Shown: piece after piece, positions 1 through 64,000 of the stretch
Position numbering within the stretch: position 1 is the first letter of the stretch
Layout: the number at the start of each line of letters is the position of its first letter
Source: Ectopseudomonas chengduensis
GTDB taxonomy: Bacteria; Pseudomonadota; Gammaproteobacteria; Pseudomonadales; Pseudomonadaceae
Assembly (NCBI RefSeq): GCF_015712065.1
Contig: NZ_JACFYZ010000002.1
Location: 372,001 to 436,000 of the forward strand
Direction: 5' to 3'
DNA: 64,000 nucleotides
Notes under the pieces: model-generated
The model's database searches: none
What the model was told of the DNA's origin: nothing
Seen by the model: the letters and a program-made list of their open reading frames with translations, nothing else
Made by a program: the position numbers and the translations under genes

Positions 1-2714
1 TCAGTCTGGCATCCGGTGCCATCGAGCGTGCCTGGCAGCTCGGGCCGCAACTGCTGGCGCAGGCTCCCGATGATTTCGAGTTGATGGCTGAACTGGCACG
101 CCTGGCAGAATGGACCGGGCATACCCAGCAGGCATTGAACTACTGGGTACAGATGCTCGCTCATCAGGAAGACCCGGCAATGCGTGAGCGCGTCTGGCGC
201 TACGCATTGCAGCTGTTCGATTTCGATCAGGTGGTCAGTACGCTCTCGGCCATCGACCGTCAGCGGCAGATGACGGATCAGGAGGTGGACACGCTGGTAT
301 ACAGCCATGAGGTCCGTGGTACTCCTGAAGATGCGGAGTCCTGGCTACGGGCTTATCTGCAGCGCTACCCCAATCATCTGTTTGCTCGCAAGCGCCTGCG
401 CATGCTGCTGGAGAACACCCAGCAGCTCGACAAGGAGGCTGAGCTCTGGGCCAGCATGGCTGAGCGCACGAGCCTGACCACCGAAGATCGTATCCGCTGG
501 GCCAAGGTGCATTGGAACCTCTTTCAGGCGGATCAGGCCTGGGCGGTACTGACCGACGTGGATGCGAGCAAGGTGGATGATCCCGAATACTGGCAGTTGC
601 GCGCTGACCTTGCCTGGAAACTCGAGCGGAATGCCGACGTTCGCGCGGCCTACGAGCGGCTGGTCAGCCTCGACGTGCCGTTGGGCCGGGATGATGAAGA
701 TCGCCTGATACGCATCTACTGGGACAAAGAGCCGCGTCGCGCTCTGCAGGTCCTCGTCGAAAGTTGGCGGCGTACCGGCAGAGTGGCGCGGTTGACCGTG
801 GCATTGCAACTGGCCGAGACCTTGCGTGACTGGGATATGCTCAGAGCGCTGCTGGCTGAGGCAGAGCAGTCGCCAGCGGGCCGTGGCAGTTCGCAGTACT
901 GGCTCGCCCGTGCCGCGCTCGCCGCCCAGGACGGGCAATACGAGCAGGCCAGCGCGTTCTACAAGCAGGCCCTGGCCCAGTTCCCGGAAGACAACCTGGT
1001 GCGTCAGCGCATGCTCTGGTTCTACATCGACAATGCCCAGCGCGATGTCCTCGCTGCGCTGCTGCCGCAATGGCGCTCACGGGCTGTGGCTGACAGTCGT
1101 TTGTGGCTGCCCTATGCGACCGGTCACATGATGCTCAACAACACAGGCGAGGCCTTGCTCTGGTTCCGCCAGCACCTCAAGTCAAATCCATCAGATCGTC
1201 TGGCGCTGGCTGCTTACGCCGATGCTGCCGAGGCTGCGGGTTATGCCGACCTGGCCTGGCGCCTGCGTCGTCAATTGCTCAAGGATATGGACCGCACGCG
1301 CATCATCGCGACGCCGGAAGGTTATGCCATGTACCTGCGCCTGCTCGCGGGTAGCCAGGGCTCGCTGGTTTCGCTGGCGCAGGCCAGGCAGTTGTGGAAC
1401 GGCGAGCAGGCGACGCTGCAACTCTGGTTCGAACATTTCCTCGAGCGGCTGGACGCGGGCAACCAGGCGGCGCTCAAGGACGACTGGCTGGCTTGGGGGG
1501 CTGCACGCGGCCTTGAACCTGGCAATTACGATCAGATTCAGCAGGCGCTACGCAGCGATAACCGTGAACAGATGCAGCGTCTTCTGCAGCGCGGTGGCCT
1601 GGACGTAGCACATCAGGTCGAGGTTCTCGCTCGCCTGGGGCATGACGGCGAGGCATTGGCCACTGCGCTCAGCGCCCAGGGTGACGAGCAGCCGGTGTCC
1701 ATTCGCCAGCAACTGCTCTATCAGGCTACCGGCATGCTGGAACGCTCACCGCAGGGTATCCAGCTGGGTTGGCACAAGATGGACTTCGGCGACCTGGATA
1801 TCTCCGGGCCTCGCTTGCGCGTCGCGCGCAATCTGGGCGACGACTGGTATGCCGATCTGCAACTCGACCAGATGCGCTATGACAGCGCCAACCTGGACAG
1901 CGCGGTGATGGGCAACGAGCGCAATCTCAAGCTGCATACCCGTCGAGAGCTGTCCGATGGCGACCTCAGCCTGTACCTCGACAGCAGTCTGCGCGATGAC
2001 GATGATCGCCATGGCCTGGGCGTCGAGCGGACCTGGCGTCTGAGCTCGCGCGACGAACTGGGCATCGCCGTGGATTGGCACCGGCAGGCCGATGACACCG
2101 GGCTGTTGCGCGCCCTGGGTATGCGTGACGGCCTGGGCCTGAGAGGTCAGCACGGCTTTTCCGCGCGTGACCAGCTGAGCTGGTCGATCACGCACAGCCG
2201 CTACAGCTCGAGAAGCGGCGATGCGCTCGGCACTGGCAATGGCGTATCCGTCGAGTGGGGGCACATGCTGTTCTTCGACGATCCTTCCTGGCTCCTGCGT
2301 ACCGGCCTCGATTACCAGAAGAACAGTGTCGAGAGCGAGGTTCCCAGTGAGCTTCTGAGCGCGAACGGAGGTGCCTACATACCCTTCGATACCACGCCGG
2401 GGGCGACGATCCTGGGCGAGGAGCTCATGCAGGATCGTTACGGCCAGGTGTACGTCGCCAGCACCTGGCGCCGAGGCTTCCCCGGCGCACTGAATCGAAC
2501 CCGTCCACAGTTCACCTGGATGGTCGACACCATTGCCGGCTGGCAGTGGACGGAAAAGCAGTTCAACTACGGCATCAACCTGGGCGTTGGCGTCGAGTTG
2601 TTCGGTGATGACGAGTTGGCTGTGACCCTCGGCTATCAATCCGCTCCCCGTGGTGGAGAGGGTGATGCCGGCGGGTCCATGGGTATTACCTACAGCACCC
2701 GCTTTGGGCGCTAA
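1..2714 (+). CDS. pelB: PelB, Pel polysaccharide outer-membrane porin/TPR scaffold (5' truncated by window)
   Basis: The reading frame is already open at base 3, so the start lies upstream and about 900 C-terminal residues are present; full PelB proteins are near 1190 residues. The first two thirds is helical and TPR-like (repeated patterns such as YWLARAALAAQDGQYEQA and YWQLRADLAWKLERNADVRA), and the last about 300 residues are rich in alternating beta-strands ending in an aromatic-poor but barrel-like tail. In the family the periplasmic TPRs bind PelA and help modify and guide the polymer, and the barrel exports Pel across the outer membrane. It is the first of six consecutive pel genes; pelC follows after 27 bases. 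Identification rests on fold pattern plus the unmistakable pelCDEFG order downstream. Confidence 0.93.
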   Translation, partial: SLASGAIERAWQLGPQLLAQAPDDFELMAELARLAEWTGHTQQALNYWVQMLAHQEDPAMRERVWRYALQLFDFDQVVSTLSAIDRQRQMTDQEVDTLVYSHEVRGTPEDAESWLRAYLQRYPNHLFARKRLRMLLENTQQLDKEAELWASMAERTSLTTEDRIRWAKVHWNLFQADQAWAVLTDVDASKVDDPEYWQLRADLAWKLERNADVRAAYERLVSLDVPLGRDDEDRLIRIYWDKEPRRALQVLVESWRRTGRVARLTVALQLAETLRDWDMLRALLAEAEQSPAGRGSSQYWLARAALAAQDGQYEQASAFYKQALAQFPEDNLVRQRMLWFYIDNAQRDVLAALLPQWRSRAVADSRLWLPYATGHMMLNNTGEALLWFRQHLKSNPSDRLALAAYADAAEAAGYADLAWRLRRQLLKDMDRTRIIATPEGYAMYLRLLAGSQGSLVSLAQARQLWNGEQATLQLWFEHFLERLDAGNQAALKDDWLAWGAARGLEPGNYDQIQQALRSDNREQMQRLLQRGGLDVAHQVEVLARLGHDGEALATALSAQGDEQPVSIRQQLLYQATGMLERSPQGIQLGWHKMDFGDLDISGPRLRVARNLGDDWYADLQLDQMRYDSANLDSAVMGNERNLKLHTRRELSDGDLSLYLDSSLRDDDDRHGLGVERTWRLSSRDELGIAVDWHRQADDTGLLRALGMRDGLGLRGQHGFSARDQLSWSITHSRYSSRSGDALGTGNGVSVEWGHMLFFDDPSWLLRTGLDYQKNSVESEVPSELLSANGGAYIPFDTTPGATILGEELMQDRYGQVYVASTWRRGFPGALNRTRPQFTWMVDTIAGWQWTEKQFNYGINLGVGVELFGDDELAVTLGYQSAPRGGEGDAGGSMGITYSTRFGR

Positions 2715-2741
2715 GCAAGGATTCTCAAAGGAGGAATGACG

Positions 2742-3260
2742 ATGCAAATCATCCGTTGCCTGACCCTGGTGGTCATTGCAGCACTCGCGACCGGGTGCTC
2801 GAGCTTCACCCGCGAAAGTGGCCAGACGCTGCCGCGCAACGCCTCCTGGGGCGTCGCGCCACTGATCAACTACGCCCAGACTCCGCAGGCCGGTGAGCGC
2901 GCCGAGCAGATCCTGATCAGCATCCTGGCGGAAGAGGGCGTGCGTCCGCTCATGTATCCCCAGGCGCCGCGTCAGGACCTGTTGTTGCAGGACGATCGTG
3001 AGCGCCAGATCCAGGCTCTCGACTGGGCGCGCCAACAGCGTCTGGCTTACGTGATCACCGGTAGCGTCGAGGAGTGGCAGTACAAGAATGGCCTCGATGG
3101 CGAACCCGCTGTGGGCGTCAGCCTGCAGGTGCTGGAGCCGGCGACCGGCCGCGTGGTCTGGAGCTCGAGCGGCGCCCGTGCGGGTTGGTCGCGCGAGAGT
3201 CTGGCGGGGGCGGCGCAGAAGGTGCTGCGTGAGCTGGTCGGTAACCTCGACTTCGAGTAA
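2742..3260 (+). CDS. pelC: PelC, outer-membrane lipoprotein of Pel export
   Basis: A 172-residue lipoprotein. The signal peptide ends in a lipobox (LATGC) with Cys19 as the lipidated residue. I chose the second ATG because an AAAGGAGG ribosome site sits 7 bases before it, whereas the ATG at 2736 abuts that site; the resulting length equals that of characterised PelC. In the family PelC forms a dodecameric ring on the periplasmic face of the outer membrane, with an acidic inner face that funnels the cationic Pel polymer to PelB. It lies between pelB and pelD in the usual order; its stop is followed within 5 bases by the pelD start. Confidence 0.95.
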   Translation: MQIIRCLTLVVIAALATGCSSFTRESGQTLPRNASWGVAPLINYAQTPQAGERAEQILISILAEEGVRPLMYPQAPRQDLLLQDDRERQIQALDWARQQRLAYVITGSVEEWQYKNGLDGEPAVGVSLQVLEPATGRVVWSSSGARAGWSRESLAGAAQKVLRELVGNLDFE

Positions 3261-3265
3261 TGACG

Positions 3266-4633
3266 ATGCAGTCTGCCCACAAGGATTTCATTCTTGCGCC
3301 GAGGGCCAGTGGCCGTGTTTCCTGGTGGGAAACCTGTCTGCTGAGCCTCCTCGCCCTAGGTTTCGGCTACTGGCTATCGCCGGACGACCCCCTGCTCGTG
3401 GTGGCGTCGTTCCCCTGGATGATTCTCGTACCGATCCTGCTCGGCGTTCGTTACGGATTCCTGCAGGGGCTGTTCAGCGCCGCATTGCTGATTGCTGCGC
3501 TGTTCGTGTTTCGGCTGTCGGGGTGGGCGCTCTATCTGGACATCCCGGCGTCCTTCATCGTCGGCATGTTGCTCTGCAGCATGCTGGTCGGAGAGTTCCG
3601 CGACATCTGGGAACGCCGCCTCGAGCGGCTCAGTCTGGCCAACGAGTATCGCCAGCTGCGGCTCGATGAATTCACCCGTTCCCACCATATCCTGCGTATC
3701 TCGCATGATCGCCTGGAGCAACGCGTAGCGGGCAACGACCAGAGTCTGCGCAGCTCACTCCTGAGCCTGCGCGAACAGCTGCGTGCCTTGCCTGGTGATC
3801 GCGACGCCCTGAAGACCCTGGCCGATACGGTCATCTCCCTGCTTGCCCAATACGGCTCGTTGCGAGTGGCGGGGCTCTATCGGGTCACGGACAACGCTCA
3901 AGTCGACCCTAGACCTTTGGCCACGCTGGGGGAAATGGGCGAACTGAACGGCAACGATGTGCTGTTGCGCCAGTGCCTGCAGCGCGGTGAGTTGGTCAGT
4001 GTGCGCTCCGAGGTGCTGGATCGTGGCGAAGGCGTCCGGCATTCCGCGTTGCAGGTCTGTGTGCCGCTGATCGATACCGAAGACCGCATTCTGGCCGTGC
4101 TGGCGATTCAGCAGATGCCGTTCTTCATGTTCCATGAACGCAGTTTCAGCCTGCTGGCAATTCTCGCCGGGCACATTGCCGATCTGTTGATGAGCGATGC
4201 GCAGGCTCTGCAACTGCCGGATGCCGATGCCCAGCACTACTCGCAATTGCTCAAGCGCTCGCTGTCCGATGCGCGCGACCACGACCTGCCGGCCAGCCTG
4301 TATGCGTTCGAACTCTCCGAGGAAAATGGAGAAGAGGTTCAGCGTCTGCTGGAAGGCAGCCAGCGCGGTCTTGATGTCCAGCTCAAGGTCATCAACGGTC
4401 GCGGCAGTCGCCTCGTGCTGGTGCTGCTGCCGCTGACCTCGGGTGAGGGCGCGCAGGGATACCTGGTGCGTATCCGGCAGCTTTTCGCAGAACGCTTTGG
4501 CCAGGGCCGAGATCTTGATTCGCTGGGTGTGCAGACGCACCAGTTCCTGTTCGAGGGCGGTGATGAGCGGGATGCATTGAGACACTTCCTCTTCAACGAG
4601 TGCGCATTGAATGATCAGCAAGTGGCTGTTTAG
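3266..4633 (+). CDS. pelD: PelD, inner-membrane c-di-GMP receptor for Pel synthesis
   Basis: 455 residues. About four membrane segments (roughly residues 20-110) are followed by a coiled-coil linker, a GAF domain (about 160-310) and a degenerate GGDEF domain. Using the ATG at 3266, the inhibitory-site motif RGLD falls exactly at R367-D370 and a further arginine (in YLVRIRQ) at R402, the numbering known for the c-di-GMP-binding residues of P. aeruginosa PelD; this supports that start over the ATG at 3260, which overlaps the pelC stop. There is no active-site GGDEF motif, as expected for a receptor rather than a cyclase. It should activate the PelF synthase complex when c-di-GMP is high. Its 3' end overlaps pelE by 23 bases. 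Confidence 0.95.
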   Translation: MQSAHKDFILAPRASGRVSWWETCLLSLLALGFGYWLSPDDPLLVVASFPWMILVPILLGVRYGFLQGLFSAALLIAALFVFRLSGWALYLDIPASFIVGMLLCSMLVGEFRDIWERRLERLSLANEYRQLRLDEFTRSHHILRISHDRLEQRVAGNDQSLRSSLLSLREQLRALPGDRDALKTLADTVISLLAQYGSLRVAGLYRVTDNAQVDPRPLATLGEMGELNGNDVLLRQCLQRGELVSVRSEVLDRGEGVRHSALQVCVPLIDTEDRILAVLAIQQMPFFMFHERSFSLLAILAGHIADLLMSDAQALQLPDADAQHYSQLLKRSLSDARDHDLPASLYAFELSEENGEEVQRLLEGSQRGLDVQLKVINGRGSRLVLVLLPLTSGEGAQGYLVRIRQLFAERFGQGRDLDSLGVQTHQFLFEGGDERDALRHFLFNECALNDQQVAV

Positions 4634-5600
4634 CGGCGCTGCGCTGCTTGAAGTCGGGAGTTGGGCCAGTGCGGTCAGCGATCTCCCGATTCATCAGGCC
4701 GCGTTGCTCTATGCCTCCGCGCATGGTCTGGGTAGCGCGATGCTGGCTGCCGGGATCTGGCTGCTGCTGCCGCGCCGCTATCGTTACCCCTTGCCTTGGA
4801 GCCTGCTGTTCATTTTCAGCGTCTCGTTCTTCATCCCCTTGATCGGCATGATCGGCGTGGCACTGGCGTTGTTTCCGGCCCTCTACTTGCCGCGCAAGCG
4901 CAGGGTGCAGTCCTGGGAGGCCACCGCCGTTCCCGAGCTGCCTTTTCGACCGCGTGAGCGCAAGCAGGAGTTGATGTTCAGTGATGGCGGCCTTCAGGAC
5001 GTGTTGCGTCATGCGCGTGATCCCGACCAGCGCCTGACGGCGATCTTCGCCACACGACGCATGCGCAGCAAGGAGGCCATCCCGATTCTCAAGCTGGCGC
5101 TGCGCGATCCATCTGACGATGTGCGTTTGCTGGCCTACTCGATGCTCGATCAGCGTGAAAGCCGAATCAACCAGCGTATCGAACGCGCTCTGGCAGATAT
5201 GGAGAGCGCCAGCACGGATCGCAAGTTCGCCCTGCATGGGCAACTGGCGCGTTGGTACTGGGAACTTGCCTATGTCGGCCTGGCTCAGGGCAGTGTTCTG
5301 GAGCACGTGCTGCAGCAGGCTTGGAGCCATGTGGTGGCGGCGCTGCAAGGCAACTCGGGTGGCGAGCTGCACTTGCTGGCCGGGCGTATCGCCATGGAAC
5401 AGGGCAATCTCGATGAGGCGTTGGCGCAGTTCGACCAGTCGGCGCAGGCCGGGATGGATGCGGTGCAGTTGGCGCCATATCGGGCCGAGATCGCGTTTTT
5501 GCGGCAACGCTATGAGGAAATTCCAGACATGCTGGCGACGATGCCGGCCGAGCTGTTGCAACGTCCCCCCTTCGCGGCCTTGGCAAGATACTGGTTATGA
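4611..5600 (+). CDS. pelE: PelE, inner-membrane TPR protein of the Pel synthase complex
   Basis: 329 residues. Hydrophobic segments near residues 5-25, 35-55 and 62-92 are followed by a cytoplasmic helical region with HEAT/TPR-like repeats (for example HLLAGRIAMEQGNLDEALAQF). In characterised systems PelE joins PelD and PelG in a membrane complex that recruits the soluble glycosyltransferase PelF. It starts 23 bases inside pelD and ends 4 bases inside pelF, so translation is coupled on both sides. Sequence alone would make this a hypothetical TPR protein; position in the operon and the length close to that of known PelE make the call secure. Confidence 0.92.
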   Translation: MISKWLFSGAALLEVGSWASAVSDLPIHQAALLYASAHGLGSAMLAAGIWLLLPRRYRYPLPWSLLFIFSVSFFIPLIGMIGVALALFPALYLPRKRRVQSWEATAVPELPFRPRERKQELMFSDGGLQDVLRHARDPDQRLTAIFATRRMRSKEAIPILKLALRDPSDDVRLLAYSMLDQRESRINQRIERALADMESASTDRKFALHGQLARWYWELAYVGLAQGSVLEHVLQQAWSHVVAALQGNSGGELHLLAGRIAMEQGNLDEALAQFDQSAQAGMDAVQLAPYRAEIAFLRQRYEEIPDMLATMPAELLQRPPFAALARYWL

Positions 5601-7123
5601 GTGAGAAATCCGCTGTTCCCGACGTGCAGAGCGTCGATGTCTGCCTGTTGCTCGAGGGAACTTGGCCCTATGTGCGCGGGGGCGTGTCGAGCTGGATCAA
5701 CCAGCTGATCCTGGGGCTGCCTGAGCTGACTTTCTCGGTGCTGTTCATCGGCGGTCAGAAGGAGGCCTACGGCAAGCGCCATTACGCCATCCCGGACAAC
5801 GTGGTGCACATTCAGGAGCATTTCCTCGAAGACTCCTGGAGTTCGATTCCCACCACCAGTACCCGTGCGAGCGCAGAGCTGGCCGAGCTGATGCTGGATG
5901 TGCACCGTTTCCTGCACAACCCGGAGGAACCCAGCGCTGAGCAGGGCGATGCATTCGTCGATACCCTGGCTGCCGGGCGCATCGGCCGTGAGGCCTTCCT
6001 GCAAAGTCGTGCCAGCTGGGATGCCATCGTCGACGGCTATACCCAGCATTGCGCTGATCCGTCGTTCGTCAATTACTTCTGGACGCTGCGCTCCATGCAG
6101 GCGCCGCTGTTCATGCTCGCTGAGGTTTCCAGAACGCTACCGCGCGCGCGCATGCTGCATTCCATCTCTACTGGGTATGCGGGCATGTTGGGCAGCGTCC
6201 TGCAGCGCCGTTGGGGCTGTTATTACCTGCTCAGCGAGCACGGCATCTATACCAAGGAACGCAAGATCGATCTGGCGCAGGCGGGCTGGATCGCCGAAAG
6301 CCCCGACGAGCGCCTGAGCACCGGCCTTGATGCGGAGGTCAGCTACATCCGCAGATTGTGGATCCGCTTCTTCGAACGTATCGGGCTGATCACCTACCGA
6401 TCTGCACACTCCATCATCGCGCTGTACGAAGGCAACAGGCGGCGTCAGGTTCTCGATGGCGCTCCCGAGGAGCGCACGCGGGTCATCCCCAATGGCATCG
6501 ATCTGGCCAGTTGGGATCAGGCGCTGCTCAGCCGGCCAGAAGGCGTGCCGCCGGTGGCCGGCCTGGTTGGCCGGGTGGTACCGATCAAGGATGTCAAAAC
6601 CTTCATCCGCGCCATCCGTGGTGTGGTCAGCGTCATACCCGAAGCCGAGGGCTGGATCGTGGGTCCGGAAGAAGAAGATCCGGATTACGCGGCCGAGTGC
6701 CATAGCCTGGTGGCCAGTCTGGGGCTGCAGGACAAGGTGCGTTTTCTCGGCTTCCGCCAGGTGCGCGAAGTCGTACCGCAGCTGGGCGTTATGGTGCTGA
6801 CGTCGATCAGCGAGGCGCAGCCGCTGGTGGTGCTCGAGGCCTGGGCCGCCGGCACGCCGGTGGTGACCAGTGATGTCGGCTCGTGTCGCGAGCTGGTCGA
6901 AGGCTCCACGGAGGAGGATCGCCAGCTTGGCTCGGCGGGGGAGGTAGTGGCCATCGCCGACCCGCAGGCCACCTCGCGCGCCATCCTCTCGCTGTTACGC
7001 AATCCCGAGCGCTGGAAGGCGGCCCAGGCCGTCGGCCTGGAGCGTGTGCGACGTTACTACACCGAAGAACTGATGCTCGCGCGCTATCGCGAGTTGTATC
7101 GCGAAGGCACGGAGAGCGCGTAA
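5597..7123 (+). CDS. pelF: PelF, GT4-type glycosyltransferase that polymerises Pel
   Basis: 508-residue soluble protein with no signal peptide. The N-terminal half has the PelF-specific opening (LLLEGTWPYVRGGVSSW); the C-terminal half is a GT-B fold with the EX7E motif at E406 and E414 (in SEAQPLVVLEAW) and the GT4 phrase RVIPNGID. In the family it adds nucleotide-activated N-acetylhexosamine units to the growing partly de-acetylated Pel chain, working with membrane partner PelG and the c-di-GMP receptor PelD. Start and stop overlap pelE (4 bases) and pelG (TAATG). No disrupted motif was seen. Confidence 0.97.
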   Translation: MSEKSAVPDVQSVDVCLLLEGTWPYVRGGVSSWINQLILGLPELTFSVLFIGGQKEAYGKRHYAIPDNVVHIQEHFLEDSWSSIPTTSTRASAELAELMLDVHRFLHNPEEPSAEQGDAFVDTLAAGRIGREAFLQSRASWDAIVDGYTQHCADPSFVNYFWTLRSMQAPLFMLAEVSRTLPRARMLHSISTGYAGMLGSVLQRRWGCYYLLSEHGIYTKERKIDLAQAGWIAESPDERLSTGLDAEVSYIRRLWIRFFERIGLITYRSAHSIIALYEGNRRRQVLDGAPEERTRVIPNGIDLASWDQALLSRPEGVPPVAGLVGRVVPIKDVKTFIRAIRGVVSVIPEAEGWIVGPEEEDPDYAAECHSLVASLGLQDKVRFLGFRQVREVVPQLGVMVLTSISEAQPLVVLEAWAAGTPVVTSDVGSCRELVEGSTEEDRQLGSAGEVVAIADPQATSRAILSLLRNPERWKAAQAVGLERVRRYYTEELMLARYRELYREGTESA

Positions 7124-8493
7124 TGGCGGGTATAGGCTTTGAACTGAGGAAGATCCTGTCCAAGGACTCCTACACCTCGACGATGCGCGCCTACCTGTAT
7201 GCCGGCCTGATCAGTTCCGGCCCGTGGGTGTTGTCGATCATCAGCGTGATGCTCATCGGCGTGCTGAGCCTGGGGGCGGTGCTGCCGGAAACGCTGATCG
7301 GTCAGTTCCTGGTCACCGTGACCTACCTGATGGCAACGTCGCTGATCCTCACCGGCGGGCTGCAGCTATTCTTCACCCGCTTCGTTTCCGATCGGCTGTT
7401 CGAACGGCGCCTGGACCTGATCCTGCCCAACCTGGTGGGCATACTGCTGCTGGTGACTATTGTCTCGGGGCTGCTGGCGATCTGTGTGCTGGGCTTGCTG
7501 TTCGATCAGTCGTTTTCCTATCGACTGCTGGTGATGGCCAACTTCGTGGTGCTGTGCAACCTGTGGCTGGTGATCATCTTCCTGTCCGGGATGAAGGCCT
7601 ACAACCGCATCCTCGGGGTGATGTTCCTCGGCTACTCGCTGATGGTCGCCTCGGCCTATCTGCTGCGCTTTCTCAATATCGACGGCCTGCTGTTGGGCCT
7701 GCTGATCGGTCACTCCAGCCTGCTGTTCATCTTCCTCTTCGACATCCTTCGCGAGTACCCGGCCGAGCGCCTGGTCGCGTTCGATTTCCTCAAGCGTCGT
7801 CAGGTGTTCGGCAGCCTGCTGCTGACAGGGCTGTGCTACAACCTGGGCATCTGGATCGACAAGTTCATCTTCTGGTTCAACCCCTCGACTTCCGAAGCCG
7901 TGATCGGCCCATTGCGGGCATCGATCCTCTATGACCTGCCGATCTTCCTCGCCTACCTGTCGATCATCCCCGGCATGGCGGTGTTCCTGGTGCGTATCGA
8001 AACCGACTTCGCCGAGTGGTACGAGCGGGTCTATGGCGCGATCCGCGGCGGGGAAACCCTGCAGCACATCGGCTGGCTCAAGGAACAGATGATCCTGGCG
8101 ATTCGCCAGGGCCTGATGGAGATCTGCAAGGTGCAGGGGCTGACCCTGGTTCTGCTGTTTCTGCTCGCGCCGCAGTTGTTGTCCTGGCTGGGCATCTCGC
8201 ACTACTACCTGCCGCTGTTCTATATCGACGTGATCGGCGTGAGCATCCAGGTGGTGTTCATGGCCTTGCTCAACGTGTTCTTCTATCTGGACAAGCGCGC
8301 CATCGTCCTCGAACTCTGCGTTCTCTTCGTCCTGGCGAACGGTGCGTTGACCCTGTTCAGCCAGATGCTTGGCCCGACGTTCTTCGGCTACGGTTTCACC
8401 CTGTCGCTGCTGCTGTGCGTACTCCTCGGGTTGTATCGTCTCAACGAAGCGCTGGACGATCTCGAGTTCGAAACCTTCATGCTCAGCCGCTGA
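7123..8493 (+). CDS. pelG: PelG, multi-pass inner-membrane Pel transporter subunit
   Basis: 456 residues with about 12 hydrophobic segments, resembling the Wzx/MOP flippase superfamily. The start is the ATG overlapping the pelF stop (TAATG), giving MAGIGFELRKIL, the characteristic PelG opening; the frame is open further upstream but only as out-of-frame translation of pelF. PelG is thought to move the polymer across the inner membrane together with PelD and PelE. It is the last gene of the operon: a stem-loop follows and then about 420 bases without genes. Confidence 0.96.
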   Translation: MAGIGFELRKILSKDSYTSTMRAYLYAGLISSGPWVLSIISVMLIGVLSLGAVLPETLIGQFLVTVTYLMATSLILTGGLQLFFTRFVSDRLFERRLDLILPNLVGILLLVTIVSGLLAICVLGLLFDQSFSYRLLVMANFVVLCNLWLVIIFLSGMKAYNRILGVMFLGYSLMVASAYLLRFLNIDGLLLGLLIGHSSLLFIFLFDILREYPAERLVAFDFLKRRQVFGSLLLTGLCYNLGIWIDKFIFWFNPSTSEAVIGPLRASILYDLPIFLAYLSIIPGMAVFLVRIETDFAEWYERVYGAIRGGETLQHIGWLKEQMILAIRQGLMEICKVQGLTLVLLFLLAPQLLSWLGISHYYLPLFYIDVIGVSIQVVFMALLNVFFYLDKRAIVLELCVLFVLANGALTLFSQMLGPTFFGYGFTLSLLLCVLLGLYRLNEALDDLEFETFMLSR

Positions 8494-8507
8494 CGGCGGC
8501 TGGGCAC

Positions 8508-8538
8508 GGCTTTGCGCCTGAGCCGGTGGCGCAAGGCC
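8508..8538 (+). terminator. Stem-loop after pelG, possible pel operon terminator
   Basis: An 11-bp stem (8508-8518 with 8528-8538, one G-T pair) and 9-base loop begin 15 bases after the pelG stop. There is no T-run after it, so it may be a processing or mRNA-stabilising hairpin instead of an intrinsic terminator. Confidence 0.45.
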
Positions 8539-8959
8539 CCGGTTAATCATGGTGCAGTGCGTATTGCCGCTCCTGGTGGTCCGCCGGCCATGCAGGCCCC
8601 CTAGCGAAGGGGGGCATATTCGGTCATTGCTGGGTGATCCCTATCCATACCTGATCTGTTGATCGAACAGGTTCGAGCGCCGAGCCAGCGCCTTGCTGGC
8701 CGGCCCCGTCGTCTGCTGCACCTGCCGCTCTTCTGCGTGATGAATGCGCTCACCTGTTCTACCGGCCCGCCGCGGATTCCCGAAAAAGATTTTCAACTTA
8801 AGCCCGGCTTCTACGTTCGTATGGGAGGACAAAAGGATAGGTTGTCACTTATCATACGTCCTACAACTGCGCAGGCGGTTGTGGATCCCGGCACCGCAGC
8901 CGGGTCTCATTCAATGTCCCGGTGGCGCCTTGTTCGCCATCCACTGACAGGAGAACGCC
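8539..8959. other. Intergenic region pelG to aldehyde dehydrogenase
   Basis: No convincing gene: the short open frames here lack ribosome sites and look like chance frames. The last 130 bases probably hold the promoter of the following dehydrogenase. A weak dyad GTTGT (8841-8845) ... ACAAC (8863-8867) brackets an AT-richer stretch and could be an operator, and a GC hairpin (near 8889-8904) follows. A ribosome site AGGAG precedes the start at 8960. Confidence 0.4.
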
Positions 8960-10543
8960 ATGCTGAGTCTGACTGGCCACAATTACATCGGCGGTGAGCG
9001 CCGCGCCGCCGGCACCGTCGAGCACAAGAGCCTCGACGCCAGCAGCGGTGAAGCGCTGCCGTACACCTTCATCCAGGCCACGCCGGAAGAAGTCGACGCT
9101 GCCGCCCAGGCTGCTGCCGCCGCTTATCCGATCTATCGCAACCTGTCGGCCGTGCGCCGCGCCGAGTTCCTCGAGGCCATCGCCGACGAGATCGATGCCC
9201 TCGGTGACGACTTCGTTGCCCTTGTCTGCCGCGAAACCGCACTGCCGGCTGCCCGCATCCAGGGCGAACGTGGTCGTACAAGTGGCCAGATGCGCCTGTT
9301 CGCCAAGGTGCTGCGTCGTGGCGACTTCTACGGTGCGCGCATCGACCGTGCCCTGCCGGATCGTCAGCCACTGCCGCGCCCGGATATCCGTCAGTACCAG
9401 ATCGGTGTCGGCCCGGTCGCCGTGTTCGGCGCCAGTAACTTCCCGCTGGCCTTCTCCACCGCTGGTGGCGACACCGCGTCGGCCCTGGCCGCCGGTTGCC
9501 CGGTGGTGTTCAAGGCGCACAGCGGCCATATGGCCACTGCCGAGTGCGTGGCCGATGCGGTGATCCGCGCTGCCGAGAAAACCGGCATGCCCAAGGGCGT
9601 GTTCAACATGATCTTCGGCGGTGGTGTCGGCGAGCTTCTGGTCAAGCACCCGGCCATCCTGGCTGTTGGCTTCACCGGTTCGCTGAAAGGTGGCCGCGCC
9701 CTGTGCGACATGGCTGCTGCCCGTCCGCAGCCGATCCCGGTGTTCGCCGAGATGTCCAGCGTCAACCCGGTGATCGTCCTGCCGGGCGCCCTGAAGGCGC
9801 GTGGCGCCACCGTGGCCAAGGAACTGGCCGGTTCGGTGGTGATGGGTTGTGGTCAGTTCTGCACCAATCCAGGCCTGGTCATCGGCATTCGCAGCGCCGA
9901 GTTCAGTGACTTCGTCGCCGGCCTGGCCGATGCCATGGGCGCGCAGCCGGCGCAGACCATGCTCAACGCCGGCACCCTGCGCAGCTACGCCGGTGGCGTG
10001 GCGCAGCTCAAAGGCCATGCCAAGGTCACTCACCTGGCGGGCAACGAGCAGGCCGGCAACCAGGCGCAGCCGCAGCTGTTCAAGGCCGACGTGAGCATGC
10101 TGCTCGAAGGCGACCACCTGCTGCAGGAAGAAGTCTTCGGCCCGACCACCATCGTTGTCGAAGTCGCCGACAGCGCCGAGCTGACCCGTGCCCTGCAGAG
10201 CATGCACGGCCAGCTGACCGCGACCCTGATCGCCGAGCGTGACGACCTGAGCGCCTTCCGCGACCTGCTGCCGCTGCTGGAAGTCAAAGCCGGCCGCGTG
10301 CTGCTCAACGGTTACCCGACTGGCGTGGAAGTCTGCGATTCCATGGTCCATGGCGGCCCGTACCCGGCGACTTCCGACGCCCGTGGTACCTCGGTCGGCA
10401 CGCTGGCCATCCATCGCTTCCTGCGTCCGGTGTGCTACCAGAACTACCCGGACGAGGTACTGCCGGAGGCGCTGCAGAACGCCAACCCGCTGGGCATTCA
10501 GCGCCTGGTCGACGGCGTGCACAGCCGTGATGCGCTGAGCTGA
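8960..10543 (+). CDS. Alpha-ketoglutarate semialdehyde dehydrogenase (NADP+)
   Basis: 527 residues, aldehyde dehydrogenase superfamily. Catalytic Cys301 is in GCGQFCTNPG and the general-base Glu264 in FAEMSSVNP, the variant signatures typical of the KGSADH class rather than of GabD; NADP-site phrase VFGASNFPLAFS is present. The family oxidises 2,5-dioxopentanoate to 2-oxoglutarate, the last step of glucarate/galactarate, pentose or hydroxyproline breakdown. None of those upstream genes is in this window, so the enzyme is an orphan here and the substrate source is unknown. A strong RBS (AGGAG) precedes the ATG, and a bidirectional terminator follows. Confidence 0.85.
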   Translation: MLSLTGHNYIGGERRAAGTVEHKSLDASSGEALPYTFIQATPEEVDAAAQAAAAAYPIYRNLSAVRRAEFLEAIADEIDALGDDFVALVCRETALPAARIQGERGRTSGQMRLFAKVLRRGDFYGARIDRALPDRQPLPRPDIRQYQIGVGPVAVFGASNFPLAFSTAGGDTASALAAGCPVVFKAHSGHMATAECVADAVIRAAEKTGMPKGVFNMIFGGGVGELLVKHPAILAVGFTGSLKGGRALCDMAAARPQPIPVFAEMSSVNPVIVLPGALKARGATVAKELAGSVVMGCGQFCTNPGLVIGIRSAEFSDFVAGLADAMGAQPAQTMLNAGTLRSYAGGVAQLKGHAKVTHLAGNEQAGNQAQPQLFKADVSMLLEGDHLLQEEVFGPTTIVVEVADSAELTRALQSMHGQLTATLIAERDDLSAFRDLLPLLEVKAGRVLLNGYPTGVEVCDSMVHGGPYPATSDARGTSVGTLAIHRFLRPVCYQNYPDEVLPEALQNANPLGIQRLVDGVHSRDALS

Positions 10544-10560
10544 TCGCCACGCTGCAACGA

Positions 10561-10593
10561 AAAATGCCGCACCCGTTAGGGTGCGGCATTTTT
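10561..10593. terminator. Bidirectional intrinsic terminator
   Basis: Perfect stem AAATGCCGCACCC / GGGTGCGGCATTT with a short loop, flanked by A-run on the left and T-run on the right, so it works in both directions. It sits between the converging dehydrogenase (8960-10543) and alpha/beta hydrolase (10613-11386). Confidence 0.9.
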
Positions 10594-10612
10594 CATTCAG
10601 GCGGCTGCGTCC

Positions 10613-11386
10613 TTATTTGGCTGCGGCCTGGGTTTTCTCCACCGCCTGGATGATCACCTTGGCCACATCGCTCGGGCGCGACTGCTGCGGCACGTGGCTG
10701 GCAGCGACCTCGGTGGTCTGCGCGCCGATCTTCTTGGCGAAGTCGCGCTGCATTTCCGGCACGATCATGCGGTCGTCGCTGGCGACGAGGTACCAAGACG
10801 GCTTCTGCTTCCAGGCCGCGACGCTGGTGCGGTCATCGAACGCCGCCGCGCGGATCGGGCCCTGCGTGGCGGTCATGATCGCCGTCTGCTTGGCAGGCAG
10901 ATCCTGCGCGAAATCGGCGGCCATGCCTTGCGGCGTCAGGTAGAGGAAGCCGTTCTTGTCGGCCGCGATCTGGCTCGAGCCCGGCGCGGTGGGATAGCCA
11001 CCGTAGAGCTCGCCGGTGGATTGGCCCGCATTCGGCGCGAAGGCCGCGACATAGACCAGGCTGCGCACCTTGTCGTCGCTACCGGCCTGGCTGATCACCG
11101 TGCCGCCCCAGGAGTGGCCGACCAGTACCACGTCGCCGTCCTGGTTGTTCAGCACGCGCTGGGTGGCGGCGACGTCGTCGGCCAGCGAGGTCAGCGGGTT
11201 CTGCACCACGGTCACCTTGATGCCCTTATCCTGCAGCAGCGGCACGACCTTGGCCCAGTCGGAACCGTCGGCGAAGGCGCCGTGAACGATAACTACCGAG
11301 GGCTTGGCGTCGGCGGCCTGGGCACTGACTGCGAAGAAGGGGCTGGCGATGGCGAGGGCGAGGATCAGCGGCTTGGTATTGAACAT
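10613..11386 (-). CDS. Secreted alpha/beta hydrolase
   Basis: 257 residues with a Sec signal peptide (MFNTKPLILALAIASPFFAVSA, cleavage after AQA). The mature protein is an alpha/beta hydrolase: nucleophile Ser in the elbow GHSWGG, probable acid Asp in LVASDDRMI, and His in ASHVPQQ. It resembles the small esterase/signal-like hydrolases often annotated as 'alpha/beta hydrolase'; the substrate cannot be told. It is transcribed away from the HD/LuxR regulator with a 101-base shared upstream region, which suggests but does not prove that the regulator controls it. Confidence 0.8.
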   Translation of the reverse strand: MFNTKPLILALAIASPFFAVSAQAADAKPSVVIVHGAFADGSDWAKVVPLLQDKGIKVTVVQNPLTSLADDVAATQRVLNNQDGDVVLVGHSWGGTVISQAGSDDKVRSLVYVAAFAPNAGQSTGELYGGYPTAPGSSQIAADKNGFLYLTPQGMAADFAQDLPAKQTAIMTATQGPIRAAAFDDRTSVAAWKQKPSWYLVASDDRMIVPEMQRDFAKKIGAQTTEVAASHVPQQSRPSDVAKVIIQAVEKTQAAAK

Positions 11387-11487
11387 GATTGAATCTCCTG
11401 TGCTTGGGGGAGTTCAGTGTCGATAATGCGCCGGTGTCCCGGTATCGGTCGTTTATCCGAGGCCTGCAAATAAAGGAGAGCTGCAAG

Positions 11488-12912
11488 GTGAATGACGCCG
11501 TCGCGCTGGAAGACGTCATGCTGGCGCTGGCCATGGTCGGTGACCTGAGCATGGGCCAGCCCATCGATCAGTCGCGGCGTACCGCGCGCCTGGCGCAATG
11601 GCTGGTGCAGGCCGGTGGCGGTGATCAGGCGCAAATCGATGCAGCCCGGCAGGTGGCGCTACTGCGCTGGTCCGGCTGTACCGCCAACGCTGATGGCTTC
11701 ATGCATCTGCTCGGTGACGACGTCGGCGGCCGCCGCGCCATGCTCGCGCAAACCCTCGATGCCGCTGGCCAACGTGCCATGCTGCGCACCACGCCGCTGG
11801 CCCAGGTGCATTGCGAGATCGCCGGCGATATCGCCCGCACTCTGGCGCTGGGTGTGGAGGTCGAGCGAGGTCTGCGCCATATCTTCGAGTGCTTCGACGG
11901 CAGTGGCCGACCGCTGGGCCTGCGTCATCCCGATATTCCGCAGGTGGTTTACCACGTGGTGCTGGCTGGCGATCTGGAAATCCTCTCGCGGGCCCACGGC
12001 CTGGACGCGGCGCTGGAGTGGATCGGCGCGCAGGGTGATCGTCGTTATCCCGCTGCTCTCGTCGACCTGCTCAGCCGCCATGCAGCGGATTGGCTGCAAG
12101 CGCTGCGCACACCCGAGGGCGTGCAGCCTGCCAGCGGGCCGGAGGTTTCCCTGACCCTGGTGGGCGACGTGATCGATCTCAAACTGCCCTGGCTGGCCGG
12201 CTATTCACGCCAGGCCGCGAGCCTGGTGCGCGACGCTGCGCGGCTCTGGGGCTTGCCCGAAGATCGCCTCGACATGCTGACCAAGGCCGCGCTGATCCAT
12301 GGCCTGGGCCGGGCGGCAGTGCCCAATCGAATCTGGAGCACGCCCGGCCCACTGCTCGATGGTGATCTCGAAGCGGTGCGCCTGGTGCCCTACTGGACGC
12401 ACCGCGCCTGCAGCCAGATCGGTGGCCTGAACCAAGCCGGACAACTGGCCGCGCATGCCTACGAACGCCTGGATGGCAGCGGCTATTTCCGCTCGTTGAG
12501 TGGCGACTCCCTGCAGACCGAACACCGTCTGCTGAGCGCTGCACTGGCCTGGCTGGCGCTGCGTGGCGAACGCCCCTGGCGCGCTGCCCTCAGCGATGAG
12601 CAGGCCGCCCGCGTATTGCTGGATGAAGCCGAGCAGGGGCGCTTCGACCCACGCGCCTGCCAGGCGGTGATCAGCGCCGCGCATGGCGAGCAGGCGCCGC
12701 TGGTCAGCAAACCCGGCAACGGCCTGCTCAGCGAACGCGAGACGCAGATTCTGCAACGCATCAGCAGCGGAGCCAGCAACAAGGAAGTGGCGCGCGACCT
12801 GGGCATCAGCCCGAGCACGGTGCGCACCCACGTCGAGAGCGTGTTCCGCAAGCTGCAGTGTTCGACGCGCGCGGCGGCAACCTTGAAGGCGCTGACCTTG
12901 GGGGTGATCTGA
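11488..12912 (+). CDS. HD-domain (degenerate HD-GYP-like) and LuxR-type HTH regulator
   Basis: 474 residues from a GTG start that has AAGGAGAG 8 bases upstream; the frame is open to 11389 but without a ribosome site. The C-terminal about 60 residues are a clear LuxR helix-turn-helix (LSERETQIL...GASNKEVARDLGISPSTVRTHV). The middle resembles an HD-GYP hydrolase (AALIHGLGRAAVPN and YERLDGSGYF) but the HD pair reads HG and GYP reads GYF, so metal binding and catalysis are probably lost and the domain may be a ligand sensor. The N-terminal 200 residues have no motif I recognise. Likely a transcription factor, perhaps of the divergent hydrolase gene. Confidence 0.78.
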   Translation: MNDAVALEDVMLALAMVGDLSMGQPIDQSRRTARLAQWLVQAGGGDQAQIDAARQVALLRWSGCTANADGFMHLLGDDVGGRRAMLAQTLDAAGQRAMLRTTPLAQVHCEIAGDIARTLALGVEVERGLRHIFECFDGSGRPLGLRHPDIPQVVYHVVLAGDLEILSRAHGLDAALEWIGAQGDRRYPAALVDLLSRHAADWLQALRTPEGVQPASGPEVSLTLVGDVIDLKLPWLAGYSRQAASLVRDAARLWGLPEDRLDMLTKAALIHGLGRAAVPNRIWSTPGPLLDGDLEAVRLVPYWTHRACSQIGGLNQAGQLAAHAYERLDGSGYFRSLSGDSLQTEHRLLSAALAWLALRGERPWRAALSDEQAARVLLDEAEQGRFDPRACQAVISAAHGEQAPLVSKPGNGLLSERETQILQRISSGASNKEVARDLGISPSTVRTHVESVFRKLQCSTRAAATLKALTLGVI

Positions 12913-12927
12913 GGCGAGGTCGGTGGA

Positions 12928-13110
12928 TCAATCACCGCCACCGCCGCCTCCACTGTAGTCGAAGCCCCCATCACTGAAACCTGAGCCGGAGTCCTGTCCG
13001 CCCAGGCCGCTGTGCTCTCTCTTGCGCGCGAGACGCCTGGGGCGCGAGCGTCGCCAGCAATAGATGAAGAGCACCACGAAGGCGCCGGCGATCAGCAGCA
13101 GAATGTCCAT
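12928..13110 (-). CDS. Small membrane protein with glycine-rich tail
   Basis: 60 residues: one hydrophobic segment at the N-terminus ([19 protein letters not shown]), then a basic stretch [12 protein letters not shown], then a tail ending SGGGGGGD. A good ribosome site (GGGGGAAG, 5 bases before the ATG) supports it as a real gene. The basic cytoplasmic flank suggests the hydrophobic segment is outside-in with the tail in the cytoplasm. No known function; the gly-rich ending resembles those of TPM-type and related small membrane proteins, but that is only a resemblance. It converges with the LuxR-type gene, 15 bases away. Confidence 0.6.
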
Positions 13111-13183
13111 ATGTCTTCCCCCACATTACCTGGCGCTCATCCTATGGGGTAATGAGGCTCGACGTAAGCGCTGAGGGCATGGC

Positions 13184-13217
13184 AAAAACGCAGAAGCCCG
13201 CACATTGGCGGGCTTCT
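13184..13217 (-). terminator. Intrinsic terminator of tRNA-Arg
   Basis: A 10-bp stem (13192-13201 with 13208-13217) with a 6-base loop, followed in the minus direction by a short T-run (A-run 13184-13188 on the plus strand), 4 bases after the tRNA 3' end. Confidence 0.85.
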
Positions 13218-13221
13218 AAAA

Positions 13222-13298
13222 TGGCGCATCCGGCGGGATTCGAACCCACGACCCCTGCCTTCGGAGGGCAGTACTCTATCCAGCTGAGCTACGGATGC
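13222..13298 (-). tRNA. tRNA-Arg (anticodon CCG)
   Basis: 77-nt cloverleaf on the minus strand, with CCA encoded (13222-13224). The acceptor stem is GCATCCG / CGGATGC with discriminator G; D-arm, anticodon arm CTGCC-CTCCGAA-GGCAG and T-arm with GGTTCGAATCC are all formed. The anticodon CCG (bases 13262-13264) reads the CGG codon of arginine. Confidence 0.98.
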
Positions 13299-13644
13299 GT
13301 TGCGGGGCGCAATCATACGCATCTCGGCGGTTAGCGTCCATTCTGCATGAGTGTGCATTATTCAGAACGGACTTTACACTTTCTGGCTGCCATAACCTGT
13401 ATTTCAGAAGTTTCTGCCATTATTTTAAGGTTTTTGCCTGGCCACCTATTGCCCTTTACCCCTGCCGATCCTAGGATTCGTTTGAGATTTCAAACGGCGT
13501 GTTCGGTCATTCTGAACCCTCGCACGTTCAACGGCTCTGAATCCATTACCAGGCCCCGCACGGCTCATGTTCAGCCTGCGGGTTCTGTCCGTGACTCCAA
13601 CGACTTACGCCGACGCCCGGGTGTCGGAACTGAAGGAGACTGCC
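13299..13644 (+). promoter_or_regulatory. Upstream region of gabD with a palindrome
   Basis: 346 bases without a credible gene. A perfect inverted repeat CGTTTGA-gatt-TCAAACG at 13479-13496 and a looser GTTC...GAAC dyad at 13501-13517 are candidate activator or repressor sites for gabDT. A sigma54-like sequence at about 13440-13454 has the GG and GC elements one base too close. The stretch 13380-13440 is AT-richer than its surroundings. A ribosome site AAGGAG lies at 13633-13638. Confidence 0.45.
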
Positions 13645-15096
13645 ATGCAACTGAAAGACCCCCAGCTGCTGCGCCAACAGGCTTACATCGATGGCCAGTG
13701 GCTGGACGCCGACAGCGGTCAGACCATTGCCGTGAACAACCCGGCGACTGGCGAGATCATCGGCCATGTTCCGAAGATGGGCCGTGCTGAAACCCGCCGC
13801 GCCATTGAGGCCGCCGAGAAGGCGTTGCCGGCCTGGCGTGCGCTGACCGCCAAGGAGCGTGCGAACAAGCTGCGTCGCTGGTTCGAACTGCTGATGGAAA
13901 ACCAGGACGACCTGGGCCGCCTCATGACCCTGGAGCAGGGCAAGCCGCTGGCCGAAGCCAAGGGCGAGATCGCCTACGCCGCCTCCTTTATCGAGTGGTT
14001 CGCTGAAGAAGCCAAGCGCGTCTACGGTGACGTGATTCCGGGTCACCAGCCGGACAAGCGCCTGATCGTGATCAAGCAGCCGATCGGTGTCACCGCGGCC
14101 ATCACCCCGTGGAACTTCCCCGCCGCGATGATCACCCGCAAGGCCGGCCCGGCCCTGGCCGCCGGTTGCACCATGGTGATCAAGCCCGCTTCGCAAACCC
14201 CGTTCTCCGCCCTGGCCTTGGTCGAACTGGCCGAGCGTGCCGGCATCCCGAAGGGCGTGCTGAGCGTGGTAACCGGTAGTGCCGGCGAAGTGGGTGGCGA
14301 GCTGACCAGCAACCCCATCGTGCGCAAGCTGAGCTTCACCGGCTCGACCGAGATTGGTCGTCAGCTGATGGCCGAGTGCGCTCAGGACATCAAGAAGGTG
14401 TCGCTGGAGCTGGGCGGCAACGCGCCGTTCATCGTCTTCGATGACGCCGACCTGGATGCCGCCGTCGAAGGCGCACTGATCTCCAAGTACCGCAACAACG
14501 GCCAGACCTGCGTCTGCGCCAACCGCATCTACGTGCAGGACGGCGTCTACGATGCCTTTGCCGAGAAACTGATCGCTGCCGTGGGCAAGCTGAAGATCGG
14601 TAATGGTCTGGAAGATGGCACCACCACCGGTCCGCTGATCGACGAGAAGGCCGTGGCCAAGGTGCAGGAGCACATCGAGGATGCCGTGGGCAAAGGTGCC
14701 AAGCTGGCCCTGGGCGGCAAGCCGCATGCCCTGGGTGGCACCTTCTTCGAGCCGACCATTCTGCTCGACGTGCCGAAAACCGCAGCCGTGGCCAAGGAAG
14801 AGACCTTCGGCCCGCTGGCGCCGCTGTTCCGCTTCAAGGACGAGGCCGAGGTAATTGCCATGGCCAACGACACCGAGTTCGGCCTGGCCTCCTACTTCTA
14901 TGCCCGTGACCTGGGCCGTGTGTTCCGCGTGGCCGAGGCGCTGGAGTACGGCATGGTGGGTATCAACACCGGCCTGATCTCCAACGAAGTCGCGCCGTTC
15001 GGCGGCGTGAAGGCTTCCGGCCTGGGCCGTGAAGGCTCCAAGTACGGGATCGAGGATTACCTCGAGATCAAGTACATGTGCCTCGGTGGAATCTGA
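13645..15096 (+). CDS. gabD: Succinate-semialdehyde dehydrogenase
   Basis: 483 residues. The start is the ATG at 13645, 7 bases after AAGGAG; an upstream in-frame ATG at 13567 has no ribosome site. Catalytic Cys289 is in NNGQTCVCANR, with the second cysteine (C291) typical of the GabD redox pair, and Glu255 is in LELGGNAPF. The enzyme oxidises succinic semialdehyde to succinate with NADP+, feeding GABA carbon into the TCA cycle. gabT, which makes the semialdehyde from GABA, follows 157 bases downstream behind a structured spacer. Length and motifs match GabD of pseudomonads. Confidence 0.97.
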   Translation: MQLKDPQLLRQQAYIDGQWLDADSGQTIAVNNPATGEIIGHVPKMGRAETRRAIEAAEKALPAWRALTAKERANKLRRWFELLMENQDDLGRLMTLEQGKPLAEAKGEIAYAASFIEWFAEEAKRVYGDVIPGHQPDKRLIVIKQPIGVTAAITPWNFPAAMITRKAGPALAAGCTMVIKPASQTPFSALALVELAERAGIPKGVLSVVTGSAGEVGGELTSNPIVRKLSFTGSTEIGRQLMAECAQDIKKVSLELGGNAPFIVFDDADLDAAVEGALISKYRNNGQTCVCANRIYVQDGVYDAFAEKLIAAVGKLKIGNGLEDGTTTGPLIDEKAVAKVQEHIEDAVGKGAKLALGGKPHALGGTFFEPTILLDVPKTAAVAKEETFGPLAPLFRFKDEAEVIAMANDTEFGLASYFYARDLGRVFRVAEALEYGMVGINTGLISNEVAPFGGVKASGLGREGSKYGIEDYLEIKYMCLGGI

Positions 15097-15099
15097 TTC

Positions 15100-15222
15100 G
15101 GAAATCTGCTGGTTTCCAAGACGGGGCAAGGTGCGAAAGAGCGTGCGGCGCCCCGGTTGTAAGTCGTAACCCTATTGAGTCCCTCGCGGGCTCGGTTCAG
15201 TCGATCATCGCATGCTGAACCG
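15100..15222 (+). ncRNA. Candidate gabT RNA motif in the gabD-gabT spacer
   Basis: The 157-base spacer contains three stem-loops: 15100-15117 (GGAAA/TTTCC), 15122-15155 (CGGGGC/GCCCCG around an inner loop) and 15193-15222 (CGGTTCAG/CTGAACCG). A conserved Pseudomonas RNA structure called the gabT motif is known only from this position, downstream of gabD and upstream of gabT. The hairpins and context are seen; equivalence to that family is inferred, since I cannot score it against the model. The last hairpin ends 31 bases before the gabT start, leaving the ribosome site free. Confidence 0.55.
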
Positions 15223-15253
15223 ACCTCCCGCCGGGGACGACCATGAGGACACC

Positions 15254-16534
15254 ATGAGCAAGACCAACGAATCCCTGCTGCAACGCCGCCAGGCCGCCGT
15301 ACCGCGCGGTGTCGGCCAGATCCACCCGATCGTCGCCGAGCGCGCCGAGAACGCCACCGTGTGGGACGTCGAAGGCCGCGAGTACATCGACTTCGCCGGC
15401 GGTATCGCCGTGCTGAACACCGGCCACCTGCATCCGAAGGTGATCGCTGCCGTTCAGGAGCAACTGACCAAGCTGACCCACACCTGCTTCCAGGTGCTGG
15501 CCTACGAGCCCTACATCGAACTGTGCGAAGAGATCGCCAAGCGCGTGCCGGGCAACTTCGCCAAGAAGACCCTGCTGGTCACCTCCGGCTCCGAAGCCGT
15601 GGAAAACGCCGTGAAGATCGCCCGTGCTGCCACAGGCCGCGCTGGCGTGATCGCCTTCACCGGCGCCTACCACGGTCGCACCATGATGACCCTGTCGCTG
15701 ACCGGCAAGGTGGTGCCGTACTCCGCCGGCATGGGCCTGATGCCTGCTGGTGTGTACCGCGCCCAGGCGCCGTGCCCGCTGCATGGTGTGAGCGAGGACG
15801 AGTCCATCGCCAGCATCGAGCGCATCTTCAAGAACGACGCGCAGCCGCAGGACATTGCCGCGATCATCATCGAGCCGGTGCAGGGCGAAGGTGGTTTCTA
15901 CGTCAACTCCCCGGCCTTCATGCAGCGCCTGCGCGCTCTGTGCGACCAGCACGGCATCCTCCTGATCGCTGACGAAGTGCAGACCGGCGCCGGCCGTACC
16001 GGTACCTTCTTCGCCACCGAGCAACTGGGCGTGGTGCCGGATCTGACCACCTTCGCCAAGTCCGTTGGTGGCGGCTTCCCGATTTCCGGCGTGTGCGGCA
16101 AGGCCGAGATCATGGACACCATTGCCCCCGGTGGCCTGGGTGGCACCTATGCCGGTAGTCCGATTGCCTGCGCCGCGGCCCTGGCCGTGCTCAAGGTGTT
16201 CGATGAAGAGAAGCTGCTGGAGCGCTCGAATGCCGTGGGCGAGAAGCTCAAGGCGGGCCTGAAGACCATCGCCGAGAAGCACAAGGTGATCGGTGACGTG
16301 CGTGGCCTGGGCTCGATGGTCGCCATCGAGCTGTTCGAAGGCGGCGACCACAGCAAGCCAGCTGCCGAGCTGGTTGGCAAGATCGTCGCCCGCGCGCGCG
16401 ACAAGGGCCTGATCCTGCTGTCGTGCGGTACCTACTACAACGTCATCCGTTTCCTGATGCCCGTCACCATTCCTGACGCGCAACTGGAAAAAGGCATCGC
16501 CATCGTCGCCGAGTGCTTCGACGAACTGGCCTGA
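15254..16534 (+). CDS. gabT: 4-aminobutyrate aminotransferase
   Basis: 426 residues, class III PLP aminotransferase. The PLP-binding lysine is K269 in TFAKSVGGGFP, preceded by the DEVQTGAGRTG motif. I chose ATG 15254 (GAGG 5-6 bases upstream) over the upstream in-frame ATG at 15212, because family members begin SKTNESLLQRR. The enzyme transfers the amino group of GABA to 2-oxoglutarate, giving succinic semialdehyde for GabD; some homologues also act on 5-aminovalerate. An intrinsic terminator follows, so gabDT is its own transcription unit. Confidence 0.97.
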   Translation: MSKTNESLLQRRQAAVPRGVGQIHPIVAERAENATVWDVEGREYIDFAGGIAVLNTGHLHPKVIAAVQEQLTKLTHTCFQVLAYEPYIELCEEIAKRVPGNFAKKTLLVTSGSEAVENAVKIARAATGRAGVIAFTGAYHGRTMMTLSLTGKVVPYSAGMGLMPAGVYRAQAPCPLHGVSEDESIASIERIFKNDAQPQDIAAIIIEPVQGEGGFYVNSPAFMQRLRALCDQHGILLIADEVQTGAGRTGTFFATEQLGVVPDLTTFAKSVGGGFPISGVCGKAEIMDTIAPGGLGGTYAGSPIACAAALAVLKVFDEEKLLERSNAVGEKLKAGLKTIAEKHKVIGDVRGLGSMVAIELFEGGDHSKPAAELVGKIVARARDKGLILLSCGTYYNVIRFLMPVTIPDAQLEKGIAIVAECFDELA

Positions 16535-16570
16535 GCCGGAAGCTGAGCACGCGCCTGCGTGCTCATGAAG

Positions 16571-16597
16571 AGACCCGCCTTGTGCGGGTCTTTTTTT
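16571..16597 (+). terminator. Intrinsic terminator of gabDT
   Basis: Stem AGACCCGC / GCGGGTCT with a 5-base loop and a run of seven T, starting 36 bases after the gabT stop. Confidence 0.93.
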
Positions 16598-16624
16598 GCC
16601 TGAAATTGGCTATTCGGTTGACGG

Positions 16625-16644
16625 GGTAAAATGATCGTTTTACC
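16625..16644 (+). promoter_or_regulatory. Palindromic operator before the TetR gene
   Basis: A 20-base near-perfect dyad GGTAAAA-tGATCg-TTTTACC ends 9 bases before the ATG of the TetR-type gene. Position and symmetry are those of a TetR-family autorepression site; the AT-rich arms in an otherwise GC-rich region support function. That this regulator binds it is inferred. Confidence 0.7.
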
Positions 16645-16653
16645 TTGGTCTTC

Positions 16654-17181
16654 ATGAATATAGACACGAAGCTCATATCTGCAGCCGAAAATCTGTTCGA
16701 CCGTCACGGCTTCAACGCAACCGGCATGGATCGCCTGGCCCAGGCCGCCGGCATGTCCAGCCGGACGTTGTACAAGCACGCCGGCAGCAAGAATGAACTC
16801 ATCGCTGCGGTGTTGATGACCCGTGGCCAGCGCTTCCTGCAACGTCTTGAGGTAGACAGCGTCGAGGCGCTGTTCGATGCATTGGCAGGCTGGATGGGTG
16901 AAGAGGGGGCGCGTGGATGCCTGTTCCTGCGCGCGCAAGGTGAGATCGGCAGCGCCGTGCCGGAAATCACCGAAGCGGTCGCCGCGTACAAGGCACGCTT
17001 CAGTGAAACGGTTGGGCAGATCCTCGCCCGGCAAATGGGCGCTGGTGTGGATGATGAGCTGATCGAGCAAATCGTCGTGCTCTTCGAGGGGGCGACAGCC
17101 ACTGCCGGTTATCGCGGCATAGCCGCGGTGGATACCGCGCGCAGGGCGGCGACGACGCTGGTCGAACGGGCGCGGGCATGA
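16654..17181 (+). CDS. TetR/AcrR-family transcriptional regulator
   Basis: 175 residues from ATG 16654; TTG 16645 is in frame but would overlap the operator. Residues 1-45 form a typical TetR helix-turn-helix (TGMDRLAQAAGMSSRTLYKHAGSKNELIAAVL). The rest is the ligand/dimer domain, with the phrase RGCLFLRAQGEI common in small TetR members. It overlaps the following MFS gene by 4 bases (ATGA), so the two form an operon in which the regulator probably represses its own transporter through the palindrome at 16625-16644. The effector is unknown. Confidence 0.9.
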   Translation: MNIDTKLISAAENLFDRHGFNATGMDRLAQAAGMSSRTLYKHAGSKNELIAAVLMTRGQRFLQRLEVDSVEALFDALAGWMGEEGARGCLFLRAQGEIGSAVPEITEAVAAYKARFSETVGQILARQMGAGVDDELIEQIVVLFEGATATAGYRGIAAVDTARRAATTLVERARA

Positions 17182-18317
17182 GTCGTGAGTTCTATCTCGG
17201 CGCAACGGGCTTCGGCCTGATCGCCGTGTGCTACGGCTTTGCTCGTTTCGCCTTCGGCTTGTTCCTGCCGCAGATCGATGCGGATCTCGCCCTGACGGAT
17301 GCCATGGGCGGGCTGATCGCCGGTGGCTCGTTTCTGGGCTACTGCCTTGCCATCGTCGTGGCCGCGCAGCTGACCGAACGCATGGGGGCGCGTACCGTTG
17401 CCGTCGTGGCCGCGCTGATTGCGGCCTTGGGCATGCTGGGTATTGCCCTGGCGCCTTCTGCGGCGTGGCTTGCCGCTGCGGTTCTGTTGGCCGGTGTGAG
17501 TACTGGATTGGCGTCACCGCCCATGGCGGCCGCTGTGGCTGTGATCGTTCAGCCTGAGCGGCAGGACGCTAGCAATACCCTGATCAATGCCGGCACCAGT
17601 GCCGGTGTGATCCTGTCCGCTCCCGTCGCCCTGATGATCGGCGGTGAATGGCGCCTGGCCTACGGCGTCTTCGCTGCTACGGCATGTGTGCTCGCGGTGT
17701 TGGCAGCTCGCCATGTCCCGCATACGGCCTGCTCACGCAGTCAGGCTGATGCCGGTCGACCTCCATTCAGTGCGGCGCTCAGGCGCCTGGTGGTCGCTTC
17801 TTTGCTGATGGGCGCAGCGAGCACGGCGCTGTGGTCGTTCGGCAGCCAGATCGTGTCGTGGCGTCTGGGCTGGGAAGGCGCCGGGGCGGGGTTGCTCTGG
17901 ATGGTCATCGGCGTCGCCGGCATCGCTGGCGCAGGTGCTGGCAGCCTGATCGCCAAGCTGGGTGTCGACCGGGCGCATCGATCGTGTCTGGGCGCATTGG
18001 CGTTCGCTATCGTCCTGGTCGGTATTGGCAGCACGGCGACCATGGTGCTTGTAGGCGGCGCGCTGTTTGGTGCGGCCTACATCACCTTGAGTGGCATCTA
18101 TCTGGTCTGGGGTGTTTCGGCGCTGCCTGAACGGCCCGCGACCGGGCTGACGGTCGCCTTTCTCAGTATCGCCATCGGCCAGACGCTGGGAGCTCCCGTG
18201 TTTGGCGGGCTGGCGAGTTGGCTGAGCATGGATTACGCCATTGCCCTGTTCGCGCTGCTGGCGCTGACTGCCGGAACGATGCGTTCGACCGCCTCGGCAG
18301 CGGCGCTCGTGCGCTGA
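17178..18317 (+). CDS. MFS transporter in operon with TetR regulator
   Basis: 379 residues with about 12 hydrophobic segments in two halves split by a loop near residue 185. The N-terminus (GFGLIAVCYGFARFAFGLFLPQ) resembles the YbfB/YjiJ-like branch of the major facilitator superfamily. The start overlaps the TetR stop as ATGA. Co-transcription with a local repressor suggests inducible efflux or uptake of a small molecule, which cannot be named from sequence. The pair sits between gabT and the kauB-like gene and has no obvious metabolic link to them. Confidence 0.85.
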   Translation: MSREFYLGATGFGLIAVCYGFARFAFGLFLPQIDADLALTDAMGGLIAGGSFLGYCLAIVVAAQLTERMGARTVAVVAALIAALGMLGIALAPSAAWLAAAVLLAGVSTGLASPPMAAAVAVIVQPERQDASNTLINAGTSAGVILSAPVALMIGGEWRLAYGVFAATACVLAVLAARHVPHTACSRSQADAGRPPFSAALRRLVVASLLMGAASTALWSFGSQIVSWRLGWEGAGAGLLWMVIGVAGIAGAGAGSLIAKLGVDRAHRSCLGALAFAIVLVGIGSTATMVLVGGALFGAAYITLSGIYLVWGVSALPERPATGLTVAFLSIAIGQTLGAPVFGGLASWLSMDYAIALFALLALTAGTMRSTASAAALVR

Positions 18318-18333
18318 AGCTTTTGATGCGCAG

Positions 18334-18357
18334 AAAAAGGCCCGCGCTAGGCGGGCC
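18334..18357 (-). terminator. Intrinsic terminator of the cupin gene
   Basis: Stem GGCCCGC / GCGGGCC with 5-base loop; on the minus strand it is followed by TTTTT (A-run 18334-18338). It lies 69 bases past the cupin stop and could also slow transcription from the MFS gene. Confidence 0.8.
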
Positions 18358-18425
18358 AAAGGGTGACAAGCAACAACAGGATTCGGTGAGCCCGGAACCA
18401 GTCCGTAAGGCTCGGGATCAAGTGC

Positions 18426-18785
18426 TTACTTGGCTTCGAAGATCACGTAGACCTTGCGGCAGGCTTCGAGCACTTCCCAGGTGCCGGAAAAGCCGGCAGG
18501 AATCACGAAACGGTCGCCGGCGCGTACGGTCTTGGCGTTGCCGTCGGCGTCCCGCAGCACGGACACGCCCTGGAGAATCTCGCAGTACTCGTGCTCGGTG
18601 TAGCTCACCGTCCACTGACCCACGGCGCCTTCCCAGATGCCGGTGCTGAACTGACCGCACGGGCTGCTGTAGTGGTTGCGCACGCTTTGCTCCGGATCGC
18701 CCTTGAGCACTTTTTCCGGCGCTGGGCGATAGTGTTCGGCGGCCGTGCCGGCCTGGGCGAAGTCGACGATCTGTTCGATGTTCAT
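18426..18785 (-). CDS. Cupin-domain protein (DUF861-type)
   Basis: 119 residues from the ATG at 18785 (MNIEQIVDF); the frame continues upstream but without family-like sequence. Single beta-barrel with cupin phrases YTEHEYCEILQG and GDRFVIPAGFSGTWEV, as in the ureidoglycine-aminohydrolase-like cupin_3 family. The usual metal histidines are reduced (EHEY keeps one His and Glu), so activity is uncertain. It is divergent from the kauB-like gene with 254 bases between; that pairing suggests a link to polyamine or amino-acid catabolism. Confidence 0.78.
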   Translation of the reverse strand: MNIEQIVDFAQAGTAAEHYRPAPEKVLKGDPEQSVRNHYSSPCGQFSTGIWEGAVGQWTVSYTEHEYCEILQGVSVLRDADGNAKTVRAGDRFVIPAGFSGTWEVLEACRKVYVIFEAK

Positions 18786-19039
18786 CTGGCTGTTCCATGG
18801 TTTCGGTGGCGGCAACCGCGCGACCAGCAGGGCCTTCGCGGAAAAGTCGTGGCAGCAGTCTATGTTTAAAAAAACGAACATGACAAGGGCTTTTGCCGGT
18901 CCGTGTCAAAAATATTGAAAAGCCACAGCCCTCTGGTTTAGTGTGTCAGACAGGATTTGGCCAGCGATCTGGCCTTGCAGAATTATTGACAGTGCGCGCC
19001 CTCGCGGACGCCGCTTCCACCCATTGAGAGGATGCCGGA
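18786..19039. promoter_or_regulatory. Divergent promoter region between cupin and kauB genes
   Basis: 254 bases with no gene, AT-richer between 18850 and 18945. It must hold both promoters. TTGAAA (about 18917-18922) is followed 17 bases later by TTAGTG, a weak -35/-10 pair toward kauB, and GTGTCAGACAG near 18941-18951 could be an operator. PauR (33865-34413) is a plausible regulator but no site can be assigned. AGAGGATG precedes kauB. Confidence 0.35.
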
Positions 19040-20533
19040 ATGACTAGCCTGACTCGTGCCGACTGGGAACAGCGTGCCAAGACCTTGACCATCGAAACCC
19101 GTGCGTTCGTACACGGTGAGTACCGCGCCGCCGAGTCTGGCGCTACCTTCGAATGCATCAGCCCGGTCGACGGCCGCCTGCTTGGCATGGTGGCCAGCTG
19201 TGACCAGGCTGACGCTGACGTGGCGGTCAAGGATGCCCGCGCCACCTTCGAATCCGGTGTGTGGTCGCGCATGGCCCCGGCCAAGCGCAAGAAGGTGATG
19301 ATCCGCTTCGCCGAGCTGATCGAAGAGCATGGTCAGGAGTTGGCCCTGTTGGAAACCCTCGACATGGGCAAGCCGATCAGCGACTCGCTGAGCATCGACG
19401 TCGGCAGCGCCGCCAACGCTATCCGCTGGAGCGGCGAGGCCATCGACAAGATCTACGACGAAGTCGCCGCCACCGCCCATGACGAGCTGGGCCTGGTCAC
19501 CCGCGAGCCGGTCGGTGTGGTCGCCGCCATCGTGCCGTGGAACTTCCCGCTGCTGATGACCTGCTGGAAGCTTGGCCCGGCGCTGTCCACTGGTAACTCG
19601 ATCATCCTCAAACCGTCCGAGAAGTCGCCGCTGACCGGTATCCGCATCGCCCAGCTGGCCATCGAAGCCGGCATTCCGGCGGGCGTGTTCAACGTGCTGC
19701 CAGGCTTCGGCCACACCGTCGGCAAGGCCCTTGCTCTGCACATGGACGTCGACACCCTGGTGTTCACCGGTTCGACCAAGATCGCCAAGCAGCTGATGAT
19801 CTACGCTGGCGAGTCGAACATGAAGCGCGTCTGGCTGGAAGCAGGCGGCAAGAGCCCGAACATCGTCTTCGCTGACGCGCCGGACCTGCAGGCCGCTGCC
19901 GAAGCGGCTGCCAGCGCCATTGCCTTCAACCAGGGCGAAGTCTGCACCGCCGGTTCGCGCCTGCTGGTGGAGAACGCCATCAAGGACACCTTCGTGCCCA
20001 TGGTGGTCGAGGCGATCAAGGCCTGGAAGCCGGGCAACCCGCTGGACCCGGCGACCAACGTCGGCGCGCTGGTCGACACCACGCAGATGAACAACGTGCT
20101 GAGCTACATCCAGGCCGGCCATGACGACGGCGCCAAGCTGGTGGCCGGCGGCAAGCGGGTGATGGAAGAGACCGGCGGTACCTACGTCGAGCCGACCATC
20201 TTCGATGGCGTGAACAACGCCATGCGCATCGCCAAGGAAGAGATCTTCGGCCCGGTGCTGTCGGTGATCGGTTTCGACGATCAGGACGAAGCCATTGCCA
20301 TCGCCAATGACACCATCTACGGCCTGGCCGCCGCGGTATGGACCAGCAACCTGTCGCGCGCCCACCTGGTGGGCAAGGCGCTGCGCGCCGGCAGCGTGTG
20401 GATCAACCAGTACGATGGCGGCGACATGACCGCACCGTTCGGCGGCTTCAAGCAGTCCGGCAACGGCCGCGACAAGTCGCTGCACGCGTTCGACAAGTAC
20501 ACCGAGCTGAAGTCCACCTGGATCAAACTGTAG
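19040..20533 (+). CDS. kauB: Aldehyde dehydrogenase of polyamine catabolism (KauB/PuuC-type)
   Basis: 497 residues. Catalytic Cys302 is in FNQGEVCTAGSR and Glu267 in LEAGGKSPN; NAD-site PWNFPLLM and the ending FDKYTELKSTWI are typical of the gamma-aminobutyraldehyde / gamma-glutamyl-aminobutyraldehyde group. In P. aeruginosa the equivalent KauB oxidises several amino-aldehydes arising from putrescine, cadaverine, diaminopropane and 4-guanidinobutyrate. Its neighbours (gabDT upstream, FAD oxidase at 24095-25408, pauR at 33865) fit that role. The ATG follows AGAGGATG. The symbol is by homology; PuuC-like specificity is the main alternative. Confidence 0.85.
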   Translation: MTSLTRADWEQRAKTLTIETRAFVHGEYRAAESGATFECISPVDGRLLGMVASCDQADADVAVKDARATFESGVWSRMAPAKRKKVMIRFAELIEEHGQELALLETLDMGKPISDSLSIDVGSAANAIRWSGEAIDKIYDEVAATAHDELGLVTREPVGVVAAIVPWNFPLLMTCWKLGPALSTGNSIILKPSEKSPLTGIRIAQLAIEAGIPAGVFNVLPGFGHTVGKALALHMDVDTLVFTGSTKIAKQLMIYAGESNMKRVWLEAGGKSPNIVFADAPDLQAAAEAAASAIAFNQGEVCTAGSRLLVENAIKDTFVPMVVEAIKAWKPGNPLDPATNVGALVDTTQMNNVLSYIQAGHDDGAKLVAGGKRVMEETGGTYVEPTIFDGVNNAMRIAKEEIFGPVLSVIGFDDQDEAIAIANDTIYGLAAAVWTSNLSRAHLVGKALRAGSVWINQYDGGDMTAPFGGFKQSGNGRDKSLHAFDKYTELKSTWIKL

Positions 20534-20554
20534 CGGCAGCGGGGCGATCTCCTG

Positions 20555-20653
20555 GTCGTCGGCCATACGGCGTTGCGTCCTCGCTTTCAATGCTCACGTA
20601 CTGCAGTACGCTGCGCTTGAAAGCTCCGGGGCGCCTTGTCTGGCCTTAGGCCA
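20555..20653. repeat. Palindromic intergenic repeat element
   Basis: Nested symmetry: outer arms GCTTTCAA (20583-20590) / TTGAAAGC (20617-20624) enclose a perfect 14-base palindrome centred on CTGCAG (20597-20610), followed by TGGCC-tta-GGCCA (20641-20653). The layout (GCGT-rich block, TGCTCA, central stem) resembles that of the two larger elements at 34997 and 49094. It does not encode a credible protein. Confidence 0.6.
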
Positions 20654-20762
20654 GAAGATCTTTTTCGGCGCTGAATTTGGCCGGAAATCTATTTTGAAGG
20701 AGAGTCTTCTGGCTCTCCTGAGGTCCGCCCTTCGGGGCCGGCTCCCTGTGAGCCACACCTGC

Positions 20763-20797
20763 GGCCGGGTTTCCTTAGGGAGGTCCGGCCGTTTTGT
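20763..20797 (+). terminator. Probable terminator downstream of kauB
   Basis: GGCCGG (20763-20768) pairs with CCGGCC (20785-20790) and is followed by GTTTTGTTT. It is 230 bases from kauB, after the palindromic repeat and a GGAGAG/CTCTCC hairpin (20699-20718). The distance makes it uncertain. Confidence 0.5.
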
Positions 20798-20861
20798 TTG
20801 GTTATGGATCAATACCGTATGAGATCCAGCCGTTGCCACCGAGCGTGCGATGGCCTGGATT

Positions 20862-20945
20862 CGTAGGGTGTGCCGCGCGCACCAGCCATTTCTCACCTTG
20901 AGCAGAGGTGGGTGGTAAGCCCAGGTGCGCACGGCGCACCCTACG
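20862..20945. repeat. Large inverted repeat upstream of MFS gene
   Basis: Arms 20862-20883 and 20924-20945 (22 bases each, two mismatches) of the type CGTAGGGTG...CACCCTACG, with a 40-base centre. This is the CGTAGGGTG-type REP arrangement common in Pseudomonas intergenic DNA; another pair of the same broad type is at 38672-38795. Together with 20555-20653 and 20763-20797 it fills the 488-base gap between kauB and the MFS gene. Confidence 0.75.
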
Positions 20946-21021
20946 CCTTGCTCCAAGCCGCGCAGGCAACACAGGGTCGGAGCATTTTTGTTTCAGAGCC
21001 ACGACATAAAGGAGTCTGGCA

Positions 21022-22170
21022 ATGCGTTGGGGCACCTACTTCGCCGTCTGTGCGGCGGTCATCAGCATCGGTCTGGCACTGGGCGTGACCATGCCGCTGG
21101 TTTCGCTGCGCCTGGAAAGCTGGGGCTACGACTCCTTCGCCATCGGCGTGATGGCGGCGACTCCGGCTGTCGGCGTGCTGCTCGGTGCGTTGCTGGCCGG
21201 GCGTCTGGCGGCGCGCTTCGGCACCACCGTGCTGATGCAGCTGTGTCTGCTGCTGGGTGCGATATCGGTGGCGGGGCTGGCGCTGGTGCAGAACTACGCG
21301 GTCTGGGTGGGTCTGCGCCTGTTCATCGGCGTGGCCCTGACCGTGGTGTTCATCCTCGGCGAAAGCTGGATCAACCAGCTGGCGGTGGAGAAGTGGCGTG
21401 GTCGCCTGGTGGCGCTGTATGGCACCGGTTATGCCCTCAGTCAGCTCAGTGGCCCGTTGCTGCTGACGGCGCTCGGTACCGCCACCGATGCCGGTTTCTG
21501 GACGGGCGTGTGCCTGCTGATCGGCGGTTCGCTGATTCTGCTCGGGCGCACCGGCGCACCCAAGGTGGATGCGCACAGCGCTTCTGGGCGTGGCCTGCTG
21601 GTGTTCTGCCGCAAGCTGCCGGCGATTGCCTGGGCGGTGATGTTGTTCGCTGCCTTCGAAGCGATGATGCTGACCCTGTTGCCAATCTACGGCCTGCGCC
21701 AAGGCTTCACCCAGGAGGTGGCGCTGTTCATGGTCAGCGTGGTGGTGGTCGGCGATGCGGTGCTGCAACTGCCCATCGGTTGGCTGGCCGACCGCATGTC
21801 GCGGCAGTTGCTGTTCCGTGGTTGCGGCATCGTGCTGCTGGTGTCCAGCCTGGCGATTCCGCCGCTGTTGCATACGCCGGTGATCTGGCCGGTGCTGGTG
21901 GCCTTCGGTGCCAGCGCGGGCGGCCTGTTCACTCTGTCACTGATCATGATCGGTGAGCGTTACCGCGACGACGAACTGGTGCGCGCCAATGCCCATGTCG
22001 CTCAGTTGTGGGGTCTGGGCTGTCTGATCGGGCCACTCACCACAGGTGCCGTCAGCCAGTGGCTGAGCGGCCATGCGCTGCCGCTGATGATGGCTACTGG
22101 CGCCTTCGTGTTCATCATCCTGGCGAGCAAGCGCGGGGCCTTCAGCGAGATGGAAGCGGCGCGTTCCTGA
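21022..22170 (+). CDS. MFS transporter (YcaD-like)
   Basis: 382 residues, about 12 transmembrane segments, with the phrases GVMAATPAVGVLLGALLAGRLAARFG and GESWINQLA characteristic of the YcaD-like major facilitator branch. The ATG follows AAAGGAG by 8 bases. It converges head-on with the MocR-type gene, whose stop is 7 bases away. A related transporter lies next to kauB in P. aeruginosa as I recall it, but the substrate is unknown. Confidence 0.85.
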   Translation: MRWGTYFAVCAAVISIGLALGVTMPLVSLRLESWGYDSFAIGVMAATPAVGVLLGALLAGRLAARFGTTVLMQLCLLLGAISVAGLALVQNYAVWVGLRLFIGVALTVVFILGESWINQLAVEKWRGRLVALYGTGYALSQLSGPLLLTALGTATDAGFWTGVCLLIGGSLILLGRTGAPKVDAHSASGRGLLVFCRKLPAIAWAVMLFAAFEAMMLTLLPIYGLRQGFTQEVALFMVSVVVVGDAVLQLPIGWLADRMSRQLLFRGCGIVLLVSSLAIPPLLHTPVIWPVLVAFGASAGGLFTLSLIMIGERYRDDELVRANAHVAQLWGLGCLIGPLTTGAVSQWLSGHALPLMMATGAFVFIILASKRGAFSEMEAARS

Positions 22171-22176
22171 ATCGGC

Positions 22177-23631
22177 TCAGCGCCATTGCCCGAGCGCCTG
22201 TGTGTGCTGCAGGTCGGCCTCTTCGATCAGCTCGGCGATGGTCGCACCGATCTGCTTCACCGCCGCCTCGATCACATCGCTCGGCGGCTCGGCGTAGTTG
22301 AGGCGGATGCAGTTACGGTACTTGCCAGCCGCCGAGAAGATGCTGCCCGGCGCGATCTGGATCTTGTGCGGCAGCAGGGCGCGGTTGAGCTTCTGGCTGT
22401 CGAAACCCTGGGGCATCTCCACCCACAGCATGAAACTACCCTGCGGGCGGCTGACCCGGGTGCCAGCCGGGAAATAGCGGCTGACCCAATCCACCATCAG
22501 GTCGCGGCTGCGCAGGTACTGTGCCCGCATGCGCCGCAGATGCGGTTCGTAGTGCCCGTCCTTGAGGAACTCGGCCAAGGCCAGCTGCGGTAGCTGCGCG
22601 GTGCTGCCGGTGCCCAGGTACTTCATGTGTACCACCTGCTCCAGATAGCGCCCTGGAGCGATCCAGCCGACGCGCAGGCCCGGCGCCAGGGTCTTGGAGA
22701 AGGAGCTGCAGAACAGTACGCGGCCGTCCTCATCGAAGGACTTGATGCTGCGCGGGCGTGGGTAGCTGTAGGCGAGCTCGGCGTAGACGTCGTCCTCGAT
22801 GATGGCCACGTCGAAGCGCTGCGCCAGGGCGACCAGGGCGCGCTTGTTGGCGTCGGGCATGATGTAGCCAAGCGGGTTGTTGCAGTTGGGCGTGAGCTGG
22901 ATGGCCTTGATCGGCCACTGCTCCAGGGCCATTTCCAGGGCGTCGAGGTTGATTCCGGTGAGCGGGTCGGTGGGTAGTTCCAGCGCCTTCATGCCGAAGC
23001 CCTTGAGCGCCTGCATCACGCCGTGGAAGCTCGGCGAGTCGACCGCAACGATATCGCCGGGCTGGCAGATGGCGCGCACCGCCGCCGACAGCGCCTCGTG
23101 GCAACCGGTGGTGACTACCAGATCTTCGGCCTCCAGCTGGCAGCCGGAGTCGAGCATCAGCCTGGCGATCTGTTCGCGCAGGCGGATGTCGCCGCGAATG
23201 CCGCCATAGGTGAGCACGTCCGGGTCCTGCCGACGCGCCTGGCGTGACAGGTTGCGCAGCAGCGGTTTCAGCGTCGGGCCGCTGATGTCCGGACGACCGC
23301 GGCCCAGCTGCAGCATGTCGTGCTGCGGTGAGCTGCTGATCAGCTCCAGCACGTGATCCCACTGCGAAACTTCCACCGGCCTCTGCGCCGCGCGACTGAT
23401 CTGCGGCAGCGCGGGCATTTGTCGCCCCAGCGGTACGAAGTAGCCGGATTTCGGCCGCGGCGAGGCCAGGCCCATGTCCTCCAGGTGACGGTAGGCCTGT
23501 TGCACAGTGCTGAGGCTGACGCCGTGCTCCTGGCTCAGGCTGCGTACCGACGGCAGGCGGTCGCCGGGGCGGTACAGACCCTGCTCGATGCGGGTGCCGA
23601 GCAGTTCGGCCAGATTCAGATAGAGCGTCAT
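22177..23631 (-). CDS. MocR-type regulator: GntR wHTH fused to PLP aminotransferase domain
   Basis: 484 residues. Residues 1-75 are a GntR winged helix (LPSVRSLSQEHGVSLSTVQQAYRHLEDMG); the remainder is a fold-type I aminotransferase with the PLP lysine in LFCSSFSKTLAPG and the SPSFHG and NCNNPLG active-site segments. Such proteins are transcription factors that sense PLP or an amino compound. The region upstream (23632-23780), shared with the DUF1127 gene, has spaced CAGT half-sites (AACTGAGACCAGT, ATCAGTG at about 23660-23682) that could be its operator. The target genes are not known; the neighbouring MFS and DUF1127 genes are candidates. Confidence 0.9.
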   Translation of the reverse strand: MTLYLNLAELLGTRIEQGLYRPGDRLPSVRSLSQEHGVSLSTVQQAYRHLEDMGLASPRPKSGYFVPLGRQMPALPQISRAAQRPVEVSQWDHVLELISSSPQHDMLQLGRGRPDISGPTLKPLLRNLSRQARRQDPDVLTYGGIRGDIRLREQIARLMLDSGCQLEAEDLVVTTGCHEALSAAVRAICQPGDIVAVDSPSFHGVMQALKGFGMKALELPTDPLTGINLDALEMALEQWPIKAIQLTPNCNNPLGYIMPDANKRALVALAQRFDVAIIEDDVYAELAYSYPRPRSIKSFDEDGRVLFCSSFSKTLAPGLRVGWIAPGRYLEQVVHMKYLGTGSTAQLPQLALAEFLKDGHYEPHLRRMRAQYLRSRDLMVDWVSRYFPAGTRVSRPQGSFMLWVEMPQGFDSQKLNRALLPHKIQIAPGSIFSAAGKYRNCIRLNYAEPPSDVIEAAVKQIGATIAELIEEADLQHTQALGQWR

Positions 23632-23814
23632 GGCAGTCGTCCGGTTCGTCCAGGGTGTATTAACTGAGACCAGTACAGATCAGTGCGAAAATTCCCATTC
23701 AGGGGAAAATGTGCGGAATCTGTATGGAGTTAATAAGAGTTTTTTGGATCTGTCATGACTTTTCTTCTGACGGCATTCTGATCTCCCATGACAGAAGACA
23801 ACGGGAGAACAGCC

Positions 23815-24039
23815 ATGACCGGGTTCAGCAATACAGATTTCGTAGCAGTGGGTGAGGCCGTGCGGATTGCGACGCACGAGGGCGAGGTTCGCTATTTCGG
23901 CCGCAACTGGCCGGCCTTCTGGCGGCGCCTGAACACCCGCCGCGTGCTGCTCAAGCTCAATGACCAGCAATTGCGCGATATCGGCCTGAGCCGTGCCCAG
24001 GCCGAGCGCGAGGCGAATCTGCCGTTCTGGAAGCTGTAG
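23815..24039 (+). CDS. DUF1127-domain small protein
   Basis: 74 residues from ATG 23815, which has GGGAGA 6 bases upstream; the in-frame ATG at 23788 has no ribosome site. The C-terminal 45 residues are a DUF1127 (YjiS-like) motif: FWRRLNTRRVLLKLNDQQLRDIGLSRAQAEREANLPFW split by basic residues. Members are small arginine-rich, probably RNA- or protein-binding factors with roles in phosphate, nitrogen or RNA turnover in other bacteria. It is divergent from the MocR regulator, a likely controller. Its stop codon is the first base triplet of a REP half-element. Confidence 0.82.
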   Translation: MTGFSNTDFVAVGEAVRIATHEGEVRYFGRNWPAFWRRLNTRRVLLKLNDQQLRDIGLSRAQAEREANLPFWKL

Positions 24040-24069
24040 CCCGGATGCAATCTCGGCGCCTTCGCTGCC

Positions 24070-24092
24070 GTAGGAGCGGCTTCAGCCGCGAA
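24070..24092. repeat. REP element, GTAGGAGCGGCTTCAGCCGC type
   Basis: Single copy of the element that forms a perfect inverted pair at 49268-49318. Its core GCGGCT-tc-AGCCGC is a short hairpin. A CCCGGATGCAAT REP half also begins just inside the stop of the previous gene (about 24037-24051). Only 2 bases separate it from the end of the oxidase gene. Confidence 0.8.
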
Positions 24093-24094
24093 CC

Positions 24095-25408
24095 CTACAG
24101 CAGCTCTTTCAGCCGATGCCAGGCCATGCCCATGGCCAGCAGCGGCGAGCGCAGGTGCTTGCCGCCGGGAAAGGTCATGTGTGGCACCTGGGCGAACAGG
24201 TCGAAGCCGCGGCTTTCCTGGCCGGCGATGGCCTCGGCGAGCAGCTTGCCGGCCAGGTGCGTGGCGTTGACACCGTGGCCGGCGTAGGCCTGAGCGTGGA
24301 AGACGTTGGGCTGATCCTTGAGTCGGCCGATTTGCGGCAGGCGGTTGGCGCCGATGCCGATCATCCCGCCCCACTGATAGTCGATGCGCGCGTCGGCCAG
24401 TTGGGGGAACACCTTGAGCATCTTCGGCTTCATGTAGCCAGCGATATCGGCCGGATCACGTCCCGAATAGTGGCAGGCACCGCCGAACAGCAGGCGACGG
24501 TCGGCCGAGAGTCGGTAATAGTCGACGGTCACGCGCTGGTCGCACAGCGCCATGTTCTGCGGGATCAGCTGGCGCGCCTGCTCTTCGGAGAGTTGTTCGG
24601 TGGCGATGATATAGCTGCCGGCCGGTAGCACCTTGCCGCTCAGGGTCGGGTTGAGGCCGTTGATATAGGCATTGCAGGCCAGCACCAGGTACTTGGCGCG
24701 CACCTGGCCATTGGCGGTGTGCACGCGCACCTCGCTGCCGTAGTCGATACGTGTCACCGGAGAGTCTTCGAACAGCTGCACGCCGAGCGATTGGGCGGCA
24801 GCGGCTTCGCCGAGTGCCAGATTGAGCGGATGCAGGTGGCCCGAGCCCATGTCGATCATGGCGCCGTGATAGTTGTCCGAACCAACCACCTCATGGATGC
24901 ACTCCTTCGGCACCATGCGCAGTTCGTGACGATAGCCGAGGCTTTCCAGCTCGGCCTTGTCTTCGGCGAAGCCTTCCATGTGCGCCGGTTTGTTGGCCAG
25001 GTCGCAGTAGCCCCAGGTCAGGTCGCAGTCGATCTGGAACTGCTCGACGCGATTACGCACGATCTCCACCGCCTCCAGGCCCATCAGCTTGAACTGACGC
25101 ACGCCGTCCTTGCCGACCGCTGATTCGAACTGTTCGACATCATGGCCAACACCGCGAATCAGTTGTCCGCCGTTGCGGCCGCTGGCGCCCCAGCCGATCT
25201 TGCGCGCCTCCAGCAGCGCCACCGACAGGCCCTTCTGGGCCAGCTCGATCGCGGTGTTCAGGCCGCTGAAACCGCCACCGACGATGCACACGTCCACTTG
25301 CAGCTCACCGCCCAGGGGCGAGTAGGCCTGCTGGCGATTGACGCTGGCGGCGTAATAGGAAGCGGCATGCTGCGGGCTGTGGACGGGCTGGTGAACGCGG
25401 GCGTTCAT
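24095..25408 (-). CDS. FAD-dependent oxidoreductase, gamma-glutamylpolyamine oxidase type (PuuB/PauB-like)
   Basis: 437 residues from the ATG at 25408 (MNARVHQPVHSP); the frame extends 167 codons further but through a REP and another gene's region. N-terminal FAD-binding motif VCIVGGGFSGLNTAIELA, then the DAO-type fold with GWGASGRNGGQ and C-terminal AYAGHGVNATHLAGK. Family members (E. coli PuuB, P. aeruginosa PauB1-4) oxidise gamma-glutamylated putrescine or other polyamines to the aldehyde, the substrate of KauB/PuuC. Context with kauB, gabDT and pauR supports this. No gamma-glutamyl ligase is in the window. Confidence 0.85.
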   Translation of the reverse strand: MNARVHQPVHSPQHAASYYAASVNRQQAYSPLGGELQVDVCIVGGGFSGLNTAIELAQKGLSVALLEARKIGWGASGRNGGQLIRGVGHDVEQFESAVGKDGVRQFKLMGLEAVEIVRNRVEQFQIDCDLTWGYCDLANKPAHMEGFAEDKAELESLGYRHELRMVPKECIHEVVGSDNYHGAMIDMGSGHLHPLNLALGEAAAAQSLGVQLFEDSPVTRIDYGSEVRVHTANGQVRAKYLVLACNAYINGLNPTLSGKVLPAGSYIIATEQLSEEQARQLIPQNMALCDQRVTVDYYRLSADRRLLFGGACHYSGRDPADIAGYMKPKMLKVFPQLADARIDYQWGGMIGIGANRLPQIGRLKDQPNVFHAQAYAGHGVNATHLAGKLLAEAIAGQESRGFDLFAQVPHMTFPGGKHLRSPLLAMGMAWHRLKELL

Positions 25409-25546
25409 GTGCGAAATCCTGATTTTGTTGTGTGGAAAATTCAACGCAGCATAAGCGCGTGATCCGTCCGACGCCAAGAGGTCAGCGGAAAAAAGCGCCA
25501 TTTTCCGTTGGGTATCCCGGGCCTGCCCAGGTTGAGCGCAGCGGTT

Positions 25547-25568
25547 CCCGGATTGCATCCGGGCTACG
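25547..25568. repeat. REP element, CCCGGATTGCATCCGGG type
   Basis: Palindrome CCCGGAT-tgc-ATCCGGG followed by CTACG, 52 bases before the YkgJ-type gene. Same family as copies at 32625, 38082 and a degenerate one at 42819. Confidence 0.85.
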
Positions 25569-25619
25569 CTCGGCCTACGGGCGCTGTAAACTGCCCCCTT
25601 CATTTCAAGGCGTCCGAGC

Positions 25620-25973
25620 ATGAGCTGCACCGACCGCAAGATCGACCACCTGCGCCGCCAGATCCCGCGCTTCGACTGCGTGCCCGGCTGCCACGACTGC
25701 TGCGGGCCGGTCACGGCGTCGTCCGAGGAGCTGGCACGCCTGCCGGTCAAGAGTGACGCCGAACATGACGCGGCGCTGGCTGAGTACAACTGTGTGCACC
25801 TGGGGCCGAATGGCTGCGAGGTGTATGACCAGCGCCCGCTGATCTGCCGCCTGTTCGGTACTACGCCGAACCTGCCTTGCCCGCATGGGCGTGACCCGGA
25901 GCAGCCCATCGAGCCGGCAGTCGAGCGTCAGGTGCATCGCCTGATCGCCACGACGCGGCAGAGGCTGGTGTAG
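25620..25973 (+). CDS. YkgJ-type cysteine-cluster protein
   Basis: 117 residues with the cysteine pattern of the YkgJ (CxxCxxCC) family: CVPGCHDCCGP near residue 20 and GCEVYDQRPLICRLFG near residue 70, eight-cysteine metal-binding type (zinc or iron). Family members bind a metal and have no settled function. It begins about 50 bases after a REP and is followed by a Fur-like box and the sigma-factor gene, but its own promoter appears separate. Confidence 0.85.
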   Translation: MSCTDRKIDHLRRQIPRFDCVPGCHDCCGPVTASSEELARLPVKSDAEHDAALAEYNCVHLGPNGCEVYDQRPLICRLFGTTPNLPCPHGRDPEQPIEPAVERQVHRLIATTRQRLV

Positions 25974-25993
25974 TGGATTTATCGAAGCGTCGA

Positions 25994-26012
25994 TATAATG
26001 CGACTCACTATC
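25994..26012 (+). promoter_or_regulatory. Fur-like box before the ECF sigma gene
   Basis: TATAATGCGACTCACTATC matches 14 of 19 positions of the classical Fur consensus, with both outer ATAATG and TCA-TATC halves kept. It is 22 bases before the sigma-factor start, as expected for an iron-repressed iron-starvation sigma gene. Confidence 0.6.
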
Positions 26013-26033
26013 AGTTGGCCGCCTTCCCTCGCC

Positions 26034-26570
26034 ATGACCAAGACCTCCCCCGGCGTCGAGCTGATCGGCGCGCTCGCGCTGCATTACGACGATCTGGTGG
26101 AGTACGTCCGACGACGTTTCCAGGGCTCTCAGTTTGCCCGTGAAGTGGTACACGACGTCTGCGTGCAATTGCTGGAAAAACCCCCTCAGCAGCCGGTCAG
26201 CCTGCCTTTTGCTTTTCTGCGTCGCGCCTCGTTCAATCGCGCCATCGACCGCCGTCGTGCTGATAACACCCGCAACGCCTACTTCGAAGTGACTGCCGAG
26301 GTGCCGGACTGGCACGTACACGAACTCGATGGCGCCGTCGCGTTGGACTTTGAACAACAGCTCGAAGCCCTGCTGGCAATCATCGATGCTTTGCCGGCAC
26401 GTGCCCGCCAGGTATTCCTGTTGCATCGCATCCATGGCATGCAGCAGCGTGAGATCGCCGACGAGCTGGGCATTTCCACCAACATGGTGACCCAGCATTT
26501 CTCCCGTGCCATGCGCAGCATCGCCAGCGACTGGGAGCCGGCGCGGCGAGCGCTGGCGGGACGCTACTGA
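26034..26570 (+). CDS. ECF sigma factor, FecI-like (iron starvation)
   Basis: 178 residues from ATG 26034; the in-frame ATG at 25998 lies inside the Fur-like box and is unlikely. Sigma2 region (YDDLVEYVRRRF...AREVVHDVCVQLL) and sigma4 region (ALPARARQVFLLHRIHGMQQREIADELGISTNMV broken here by normal residues) are of the FecI/PvdS class. Followed after 1 base by a FecR-type gene and then a TonB receptor with signalling domain: a complete cell-surface signalling trio. The sigma factor should activate the receptor gene when the ferric ligand binds outside. Confidence 0.92.
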   Translation: MTKTSPGVELIGALALHYDDLVEYVRRRFQGSQFAREVVHDVCVQLLEKPPQQPVSLPFAFLRRASFNRAIDRRRADNTRNAYFEVTAEVPDWHVHELDGAVALDFEQQLEALLAIIDALPARARQVFLLHRIHGMQQREIADELGISTNMVTQHFSRAMRSIASDWEPARRALAGRY

Positions 26571-26571
26571 A

Positions 26572-27417
26572 ATGCTGGATCGCCCCGATGATCCTCGACG
26601 CGGCACCGGTGCCGACCCGCTGTCGACGTTCGAGCAAGCCCTGCGTGATCGGGTGCCGTCCCGCGAGGCGCTGCTGGCAGAGGGCAAGGCACAGACGGCG
26701 CGGCAGCGGCGGCGCAAGCAGGCGCTCGGTGGCGGGCTGTCGGTACTGCTGATGGCTGTTGCCCTGTGGATGGCCGATCCGGCCTGGCACAGCGAGGAAG
26801 TGCGTACCGCGGTTGGCCAGCGTGACAGCCTGACGCTGGCCGATGGCAGCCAGGTACTGCTCAACAGTGCCACTCACTTGCGCGTCGAGCGGCGCCTGCG
26901 CAGCCGGCAGATCGAACTGCTGGCCGGCGAGGCCACCTTCACTGTCGAACATGCCGATAGCCCTTTCATCGTGCGCAGCCAGGGTGTGTCCGTGCTCGAC
27001 ATCGGCACGGTGTTCAATGTACGCAGTGACGCACGCGGTGTGGCGGTTGCGGTGCTCGAAGGCGAGGTCGAGGTGTCCAGCACACAGTCGCCGCCGCAGC
27101 GTCTTTACAACGGGCAGCAGGTGCTGGCCACAGGTGGGCGGATCGGTGCCGGTGGTGTGGTCGACAGGGTACGCGTCACCGCTTGGCAGCAGGGCAAGCT
27201 GCGTTTCGACGGCACGCCGCTGCGTGAGGTGGTCGTCGACATCCAGCGCTACCGTCTGGCGCCGGTGCGCCTGGCCGATCCGCGCCTCGGCGAATTGCGT
27301 GTATCCGGCGAGTTCGACAGCGCTGCCATTGAGGAACTGATTGAACTGCTGCCGGCCATCCTGCCGGTACTCGTGGTTCGCGGCGGGGATGGCAGCGTGG
27401 TGATCAGCGGGCTCTGA
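26572..27417 (+). CDS. FecR-type anti-sigma factor / sigma regulator
   Basis: 281 residues. A short cytoplasmic N-terminus carries the anti-sigma part, a single transmembrane segment lies near residues 48-68 (LSVLLMAVALWMADPAW), and the periplasmic FecR domain follows (RDSLTLADGSQVLLNSATHLRV, LLAGEATFTVEH, VFNVRSDARGVAVAVLEGEVEV), then an STN-like C-terminal region. The start is 1 base after the sigma stop (TGAAATG). It transmits the signal from the TonB receptor to the sigma factor across the inner membrane. Confidence 0.93.
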   Translation: MLDRPDDPRRGTGADPLSTFEQALRDRVPSREALLAEGKAQTARQRRRKQALGGGLSVLLMAVALWMADPAWHSEEVRTAVGQRDSLTLADGSQVLLNSATHLRVERRLRSRQIELLAGEATFTVEHADSPFIVRSQGVSVLDIGTVFNVRSDARGVAVAVLEGEVEVSSTQSPPQRLYNGQQVLATGGRIGAGGVVDRVRVTAWQQGKLRFDGTPLREVVVDIQRYRLAPVRLADPRLGELRVSGEFDSAAIEELIELLPAILPVLVVRGGDGSVVISGL

Positions 27418-27562
27418 GCGTGAGTCACCGGTGCTCGTCGGAGCTGGTCGGGCGAGCGTTGAAAAAATAAACGAGAATTTTTTGCATTCACCCTCAACAT
27501 CGGTGACCTCTCATCCGCCACTCCCTGTGAACACCATTTCTGATCGTGTCACGGGGAGCTTC

Positions 27563-30076
27563 ATGGACACTAGAACACCATCGCGCCGCTCGCGGCTGAG
27601 CCGTCTTTCACTGTTGGTCGCCGGCATCGTGCTGACCACGACGCTGCACGCGCAGGACACCACGCATGCGCTAAACCTGCCGGCGCAGCAGCTGGATCAG
27701 GCCCTCAATGCGCTGGCCGGGCAGACGGATAGCCGCATCCTGTTCGCCACCGATATCGCCGAGGGCCTGAGTGCTCCGGCGGTGACGGGCGAGATGACTG
27801 TGCAGCAGGCGCTTGAGCGCCTGCTGAAGGGCTCTGATCTGACGGTGCAGCAAACCAGTGACGGCAGCTTCGTGATTGCTGCCCCGGTAGCGAGCGGTGC
27901 CGTGCTGGATCTGGGGGCGATCACCATCCAGGGACAAGGCATGGGCGAAACCACCGAAAACACGGGTTCCTACACGCCTGGCCTTATCAGCGTCGGCTCG
28001 AAGAGTCCCACGTCGCTGAAGGAGACCCCGCAATCGGTATCGGTGATCACTCGCCAGGTCATCGAGGATCGCCAGATCACCGACATCAACGAGGCCATGA
28101 AGGCGGTGCCGGGCATTACGGTGCAGAGCAACACCTTCCGTATCCAGGATTTCTACTCGCGCGGCTTTCCCATCCAGAACATCCAGCTCGACGGTGCCGC
28201 GCCAATGGCCCTTGGAACTACTGCCGGTAGTTTCTACTCGTCGAATATCTACGACCTGGCCGAGTTCGACCATGTGGAGGTGCTGCGCGGTAGCAGCGCG
28301 CTATTCGGTGGCACCGGCGACCCCGGCGGCATTATCAATCTGGTACGCAAGCGCCCGCTGGATACCTACCAGCTCAAGTTCAGCGCCTCGGCCGGCAGCT
28401 GGGACAACTACCGCAGCGAGCTGGATGTGACCGGCCCGCTAGGGTTCGACGGTAGGCTGCGTGGGCGCATGGTGATGGCTTATCAGGACCGTCAGTACTT
28501 CGTCGACAACCGTGCGACTGACAAACCGTTGGTTTATGGGGTGCTGGAGGCGGATGTCAGCGACGACACCATGCTCACCGCCGGTCTGCGCTTCAACAAG
28601 GTGCACGAGACCGGCACCGCTTCGCAGCTGCCGCGTTACAGCAATGGTGCCGACCTGAACCTGCCGCGTCACACCGGCCTGTCCACCACCTGGGCCTATG
28701 CCGACGGCTTTTCCCGCGAGTACTTCGCCAAGCTCGACCATCGCCTGAACGACGACTGGAAGCTAAATCTCAGCTACACCAACATCTACGACACCATCGA
28801 CACCAAGAACGCCACCACCCTGGGTTCGGTCAACCCAGTCACTGGCGTCGGCGTGACTCGTTATGGAACCTATATTACCCAGTGGAGCGAGCAGAACCTC
28901 TGGGATGCCAATCTCTCTGGCAACTTCAGCATGTTCGGCCTCGACCATAAGCTGGTCGTCGGTGCGGACTATCAGGAGATCGACAGCCGCTGGCTGGGTA
29001 CCGGCCGCTTCACCACCGCCGGTGGTGCGGTCAACGTGTTCGACCCGAACTCAACGCCCTGGGACGATCCAGGTGCTCGGCCGGTATTCAGCCGTAACTA
29101 CAGCCCCAACAGCCAGGAGCAATACGGCCTGTATTCGAACCTGCGCCTGCAGTTGGCCGAGCCGCTGCACCTGATCCTTGGTGCGCGCGTACAGCGCTAC
29201 AAGTTCGACCAGACCTATCAGGTCGCCGATGCCACCGGGACGGTCTGGGCTCAGCAATCGCGCGTGGACATGCATGAGCCGACCAAGGTCACGCCCTTCG
29301 GCGGTATCGTCTACGACCTGACCGACGAGTGGGCCGCGTACGCCAGCTACGCCGAGATCTTCAAGCCGCAACAGAACCTGCTCAGCGGCCCGGCCAGCGC
29401 CGGTTCTCCGCTCGATCCGATGACCGGCAAGACCTACGAGACGGGGATCAAGGGTGAACTCTTCGGCGGCGCGGTCAACACCAGCATCGCGCTGTACTAC
29501 ACCAAGCGCGAAGACCAGTCCGTGCAGGATGCGAACTACCCGGCTACCCAGGTGCTCTTCGGTGGCAACTGCTGCTACCTGAATGGTGGTGAAACCATCA
29601 GCAAGGGCATCGACATGGAGATTTCCGGCGAGCTGATGCGGGATTGGATGCTGATGGCCAGCTACACCCTCAACCTCAACAAGAACCGCGACACGGGCTC
29701 GGCGCTGAGCACCGTCACGCCCAAGCATGTGGCCAAGCTGTTCACCACCTACCGCCTGCCGGGTGAGTTGGAGGACTTGCGCGTTGGTGGCGGTGTGGAC
29801 ATCCAGAGCGCCACCTACGTCAGTGGTAGCGCGTCGACCTATGACAGCCTGGGCGCTGTAGTGCAGGCCAATGTCCCGTTCGAATACAGGCAGGGTGGCT
29901 ATGCGATCTGGAACGCGATGGTCGACTACCGCATCGACGAGCACTGGAATCTGACCCTCAACGGCAACAACCTGCTCGACAAGAAGTACTACCAGACGGT
30001 TGGCGGTGCGACCTACGGAAACTACTACGGCGACCCACGCAACTACATGCTGACCCTGCGCGGTACCTTCTGGTAA
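27563..30076 (+). CDS. TonB-dependent siderophore receptor with STN signalling domain
   Basis: 837 residues from the ATG with GGGGAG upstream; the open frame back to 27431 lacks a ribosome site. Signal peptide (LSLLVAGIVLTTTLHAQ), then the STN domain (about 30-110: LNLPAQQLDQALNALAGQTD), plug domain (TPQSVSVITRQVIEDRQI... VEVLRGSSALFGGTGDPGG) and 22-stranded barrel ending LTLRGTFW with a terminal aromatic. This is the FpvA/FoxA/FecA arrangement; the plug pattern fits hydroxamate or mixed siderophores but the ligand cannot be named. It sits 145 bases after fecR, the signalling pair it likely works with. Confidence 0.93.
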   Translation: MDTRTPSRRSRLSRLSLLVAGIVLTTTLHAQDTTHALNLPAQQLDQALNALAGQTDSRILFATDIAEGLSAPAVTGEMTVQQALERLLKGSDLTVQQTSDGSFVIAAPVASGAVLDLGAITIQGQGMGETTENTGSYTPGLISVGSKSPTSLKETPQSVSVITRQVIEDRQITDINEAMKAVPGITVQSNTFRIQDFYSRGFPIQNIQLDGAAPMALGTTAGSFYSSNIYDLAEFDHVEVLRGSSALFGGTGDPGGIINLVRKRPLDTYQLKFSASAGSWDNYRSELDVTGPLGFDGRLRGRMVMAYQDRQYFVDNRATDKPLVYGVLEADVSDDTMLTAGLRFNKVHETGTASQLPRYSNGADLNLPRHTGLSTTWAYADGFSREYFAKLDHRLNDDWKLNLSYTNIYDTIDTKNATTLGSVNPVTGVGVTRYGTYITQWSEQNLWDANLSGNFSMFGLDHKLVVGADYQEIDSRWLGTGRFTTAGGAVNVFDPNSTPWDDPGARPVFSRNYSPNSQEQYGLYSNLRLQLAEPLHLILGARVQRYKFDQTYQVADATGTVWAQQSRVDMHEPTKVTPFGGIVYDLTDEWAAYASYAEIFKPQQNLLSGPASAGSPLDPMTGKTYETGIKGELFGGAVNTSIALYYTKREDQSVQDANYPATQVLFGGNCCYLNGGETISKGIDMEISGELMRDWMLMASYTLNLNKNRDTGSALSTVTPKHVAKLFTTYRLPGELEDLRVGGGVDIQSATYVSGSASTYDSLGAVVQANVPFEYRQGGYAIWNAMVDYRIDEHWNLTLNGNNLLDKKYYQTVGGATYGNYYGDPRNYMLTLRGTFW

Positions 30077-30100
30077 GCCTGTCCCCAGCCGAAAAACAAA

Positions 30101-30124
30101 CGCCCGCTGTGCAGCGGGCGTTTT
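30101..30124 (+). terminator. Intrinsic terminator after TonB receptor gene
   Basis: Stem CGCCCGCT / AGCGGGCG with GTGC loop followed by TTTT, 24 bases after the receptor stop. Confidence 0.85.
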
Positions 30125-30139
30125 CCATTGCGTGGGGGG

Positions 30140-30628
30140 TTATTCAGGCACCGGCAGCGCCAGGCTCTCCTTCACCTCTTCCATGACGATATAGCTCTTC
30201 GACTCACGCACGTGCGGCAGCTTGAGCAGGATGTCGCCTAGCAGCTTGCGGTAGCTGGCCATCTCGTTGATGCGCGCCTTCACCAGGTAGTCGAAGTCGC
30301 CGGATACCAGGTGGCATTCCAGCACGTGCGGAAGCTTGAGCACGGCACGGCGGAATTCCTCGAAGGTGTCGCCGGACTTGTAGTCCAGGCTGATCTCGAC
30401 GAACACCAGCAGGTTGGCCTTAAGGTTCTGCGGGTTGAGGCGGGCGTGGTAGCCCATGATGATGCCCTCGCGCTCCAGGCGGCGTACGCGCTCGGTGCAG
30501 GGCGTGGTCGACAGGCCCACGCGCTCGCCCAGTTCGGTGAAGCTGATGCGCCCGTCCTCCTGCAGGATACGGAGGATGTTACGGTCGATCTTGTCCAGTT
30601 CACGACGGCTTTGATGCTGGGTTCTCAT
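30140..30628 (-). CDS. lrp: Lrp/AsnC-family regulator of alanine catabolism
   Basis: 162 residues from ATG 30628. N-terminal HTH (DKIDRNILRILQEDGRISFTELGERVGLSTTPCTERVRRLE split over two helices) and C-terminal RAM/AsnC ligand domain. It is divergent from dadA with 156 bases between, the position of DadR/Lrp in other pseudomonads, where it activates dadAX in response to alanine. The gap contains AT-rich stretches (30655-30690) suited to Lrp binding and a TATACT -10 near 30718-30723 for dadA. Confidence 0.92.
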   Translation of the reverse strand: MRTQHQSRRELDKIDRNILRILQEDGRISFTELGERVGLSTTPCTERVRRLEREGIIMGYHARLNPQNLKANLLVFVEISLDYKSGDTFEEFRRAVLKLPHVLECHLVSGDFDYLVKARINEMASYRKLLGDILLKLPHVRESKSYIVMEEVKESLALPVPE

Positions 30629-30784
30629 GGGGAATCCGCCTCTGCAAAACGGCTTTTTGCCAAGAATTCTCGCCAAATATAGCTGTGTATATGGTGAAAA
30701 GCACTGCACGGCTCTTCCTATACTGCGCCCATCGACAACAATGGCCTGTAACGCACGCGCCTTGGGCGCGGCGGGGAGAAAAAC

Positions 30785-32083
30785 ATGCGTGTTCTGGTTC
30801 TCGGCAGCGGTGTGATTGGTACCGCCAGTGCTTACTACCTCGCCCGTCAGGGTTTCGAGGTGGTGGTGGTCGACCGTCAGAACGGCCCGGCGCTGGAAAC
30901 CAGCTTCGCCAACGCTGGCCAGGTTTCTCCGGGCTACGCTTCGCCCTGGGCCGCCCCGGGCGTGCCGCTGAAGGCCATCAAGTGGCTGCTGCAGAAACAC
31001 GCGCCGCTGGCGATCAAGGCCACTGGTGACGTCGACCAGTACCTGTGGATGGCGCAGATGCTGCGCAACTGCACCGCCAGCCGCTATGCGATCAACAAGG
31101 AGCGCATGGTGCGCCTGTCCGAGTACAGCCGCGATTGCCTCGACGAGCTGCGCGCCGAGACCGGCATCGCCTACGAAGGCCGTCAGCTCGGTACCACCCA
31201 GCTGTTCCGCACCCAGGCCCAGGTCGATGCCGCTGCCAAGGACATCGCCGTGCTGGAAGCCTCCGGCGTACCCTTCGAGCTGCTCGACCGCGATGGCATC
31301 GCTCGCGTCGAGCCGGCCCTGGCTGGTGTCAAACACAAGCTGGCCGGTGCCCTGCGCCTGCCCAACGACCAGACCGGCGACTGCCAGATGTTCACCACCA
31401 AGCTGGCGGACATGGCCAAGGCGCTCGGCGTCGAGTTCCGTTTCGGCCAGAACATCCAGCGCCTGGACGCCGTGGGCGACCGTATCAACGGCGTGTGGAT
31501 CGACGGCAAGCTGGAAACCGCCGACCGCTATGTGCTCGCTCTCGGCAGCTACAGCCCGCAACTGCTCAAGCCGCTGGGCGTGCGTGCGCCGGTGTATCCG
31601 CTCAAGGGTTATTCGTTGACCGTGCCTATCGTCAACGCCGACATGGCGCCGACCTCGACCATTCTCGACGAGACCTACAAGGTCGCCATCACCCGTTTCG
31701 ATGGCCGTATCCGCGTTGGCGGCATGGCCGAGATCGCCGGTTTTGACCTGTCGCTCAACCCGCGTCGTCGCGAAACCCTGGAGATGATCACCGCCGATCT
31801 CTACCCGCAAGGTGGCGATCTGCAACGTGCCGATTTCTGGACCGGCCTGCGTCCGGCCACGCCTGACGGCACACCGATCGTGGGTGGCACCGCCTTCCGC
31901 AACCTGTTCCTCAACACCGGCCACGGCACCCTGGGCTGGACCATGGCCTGCGGCTCCGGTCGCCTGCTCGCCGACCTGATGGCCAACAAGCGCCCGCAGA
32001 TCAGCGCCGACGGCCTGGATATCTCGCGTTACTCGCGCAAGGCGCGCGAAGTGCAAGCTGCACCGCAGCCACTGCGCACCTGA
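30785..32083 (+). CDS. dadA: D-amino-acid dehydrogenase small subunit
   Basis: 432 residues. FAD-binding start [23 protein letters not shown] and conserved [19 protein letters not shown] are the DadA hallmarks; C-terminal [20 protein letters not shown] closes the FAD site. The flavoprotein oxidises D-alanine (and other D-amino acids) to pyruvate and ammonia, passing electrons to the respiratory chain at the inner membrane. RBS GGGGAG precedes the ATG. ridA follows after 39 bases, then dadX; the divergent Lrp gene is the likely activator. Confidence 0.97.
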
Positions 32084-32122
32084 TAGCCTTCGCGCTTTCG
32101 CAATTCAAGGAGCTTTAGCTTT

Positions 32123-32470
32123 ATGTCGATTCAGCGCCTGCATGTGGCCAAACGCTACAGCGAAGTGGTGATCCACAACGGCACGATTTACCTCGCCGGC
32201 CAGTTGGCTGATGACTTCGACGGTGACATCCGCGAGCAGACCCGCCAGACCCTGGCCAACATCGACAAGATGCTGGCCGAAGGTGGCAGCGACAAGAGCA
32301 AGATTCTCTCGCTGACCATCTTCCTCAAGGACATGGCCGACTACGATGGCCTCAATGCCGAGTACGACGCCTGGGTCGCCGACGGCCATGCACCGGCCCG
32401 CGCCTGCGTCGAAGCGAAGATGTACAAGCCCGAAGTGCTGGTGGAAATGTGCGTGGTGGCTGCCGTCTGA
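32123..32470 (+). CDS. RidA-family enamine/imine deaminase
   Basis: 115 residues of the YjgF/YER057c/UK114 family: SILQRLHVAKRYSEVVIHNG-like opening, NIDKMLAEGGSDKSKILSLTIFLKDM and the ending ARACVEAKMYKPEVLVEMCVVAAV with the substrate-binding arginine (RACVEA). It hydrolyses reactive enamine/imine intermediates; next to dadA it would clear 2-iminopropionate from D-alanine oxidation. Placed 39 bases after dadA, in the same transcription unit, with AAGGAG upstream. Two terminator-like hairpins follow. Confidence 0.93.
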   Translation: MSIQRLHVAKRYSEVVIHNGTIYLAGQLADDFDGDIREQTRQTLANIDKMLAEGGSDKSKILSLTIFLKDMADYDGLNAEYDAWVADGHAPARACVEAKMYKPEVLVEMCVVAAV

Positions 32471-32536
32471 GGCGGCCACAGCTTTTTGTTGCCTGCCATC
32501 CATGGCGGCAACCCTCCGGGCCGTCGCAAGCGACGT

Positions 32537-32601
32537 CAAAAAATTCTCCCGGAATTTTTTTGTGTTGGCTTTTCACCCGGCTCCCCCGCCGGGTTTTTTT
32601 T
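32537..32601 (+). terminator. Tandem terminators after ridA
   Basis: First an AT-rich hairpin AAAAATTC/GAATTTTT at 32537-32561 with a T-run, then a strong GC stem ACCCGGC/GCCGGGT at 32575-32594 with a run of eight T. Together they should end most dadA-ridA transcripts before dadX. Confidence 0.88.
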
Positions 32602-32624
32602 GAATGGCGACTTGTCGGCATGAC

Positions 32625-32646
32625 CCCGGATTTCATCCGGGCTACG
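32625..32646. repeat. REP element, CCCGGATTTCATCCGGG type
   Basis: Palindrome CCCGGAtttcaTCCGGG followed by CTACG, between the terminators and dadX (start 32688). Confidence 0.85.
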
Positions 32647-32687
32647 AAAAACCGTCGCATCAGCGAATGATTGAGAGATAAACGAAC

Positions 32688-33761
32688 ATGCGTCCCGCCC
32701 GTGCCCTGATCGACCTCGATGCTCTGCGTCACAACTACCGCCTGGCCCGCGAACTGAGTGGCGCCCGTGCTCTGGCCGTGGTCAAGGCCGATGCCTACGG
32801 GCATGGCTCGGTGCGCTGTGCGCAGGCACTCGAAGCCGAGGCCGACGGCTTTGCCGTGGCCTGCATCGAAGAGGCGCTGGTACTGCGCGAAGCGGGCATT
32901 CGCGCGCCGATCCTGCTGCTCGAAGGCTTCTTCGAGGCTGATGAGCTGGCGCTGATCGACCAGCATGACCTGTGGTGCGTGATTCATGCGCAGTGGCAGA
33001 TCGATGCGATCGAGCAGGCCCAACTGAGCAAGCCGCTGACCGCGTGGCTCAAACTCGACAGCGGCATGCACCGTGTCGGCCTGCACCCGGCCGATTATCA
33101 GCATGCCTATCGTCGCCTGCTGGCCAGCGGCAAGGTCAGCAAGATCGTGCTGATGAGCCACTTCGCCCGCGCCGACGAGCCCGAGTGCGAGCGCACGGCC
33201 GAGCAGTTGGCGGTGTTCCAGCAGGCTCGCGAAGGCCTGAGCGCCGAGGTCAGCCTGCGCAATTCGCCGGCCGTGCTTGGCTGGCCCCAGGTGCCGAGCG
33301 ACTGGGTGCGCCCCGGCATCATGCTGTACGGCGCCACGCCGTTCGAACAGGCTCAGGAGCAGGCCGCGCGCCTGCAGCCGGTGATGACCCTTGAGTCGAA
33401 GGTCATCAGTGTGCGTGAACTGCCGACCGGCGAGCCGGTGGGTTATGGCGCGCGCTTCGTCGCCGAAAGGCCGACCCGCGTCGGTGTGGTCGCCATGGGC
33501 TATGCCGACGGCTATCCGCGCCACGCGCCGAGCGGCACGCCAGTGATGGTGGACGGCCAGTTGACCCGCCTGATCGGCCGCGTGTCGATGGACATGCTGA
33601 CCGTGGACCTGACCGATCTGCCACAGGCCGGCCTCGGCAGCCGTGTCGAACTATGGGGCAAGCAGGTGCTGGCCAGCGACGTGGCCATGGCGGCTGGTAG
33701 CATTCCCTATCAGATTTTCTGCAACCTGCGGCGGGTACCGCTGCTCTATCTCGAGGGCTGA
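32688..33761 (+). CDS. dadX: Catabolic alanine racemase
   Basis: 357 residues. PLP lysine in [12 protein letters not shown] (residue about 33), second catalytic residue Tyr in [27 protein letters not shown] (about 255), and the [10 protein letters not shown]-terminal motif. Converts L-alanine to D-alanine for DadA. Elsewhere it is co-transcribed with dadA; here a tandem terminator and a REP separate them, so it may have its own promoter in 32602-32687. No ribosome site other than GAGAGATAAA, 14-6 bases before the start. Confidence 0.95.
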
Positions 33762-33864
33762 GCTTGCCGTGTAGGCGAAGGGTGAACGCAAGTGTTGTAA
33801 ATTCCGAACGCTATGCCATGATACGGACACTTTTCCGTCTCTTATCCCAAGGGGGATTCCAGCA

Positions 33865-34413
33865 TTGGACGTCGGCGTTCGACTGCAATCGATTCGTAAG
33901 CTCAAAGGCCTATCCCAGCGTGAACTCGCCAAGCGGGCGGGCGTCACCAACAGCACCATTTCCATGATCGAGAAGAACAGTGTCAGCCCCTCGATCAGTT
34001 CGCTGAAAAAGGTGCTCGGCGGCATTCCCATGTCGCTGGTGGAATTCTTCTCGCTCGACATGGAGCAGGAGAACCAGACCCAGGTGGTCTATCGTGCCGC
34101 CGAACTGACCGATATCTGCAGTGGCGCCATCACCATGAAGCTGATTGGCAAGGCCCACCCGAGTCGCGCCATTTCCTTCCTCGATGAAACCTACCCGGCC
34201 GGCACCGACACCGGTGACGAAATGTACGCCCACGAAGGCGAAGAGGCTGGCATGCTGGTCGAGGGCAAGCTGGAGCTGACCGTTGGCAACGAGGTGTTCA
34301 TCCTCGAACCGGGCGACAGCTATTACTTCGAAAGCAGCAAGCCGCATCGCTTCCGCAATCCGTTCGATGTACCGGCGCGGTTGATCAGTGCCACGACGCC
34401 AGCGAACTTCTGA
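33865..34413 (+). CDS. pauR: HTH-XRE/cupin transcriptional regulator PauR (polyamine-responsive)
   Basis: 182 residues with an N-terminal XRE helix-turn-helix (LKGLSQRELAKRAGVTNSTISMIEKNSVSPSI split) and a C-terminal cupin (GDEMYAHEGEEAGMLVEGKLELTVGNEVFILEPGDSYYFESS in pieces), the PuuR/PauR architecture. The start is TTG at 33865, with AAGGGGGA 8 bases upstream and the family opening MDVGVRLQSIRK. In P. aeruginosa PauR represses polyamine catabolic genes, including kauB, and is released by gamma-glutamyl polyamines. It lies between dadX and the cytochrome gene, as in that species. Confidence 0.92.
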   Translation: MDVGVRLQSIRKLKGLSQRELAKRAGVTNSTISMIEKNSVSPSISSLKKVLGGIPMSLVEFFSLDMEQENQTQVVYRAAELTDICSGAITMKLIGKAHPSRAISFLDETYPAGTDTGDEMYAHEGEEAGMLVEGKLELTVGNEVFILEPGDSYYFESSKPHRFRNPFDVPARLISATTPANF

Positions 34414-34526
34414 TCAATAACCCTGCGACAATATGGGTTGTTTCGGCCTGGCCTGCTTGCCGTTATACTGTCGCCCGCTCGCGAAACCGTGGCCGCGGGC
34501 GTGACTAGCCACGAAGAGGGTGTACC

Positions 34527-34949
34527 GTGAATCTGATGAAGAAAATGCTGGCAGTACCGGCTGCCGTATTGGCCCTGTGGGCAGTGACTGCTCAGGCCAC
34601 GACCGATGAAGCTATCGCCGAGCGCCTCAAGCCTGTAGGCGAGGTGTGCATCATGGGCGAAGAGTGCAAGGGCGTCGAAACCGTCGCCGCATCCGCCGGT
34701 GGTGGTGCACGCACCGCTGACGACATCATCGCCAAGCATTGCAATGCCTGCCACGCCACCGGTGTGCTGGACGCGCCGAAGATCGGCGACACCGCTGCCT
34801 GGAAAGAGCGTGCCGACCACCAGGGCGGTCTCGACGGCATCCTGGCCAAGGCCATCTCCGGCATCAACGCCATGCCGCCGAAAGGCACCTGCGCTGATTG
34901 CTCGGACGACGAACTGCGCGAAGCGATCAAGAAGATGTCCGGTCTGTAA
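34527..34949 (+). CDS. cycB: Cytochrome c5
   Basis: 140 residues: Sec signal peptide (KKMLAVPAAVLALWAVTAQA), then a class I cytochrome c with haem motif C72-NA-C75-H76 and the axial Met in INAMPPKG; a second cysteine pair (GTCADCSDD) is the C5-type disulfide. GTG start with AAGAGGG upstream; ATG 34536 is an alternative. A periplasmic electron carrier, often donor to oxidases. An intrinsic terminator follows 17 bases on, so it is a single gene. Confidence 0.93.
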   Translation: MNLMKKMLAVPAAVLALWAVTAQATTDEAIAERLKPVGEVCIMGEECKGVETVAASAGGGARTADDIIAKHCNACHATGVLDAPKIGDTAAWKERADHQGGLDGILAKAISGINAMPPKGTCADCSDDELREAIKKMSGL

Positions 34950-34966
34950 GACCCGTCTCTTCCCTG

Positions 34967-34992
34967 AAAAACCGCCCTCTGGGCGGTTTTTT
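34967..34992 (+). terminator. Intrinsic terminator after cycB
   Basis: AAAAACCGCCC / GGGCGGTTTTTT with a 3-base loop. Confidence 0.9.
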
Positions 34993-34996
34993 CGTT

Positions 34997-35141
34997 TAGA
35001 GCCTGCTTACGATCTCGCGAGCTAGAGCCATACAAGGAAAAAAACAGGCGAGGACGCGGAGTTTACGAGCTGTAAATGAGCAGTCCGAGCCTGTTTTTGA
35101 CGCAGTAGGGCCGACGCGCAGCAGATCGTAAGCAGGTTCTT
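34997..35141. repeat. MITE-like intergenic element with terminal inverted repeats (copy A)
   Basis: 145 bases. Left end TAGAGCCTGCTTACGATCT (34997-35015) is inverted at the right end (35123-35141, two mismatches). Internal blocks at 35061-35082 and 35093-35107 are nearly identical (21/22 and 14/15 bases), on the opposite strand, to blocks in the element at 49094-49267. It has no protein-coding capacity and starts 5 bases after the cycB terminator. Terminal symmetry and non-coding length suggest a non-autonomous transposable or REPIN-like unit. Confidence 0.75.
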
Positions 35142-35218
35142 AGGGCGGCGGCATGCAACCATGCCGGCGGCTATACAGTCCAAGCTGCATTCGTCATGGA
35201 TGTCGCGAGGAGCGTCAG

Positions 35219-37351
35219 ATGCCGCACACCTGTACCCTCGAACAAGCCGTCGACCGCGTACTGAGCGAGATCGCCGGGCCGATTCATCTGGGTTTACCGC
35301 TCGGCCTGGGCAAGCCCAATCGCTGGGTCAACGCGCTGTATGCACGGGTGCGGGAGATGCCCGAGCGGCAACTGACCATCTACACCGCGCTGTGCCTGGC
35401 GCGTCCGCGTGCCGGCCAGGACTTGCAGCGGCGCTTTCTCGAACCTTTCGTCGACCGGGTCTACGGCGATTATCCCGAGCTGGATTTTCTCTCCGATCTG
35501 CACAGCGGCAAGCTGCCGAGCAACGTGCGCGTCGAGCAGTTCTTCTTCCAGCCCGGCAGCCTGCTCGAATGCGAGCCGGCGCAGCAGGACTACATCAGCA
35601 GCAACTACAGCCATGTCGCCCGCGACCTCAATGCCAAGGGCCTGAATCTGGTCGCCCAACTGGTCGCCGTCGACGCCGCGCAGCCCGAGCATTTCAGCCT
35701 GAGCTGCAACCCGGACGTCACCCTCGATCTGCTGCCACTGCTGGACAAGCGCCGCAAGGCTGGCGAGACCGTGCTCAGCGTCGCTCAGATCCACAGTGAT
35801 CTGCCCTACATGGCCGGCGATGCCCAGGTGTCGCGTGATACCTTCGATATCCATATCGGCGAGGACGAGCGCACCACGCTGTTTTCCACGCCGAACATGC
35901 CGGTGACCCTGCAGGATCATTGCATCGGCCTGTTCGCCAGCACCCTGGTGCGCGACGGCGGCACCCTGCAGATCGGCATTGGTGCGATGGGTGATGCCCT
36001 GGCGTCGGCGCTGATGGCCAGGCAGGACGACAATGCCCGCTACCGCGCACTGTTACAGGCGCTGCATGTTGATGAGTGGGCGGGGGAAATCGCCGCTAGT
36101 GGCGGTCTCGAACCCCTCGATCAGGGCCTCTATGGCTGCAGCGAAATGTTCGTCAACGGTTTGCTGGCACTGGCCGAGGCCGGTCTGCTGCGGCGTCGGG
36201 TCTACCCGCATCTGCGTCTGCAGCGTCTGGCCTGTAACGGTGCGCTGGATGAACAAGGTCGGCCCCATAGCGTTCAGGCGCTGGTCGACGCGGGGCTGCC
36301 GACGAAGTTGCAGCCGAGCGATCTGGCCTGGCTGCGCAATAGCGGCCTACTGCGCGGCGATATGCGAGTAGAGGCGGGCGAGTTGCACCTGCCCGACGGT
36401 GGTTGCGTCGCCGCGGATCTCAGTGATCCCAATACGCAGGCTCGCCTGCAATCCTGCCTCGGCAGCGCGCAGGGCGGCGTGGTGCTGCATGGCGGTTTCT
36501 TCCTCGGCCCGGAAAGCTTCTACCGGCGTCTGCGCGAGTTGGATGACAGCGAACGGCAGCGCTTTGCCATGACCGGCATCCGCTATATCAACGAGCTGTA
36601 CGGTGAAGAGGAACTCAAGCGTCTGCAGCGCCGTGATGCACGCTTCATCAATACGGCTTTCACCATGACCCTGCTCGGCGCAGGCGTGGCCGATCAACTG
36701 GAGGACGGTCGGGTGCTTAGCGGCGTAGGCGGGCAATACAACTTCGTCGCCCAGGCCCATGCGCTGGAGGATGCGCGCTCGATCCTGCTACTGCGCAGCT
36801 GGCGCGAGTCAGGTGGTGAGGTGAATTCGAACATCGTCTGGGAATATGGCCACGCCACCATCCCTCGGCACCTGCGCGATATCGTGGTGACCGAATACGG
36901 CATCGCCGATCTGCGTGGCAAGACCGACGCGCAGGTGATCGAGGCGCTGCTCAAGATCAGCGATTCACGCTTCCAGAACGGGCTGATCGAGCAGGCCCAG
37001 CAGGCCGGCAAGCTGCCGGCGGATTTCCGGCTCGATGAGCGCTTTTGCAACAACTTGCCCGAACGCCTGCAGGCGCTGCGCACTGAGCATTCGCCGCTGT
37101 TCGCCGAATATCCGCTAGGCAGCGACTTCAGTACGGTGGAGCAGGATCTGGTGCGGGCGCTGAGCTGGCTCAAGAGCAAGCTGCGCCTGACCGAGGTACT
37201 GGAACTGGGCAAGGCCACGCTCGAAGCGCCCGAGCCGGCCATCTACCCCGAGCATCTGCGGCGCATGAGTCTGGAGGCGCCGGATGGGGTGCGTGAAGCC
37301 CTCTACCAGCGTTTGCTGCTGGCGGGCCTGCAGGCTACCGCCGCGTCCTAA
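35219..37351 (+). CDS. Acetyl-CoA hydrolase/transferase-family protein (large)
   Basis: 710 residues from ATG 35219 (GAGGAG upstream); an upstream in-frame ATG at 35153 lacks a ribosome site. The C-terminal part (about residues 400-600) holds the acetyl-CoA hydrolase/transferase C-domain signatures, including GGQYNFVAQAHALEDARSILLLRS in pieces and VVTEYGIADLRGKTDAQVIEALLKISD. The usual enzymes are near 500 residues, so there is an extra N- and C-terminal portion here. It may transfer or hydrolyse CoA from an organic acid; the substrate is not evident. Lone gene, converging with xpt, whose stop is 24 bases away. Confidence 0.72.
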   Translation: MPHTCTLEQAVDRVLSEIAGPIHLGLPLGLGKPNRWVNALYARVREMPERQLTIYTALCLARPRAGQDLQRRFLEPFVDRVYGDYPELDFLSDLHSGKLPSNVRVEQFFFQPGSLLECEPAQQDYISSNYSHVARDLNAKGLNLVAQLVAVDAAQPEHFSLSCNPDVTLDLLPLLDKRRKAGETVLSVAQIHSDLPYMAGDAQVSRDTFDIHIGEDERTTLFSTPNMPVTLQDHCIGLFASTLVRDGGTLQIGIGAMGDALASALMARQDDNARYRALLQALHVDEWAGEIAASGGLEPLDQGLYGCSEMFVNGLLALAEAGLLRRRVYPHLRLQRLACNGALDEQGRPHSVQALVDAGLPTKLQPSDLAWLRNSGLLRGDMRVEAGELHLPDGGCVAADLSDPNTQARLQSCLGSAQGGVVLHGGFFLGPESFYRRLRELDDSERQRFAMTGIRYINELYGEEELKRLQRRDARFINTAFTMTLLGAGVADQLEDGRVLSGVGGQYNFVAQAHALEDARSILLLRSWRESGGEVNSNIVWEYGHATIPRHLRDIVVTEYGIADLRGKTDAQVIEALLKISDSRFQNGLIEQAQQAGKLPADFRLDERFCNNLPERLQALRTEHSPLFAEYPLGSDFSTVEQDLVRALSWLKSKLRLTEVLELGKATLEAPEPAIYPEHLRRMSLEAPDGVREALYQRLLLAGLQATAAS

Positions 37352-37375
37352 AGCGCGCGAGGCCGTGCACCGTCT

Positions 37376-38065
<690 letters not shown>

Positions 38066-38081
38066 TTAGCCATTGCCAACT

Positions 38082-38102
38082 GTAGCCCGGATGCAATCCG
38101 GG
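38082..38102. repeat. REP element, GTAGCCCGGATGCAATCCGGG type
   Basis: Palindrome CCCGGAT-gca-ATCCGGG (38086-38102) preceded by GTAG, the reverse orientation of the copy at 25547. It sits 11 bases from the end of the UPF0158 gene. Confidence 0.85.
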
Positions 38103-38112
38103 TGTGCTCCGC

Positions 38113-38595
38113 TCAGGCGCTCTTACTCAGCCGCCGCAGAATATCCCTGGGAATGCCACGCGTATCCAGCGGCAGCTTGTCCGGTGCGGGCTCGATGCCC
38201 AGTTCGTAGAGCCAGTTTAGGACGTACTCGCGCAGTTGCTTGATCTCGTAGGCCTGCCACTGTTCGCGAATCGCTGGAAAGGCCTCGATCTCGTAGTCGA
38301 ACGCGCGCAGCGGCCTGCGCCCGGTCAGCGCGGCGCTGAGCAGTGGGTGGGCATGTACATCGTCAAGGGTGAACAGGAAGGATTCGCGCATGGCCACCCG
38401 CTGGGGAACGTCGAGGTTGGGCACCTGGCTGTAGCGCTCGGGATCGAGCTCGATCTGCTGGCGCTGTTCGCTGTGCTGATCCTCAGGCGACAGGCTCAGC
38501 ACGCTACCGCTCTCCAGGTCCAACCAGTTTTCCTGCTGTTCGCGGCCGTTGATCAACTGAGTCAGGGCGTCGAGGTCGAGAGTGAATGTGCGCAT
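38113..38595 (-). CDS. UPF0158 family protein
   Basis: 160 residues from ATG 38595, opening MRTFTLDLDALTQLINGREQ. Conserved UPF0158 pattern: GSVLSLSPEDQ-like block, PNLDVPQRVAMRESFLFTLDD, and LLSAALTGRRPLRAFDYEI. The family is widespread but without known function; it binds no recognised cofactor. Between a REP and a run of inverted GGTGGGCT repeats, unlinked to neighbours. Confidence 0.8.
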   Translation of the reverse strand: MRTFTLDLDALTQLINGREQQENWLDLESGSVLSLSPEDQHSEQRQQIELDPERYSQVPNLDVPQRVAMRESFLFTLDDVHAHPLLSAALTGRRPLRAFDYEIEAFPAIREQWQAYEIKQLREYVLNWLYELGIEPAPDKLPLDTRGIPRDILRRLSKSA

Positions 38596-38671
38596 GGTTC
38601 CAGCCCTCTGTGTCTGAACGATCTTCTCTTCTGACTGGCAAATATGGCGAGGATGCCAGTGGCATTGAAGT

Positions 38672-38795
38672 GGTGGGCTGAAGCCCACCCTACGATATGC
38701 ATGAGCGGGGTAGGGTGGACCGGGCGGCGATCCGCTTTCGTCCACCAGACAGCAAGACCTGGGCTTCAGGTCTGTAGGGTGGGCTTCAGCCCACC
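38672..38795. repeat. Inverted pair of GGTGGGCT-type REP elements
   Basis: Two perfect 22-base arms in inverted orientation (38672-38693 and 38774-38795), each itself a small hairpin (GTGGGCT/AGCCCAC), 80 bases apart. The centre holds another hairpin (GGTGGAC/GTCCACC). This is a BIME-like doublet in the 234-base gap between UPF0158 and rep. Confidence 0.9.
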
Positions 38796-38829
38796 GAATA
38801 ACCCGACCATACACCAGTCAGCCATGACC

Positions 38830-40839
<2,010 letters not shown>

Positions 40840-41110
40840 GGGATCGTTCGCAGAAAAAGGGCCGCGCATTTTAACAGGCCTGGCGACTTCTGCCGCGACC
40901 GTCCGGAACTGTGGCCTAGCGCACGAAATTGCATAGCCATGCACTTGGTTAATCACTTTATTCCAGTACTCTGGTCCCACTTGTCGGTTTACTGGCTATA
41001 CCTCAGGATCTGCACTACCTTTCGCACGGATGTGATTGATTAGACGCCGATTACGGCGCGTTAAGGCGACGCGATTCGCCATCATTCTTGTGGTCATTGG
41101 GGGAGGTTGC

Positions 41111-42778
41111 TTGTCCACGCTCGTCGAACCCTTGCGGTTGGTCCTGTTGGCGGAAACGCCGGACTGGGCCGAATTGTTGCGCGAGCAGTTGAGCGCCCTG
41201 GGCAGCCCATCCCCGCTGATTACCGCGCCGTCATGGGAAGCGGCCAGCAACCTGTTCGATGATCACGCCAGCGGTCTGCTGCTGAGTACCCCGGATCGTC
41301 TTCCCGAACCCCATCAGTGCCCCTTGCCCATCGTCCTGCTGCTCGACGAGGAGCCAGTCGAAGAACCTGCCGGTGTCAGCGACTGGCTGGTGCGCGGCAG
41401 CCTCAACCTCGACGTGCTGCGCCGTTGCCTGCGCTACGTGCGCGAACAGGGCAACCTCAAGCACACCCTGCAGCGCCTGGCCGAACAGGACCCCCTGACC
41501 GGCATCGCCAATCGCCAGGGTTTCCAGACTCTGCTCGCGGCGCGCCTGGCCGAGTGTGGCGGCCGTGGCCTGGTGCTGGGTCACCTCGATCTGGACAACT
41601 TCCGTCACGCCAACGATGCCCTCGGCTACCAGGCCGGCGACCGCCTGATCCTGCAGGTGGTGGCGCGGCTCAAGGGGCTGCTGCAGCCCTGCGATCAGAT
41701 CGCGCGTCTGGGCAGCGACGAATTCGCACTGTTGCTCGATGCACGCCGCGATCCGCAGCGCGTGGAGCACCTCGCCGAGCGCGTCACCGAAGTATTGGGT
41801 GAGCCTTACTGGGTGGACGGTGAGAGCCTGCTGATCGGTTGCAGCCTTGGCCTGGCCCATGCCCGCGCGGGCGAGGGCGCCGATCCGCTGCTGTGGCACG
41901 CGCATATCGCCATGCAACAGGCCAAGAATCAGCAAGGCTGCGTGTTTCATGTCTATGACGAACGCCTGAACCGCAGCGCACGCAGCCAGGCCGATCTGGA
42001 AGGCGAGCTGCGCCGCGCTCTACGCCGTGACGAACTGGAGCTGCATTATCAGCCCCGCCTGTGCCTGAAGAGCGGGCGCATCGTCGGCCTGGAGGCGCTG
42101 GTGCGCTGGCAGCACAGCGAGCGTGGGCTGCTTTCGCCCAATGAATTCGTACCGCTGGCCGAAGAAACCGGGTTGATCGTACCGCTCGGTTACTGGGTCA
42201 TCTCCCGTGCCCTGCGCGATATGCAGTGGCTGCGTGGGCGCGGCCTGCCGGCACTGCATATGGCGGTCAACCTGTCGTTCCGCCAGTTTCAGGACAGCCA
42301 ATTGCTGCCGACCCTCAGCCGCCTGATCGAAGAACGCGGGGTCGATGCGCAGTGGCTGGAGTTCGAGTTGACCGAAACCGCGGTGATGCGCCGCAGCGAT
42401 CAGGTGCAGCAGACCATGCTGGCGCTTGGGCGGCTCGGCGTGCGTTTCTCGCTGGACGACTTCGGCACCGGCTTCTCGTCTTTCGTTCATCTCAACAACC
42501 TGCCGATCACCCTGCTGAAGATCGACAAGAGCTTTGTCGGTGGCATGGGCGAGCGTGCCGAGAATCGCCAATTGGTGCGGGCGATGATCAATCTGGCGCA
42601 CAACCTCAATCTCGAGGTGGTGGCCGAAGGGGTGGAGAACATCGAGCAGCTCGACATGCTGCGCCAGTTTGGTTGCGATCAGGTACAGGGCTACCTGATC
42701 AGCAAGGCCATACCTCTGGCGGAGCTGGCACGCTTTCTGGTGTTCGGCCTGCGCCAGCCGCTGCTCGGCGGCGGCTGA
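41111..42778 (+). CDS. c-di-GMP phosphodiesterase: degenerate GGDEF plus intact EAL
   Basis: 555 residues from TTG 41111, with GGGGGAGG 4-11 bases upstream, giving LSTLVEPLRLVLLAE; an upstream TTG lacks that. The first 130 residues look like a worn receiver-type domain. The GGDEF site reads GSDEF, so cyclase activity is unlikely. The EAL domain keeps its key residues: EALVRW, NLSFRQF, ELTET, DDFGTGFSS, IDKSF and AEGVE. It probably hydrolyses c-di-GMP; I recall the positional homologue in P. aeruginosa (PA5295, ProE) as such an enzyme. It is divergent from rep and could oppose PelD activation, though that is inference. Confidence 0.88.
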   Translation: MSTLVEPLRLVLLAETPDWAELLREQLSALGSPSPLITAPSWEAASNLFDDHASGLLLSTPDRLPEPHQCPLPIVLLLDEEPVEEPAGVSDWLVRGSLNLDVLRRCLRYVREQGNLKHTLQRLAEQDPLTGIANRQGFQTLLAARLAECGGRGLVLGHLDLDNFRHANDALGYQAGDRLILQVVARLKGLLQPCDQIARLGSDEFALLLDARRDPQRVEHLAERVTEVLGEPYWVDGESLLIGCSLGLAHARAGEGADPLLWHAHIAMQQAKNQQGCVFHVYDERLNRSARSQADLEGELRRALRRDELELHYQPRLCLKSGRIVGLEALVRWQHSERGLLSPNEFVPLAEETGLIVPLGYWVISRALRDMQWLRGRGLPALHMAVNLSFRQFQDSQLLPTLSRLIEERGVDAQWLEFELTETAVMRRSDQVQQTMLALGRLGVRFSLDDFGTGFSSFVHLNNLPITLLKIDKSFVGGMGERAENRQLVRAMINLAHNLNLEVVAEGVENIEQLDMLRQFGCDQVQGYLISKAIPLAELARFLVFGLRQPLLGGG

Positions 42779-42818
42779 TCCTGGCCCGGACGCAAGCCAG
42801 GGAATATGCCGCACACGA

Positions 42819-42842
42819 CCCCGGCTTGCATGCGGGCTACGA
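42819..42842. repeat. Degenerate REP element at the 3' end of the MATE gene
   Basis: CCCGGCTTGCATGCGGGCTACG, a variant of the CCCGGATTGCATCCGGG family; it overlaps the stop codon of the MATE gene (42837-42839), so that the CTACG supplies the TAG stop. Confidence 0.6.
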
Positions 42843-44222
42843 CAGGCAGGTCTCGCCTTCTACCGCAAGTGGCCGCTGCAGGCGCGCAGTTTTCCACTGG
42901 AAGCCCAACACCAGACCGCTCGCCGTTACCGCCAGGCCGGCAGCCAGGCCCCACCAGACGCCCTGTGCGCCCCAGCCAAGGGCGAAGGCGAACAGCCAGA
43001 CCAGCGGTGCGCCCACGCACCAGTAGCCAGTCAGACCGATCAGCAGGGTGGTGCGGCCGTCGTTCAGCCCGCGGATCGCGCCCATGGCGATGCTCTGCAA
43101 ACCATCGAACAGCTCGAACCAGGCGGCGATCGCCAGCAGGCTGACCGCGAGGGTGACGATATTGGCGAACGCCGGGTCGTGGCGGTCGAGGAACAGACCG
43201 ATGATCCACTCCGGCAGCAGCCAGAACAGCAGGGCAAACAGCAGCATCAACGCCGCTCCCAGGGCCATGCCCAGATGGCCGCTGAGGCGCGACAGGTGCA
43301 GATGCCCGGCACCGTAATGCAGGCCGACGCGGAAGGTCACCGCATAGGACAGCCCTTGCGGCACGATGAACGCCAGCGCCACTGTCTGCATGGCGATCTG
43401 ATGTGCCGCCAGTTGCACACTGCCAAGCGCGCCCATGCACAGGGTGGCGAAGGTGAACAGCCCCTGCTCGGCGGCGTAGGTACCGCCAATGGGCAGGCCC
43501 AGCCGCAGCAGGGCGCGCATTTCTGCCCCTTGTGGGCGGCCCACACCGCCCCGCAGTTTGTAGCGGTGATAGGTCGGCGAGAGCAGGATGTACAGTGCCA
43601 ATGCCAGTGCCATGGCGCTGCTGACCAGGGCAGTGGTCATGCCGATGCCGCTCAGGCCCAGGCTGGGCAGGCCGAACCAGCCCTTGATCAGCGCATAGTT
43701 GATGACGAAGTTGGCGATGGTGCCGGCGATGCTGATGGCCATCACCGGGCCGGGATGACCGATGGCACTGGTGAAGCCGCGCAGCGCCATGAAGCACAGG
43801 TAGCCAGGCAGGGCCAGCGACAGTGGGCGCAGGAACTCCATGGCCTGGCTGGCCGCGCCTGGGTCCTGACCCAGATGCGGCAGCAGCGGGCCTAGACTGT
43901 TGAGGCACAGCGCACTGGCTACGCCCAGCAGCATGGCCAGCCACAGGCCGTTCTGGATCAGACGTGTGATACCCCGCGGATCGCCCGCGCCATGGCGGAT
44001 GGCGATCAGGCTGCCCACCGCGGCGATCACCCCGGTGCAGAAGATCGAGAAGATGAAATAGCAGGTGGCACCCAGTGCGCCGCCGGCCAACTGCTGCGGG
44101 CCGAGCATGGCCATCATCAGCGTGTCGGTGAAAATCATCAGCGCGTGGGCCAGCTGTGCGGAGATCAGCGGGCCGGCCAGGCGCAGCAGCGCACCCAGCT
44201 CGTGGGCAAGGGAATTCTTCAT
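42837..44222 (-). CDS. MATE-family efflux transporter (NorM-like)
   Basis: 461 residues with 12 hydrophobic segments in two bundles and the MATE signatures (ADTLMMAMLGPQQLA-like N-bundle start and GHPGPVMAISIAGTIANFVINY). MATE pumps export cationic drugs and dyes using Na+ or H+ gradients. The ribosome site is weak, and a 9-bp inverted repeat lies 27 bases before the ATG. Divergent from the LysR gene, which may regulate it. The C-terminus ends in a REP. Confidence 0.88.
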   Translation of the reverse strand: MKNSLAHELGALLRLAGPLISAQLAHALMIFTDTLMMAMLGPQQLAGGALGATCYFIFSIFCTGVIAAVGSLIAIRHGAGDPRGITRLIQNGLWLAMLLGVASALCLNSLGPLLPHLGQDPGAASQAMEFLRPLSLALPGYLCFMALRGFTSAIGHPGPVMAISIAGTIANFVINYALIKGWFGLPSLGLSGIGMTTALVSSAMALALALYILLSPTYHRYKLRGGVGRPQGAEMRALLRLGLPIGGTYAAEQGLFTFATLCMGALGSVQLAAHQIAMQTVALAFIVPQGLSYAVTFRVGLHYGAGHLHLSRLSGHLGMALGAALMLLFALLFWLLPEWIIGLFLDRHDPAFANIVTLAVSLLAIAAWFELFDGLQSIAMGAIRGLNDGRTTLLIGLTGYWCVGAPLVWLFAFALGWGAQGVWWGLAAGLAVTASGLVLGFQWKTARLQRPLAVEGETCLS

Positions 44223-44248
44223 GATGAGTAAAACTTCGGCAGGGGGAG

Positions 44249-44271
44249 CATCTCCTGTCTGTCAGGAGATG
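44249..44271. promoter_or_regulatory. Inverted repeat between MATE and LysR genes
   Basis: CATCTCCTG-tctgt-CAGGAGATG, a perfect 9-bp dyad, 27 bases upstream of the MATE start and 91 bases upstream of the LysR start. It could be an operator for LysR (no clear T-N11-A) or an mRNA leader hairpin; nothing decides between them. Confidence 0.55.
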
Positions 44272-44361
44272 AGCAATGACCGCTATTCTGTGGTTCTTGT
44301 CGATTGCTCACAAAAGGAAAATAGCCATGCCAGGCATGATTAAAACTCATGGTTCGATGCG

Positions 44362-45282
44362 GTGAGTCGTCGTTTGCCACCGCTTTATGCCCTGCGCGCC
44401 TTCGAGGCCGCAGCCCGGCATGCCTCCTTCACGCGCGCCGCCGAAGAGCTTGCCATCACACAGAGCGCGGTGAGTCGGCATATCCGCACGCTGGAGGAGT
44501 ACTTCGCCTGCCGTCTGTTCGAGCGCCGCGGTCGCAGCCTGCACCTGACCGATCCGGCCCGCGCCCTGCTACCGGGGCTGAGTGAGGGTTTCGATGCACT
44601 GGAGCGTGCCAGCACTGTCTTGCTCGCCGATGATGAGGTGCTGCGCCTGAAGGCACCTTCGACCCTGACCATGCGTTGGCTGTTGGCGCGCCTGTCGCAC
44701 TTTCGTCTGGCCAACCCGGATAGCGAAGTGCAGCTCACCAGTGCCTGGATGGACGTGGACAAGGTCGACTTCCGCCATGAACCCTTCGACTGCGCGGTGC
44801 TGCTGTCTGATGGTCAGTTTCCAGATGAGTGGGAGAGCGTGCTGCTGTTCGAGGAATGGCTGATTCCGGTGTGCGCTGCCGGCGATTCTAAGGCCGGCCC
44901 CTGGTCGCTGGCGCGGCTGCGCGCGGCGGAGCAACTGCACCCGACGCCGGATCGTCGCGACTGGCGGCGTTGGTTGCAGGCTACAGGCCTGATCGAACAG
45001 GTGCCGCTGAAGACCGGGCAGCTGTTCGACATGCTCGAATTGGGCATCGTTGCGGCGGCACGCGGCTATGGCGTGTCCATTGGTGATCTGCTGATGGTGG
45101 CCGAGGACGTGAATGCCGGCCGGCTAGGCGTGCCCTGGCCGACGGCGGTATTCAGTGGCGACAGCTACTATATGGTGTGGCCGCGTGGACATCGTGCGCA
45201 GACACGACTGCAGCGTTTGCGTGACTACTTGCTGGCGGAGGTCGCCGCGCTGGCACTACCCGGGGTCGAGCGTTTGCGCTGA
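44362..45282 (+). CDS. LysR-type transcriptional regulator
   Basis: 306 residues from GTG 44362 (MSRRLPPLYALRAFEAAARH). N-terminal HTH (SFTRAAEELAITQSAVSRHIRTLEEYF) and substrate-binding domain. The GcvA-like phrase QLTSAWMDVDKVDF and PRGHRAQTRL at the end suggest the GcvA/AmpR clade. Divergent from the MATE pump with 139 bases between, a common regulator-target layout. The effector is unknown. Confidence 0.9.
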   Translation: MSRRLPPLYALRAFEAAARHASFTRAAEELAITQSAVSRHIRTLEEYFACRLFERRGRSLHLTDPARALLPGLSEGFDALERASTVLLADDEVLRLKAPSTLTMRWLLARLSHFRLANPDSEVQLTSAWMDVDKVDFRHEPFDCAVLLSDGQFPDEWESVLLFEEWLIPVCAAGDSKAGPWSLARLRAAEQLHPTPDRRDWRRWLQATGLIEQVPLKTGQLFDMLELGIVAAARGYGVSIGDLLMVAEDVNAGRLGVPWPTAVFSGDSYYMVWPRGHRAQTRLQRLRDYLLAEVAALALPGVERLR

Positions 45283-45588
45283 ACGATCATGGCCAGCGCT
45301 CAGGGCTCTGACGGCCATCCAAGACCGGGCAGGTCGACTGTACTGTGGCCAGGCTGCTCTCTCTAGTTATGAGTGCCATCATCTATTGAGCGATCGATGA
45401 AACCTATCAATCATCACTCCGTCACGCTGTTTTGATAATAAATGACGACCGTGTGGCGCTTTGATATTGACCGAGCTGAGTGCTCAAGTATCCTCGCGCC
45501 CTTTCGCCGAGTCATATGACGACTAGGTGGTATCGAAATTGCCTGAGTTATCTGCCCATATGCCCATGGGCGCACACCTGGAGTCCTC
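45283..45588 (+). promoter_or_regulatory. Upstream region of the chemoreceptor gene
   Basis: 306 bases with no gene. CTCAAGT (about 45482-45488) and CGCCGAG (about 45504-45510) resemble a sigma28 (FliA) promoter but the spacing is three bases too long. The 45370-45470 part is AT-rich. GGAG lies 8 bases before the receptor ATG at 45589. Confidence 0.35.
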
Positions 45589-47565
45589 ATGAATCCTCCT
45601 CGCTCTCGTATAGCCCTGCAACTGGCTGCCATGCTGGCTTTGGTGCTGGTGCTGCTGATCAGCGTCAGCACCCTGTTTGCCCTGCGCTCACTCAACGAGG
45701 CCAATCTGGTCACTCGCGAAAAGCACCTGGGCAGCGAGGCGGGGTTGCTGGCCGACCAGCTCGAAACCTTCCACGGCAGCCTGCGTGAGAGCACGCAGCG
45801 TCTGGCTGGATTGTTCGAACAGCGCTTCAGTACAGGGCTGCAGGTGCGCAGTGACGAGCGTGTGAGTGTCGGCAGCCTGCAGACACCTGCGCTTTACCTG
45901 GGGGCTACGCGCTTGAACAACGAGTTCACCGAGGTCGATGACTTCACGCGCATGACTGCGGGTGTGGCCACGGTATTCGTGCGTGACGGTAGCGAATTCA
46001 TCCGCATCACCACCTCGCTGACCAAGCAGGACGGCACTCGTGCTCTGGGAACGGCGCTTGATCACCAGCACCCGGCCTATCAGCGCCTGCTGGCCGGGCA
46101 GAATTACGTGGGCCGGGCTTTGCTCTTCGACCGCAACTACATGACCCAGTACACCCCCGTGCGTGATGGCAGTGGGCAGGTCATTGCCGTGCTGTTCGTC
46201 GGCTTCGACTACACCGATGCGCAGAAGCTGCAATTCAAAAAACTGAGCGAATTTCGGATTGGCGAAACGGGCTCACTTGCCCTGCTCGACGAGCAGGGTA
46301 AGTGGCTGGTCAAGCCCGCTGGCACTGGCGCTCTGGATACACTACCGGCAGCCCTCGGCGAGCTGATCGCTCACTCGGGGGACGGCGGTTTCTGGAACGA
46401 CGGCCAGAATGAGTTCTACAGTGTCGCCATGCCCTTTGCCGGCGGACCCTGGATGGTGCTGGCGAGCATGCCGCGCGAGGAAATTCAGGCCGTCACCTGG
46501 CGTGTCGGTACCCAGCTGGCGATTGGCAGTGCACTGACCCTGCTGCTGGCGGTGATCGCCGTGGTCTGGCTGTTGCGACGCAAACTGCGCCCGCTGGGCG
46601 ATCTGGTACAGCAGGCGCAGGCGCTCGGTGCCGGTGATCTTGGTGCGCGCATGGCGCAGTCCAGCGACGATGAGATCGGTGAGCTGGCGCGCAGCTTCAA
46701 CCGCATGGGCGAGGCGCTGGCGAGCATGGTGGCGGGTATTCGCAGCGCCGCTCAGGATGTCAGCGCGCGTTCGCAGGGGATGTCCACGCTGTCGCGTGAC
46801 GCCTATCAGGGCATCGATCAGCAATCCGGCGAGATCAGCAGTATGGCCGGCGCGGTGGAGGAGTTCAGTGCCACCTCGCAGAACATCGCCGACAACATGC
46901 GTAGCACCGAACGCCTGGCCAGCGACAATGCCCAGCAAACCCGCATCGGACGTACCTCGATGGATCAGGCTTCCGAAGCGCTGGTGCAGATTGCCGAAGC
47001 ACTTGAGCAAACCTCCACGGCGATCAACGGCCTTGGCCAGCGCTCCCAGGAGATCGGCGGTATCGTCAGCGTCATCACGGCGATCGCCGACCAGACCAAC
47101 CTGCTGGCGCTCAACGCTGCCATCGAAGCAGCGCGGGCCGGCGAGCAGGGCCGCGGTTTTGCCGTGGTCGCCGACGAAGTGCGCAACCTGGCTGGACGCA
47201 CCCGTGAGGCGACCAACGAGATTTCCACCATGATCGGCAGCATCCAGAGCGAGACCAGCAGCGCCATCGCCACCATGGAGCACGGCCGACAATTGATGCA
47301 GGATGGCCTGGAACGTAATGCCAAGGTGGCTGCGGCGCTGGCGCAGATCAGTGAGCAGAGCGCCGAGGCGGGCGAGCAATTTGCCGCCATCACCACCGCT
47401 ACCAGCGAGCAGAGCAGCACTGCGACCGTGCTCAGCGCCAACCTGCAGAGTATCGCCCAGGCTAATGGCGAGCAGCGTGAAGTGGTGGCCAACCTGGCCG
47501 ATACCGCGCGCGAGCTGGATCGCCTGGCCGCTCAGCTGCGTCAGGAGGTCGAGCGCTTCCGCTGA
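45589..47565 (+). CDS. Methyl-accepting chemotaxis protein with periplasmic Cache domain
   Basis: 658 residues. Transmembrane segment near 8-30, a large periplasmic ligand domain of the Cache 3/Cache 2 type (about 35-300; phrases [25 protein letters not shown]), a second transmembrane segment ([18 protein letters not shown]), HAMP, then the signalling helix bundle with the hairpin tip [40 protein letters not shown] in conserved order. No CheR-binding pentapeptide is seen at the C-terminus. It converges with comM, whose stop is 2 bases away. The ligand is not predictable; Cache receptors often bind organic or amino acids. Confidence 0.93.
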
Positions 47566-47566
47566 T

Positions 47567-49060
47567 TCATCCCGCGGCGGGGCGATACTGCAGCGCTTCG
47601 GCCAGATGTTCCCGGCTGATCTGCTGCTGCTCCGCCAGGTCTGCCAGCGTGCGCGCCACCTTGAGCACTCGGTGCGCGGCGCGTAGCGACAGGCCGAGAC
47701 GTTCGCAGGCACTTTCCAGCCACTGACGATCCGCGCCGCTCAGGGCGCAGTGCTGACGCAGGCCGGGCAAGTCGAGAAAGGCATTGGCCGTCCCTTGACG
47801 TTGCAATTGTCGCTCACGAGCCCGCGCCACTTTGGTTGCCGCCTGCGCAGAGCTTTCGCCATCTTGCGGTGGGGCGTTCAATATCGTCGTTTCGCGGGCG
47901 ACCGTCAGGTGCAGGTCGATGCGATCAAGCAGTGGCCCGGACAGCTTGGCGCGGTAACGCTGGATCTGCTCCGGTGTGCAACGACAGCGGTTGCTCGGGT
48001 CGCCCAGATAGCCGCAAGGGCAGGGGTTCATGGCGGCAACGAGCTGAAAACGCGCGGGGAAACGTACCTTGTCGCGTGCCCGGGCAATGACGATGTGGCC
48101 GCTTTCCAGCGGTTCTCGCAGCACCTCCAGCACTTTCCTATCGAATTCCGGCAGCTCATCGAGGAACAGGATGCCCATATGGGCCAAGGTTATTTCGCCG
48201 GGTTGCGGGCGACTGCCACCCCCCACCAATGCCGGCCCGGAGGCGCTGTGGTGCGGCGTGCGAAAGGGGCGCTGCGGCCAGTGCTGCAGCGGCAGATGGC
48301 TGGCTACCGAATGGATGGCGGCGACCTGCAGGGCCTCGCTCTCGTCCAGCGGCGGCAGCAAGCCGGGCAGGCGGCTGGCGAGCAGCGTCTTGCCGGTACC
48401 GGGTGGGCCGCTGAGCAGCAAGTTATGCGATCCAGCGGCGGCCACCAGCAACGCACGTTTGGCGGCCAACTGGCCCTGCACTTCAGCCAGATCCGGATAG
48501 GGCAGGCTCTGCCTGAGCAGACCTTGGGCGGCGTAGGGTTCGAGAGGAGCACTGCCGTTGAGGTGCGCGGCGATCTGCAGCAGGTGCTCGACGGCGATTA
48601 CCTTCAGCCCTGAGGCCAGGCTGGCCTCTTCGGCATTGGCCTGTGGCACCAATAGGGTGCGCCCGGCTGCGCGCGCGGCCAGTGCTGCCGGCAATACGCC
48701 CTGCACGGGACGCACCGCGCCGGAGAGCGCCAGTTCGCCCAGGCATTCGCATTCGTCCAGGGATTGAGCCGGCACCTGGCCGCTGGCCGCGAGAATCCCC
48801 AGGGCGATGGCGAGATCGAAACGGCCGCCGTCTTTCGGTAAATCGGCGGGCGCAAGGTTCAAGGTGATGCGTTTGCTGGGGAATTCGAAGGCGGCATTGA
48901 GGATGGCGCTGCGCACGCGATCCTTGCTCTCCTTGACTGCTGTCTCCGGCAGGCCCACCAGCGTCAGGGAGGGTAGGCCGTTGGCCAGGTGCGCTTCGAC
49001 GGTGACGGCCGGTGCTTCGACGCCGACCTGGGCGCGGCTGTGGACGATGGCCAGGGACAT
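47567..49060 (-). CDS. comM: ComM / YifB-family AAA+ ATPase (Mg-chelatase-like)
   Basis: 497 residues from ATG 49060 (MSLAIVHSRAQVGVEAP). N-terminal Lon-protease-like ChlI fold, Walker A LSGPPGTGKTLLASRLPGLLP, Walker B LGILFLDELPEF-like and Mg_chelatase C-terminal sections (CPCGYLGDPSNRCRCTPEQI). ComM is a hexameric branch-migration helicase in natural transformation of other gammaproteobacteria and is widely kept in non-competent relatives. GGAGCG lies upstream. Two mobile-type repeats follow its start side. Confidence 0.92.
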   Translation of the reverse strand: MSLAIVHSRAQVGVEAPAVTVEAHLANGLPSLTLVGLPETAVKESKDRVRSAILNAAFEFPSKRITLNLAPADLPKDGGRFDLAIALGILAASGQVPAQSLDECECLGELALSGAVRPVQGVLPAALAARAAGRTLLVPQANAEEASLASGLKVIAVEHLLQIAAHLNGSAPLEPYAAQGLLRQSLPYPDLAEVQGQLAAKRALLVAAAGSHNLLLSGPPGTGKTLLASRLPGLLPPLDESEALQVAAIHSVASHLPLQHWPQRPFRTPHHSASGPALVGGGSRPQPGEITLAHMGILFLDELPEFDRKVLEVLREPLESGHIVIARARDKVRFPARFQLVAAMNPCPCGYLGDPSNRCRCTPEQIQRYRAKLSGPLLDRIDLHLTVARETTILNAPPQDGESSAQAATKVARARERQLQRQGTANAFLDLPGLRQHCALSGADRQWLESACERLGLSLRAAHRVLKVARTLADLAEQQQISREHLAEALQYRPAAG

Positions 49061-49093
49061 GATCGCTCCTTGATCAGGTGGGGTGCAGTGCCT

Positions 49094-49267
49094 ATCAGGC
49101 TGTTGAAAAACTACCTGCGTTGGCAATACTGCGTTAAAAACGGCATCAAAATGCTCATTTACAGCGCGTAAACCCGAGTGCGGGTCCAGTGCTTTTTTCG
49201 GCCGTTTTTGCGGGGCCGCCATCGGTATTGTCTTGCCTGCCTCGCCTACGTTTTTCAACGGTCTGCT
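49094..49267. repeat. MITE-like intergenic element (copy B)
   Basis: 174 bases. Imperfect terminal inverted repeats ATCAGGCTGTTGAAAAACT (49094-49112) and its inverse at 49249-49267 (15 of 19 match). Internal blocks 49127-49141 and 49152-49173 match, in the opposite strand, copy A at 34997-35141 (14/15 and 21/22 bases) although the terminal repeats differ between the two. Non-coding; it lies between comM and an inverted REP pair. Confidence 0.72.
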
Positions 49268-49318
49268 GTAGGAGCGGCTTCAGCCGCGAAGCCTGTTCGC
49301 GGCTGAAGCCGCTCCTAC
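49268..49318. repeat. Perfect inverted REP pair (GTAGGAGCGGCTTC type)
   Basis: Two 23-base arms, exact inverses (49268-49290, 49296-49318), with a 5-base loop GCCTG. Same unit as the single copy at 24070. It lies 9 bases past the ubiK stop and could form a long mRNA hairpin. Confidence 0.92.
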
Positions 49319-49327
49319 ACCATAACC

Positions 49328-49585
49328 TTAGTCTGCGGCGGTGAGCTTGGCTTCCAGCTCGGCGACCTTGGCTTCCAGTGCCTCGAGGCGGGCGCGGGTG
49401 CGGGCCAGGACCACCATCTGGCTGTCGAATTCGTCACGGCTGACCAGATCGAGCTTGCTGAAACCGCTCTGTAGCAGGGCTTTGAACTGCGCTTCCAGTT
49501 CGGCGCGAGGCAGCGGGCTGTCGCCGCTGAAAAGACGCGAGGCGTGGCTACTGAGAGTGTCGAGCAAGGCTTTCGGCGGCAGCAT
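49328..49585 (-). CDS. ubiK: Ubiquinone biosynthesis accessory factor UbiK
   Basis: 85 residues from ATG 49585 (MLPPKALLDTLSSHASRLF). C-terminal coiled coil (LEALEAKVAELEAKL) and the conserved LDLVSRDEFDSQM are the BMFP/UbiK signatures; the amphipathic N-terminus binds membranes. UbiK, with UbiJ, helps ubiquinone biosynthesis. It is on the minus strand, divergent from the glnK promoter region. Confidence 0.93.
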   Translation of the reverse strand: MLPPKALLDTLSSHASRLFSGDSPLPRAELEAQFKALLQSGFSKLDLVSRDEFDSQMVVLARTRARLEALEAKVAELEAKLTAAD

Positions 49586-49687
49586 GATCAGGTTCCGTAA
49601 ACAGACGGTCGGCAGTGTAGCACGCAGCCAGCGGCGGGGCGGTCTAGCACTGGTTGCACGATTTTTGAGCATTACTCAATGTGTAGA

Positions 49688-49704
49688 TGCACCAAGTTTG
49701 TGCG
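49688..49704 (+). promoter_or_regulatory. NtrC-type activator site upstream of glnK
   Basis: TGCAC-N7-GTGCG (CACCAAGTTTGTGC in the middle) has the exact GCAC-N7-GTGC spacing of NtrC boxes, 77 bases upstream of the -24 element at 49781. Position and match are typical of an enhancer for a nitrogen-regulated promoter. Confidence 0.7.
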
Positions 49705-49780
49705 TTGCATTCGACGTGAATGACCGGTCACCGTGGCTGGAAGCTGTTAAAGGCCTGATAGATAGCGCTTTTGCGTGAGC

Positions 49781-49796
49781 TGGCAAGCTTTCTGCT
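49781..49796 (+). promoter_or_regulatory. Sigma54 promoter of glnK-amt
   Basis: TGGCAAGCTTTCTGC keeps GG (49782-49783) and GC (49794-49795) at the exact -24/-12 spacing, with the flanking C and T preferences. The start would be about 190 bases before glnK, leaving a long leader. It makes glnK-amt RpoN-dependent, consistent with ammonia-limited induction. Confidence 0.75.
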
Positions 49797-49944
49797 TAGA
49801 CCCCAGCGACGCATGCACCGATGCAGTTCTGGTGCTGCAGGCGAAGCGGGGGAGTGCTTCGTCGGGAGCGGTTGGTGGGTATCGACCACGCCAGGCTGGA
49901 GCGGTCGGTGCATTACAAAAGCCAGACACTGCGCTTAGACTTGA

Positions 49945-50334
<390 letters not shown>

Positions 50335-50369
50335 CAAGCCTCCGAACCCCACGCCCCAGGAGTAAACCC

Positions 50370-50588
50370 ATGACTCTGCGAACTTTCGCAGGGCTAGGAG
50401 CCCTTTTGTCCTCGAATTCTGGCTTTACGCTGTTTTCGAGGGCCAAAGCCGGAGCTGGCGATGTCTTCGCCGCTCTGCTGTGCCAAGACCCTCTTTGGTC
50501 CTGCGCTCGGCCTAGTGATGGGAATGCCTGGTCGCCTCACGGCGCAGGGGTTCCGGTGATCCAGAACGAGCGTGGCAACGACCTGTAA
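50370..50588 (+). pseudogene. Probable remnant of canonical amtB (internal deletion)
   Basis: A 72-codon frame, 36 bases after glnK. It opens MTLRTFAGLGALLS, which I recognise as the signal-peptide start of canonical Pseudomonas AmtB, and ends NERGNDL, close to the C-terminal NERGYNL that I recall for that protein; the middle is unrelated to any transporter. The ATG has a ribosome site (CAGGAG). I infer that an amtB lost almost all its transmembrane part while its ends remained. The matching to AmtB is from memory and needs alignment; a chance leader peptide is the alternative. Confidence 0.55.
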
Positions 50589-50665
50589 GCATGCGGACGC
50601 GTCCTGAGCCAACCTGGACGTTTCAACCGAACAGCGCACTACAAAAGCGCGGCAAGAGGTGAAAA

Positions 50666-51916
50666 ATGGATAACACAGCATTGACTGCATTGCAGTACGG
50701 CTTCGATACCTTCTACTTTCTGATCTGTGGTGCCCTGGTGATGTGGATGGCAGCGGGTTTTGCCATGCTCGAATCCGGCCTGGTGCGTGCCAAGAACACC
50801 ACCGAGATCCTGACCAAGAACGTGGCGCTCTATGCCGTGGCCAGCGTCATGTACCTGGTGATCGGCTACCACATCATGTACTCCAGCCCGGAAGGCGGCA
50901 TCCTGCCGAGCCTGGGCTTCCTGATCGGTGACGAAAACAGCGTCGACTCGGTACTTGCCGGTGGCGACGATGCACCTTACTACTCGGCCCGTTCGGACTT
51001 CTTCTTCCAGGTGGTGTTCGCCGCGACCTGCATGTCGATCGTGTCCGGTGCCGTTGCCGAGCGCATGAAGCTGTGGGCCTTCCTGGCTTTCGCCGTGGTC
51101 ATGACCGGCTTCATCTACCCGGTTCAGGGTTTCTGGAAATGGGGCTCGGGCTTCCTCAACGAAGCAGGCTTCCTCGACTTCGCAGGCTCCGGTGTGGTTC
51201 ACATGGCGGGTGCTACCGCCGCTCTGGCTGGTGTCCTGCTGCTGGGCGCGCGCAAGGGTAAGTACGGCGCCAACGGCCAGGTCAACGCCATCCCGGGTGC
51301 CAACCTGCCGCTGGCGACGCTCGGCACCTTCATCCTGTGGATGGGCTGGTTCGGCTTCAACGGCGGCTCGCAGCTGAAGATGAGCACCATCGAAGACGCC
51401 AACGCCGTTGCCCAGGTGTTCGTCAACACCAACATGGCAGCCGCCGGCGGCCTGATTGCCGCGCTGATCGTTGCCCGCATCCTGTTCGGCAAGGCTGACC
51501 TGACCATGGCGCTCAACGGTGCCCTGGCTGGCCTGGTGGCCATCACCGCTGAACCGTTGACCCCGAGCGGCCTGCAGGCGACTCTGATTGGCGGCGTGGG
51601 TGGTGTGCTGGTGGTGTTCGCCATCCTCGGTCTGGACAAGGTCAAGATCGACGATCCGGTTGGTGCCATCTCCGTACACGGTGTGGTCGGCATCTGGGGT
51701 CTGCTGGCTGTTTGCCTGACCAACAGCGATGCTTCGCTGGGTGCTCAGTTGCTGGGTATCGGCAGCATCTTCGCCTGGGTATTCATCGCCAGCCTGATCG
51801 TCTGGAGCATCATCAAGGCGGTGATCGGTCTGCGCGTCAGCGAAGAAGAAGAATACGAAGGTGTGGATATCGCCGAGTGCGGTATGGAGGCCTACCCGGA
51901 ATTCACCAACAAGTGA
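50666..51916 (+). CDS. Ammonium transporter (Amt family, marine-type subgroup)
   Basis: 416 residues with 11 predicted transmembrane helices and no cleavable signal peptide. Amt signatures include GFAMLESGLVRAKNTTEIL, SGVVHMAGATAALAGVLL (pore histidine) and AISVHGVVGIWG. The N-terminus and lack of signal peptide fit the subgroup named the marine-type Amt rather than the long-signal canonical AmtB. It transports ammonium into the cell and should be gated by GlnK, whose gene lies 331 bases upstream with the remnant in between. RBS AGAGGTGAAAA precedes the ATG, and a terminator follows. Confidence 0.9.
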   Translation: MDNTALTALQYGFDTFYFLICGALVMWMAAGFAMLESGLVRAKNTTEILTKNVALYAVASVMYLVIGYHIMYSSPEGGILPSLGFLIGDENSVDSVLAGGDDAPYYSARSDFFFQVVFAATCMSIVSGAVAERMKLWAFLAFAVVMTGFIYPVQGFWKWGSGFLNEAGFLDFAGSGVVHMAGATAALAGVLLLGARKGKYGANGQVNAIPGANLPLATLGTFILWMGWFGFNGGSQLKMSTIEDANAVAQVFVNTNMAAAGGLIAALIVARILFGKADLTMALNGALAGLVAITAEPLTPSGLQATLIGGVGGVLVVFAILGLDKVKIDDPVGAISVHGVVGIWGLLAVCLTNSDASLGAQLLGIGSIFAWVFIASLIVWSIIKAVIGLRVSEEEEYEGVDIAECGMEAYPEFTNK

Positions 51917-51932
51917 TCCTCCGGTAAATCGC

Positions 51933-51963
51933 AAAGGGCGCCTTCGGGCGCCCTTTGTTTTTT
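51933..51963 (+). terminator. Intrinsic terminator after amt
   Basis: AAAGGGCGCC / GGCGCCCTTT stem, TTCG loop and a T-run, 16 bases past the stop. Confidence 0.93.
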
Positions 51964-52014
51964 CTGGCAGCACGCTAGAATGCGCGCGCTGGAGCCATCG
52001 AGAGTGAGAGCGGC

Positions 52015-52440
52015 ATGTGGCAGCAACGCATCATCAGTCTGCGCCCGCGTGAGCGCGGTTTTCATCTGGTGACCGAAGAAGTGCTGGCAGCATTGCCGGA
52101 ACTGGCGCAGGTACGTGTTGGTCTGTTGCATCTGTGGCTGCAGCACACCTCGGCATCGCTGACGGTCAACGAGAACGCCGACCCCGCGGTACGCCGCGAT
52201 TTCGAGCGCTTCTTCAACCGTCTGGTACCGCAGGGGGAGGCGGGCTACGAGCACGATTACGAAGGGCCGGATGATTTGCCGGCGCACTTCAAGGGCAGCC
52301 TGCTGGGCTTTCAGCTACAGCTGCCGATACAGCAGGGACGGCTGGCGCTTGGTACCTGGCAGGGGATCTACCTTGGTGAGCATCGCGATCATGGCGGTGC
52401 TCGGCGAGTGGTGGCGACCTTGCATGGTGAGGCTATTTGA
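52015..52440 (+). CDS. YjbQ-family (UPF0047) protein
   Basis: 141 residues. The conserved UPF0047/YjbQ pattern is complete: [35 protein letters not shown] and [20 protein letters not shown]. Some members have been called secondary thiamine-phosphate synthases; the physiological role is unclear. It is followed 77 bases on by sutA. Ribosome site GAGAG lies before the ATG. Confidence 0.9.
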
Positions 52441-52517
52441 ATTTTTTCCGGTCGAGCGGTGTACATCGCGCGACTGGGCTATAACTAACCTGCTTTTCGC
52501 AAGTCATGAGGTTGAAC

Positions 52518-52841
52518 ATGAGCGACGAAGACCTGGAACAAGACGATCTGGACGGGGCTGACGAGGACGATGGTGAGGAGCTGGCTGCTGCCGATGACGG
52601 CGACAGCGGCGACGATGAAGGCGATGGTGCGGTCGTAGCCAGCGGCAAGAAGAGCAAGGCCAAAGCCGTTGAAGTCGATGAGCTGCCCAGCATCGAAGCC
52701 AAGCAGAAGGAGCGCGATGCCCTGGCGCGTGCCATGGAAGAGTTTCTCTCCCGTGGTGGCAAGGTGCAGGAGGTGGAGCCCAATGTGGTCGCCGACCCAC
52801 CCAAGAAGCCCGACAGCAAATACGGCAGCCGCCCCATCTGA
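52518..52841 (+). CDS. sutA: SutA, RNA-polymerase-binding regulator of dormancy
   Basis: 107 residues from ATG 52518 (MSDEDLEQDDLDG); an upstream in-frame ATG at 52506 is possible but not family-like. A long acidic, disordered N-terminus (about residues 1-45) is followed by the conserved helix LPSIEAKQKERDALARAMEEFLSRGG and tail KYGSRPI. In P. aeruginosa SutA binds RNA polymerase and supports transcription during slow growth. It sits in the same neighbourhood as in that genome, and a terminator follows 20 bases on. Confidence 0.92.
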   Translation: MSDEDLEQDDLDGADEDDGEELAAADDGDSGDDEGDGAVVASGKKSKAKAVEVDELPSIEAKQKERDALARAMEEFLSRGGKVQEVEPNVVADPPKKPDSKYGSRPI

Positions 52842-52860
52842 GGACGGCTAGCTACAAGGA

Positions 52861-52884
52861 ACCCGCCCCTGTGGCGGGTTTTTT
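52861..52884 (+). terminator. Intrinsic terminator after sutA
   Basis: ACCCGCC / GGCGGGT with 5-base loop and TTTTTT. Confidence 0.92.
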
Positions 52885-52958
52885 GTGTCCGCCATCCCTG
52901 GCGGCAATCCGGGGCGGCGCAGATCAAGGGGGGCGCAGTATGCCCACGCCGGCATTTC

Positions 52959-53022
52959 GTAGGAGCCCGCTTGCGGGCGATCCACTTGCGGTCGTCCTGA
53001 TCGCCCGCAAGCGGGCTCCTAC
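52959..53022. repeat. Perfect inverted REP pair (GTAGGAGCCCGCTTGCGGGC type)
   Basis: Two exact 23-base inverse arms (52959-52981, 53000-53022) around an 18-base loop, the commonest REP type in pseudomonads. It lies between sutA and the HAD gene; the second arm is 13 bases from the HAD stop. Confidence 0.93.
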
Positions 53023-53035
53023 AAGGGGGGCGGCA

Positions 53036-53737
53036 TTAACGCGTCCAGCTGCCCAGCAGTGCCGGTAGCTCGGCCAGGCTGGCGATCTGCGCGTCCGGGG
53101 TCGTTTCACCCTCCCAGGCCCGCCCTTGCGGGTTGAACCAGATCGCACGCATCCCGGCTGCCTGGGCGCCGGCAATGTCGTCACTGGGGTGATCGCCGAT
53201 GTGCACGGCGCGCTCGGCCGCCACGCCGCCTGCGCGGCTGAGCGCTTCACGGAAAGGTTTCGGGTCGGGTTTGCCGATGCCCAGTTCTTCGGCGCACAGG
53301 GCGAACTGGAAGTAATCCGACAGACCCAGGCGCCGCACGTCGGCATTGCCGTTGGTGATCACACCGAGCATGAAGCGCTCGGCCAAGGCCTCCAGCGTCG
53401 GATGTACCTCGGTGAACAGTTCGACCTGGTGGCGGGCGCTGAGAAAGACCTGGAATCCTGCTTCGGCCAGCGTCTGCGCTTCGTTGTGCGGGTAGCCGGC
53501 GTCTTCCAGGGCGTGAAACAGAATGCGCCGGCGCAGCTCGCTGAGGCGATGCTTGAGCATCGGCTCGGCGTCGAGCAGACGGCTGCGGACCGCCCACAGA
53601 TGCTCGACCGGCACTGCCCCCAGGCGCGGCGCATGCAGGGCCAGCCAATTGCGCAGGGCGGCTTCGGCATCCTGCATCACCGGAGTGACGTCCCACAGGG
53701 TGTCGTCGAGGTCGAAGGTGATCAGTTCAATGCTCAT
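53036..53737 (-). CDS. HAD-superfamily hydrolase (YjjG-like)
   Basis: 233 residues from ATG 53737 ([16 protein letters not shown]). All four HAD motifs are present: [23 protein letters not shown] with its Lys, and [17 protein letters not shown]. Subgroup: YjjG/GS1-like nucleotide or sugar phosphatase. It overlaps xerC by 4 bases (ATGA on the minus strand), so the two are co-transcribed and this gene is downstream of xerC. Confidence 0.9.
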
Positions 53738-54636
53738 TCGGAACCGCCTTTGCGCTTGGCACGTGGATGGGCCTGGTCGTAGACACTGGCCAGGTGCTGG
53801 AAGTCCAGGTGGGTGTAGATCTGCGTGGTGGCGATATCGGCATGACCGAGCAGCTCCTGTACCGCGCGCAGATCCTGTGAGGATTCCAGCATATGACTGG
53901 CGAAGCTGTGGCGCAGCATGTGTGGATGCAGGTGCTGGCCCAGTTCGCGCACGCCGGCCTGGCGCACGCGCAGTTGCACAGCGCGCGGCCCCAGGCGACG
54001 GCCCTGCTGGCTGATGAATACGGCGCCGTCGCCAGGGTTGGCCAGCTTGCGCATTGGCAGCCAGTGTTCCAGTGCCTGTCGCGCCATGCTGCCGACCGGC
54101 AGTTCGCGCACCTTGTTGCCCTTGCCGCGCACGCGTACCAGACCGGCGGGTAGGTCCAGGCCGTCGAGATCGAGTCCGACCAGTTCGGACAGACGCAGGC
54201 CCGAGGAATAGAACAGTTCGAGCATGGCCTGATCGCGGCGGGCGATGAAGTCGTCCTCCACCGCGCCGTCGAGCAGTTGCGCGCTGCGGTCGGCGTCCAG
54301 GGTGCGGGGAAGGCGGCGCTCGCGTTTTGGCGGGCTCAGGCCGGTCGCCGGATCGTGACGGCACAGGCCTTCACGCAACAGATATTGATAGAGGCCGCGG
54401 GTGGCCGAGAGCAGGCGCGCCAGGCTGCGGCTTGCCAGGCCCTGCTGATGCAGGCGGGCGACCAGGCGGCGCAAGTTGCGTGTGTCCAGCCCGGCCCAGT
54501 CGCTCAGGCCTTCGGCTTCGCAGAATGTCCGCACCTTGTTGAGGTCGCGCCGATAGCCGTCGAGGGTATGCGCCGACACCTGGCGCTCGCGGCGCAGGTG
54601 TTCGATGTATGCGTCGAGGTGGGCTTCAAGTGTCAC
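53734..54636 (-). CDS. xerC: Tyrosine recombinase XerC
   Basis: 300 residues from GTG 54636 ([21 protein letters not shown]); an ATG at 54681 is in frame but its ribosome site abuts it and known XerC begins here. Catalytic set: Arg in [14 protein letters not shown], Lys in [13 protein letters not shown], HxxR in [12 protein letters not shown], His in [16 protein letters not shown], and Tyr at the end. It resolves chromosome dimers at dif with XerD during division. Downstream of DUF484 and upstream of the HAD gene in the conserved dapF-DUF484-xerC-HAD cluster. Confidence 0.95.
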
Positions 54637-54695
54637 GTGCCGGGTTCCGAGCGGGCCAATGGTGGATGAGCTTCGCGTCATCCACCCTACACGAC

Positions 54696-55394
54696 CTAGC
54701 GTACCGAACGCAGCGGTGTGGAGAAACCTGGCACGACACGTGCCAGTACTTCGGCGATATAGCCGAGGAACAAGGTGCCGAGCGAACTCTTGTAGTGCTG
54801 CGGGTCGGCGCTGCCGATGGCGAGAATGCCATGCAGGCCCTGATGGTTGAGGCTGACCACGGCGGCGGAGCCGACTTGCGCCGCGTCTTCCTTGCCGAAG
54901 AGAAACTCCAGCTCGTGCGGGCGCAATACGCCGCAGATGGTCTTGCCACCGCTGAGCAGGCCGCCGACCTGTTGATGCGCCTCGGCCGAGCTGACCGAGC
55001 GACCGACCGGCAGCTTGTTGTCGCTGAACAGGATCAGGCCAACGAAGGGCACCTGGAATTCATGGCGCAGGCTGTCTTCGACCACACCGACCACTTCCTC
55101 GAGGCAGCCGGCATCGAGCAGATCCAGCACCAGGCGACGGGTCTTGTCGAACAGGCGGTCGTTGTCGCGCGCCACGTCCATCAACTGGCCAAGGCGGTGG
55201 CGCATCTCGATGTTACGCTCGCGCAGCAGCTTGACCTGGCGTTCTACCAGCGACACGGCGTTGCCGGGCTGGTGCGGAATACGCAACTCGGGGATCAGTT
55301 CTTCATGGTCGATGAAGAACTCCGGGTGCAGGCGCAGATAGGCCGCGACCGTTTCCGAATCGAGCGGTTTGGGCGAATCCTGCTGGTCGGTCAT
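54696..55394 (-). CDS. DUF484 family protein
   Basis: 232 residues from ATG 55394 ([16 protein letters not shown]). A GAF-like fold of unknown role, with the family phrases [24 protein letters not shown] and [16 protein letters not shown]. Its start overlaps the dapF stop by 3 bases, and xerC follows after 60 bases: an operon with dapF, lysA and lptM. Confidence 0.9.
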
Positions 55395-56221
55395 AGGCGA
55401 ACCTGTCCTTCGTATACGCGGGCAGCGGGCCCGGTCATCATAACCGGCTGACCCTCGCCTGCCCATTCGATGGACAGTTTGCCGCCTGGCAGTTCCAGTT
55501 GCACGGGCGAATCCATCCAGCCCTGGCGAATGGCCGCAACGGCCGCGGCGCAGGCGCCGGTGCCGCAGGCCAGGGTTTCGCCGGCACCACGCTCCCACAC
55601 GCGCAGGCGCGCACGCTGACGATCCTGTATCTGCAGGAAGCCGACGTTGACCCGCTGCGGGAAGCGCGGATGGTGTTCCAGCTTCGGCCCGAGCGTATGC
55701 ACCGGTGCGTCATCGATGCTATCGACGCGCAGCACCGCATGCGGGTTGCCCATCGACAGCGCGGCCAGCTCTACGCTCTGACCCTCGACGTCGACGTGAT
55801 AGGTCAGCGCGGCCTGGTCGGCCTGGAACGGCACCTGTTCCGGCTGCAGGCGCGGTGCGCCCATGTTGACGCAGACCTGGCCATCGTTCTGCACGCGCAG
55901 CTCGATGATGCCGCTCTTGGTCTCGACGCGAATGACCTTCTTGGTGGTCAGGCGCTTGTCCAGCACGAAGCGGGCGAAGCAGCGCGCGCCGTTGCCGCAC
56001 TGCTCAACTTCCGAGCCGTCGGAGTTGAAGATGCGGTAACGGAAGTCAACATCCGGGTGACTCGGCGGCTCGACGATCAGCAGTTGGTCGAAACCGACAC
56101 CGATGTGGCGGTCGCCCCATTGTTTGGCATGCTTGGGTTGCACGTGGGCGTGCTGACTGATCAGGTCGAGGACCATGAAGTCATTGCCCAGGCCGTGCAT
56201 CTTGGTAAAGCGCAATAGCAT
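55391..56221 (-). CDS. dapF: Diaminopimelate epimerase
   Basis: 276 residues from ATG 56221 ([16 protein letters not shown]). Two catalytic cysteines are seen: C75 in EQCGNGARC and C219 in [12 protein letters not shown]. It converts LL-diaminopimelate to meso-diaminopimelate for lysine and peptidoglycan. Overlaps DUF484 and lies 10 bases after lysA. Confidence 0.97.
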
Positions 56222-56231
56222 GACGTCGCCC

Positions 56232-57479
56232 TCAGGCCGGCAGCAGGCTTTCGCCGGCATAGAGCTCTTGGACTGTCTCGCGACGACGCACTTCGTAAGC
56301 CTGTTCGCCATCCACCAGCACCTCGGCGGCGCGGCCGCGGGTGTTGTAGTTGGAGCTCATGACGAAGCCATAGGCGCCTGCCGAGCGCACGGCCAGAAGG
56401 TCACCCTCGGCCAGCACCAACTGACGATCCTTGGCCAGGAAGTCGCCGGTCTCGCAGATCGGTCCGACCAGGTCGTAGTTACGCGACTCGCCTTCACGCG
56501 GCTGCACCGGTGACACGTCCATCCACGCCTGATAAAGGGCGGGGCGGATCAGGTCGTTCATCGCCGCATCGACGATGGCGAAGTCCTTGTGCTCGGTGTG
56601 CTTGAGGTATTCCACCTGAGTCAGCAGCACGCCGGCGTTGGCGACGATGAAGCGACCCGGTTCGAACACCAGGCCCAGGTCGCGACCTTGCAGGCGTTTG
56701 CGCACGGCGGTGATGTAGTCGCCGGCCAGCGGTGGCTGCTCGTCGCGGTACTGCACGCCAAGGCCACCACCGAGATCCAGATGCTTGATGGTGATACCGC
56801 GCACGGCCAGTTTGTCGACCAGCAGCAACAGGCGATCCAGGGCATCGAGGAAGGGTTCGAGGGTGGTCAACTGCGAACCGATGTGGCAGTCGACGCCGAT
56901 CACTTCCAGGTTCGGCAGCTCGGCAGCGCGGGCGTAGACCGCCTCGGCCTGCTCGATGTCGATGCCGAACTTGTTTTCCTTGAGGCCGGTGGAAATGTAC
57001 GGGTGGGTGCCGGCGTCCACGTCCGGGTTGACCCGCAGCGAGACGGGCGCTTTGACGCCCAGTTCGGCAGCGACCTTCTGCAGGCGCTCCAGCTCGACGC
57101 TGGACTCGACGTTGAAGCAGTGCACGCCGACTTCCAGCGCGCGGCGCATGTCGTCGCGGCTCTTGCCAACGCCGGAGAAGACGATGCGGCTAGGCTCGCC
57201 ACCGGCGGCCAGGACGCGCTCCAGCTCACCGCTGGAGACGATGTCGAAGCCGGCACCGAGGCGTGCCAGCACGTTCAGCACGCCGATGTTGGAGTTGGCC
57301 TTGACCGCGAAGCAGACCAGGTGCGGCATGCCGGCCAGGGCATCGGCATAGGCGCGATACTGCCCTTCGATATGGGCGCGGGAATAGACATAAGTGGGCG
57401 TGCCGAAGCGCTGGGCCAGCGCAGACAAGGCAACGCCTTCCGCGAACAGCTCACCGTCGCGGTAGTTGAAGGCTTCCAT
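56232..57479 (-). CDS. lysA: Diaminopimelate decarboxylase
   Basis: 415 residues from ATG 57479 ([19 protein letters not shown]). PLP lysine in [16 protein letters not shown], and the C-terminal cysteine-glutamate pair in [16 protein letters not shown]. Fold-type III decarboxylase that makes lysine from meso-diaminopimelate. lptM lies 13 bases upstream in the transcript and dapF 10 bases downstream, the usual order. Confidence 0.97.
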
Positions 57480-57492
57480 GGGGCAGCTCCTG

Positions 57493-57618
57493 TCAGAGTT
57501 CGAAACGGTCTCGGCTGTTGCCGGCGTTGTCGTCGCCCGGCAGGTACAGCGGGCCTTTCTGACCGCAGCCAGCCAGCAGGCAAACGGCGGCGAGGAGCGC
57601 GAGGGTCAGTCGCTTCAT
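57493..57618 (-). CDS. Small LptM/LppL-type lipoprotein
   Basis: 41 residues from ATG 57618. Signal peptide with lipobox LLAGC (Cys18), followed immediately by the LptM signature GQKGPLYLPGDD. In E. coli LptM (YifL) helps LptD disulfide maturation in lipopolysaccharide export; the Pseudomonas version is often called LppL. First gene of the lptM-lysA-dapF operon. Confidence 0.9.
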   Translation of the reverse strand: MKRLTLALLAAVCLLAGCGQKGPLYLPGDDNAGNSRDRFEL

Positions 57619-57799
57619 GGGGCAGTCCTTGAAAATAAGCGTGAATTGCGCCGGAGTATACCGACCCCCTGCCACCTTGCCTATGCGCCCGGCGCCCGCC
57701 TGGCGGGGCGCTGGCTCGATTTGCGTCTGCATCTGGCGTGTGTGCCGAAGGCATTCGTGCCGGCTTGGGTTAGCATGCGGCGAGTAACGAGGAGCCTAG

Positions 57800-58837
57800 A
57801 TGGACAATCCCGCGATTCTGGCCGGCTCGGTCTCGGTAGCCTACCTGCAAGGCCTTATCGAACACCTGCAGCGCCAGGGGGTGGCGGCCGACGCGCTGCT
57901 CGCCCATGCCCAGCTCAGCCCTGAAGCTCTGAGCCAGCGCGATCAGCGTATCGCGGCCAGTGCTTACCTGACGCTGCTGGGCGAAGGCGTGCGTCTGACC
58001 GGTGACCCGAATCTGGGCCTGCATCTGGGGGAATCGGTGCGGCCGGGTTATTACGGCGTGCTCGGTTACCTGATCATGAGCTGCGCGACCCTGGCCGACG
58101 CACTGCATCGCCAGGCGCGCTATGCCTCGCTGGTTGGCAACCTGGGGCTGGTCGTGCTCGACGACGAGCCCGCTCGGCCCGACAGCGAGCCGCTGGTCGC
58201 CCACAGCTGGCAGCCGTTGCTGGCGCAGCAGCAGCGCCAGCTGAGTGAAGAAACCCTGGCCGGCTGGGTCAGTTTCGGGCGCTGGATCAGCGGCCTGGAT
58301 ATCGCGCCGACCGAGGTGCGCTTCCAGCATCCGGCGCCGGCGGATACCTCGGAACATGCGCGCATCTTTCGCTGCCCGGTGCTGTTCGATCAACCCGACA
58401 ATGCCCTGATCTTTCCCAAACGCCTGCTGGCGGCGCCGCTGAACCAGGCCGACGCCCAGGTGCGTGGCATGCTCGATGCCTACGCCGATCGCCTGCTGGC
58501 CGAGCTCAATCAGGGCAACAGCGTGCTCGATCGCGCGCGCCTGGAGCTGGCGCGCCAGTTGCCGGAGCAGGGGCCTGATCTGGAGGCCATCGCCGCTGCC
58601 CTGGCGCTGAGCCCAAGGACCTTGCAGCGGCGTCTGCGTGAGGGCGGGCTGTCGTTCAGCCAATTGGTCGACGAAACCCGCCAGCAGCTGGTGCTGCACT
58701 ACCTGCGAGATCCCGCACTGGAGCTGGCGGAAATCGCCTTTCTGGTCGGTTTCAGCGAGCCGGGTTCGCTGGCGCGCGCATTTCGTCGCTGGACGGGAAC
58801 GAGTCCGGGCGAGTACCGTCGCCACCTTTGCGCCTAG
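57800..58837 (+). CDS. AraC-family transcriptional regulator
   Basis: 345 residues. N-terminal arabinose-binding-like sensor of the OruR/ArgR-type AraC group (ARYASLVGNLGLVVLDDEP) and C-terminal double HTH (LEAIAAALALSPRTLQRRLREGGLS and LAEIAFLVGFSEPGSLARAFRRWTG). GGAG precedes the ATG. It stands alone between the lptM and cyaY genes, divergent from lptM; targets are unknown. Confidence 0.88.
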   Translation: MDNPAILAGSVSVAYLQGLIEHLQRQGVAADALLAHAQLSPEALSQRDQRIAASAYLTLLGEGVRLTGDPNLGLHLGESVRPGYYGVLGYLIMSCATLADALHRQARYASLVGNLGLVVLDDEPARPDSEPLVAHSWQPLLAQQQRQLSEETLAGWVSFGRWISGLDIAPTEVRFQHPAPADTSEHARIFRCPVLFDQPDNALIFPKRLLAAPLNQADAQVRGMLDAYADRLLAELNQGNSVLDRARLELARQLPEQGPDLEAIAAALALSPRTLQRRLREGGLSFSQLVDETRQQLVLHYLRDPALELAEIAFLVGFSEPGSLARAFRRWTGTSPGEYRRHLCA

Positions 58838-58905
58838 GCCGCTAGCCTGGTCTTGCGTTTTCGCCTAATTTTTCTGCAGTCGCTGCATCTAGTGAGGACA
58901 CCCCG

Positions 58906-59238
58906 ATGAGCCTGAGCGAAGCCCGCTTTCACGACCTGGTCGATGCCACCCAGCAGGCGGTGGAGGACATCTTCGACGACAGCGGTCTGGACGTCGATCT
59001 GGAAAACAGCGCCGGTGTGCTGACGGTGCGTTTCGACAATGGCAGCCAGCTGATCTTCAGCCGTCAGGAGCCGATTCGTCAGCTGTGGCTGGCCGCGCGC
59101 TCCGGTGGCTTCCACTTCGATTACGACGAGGCCGACGGCCGCTGGATCTGCGATACCAGCGACGAACAGCTGGGTGAAATGCTGGTACGCATCACGCTCG
59201 AGCAGTCGGGCGCCGAGCTGGAGTTCGATGAGCTCTGA
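58906..59238 (+). CDS. cyaY: Iron-sulfur assembly protein CyaY (frataxin)
   Basis: 110 residues. Frataxin signatures: EARFHDLVDATQQAVEDIFDD acidic first helix, NGSQLIFSRQEPIRQLWLAARSGGFHFD, and the DGRWICD. It binds iron and modulates Fe-S cluster assembly by IscS. TGA of cyaY overlaps the next ORF by 11 bases; GAGG lies before the ATG. Confidence 0.95.
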   Translation: MSLSEARFHDLVDATQQAVEDIFDDSGLDVDLENSAGVLTVRFDNGSQLIFSRQEPIRQLWLAARSGGFHFDYDEADGRWICDTSDEQLGEMLVRITLEQSGAELEFDEL

Positions 59239-59425
59239 GCCGAACGTTGCGCCGCTGGCTTCGCCGTGCCGGCGCCAGTGTTGCCTCGACGAGCACGAGC
59301 AGTGCCTCGGTTGCGGTCGCACCCTGCAGGAGATTCTCGACTGGGGCGCGGCCGATAACGCGCGGCGCCGCTTGATCTGCCAGGCCGCCGAGCAGCGGTT
59401 GCGCGAGCGCAAACGGGCGCACTGA
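59228..59425 (+). CDS. DUF1289 small protein
   Basis: 65 residues in a frame overlapping the end of cyaY by 11 bases. Cysteine motif CRRQCCLDEHEQCLGCGRTLQEILDW is the DUF1289 signature (probable metal or Fe-S binding), followed by a basic helix. It is translationally coupled to cyaY. Unknown function; the coupling suggests a link to iron or Fe-S metabolism. Confidence 0.85.
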   Translation: MSSEPNVAPLASPCRRQCCLDEHEQCLGCGRTLQEILDWGAADNARRRLICQAAEQRLRERKRAH

Positions 59426-59481
59426 TCCGGCGGTCTTGTTTATTTGTCCGGCTGTGTTAGGGTCGACAGAACATTCAGCTG

Positions 59482-59513
59482 AACCCCGCCTTCGGGCGGG
59501 GTTTTGCTTTTTT
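59482..59513 (+). terminator. Intrinsic terminator after cyaY-DUF1289
   Basis: AACCCCGCC / GGCGGGGTT with 4-base loop and T-rich tail, 56 bases after the DUF1289 stop. Confidence 0.92.
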
Positions 59514-59543
59514 ACGGTTTACGCAAGGAGTCCGCCCGGCATC

Positions 59544-59951
59544 ATGAACAGCTCACCGACCATCACCATTACTCGCCTCGATCTGCAGCGTCTGGAGCGC
59601 CTGCTCGACAGCCTGGACGAGTTCGGCCCTGGCGCCCAGGCGCTGCAGGCTGAGCTGGATCGTGCCGAAGTGGTGGGGCACGATGAGGTGCCGGCTGGTG
59701 TGGTGACCATGAATTCGCGCGTACACTGCCGCGAGGAGAGCAGCGGCAAGGACTATCACCTGACCCTGGTCTACCCGCAGGATGCCGGTGGCGAAGGCAA
59801 GGTCAGCATCCTCGCGCCAGTCGGCAGCGCCTTGCTCGGTCTGTCCGTCGGCCAGCACATCGACTGGCCGGCGCCGGGCGGCAAGCAGCTCAAATTGACC
59901 CTGCTGGAAGTCGAATACCAACCGGAAGCAGCAGGCGAATACGACCGCTGA
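59544..59951 (+). CDS. rnk: Nucleoside diphosphate kinase regulator Rnk
   Basis: 135 residues from ATG 59544 (MNSSPTITITRLDLQRL), with AAGGAG 13-18 bases upstream; the open frame to 59436 runs through the terminator. It has a GreA/GreB-like C-terminal domain (EVPAGVVTMNSRVHCRE and APVGSALLGLSVGQHIDWP) and a short N-terminal coiled coil. Rnk binds RNA polymerase near the secondary channel; the genetic link to Ndk is from older work. Its transcript starts after the terminator at 59482-59513. Confidence 0.92.
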   Translation: MNSSPTITITRLDLQRLERLLDSLDEFGPGAQALQAELDRAEVVGHDEVPAGVVTMNSRVHCREESSGKDYHLTLVYPQDAGGEGKVSILAPVGSALLGLSVGQHIDWPAPGGKQLKLTLLEVEYQPEAAGEYDR

Positions 59952-60009
59952 CGCCTTTCTCCAGGCTGGGCTAGAGTGAGGTTTCCGCTAATGGCAAGGA
60001 GGCCTCGCC

Positions 60010-60810
60010 ATGCCGAGTCTGCCGCTGTATTTCCCGCCGTCCTACCAGTTGTCGCGCGCCTTGCTTTGCGCCGAGCTGCTGATGGCCGCCTACGACCAGT
60101 ACGAGCAATGGCTGGCGCAGCAGTGCCCGCGCTCGCCCGAGCACTTTCATTGGCAACAGCCTGATCTGGAAGGCTGGCAGCTTTCCGCGCCGATCTGGAG
60201 CGTGCTCAGCGAGTGGTATGTGTTCAATGAGTCCGAGCCCTTCGGCTTCGCCGCGCGGGATCCGCAGGGTGATTGCTACCTGGTGTTTCGCGGCACCGAG
60301 TCGGTGCAGGACTGGCTCGATGACCTCGACCTGGATCAGCGCGACTACCCCTGGCAGGCTGGGGCGGGTCTGGTGCACGACGGCTTTCTGAAACTCTACA
60401 CCTCGTTGCGTGACCAGGCTCTGCTGGCACTGGACGGCTTGCAGCCGCAGGCGCGGCTCTGGGCCTGTGGTCACAGCCTGGGCAGCACCCTGAGTACGTT
60501 GGTGGTGCCGGATCTGTTGCAGCGCTGGCCTGCATTGCCGCTGCAGCATTACAACTTTGCCAGCCCGCGTCTGGCGTCCCCGGCGTTCGCCAGCTATTAC
60601 AACGGGCTGGTCGTGCCGACTTATCGGTTGGTCAATGACAGCGACCTGGTGCCCGAGTTGCCACCGGCGGACAGTGATCGCTGGTTCTATCAGCACCTGG
60701 GCTTGCCGCTGACCTTCACCGCCAGTTACGGAGGTGTCGCCGCCAACCACAGCATGGGCGGCTGCTACCTCTATGCACTGAGCAATCCGGATGCGCCGAT
60801 GAAGGGCTAG
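60010..60810 (+). CDS. Class 3 lipase-family protein
   Basis: 266 residues, no signal peptide. Lipase_3 pattern: VFRGTESVQDWLDDL, nucleophile elbow CGHSLGSTLS with Ser, and later an Asp (NDSDLVPEL) and His (VAANHSMGG). Cytoplasmic or otherwise exported acylhydrolase of unknown lipid substrate. AAGGAGG precedes the ATG 8 bases away. It ends 4 bases inside the convergent cyaA stop. Confidence 0.82.
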   Translation: MPSLPLYFPPSYQLSRALLCAELLMAAYDQYEQWLAQQCPRSPEHFHWQQPDLEGWQLSAPIWSVLSEWYVFNESEPFGFAARDPQGDCYLVFRGTESVQDWLDDLDLDQRDYPWQAGAGLVHDGFLKLYTSLRDQALLALDGLQPQARLWACGHSLGSTLSTLVVPDLLQRWPALPLQHYNFASPRLASPAFASYYNGLVVPTYRLVNDSDLVPELPPADSDRWFYQHLGLPLTFTASYGGVAANHSMGGCYLYALSNPDAPMKG

Positions 60811-63665
60811 ACCTGCTGCAGCGCCGTATTGAGGGCATCTTCCAGCCCGCTCTTGGAGTGCAGGTAATGCACCGTTTGCGCCTGTTGCCCGGCCAGCACG
60901 GCGGACAGGTCGAGGTCGGTGATGTAGCAGGGGTAGCGCTCGCCGCCGGCACGCTGGGCAAGGATGTGCTGCGCCACGGCGCGATACAGCTCGCGGCCGT
61001 ACTCCAGCTCGGAAAACTCGCGATGGTTGCAGTATAGGGTGACGTGGCGCTGGCGACCGTCGCCAGGCTCGACGATGGCCTGCACATCGTAGAACGGGTG
61101 GCTGACCTGCGCCTCGGGCGCCGGCCTGCGCTCGAGGCGCTGAGCCCGTAATGGCGCCGCCGGCAGCAGTTGGTAGTAGAGAATTTCCAGGGGCGGCTGG
61201 TTGTCGGCGCCATCGAGCGGCAGCATGGCATTGCGCCGATACAGCAGTGACTGCAGGAAGCGATGGATCGGCGTCAGCAGGCTCTGCTCATCGCGAAATG
61301 GCAGGCGCCGGCGCCAGAGTGCATTGCGTTCATCGAGCAGGGTCAGTTCCGCTTCGCCGCTGGTTTCGTGCAGGCGATAGAACACCTGGATGCACTGTGG
61401 GCGGCCCATGGGCAGGATCAGCGCGAGGTCGTCGCCATCGAGGGCATGACGGTCCAGGTGCAGGGGGCTGTAGAGCTCCTGCTCGGCGCCTAGGTGCTCC
61501 AGCAGCGCCGGCAGGTCGCCCAGAGCAGCGTGACTGACCTGGCCGGGTGTCAGCTGCAACACGTGGTAATGCTGACGTACCTGCACCAGATAGCGTGATT
61601 GGCGACCTTCGGCATAGGTGTTGAGCAGGTCGCGCAGCAACTCGTCGACGCGTTCGGCAATCGGCTGGGCGCGATTACGACAGTAGCAGCGCACCTGTAC
61701 CTGGGGTTGCGGGCCGCCGATCGGCAAGCTGTTGAGCAGGTCACGTAGGCAGTCGAGCAGGGCGTCGGTGCCGTCATGGCGGCTGACCTGCAGTTCGTTC
61801 CAGCTGTTGAGCACCACCTGATCGAGGGTCAGTACCAGGTTCTCGCGCACCCCCGAATAGCCCAGCGCATCGGTGCGCCCGGTGGTCATGTGCACGTTCA
61901 TCTGGCTGTGCTGCCTGAGCGGGTCTACCCCGACATTGACCAGCAACAGCACCTGGCTGGGAATGCTGGCGCGCAACAGGGCGGTTTCTTCGACGCTGGG
62001 CTGCGGCAAGGGGAAGCTTTGCTGCAGACTGGTGATCAGGTTGGACAGTTCGAAATCGGTCAGGTCGCTGCTGCCTGGGTGCAGCGACAGGCGCGTGCTG
62101 CTGTCGATCACGCCGTTGCGATGGCACCAGGCAAGCAGTTCGATCAGTTCGCGCGCGCGTTTTAGAGGGGCGAAGTCGCTCCACTCCTGGGCGCCCAGGC
62201 TGCCGTTGAACAGCGCCCACTGGTATTCGTTGGGCGCTTCGGGGCTGGGGTGTTGCACCAGAGTCAGGGTATCTTCGGCCAGATCCGGGGCGATGCCGGG
62301 GTTGATGTACTCCACCTTGCCGGCCTTGCGCTCGAAGGCTGCATACAGGCGCCGGCCCAGCACGTTGAGGTCACGGTTGTTCAGTGAACTGCCGGTCTCG
62401 GCAGTGCGGGCGAACTGCGAGAGAAAGCGGTAGCTGTAGGTCAGCTCGTTGACCAGCACGCGGCGCTCGGCGGCGACCTGGCGCACTTTCCACTGGCTGC
62501 GACTGTCGAGCACGTTGAGCTGGCGGCTGTGCCAGCCCCATTCAGCAGTCAGGCGCTCGAGCAGCAGGCGCTGCCAGCTTTTGGCGCGGCCGCGCGTCGG
62601 TGGGCGGCTGACCTTCTTGTTCACCTTCAGGTACAGGCAGCGGCGAATCAGCTCCAGCCTTTCCTGATCGCCGCGCGCGCTCAGATACTCTTCCAGGCGA
62701 CGGTAGACGACGATGTAGGGGTCCAGCTCGTCGAGGTCCAGGCGGCCTTCGAACACCGCCCGTTTGAAACGCAGCGCCAGGCACTCGACCTTGGGATGCT
62801 CGCTGGCGTAGACCTCGGTCAGCAATAGCTTGAGTACCGACTTGTAGGGCGACTCGATGCCCTTGTACAGCTGCCACATGCCGGCGCCGATAAACTCTTC
62901 CGGTGGGATATGTGCCAGGTTGCCGAGGTCGAGTACGTCCTCTGCACGTACAAAGCGTTTGCTCAGCAGGATGCGGCAGTAGTCGTGGTAGCGCGTTTCC
63001 TCGTAGACCGGCACCAGCCACCAGAGCGGCGTACGACCGCCTAGCCAGATGGCGGTGCGGTAGAACTCGTCGAGCAGCAGATAATGCTGGGTGGTGCCGC
63101 AATCATCGGAGGTCAGTTGCGCCTCACGCGCGCCCTGGGTGAAGCGCTGCGGGTCGACCAGAAAGACATGCACCTCGGCGCCTTGGGTGGCGGCCCAGCT
63201 TTCCAGTTGATCGCACTTCTTGCGCAGGTCCTGCAGTTCCTGCGCCGTGAGGTTGGGCGAGTGGCACAGCCACAGGTCCATATCGCTCTGTTCGGCCTGC
63301 GCCACGGTGCCCAGGCTACCCATCAGGAACAGGCCATGCAGCGGCGCTGCGCCCTGGCCGCGACGCGGTTTGTAGACGAACGAGCGGGTCAGGCGCTGGA
63401 CTTCGGCGAGGCTGGCATCATCCGGCTCGAAGCCGCTGAGGCCGGCCGGCGTGCTGGCCGAGACATAGCCAGGCAGCAGTGGATGATTGACGTGCAGCAG
63501 CAATGGCAACAGCTTGAGGACCAGTTGCTGGCGTGTGGACAGCGCCTCCATGGCCCGCTGCAGGCGGCCCTGATTGATCTGCAGAAAGCGCGCGCGCAAT
63601 TGCACCAGCACCTTGCGGTCGATGCCGTCATCGATATCGGGGCGTATTTCCTGCGTGCGCGTCAT
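60807..63665 (-). CDS. cyaA: Class I adenylate cyclase
   Basis: 952 residues from ATG 63665 (MTRTQEIRPDIDDGIDRK). N-terminal catalytic domain with the nucleotidyltransferase motif LMGSLGTVAQAEQSDMDLW and conserved RYHDYCRILLSKRFV; the C-terminal half is the regulatory region. It makes cAMP for Vfr/Crp signalling. Its 3' end overlaps the lipase gene by 4 bases in the opposite direction. Confidence 0.95.
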   Translation of the reverse strand: MTRTQEIRPDIDDGIDRKVLVQLRARFLQINQGRLQRAMEALSTRQQLVLKLLPLLLHVNHPLLPGYVSASTPAGLSGFEPDDASLAEVQRLTRSFVYKPRRGQGAAPLHGLFLMGSLGTVAQAEQSDMDLWLCHSPNLTAQELQDLRKKCDQLESWAATQGAEVHVFLVDPQRFTQGAREAQLTSDDCGTTQHYLLLDEFYRTAIWLGGRTPLWWLVPVYEETRYHDYCRILLSKRFVRAEDVLDLGNLAHIPPEEFIGAGMWQLYKGIESPYKSVLKLLLTEVYASEHPKVECLALRFKRAVFEGRLDLDELDPYIVVYRRLEEYLSARGDQERLELIRRCLYLKVNKKVSRPPTRGRAKSWQRLLLERLTAEWGWHSRQLNVLDSRSQWKVRQVAAERRVLVNELTYSYRFLSQFARTAETGSSLNNRDLNVLGRRLYAAFERKAGKVEYINPGIAPDLAEDTLTLVQHPSPEAPNEYQWALFNGSLGAQEWSDFAPLKRARELIELLAWCHRNGVIDSSTRLSLHPGSSDLTDFELSNLITSLQQSFPLPQPSVEETALLRASIPSQVLLLVNVGVDPLRQHSQMNVHMTTGRTDALGYSGVRENLVLTLDQVVLNSWNELQVSRHDGTDALLDCLRDLLNSLPIGGPQPQVQVRCYCRNRAQPIAERVDELLRDLLNTYAEGRQSRYLVQVRQHYHVLQLTPGQVSHAALGDLPALLEHLGAEQELYSPLHLDRHALDGDDLALILPMGRPQCIQVFYRLHETSGEAELTLLDERNALWRRRLPFRDEQSLLTPIHRFLQSLLYRRNAMLPLDGADNQPPLEILYYQLLPAAPLRAQRLERRPAPEAQVSHPFYDVQAIVEPGDGRQRHVTLYCNHREFSELEYGRELYRAVAQHILAQRAGGERYPCYITDLDLSAVLAGQQAQTVHYLHSKSGLEDALNTALQQV

Positions 63666-63784
63666 GCTCGAACTCTACTGCAGATCCGGCAAGCCTATCA
63701 GCGGCAGGCTCGCCAGTGCAGTGCCTTTGACGCTATATCGCCCGCCGCGCCTTTCCCTTAAGGGCGGGCGGCGGGCAACCGAGA

Positions 63785-64000
63785 TTAAGCGGAGGTGGTC
63801 TGACGGGTCGAGAGAATGGTCAACAGGGCTTGCGCATGCTCGGCGGCATCGATGCCCAGGCTGGTCAGATAGCCGCCGTCGGCTTGGCTCACCAGGCCTT
63901 TTTCGTGAAGACGGGTGATGGCGCCTTGCGCCTTGAATGAGGCGTTGTTGTGCACCTTTAGCCCCTCCTGATGATTGTCCAGGTTGTACAGGGCAAGGAT
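63785..64000 (-). CDS. TIGR02647 family protein (5' cut by window)
   Basis: 71 residues and a stop, read from base 64000 inward; the start is outside. It contains the TIGR02647 phrases ILALYNLDNHQEGLKVH, RLHEKGLVSQADGGYLTSLG and DAAEHAQALLTIL. Small protein of unknown function common in gammaproteobacteria, upstream of cyaA on the same strand. The 120 bases between hold a hairpin (63740-63776) without a T-run. Confidence 0.85.
   Translation of the reverse strand: MLALYNLDNHQEGLKVHNNASFKAQGAITRLHEKGLVSQADGGYLTSLGIDAAEHAQALLTILSTRQTTSA

Follow-up and report, generated by a model that had tools for sequence, protein, structure and literature searches.

Between glnK, the gene of a P-II regulator, and a gene for a marine-type ammonium transporter, the genome of Ectopseudomonas chengduensis carries a 72-codon frame with AmtB-like ends. 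The locus raises the questions of what this frame is and why it has stayed in place. The analysed DNA, here called the window, is a stretch of 64,000 nt (GCF_015712065.1, NZ_JACFYZ010000002.1, positions 372,001–436,000 of the forward strand), and all coordinates refer to this stretch. An earlier note on the window had proposed that the resident amtB collapsed and was functionally replaced by the marine-type gene under the same promoter.

All the features described lie on the plus strand. The glnK gene (49996–50334) was recognised by PF00543 and exceeded the curated cut-off of NF007946 (200 vs 181 bits), which assigns its product to the P-II/GlnK family. Upstream of it, pattern searches located a predicted sigma54-type promoter, TGGCAAGCTTTCTGCT, at 49781–49796 and an NtrC-like site, TGCACCAAGTTTGTGC, at 49688–49703 (-308 from glnK). 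We take the two matches to be putative sites of these kinds. A sigma54-like match was present upstream of glnK in 36/36 loci and an NtrC-like site in 31/36, in agreement with the single promoter of this type that the earlier note had placed in front of both the 72-codon frame (50370–50588) and the marine-type gene, referred to here as amtB2 (50666–51916). The gap between glnK and amtB2 in the window is 331 bases. An intrinsic terminator with a 12-pair stem and a T run follows amtB2 at 51931–51964. No sigma70-like promoter was found in 49600–52020, and no Rfam family matched 50335–50700 at E≤10. Elsewhere in the window, a gabT RNA motif (RF01738, 51 bits) was detected at 15178–15239.

The frame starts with MTLRTFAGLGALLS and ends with NERGNDL and a stop codon. 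The AmtB-like ends noticed earlier directly after glnK were confirmed: in all nine intact neighbours listed, AmtB1 starts with MTLRK[IF]AGLGAL and ends with NERGYNL or NERGYIL, the full-length protein being 437–438 aa (MTLRKIAGLGALLS...NERGYNL or NERGYIL). The segment 49996–50700 was matched throughout in 6 of 149 genus genomes, including the genome of the window itself. In the other 143, the best match stopped at query positions 413–431, corresponding to 50408–50426. On the right-hand side, the 14 loci listed directly behind the relics were compared, and in 13 of them the match of the intact locus starts at query position 158 (50562); the remnant of the AmtB1 C-terminus with its stop codon occupies 50562–50588. 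Both ends of the frame are homologous to amtB1 and lie at the same place as in the relatives. Judged from these alignments, the 72-codon frame represents what remains of amtB1, only the two gene ends (219 bp), and the collapse between glnK and the marine-type gene has breakpoints at 50408–50426 and 50562. Pfam and NCBIfam searches with the 72-aa translation gave no family at E≤1, and the transporter domain PF00909 was absent.

The claim that no transporter sequence lies between the two ends held for the window, where the middle of the relic bears no recognisable resemblance to AmtB. It did not hold for the relic of genome G138, whose middle is still similar to the signal peptide of AmtB and, to a lesser degree, to its first membrane helix. 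In G138, the N-terminal part of AmtB fits the middle better than the last helix does. The middles of G255 and G303 were compared with the same N-terminal part, and 13/300 and 4/300 shuffles, respectively, scored as well; these figures are too favourable, because the observed value was a maximum over 68 genes and the shuffled one a maximum over 12. Two other origins of the middle were rejected. A decayed last AmtB helix was equalled by 88 and 138 of 500 shuffles, and for a mobile element or repeat, no second copy was detected in the genome beyond short matches at E≥0.22. Searches of the relic middle against plasmids gave three short matches at E 0.6, and those against phages gave none. Intermediate collapsed forms were not found among the relatives of G138 and G255 (57 genomes each).

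The assignment of the following gene to the marine-type subgroup was correct. Its product scored 693 bits with TIGR03644 (marine_trans_1; cut-off 514), compared with 194 bits for intact AmtB1, and contains the Amt core motifs DFAGSGVVH, HGVVGIWG and GWFGFN. The gene order in relatives is glnK, the canonical AmtB gene, a spacer of about 80–120 bases, and the counterpart of the window's transporter. Operon order was inspected in 18 named loci out of the 80 found. The order glnK–amtB1–marine amt was present in 10 of them, including P. aestuarii, S. stutzeri and P. linyingensis; P. composti carries the stump and the remaining seven have no amtB1 between the two genes. In a tree of 46 amtB2 sequences, the gene of the window grouped among the second genes of three-gene operons. 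Phylogeny and gene order thus indicate that 50666–51916 is the resident second Amt gene of the operon and not an incoming replacement. That a marine-type Amt was brought in to take over from the lost AmtB is suggested by its different subfamily and contradicted by its regular place as second Amt gene in the relatives with a retained amtB1, so that we give this explanation almost no credence. The earlier note had itself named grouping with the ordinary glnK-linked AmtB of the genus as an argument against its proposal. Since the marine-type gene is an ordinary second gene in the relatives, such grouping was found in part, namely with the amtB2 genes. The word "replacement" applies at most in the sense of an amtB2 that functions today in the absence of amtB1.

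Two more Amt genes were observed on other contigs of the same genome (L001, L003). With NF007947, they scored 178 and 140 bits and intact AmtB1 479 bits, all under the cut-off of 657. One of them reached 404 bits with TIGR00836 and lies beside a gene that by eye resembles a diguanylate cyclase; the other, with 301 bits, was under the TIGR00836 cut-off of 343. In Larsenimonas, Oceanospirillum and Halomonas loci (L080, L081, L084, L089, L090), the marine amt was flanked by two glnK-like genes.

Among 398 genus genomes, 14 carry the stump. A second set of 398 genomes, drawn from the family and overlapping the first, yielded 17 at E≤1e-30, nine of them new, and with P. composti counted in, the total came to 24 stump loci. 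In the midpoint-rooted gyrB tree, 22 relic genomes fell within one clade, with G138 apart; G558 joined at a support of 94 and the rest at 100. The gyrB trees were built without P. composti and without G222, for which only a lower-scoring match, taken for parE, was available. The relic is old. The stump of G138 is homologous to the other stumps (40 bits), and this genome was placed with the intact G185 and G242 in both the gyrB and the amtB2 trees; its stump may be the older one or may have been transferred.

Three genomes with intact operons were nested in the relic clade, each beside a stump genome: G324 (support 100), G008 (96) and G113 (83). The amtB2 of G324 fell outside the relic group of the amtB2 tree (support 84). 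In G008, the far-upstream DNA was nearest to relic genomes, the leader and glnK were nearest to G113 (glnK 0.941 vs 0.932 for the best relic), and amtB2 nested among relic genomes (support 98). Signs of import were detected in two of the three nested genomes, G324 and G008. The intact operon segments in the relic clade are read by us as acquired by recombination; repeated loss, or the spread of the relic, may explain the nesting instead. The distance from the NERG codons to the amtB2 start in G008, G113 and G324 (L012, L011, L068) is 139–141 bases and in most others 103–108 bases. This longer spacer, present also in L018, L026 and P. daroniae (L078), has by eye an apparent extra hairpin.

The coding potential of the relic was compared over all 24 loci. 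The same ATG opens frames of 60–76 codons, partly in differing reading frames, so that the 72-codon frame is not conserved as such. A helix-like frame was kept in 12 of the 24 relics and shifted by single-base indels in the other 12. Among five sequences keeping the helix frame, pN/pS was 0.59–1.33 in nine of ten pairs, the tenth pair having the value 0 with two differences; purifying selection on the amino acids of a small conserved protein was not detected (pN/pS about 1). From the shifted frames and the pN/pS values near 1, we therefore conclude that the relic is under no protein constraint. In G138, an intact 76-aa frame is present, with a middle similar to AmtB residues 15–75 (mean score 37.4 vs 23.5 for shuffles; equalled by 3–4 of 500). 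When the part after the signal peptide was taken alone, it was equalled by 1/500 shuffles by mean score and by 55/500 by best score.

The lowest variation was determined at the 5' end. The first 42 bases of the relic (50370–50411) hold, directly after the ATG, two potential stems, CTGCG/CGCAG and AGGGC/GCCCT, and 4 of 42 columns vary in 14 relics. The nucleotide diversity of this segment was 0.0165, compared with 0.023 in the spacer before it and 0.137 directly downstream (14 stumps, with P. composti included and G138 left out). The third-position values were 0.080 for glnK, 0.215 for amtB2 and 0.186 for gyrB (13 genomes for gyrB). Low values, 0.032–0.036, were also obtained for 50510–50536, the AmtB tail and the amtB2 leader. 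Both stems were identical in 69 of 71 intact amtB1 genes that had been collected without any condition on this DNA, and among the relics CTGCG/CGCAG was present in 24/24 and AGGGC/GCCCT in 23/24. The gene start was also the segment of strongest codon conservation in 68 intact genes, a result biased in the first codons as these genes were chosen by a pattern on the first 11 bases. The comparison of intact and collapsed loci shows that the first 42 bases are AmtB coding sequence with two near-invariant putative stems beside the ribosome-binding site in intact genes, and are still almost frozen in the stumps.

No covariation was detected in these stems among 31 of the 52 distinct sequences (alignment A2), and the element folded alone was no better than chance (z -1.36 to +0.29). 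Therefore, a DNA site or the start-codon context could explain the 5' element. For P. stutzeri A1501, an Hfq eCLIP peak is reported in the amtB 5'UTR, and amtB and glnK are reported to be up about twofold in the strain without hfq (PMC11332353). The second stem (50390–50404) is followed by TTT in the window and was scored there as terminator-like; many intact genes have GTTG or ATTG at this place.

The 157 bases after the 5' element were predicted to fold into four hairpins in the core clade: P1 (50408–50443), P2 (50450–50477), P3 (50480–50506, with one extra A in the window) and P4 (50518–50557). For the middle alone, the MFE z-scores were -2.05 to -4.65 in 14/14 core loci, and with the tail included -0.89 to -3.72. 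Single-sequence control pieces (11) gave -2.75 to +2.0. When nine core loci were trimmed to 150 nt, their z-scores lay between -1.05 and -3.46, the weakest being G063 (-1.05) and G255 (-1.25). The alignment fold (alifold) had a z of -4.39, reached by 0/150 column shuffles, while 29 control windows from amtB2, glnK and gyrB of the same genomes ranged from -2.01 to +1.66 and the glnK 5'UTR gave -1.93. The antisense strand of the relic middle resulted in an alignment z of -3.33.

The substitution pattern was determined for 13 loci, without G000, whose extra A shifts P3 in the alignment. Variable columns made up 21 of 88 in stems and 32 of 64 in unpaired regions (Fisher p 0.001). Changed pair states still pairing numbered 15/20 on the sense and 8/20 on the antisense strand. 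Pairing was kept in 13 of 18 single-sided stem changes, which exceeds the expectation from the unpaired-region spectrum (7.1, p 0.005) and is not above that for identical changes placed at random within stems (mean 11.6, p 0.18). Changes on both sides occurred in 2 of 44 pairs, and partners slid by +2 also gave 2. An alignment including G138, with 8/60 pairs changed on both sides (0–4 when slid), was set aside because its structure had been derived from that very alignment and the G138 sequence does not adopt this fold.

Nine loci outside the model were then compared with it. The seven close ones, which are not independent of the training set, keep 42–44 of the 44 pairs (p 0.005–0.67). G558 keeps 38/44 (p 0.08, z +1.29) and G673 27/44 (p 0.42, z +0.80); for G649, also outside the model, p was 0.67 and z -0.99. 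The middle of G138 gave a z of -0.62. From the held-out results of G558 and G673, the fold is therefore at most a core-clade feature. Within these bounds, the predictions support four successive hairpins in the mRNA sense, restricted to the core clade. A covariance model searched against 398 genus genomes retrieved the 14 known relics and four weak matches of 26–29 bits, which were taken as chance.

A further hairpin was located in the leader of amtB2 (50597–50625). It is covarying and present both with and without amtB1: one pair changes from U-A to C-G in 13/33 and another from G-C to A-U in 11/33 sequences (alignment A1, 33 of 36 distinct sequences, six of them trimmed at the 5' side). This hairpin had no Rfam match in the window.

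Taken together, it is rather probable from comparative data that the stump has been kept as an operon leader around the conserved 5' element. In the lineage of the window's genome, amtB1 has lost everything between its start and its last codons, and the stump, though it no longer encodes a conserved protein, persists in 22 genomes within a single gyrB clade. According to this explanation, it would serve as a leader RNA of the operon. The 5' element may act through its structure or by binding a partner, perhaps an RNA-binding protein such as Hfq. The hairpins could keep the 331-base glnK–amtB2 gap from ending or degrading the message, or they could alternatively set the GlnK:AmtB2 ratio. The complete proposal, which we regard as rather less likely than not, is that the amtB1 stump in the P. 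composti-type clade became a leader RNA with four hairpins in the gap from glnK to amtB2, arranged round an element pre-existing in the first 14 codons of Pseudomonas amtB, and that it is erasable when an intact glnK–amtB1 segment recombines in.

The main rival is that the stump is simply a pseudogene remnant evolving neutrally. In that case, a start site or a signal in the DNA would account for the survival of the 42 bases at the 5' end, and the hairpins would be due to chance or to quasi-palindrome repair in replication, which gives complementary changes without selection. The single-base indels, pN/pS near 1, the few double changes and a fold that G138 and G673 lack and G558 shows only weakly are all as expected of such a stump, whereas its retention in 22 genomes of one gyrB clade, the lower variability of the stem columns than of the unpaired ones and the alignment z of -4.39 vs the same-genome controls argue against it; we regard it as unlikely, though a serious contender. 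It is quite improbable that a small RNA is processed from the 3' part of the glnK message and acts in trans like GlnZ from glnA in enterobacteria. Such an RNA would fit the position directly after a nitrogen-regulated gene, the compact hairpins and the GlnZ precedent (PMC9731577), but no terminator-like site was found from P4 to the end of amtB2, and the search for a sigma70-like promoter in 49600–52020 was negative. A microprotein consisting of the signal peptide, one membrane helix and the AmtB tail, intact in G138 (76 aa) and perhaps acting on GlnK or AmtB2, is more improbable still. The resemblance of the G138 frame to AmtB residues 15–75 and its run into the in-frame tail are in its favour, as is the helix-like frame of half of the relics (12/24); against it, the frame is shifted in the other half, nine of ten pairs have a pN/pS of 0.59–1.33, and for the helix part of G138 taken alone, 55/500 shuffles come up to the observed best score (1/500 to the mean score).

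Since bacteria usually delete dead genes quickly, a clade-wide stump offers a natural experiment on which portions of a gene are important independently of its protein. At this locus the stump points to a concealed element within the first 42 bases of amtB in Pseudomonas, close to the reported Hfq site, and possibly represents a protein gene reborn as RNA. A further suggestion from the locus is that cells with AmtB2 can do without AmtB1, and that an intact operon segment was regained by recombination in some lineages. The loss of one operon gene is ordinary; the clade-wide stump round a hidden 5' coding element, possibly a structured RNA, is the new part. A literature search of limited reach found no paper on the glnK–relic–amtB2 locus.

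Among the known systems, the closest is the operon of P. (Stutzerimonas) stutzeri A1501. It has the same genes, amtB1 and amtB2 are reported to be cotranscribed with glnK, an NtrC-binding site lies at glnK, and the authors inferred NtrC dependence (PMC8443478). In A1501, amtB1 is intact, unlike in the window, where only the stump is left. S. stutzeri CLN100 (L077) has the same amtB 5' stems as the relic. The glnK–marine amt pairs of Halomonas, Oceanospirillum and Atopomonas are similar in having a marine-type Amt close after glnK without amtB1, and the Halomonas and Oceanospirillum loci differ from the window by a second glnK after amt. The likeness to GlnZ, an sRNA from the glnA 3'UTR (PMC9731577), would consist in an RNA product of a nitrogen-regulated message, putative for the relic; at the relic locus, no terminator-like site was found between P4 and the end of amtB2. 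The near-invariant sequence beside the ribosome-binding site resembles Hfq/RsmA sites that overlap coding starts, and an Hfq peak is reported at the amtB 5'UTR (PMC11332353). Unlike such start-overlapping sites, the candidate element in the relic outlives its coding gene.
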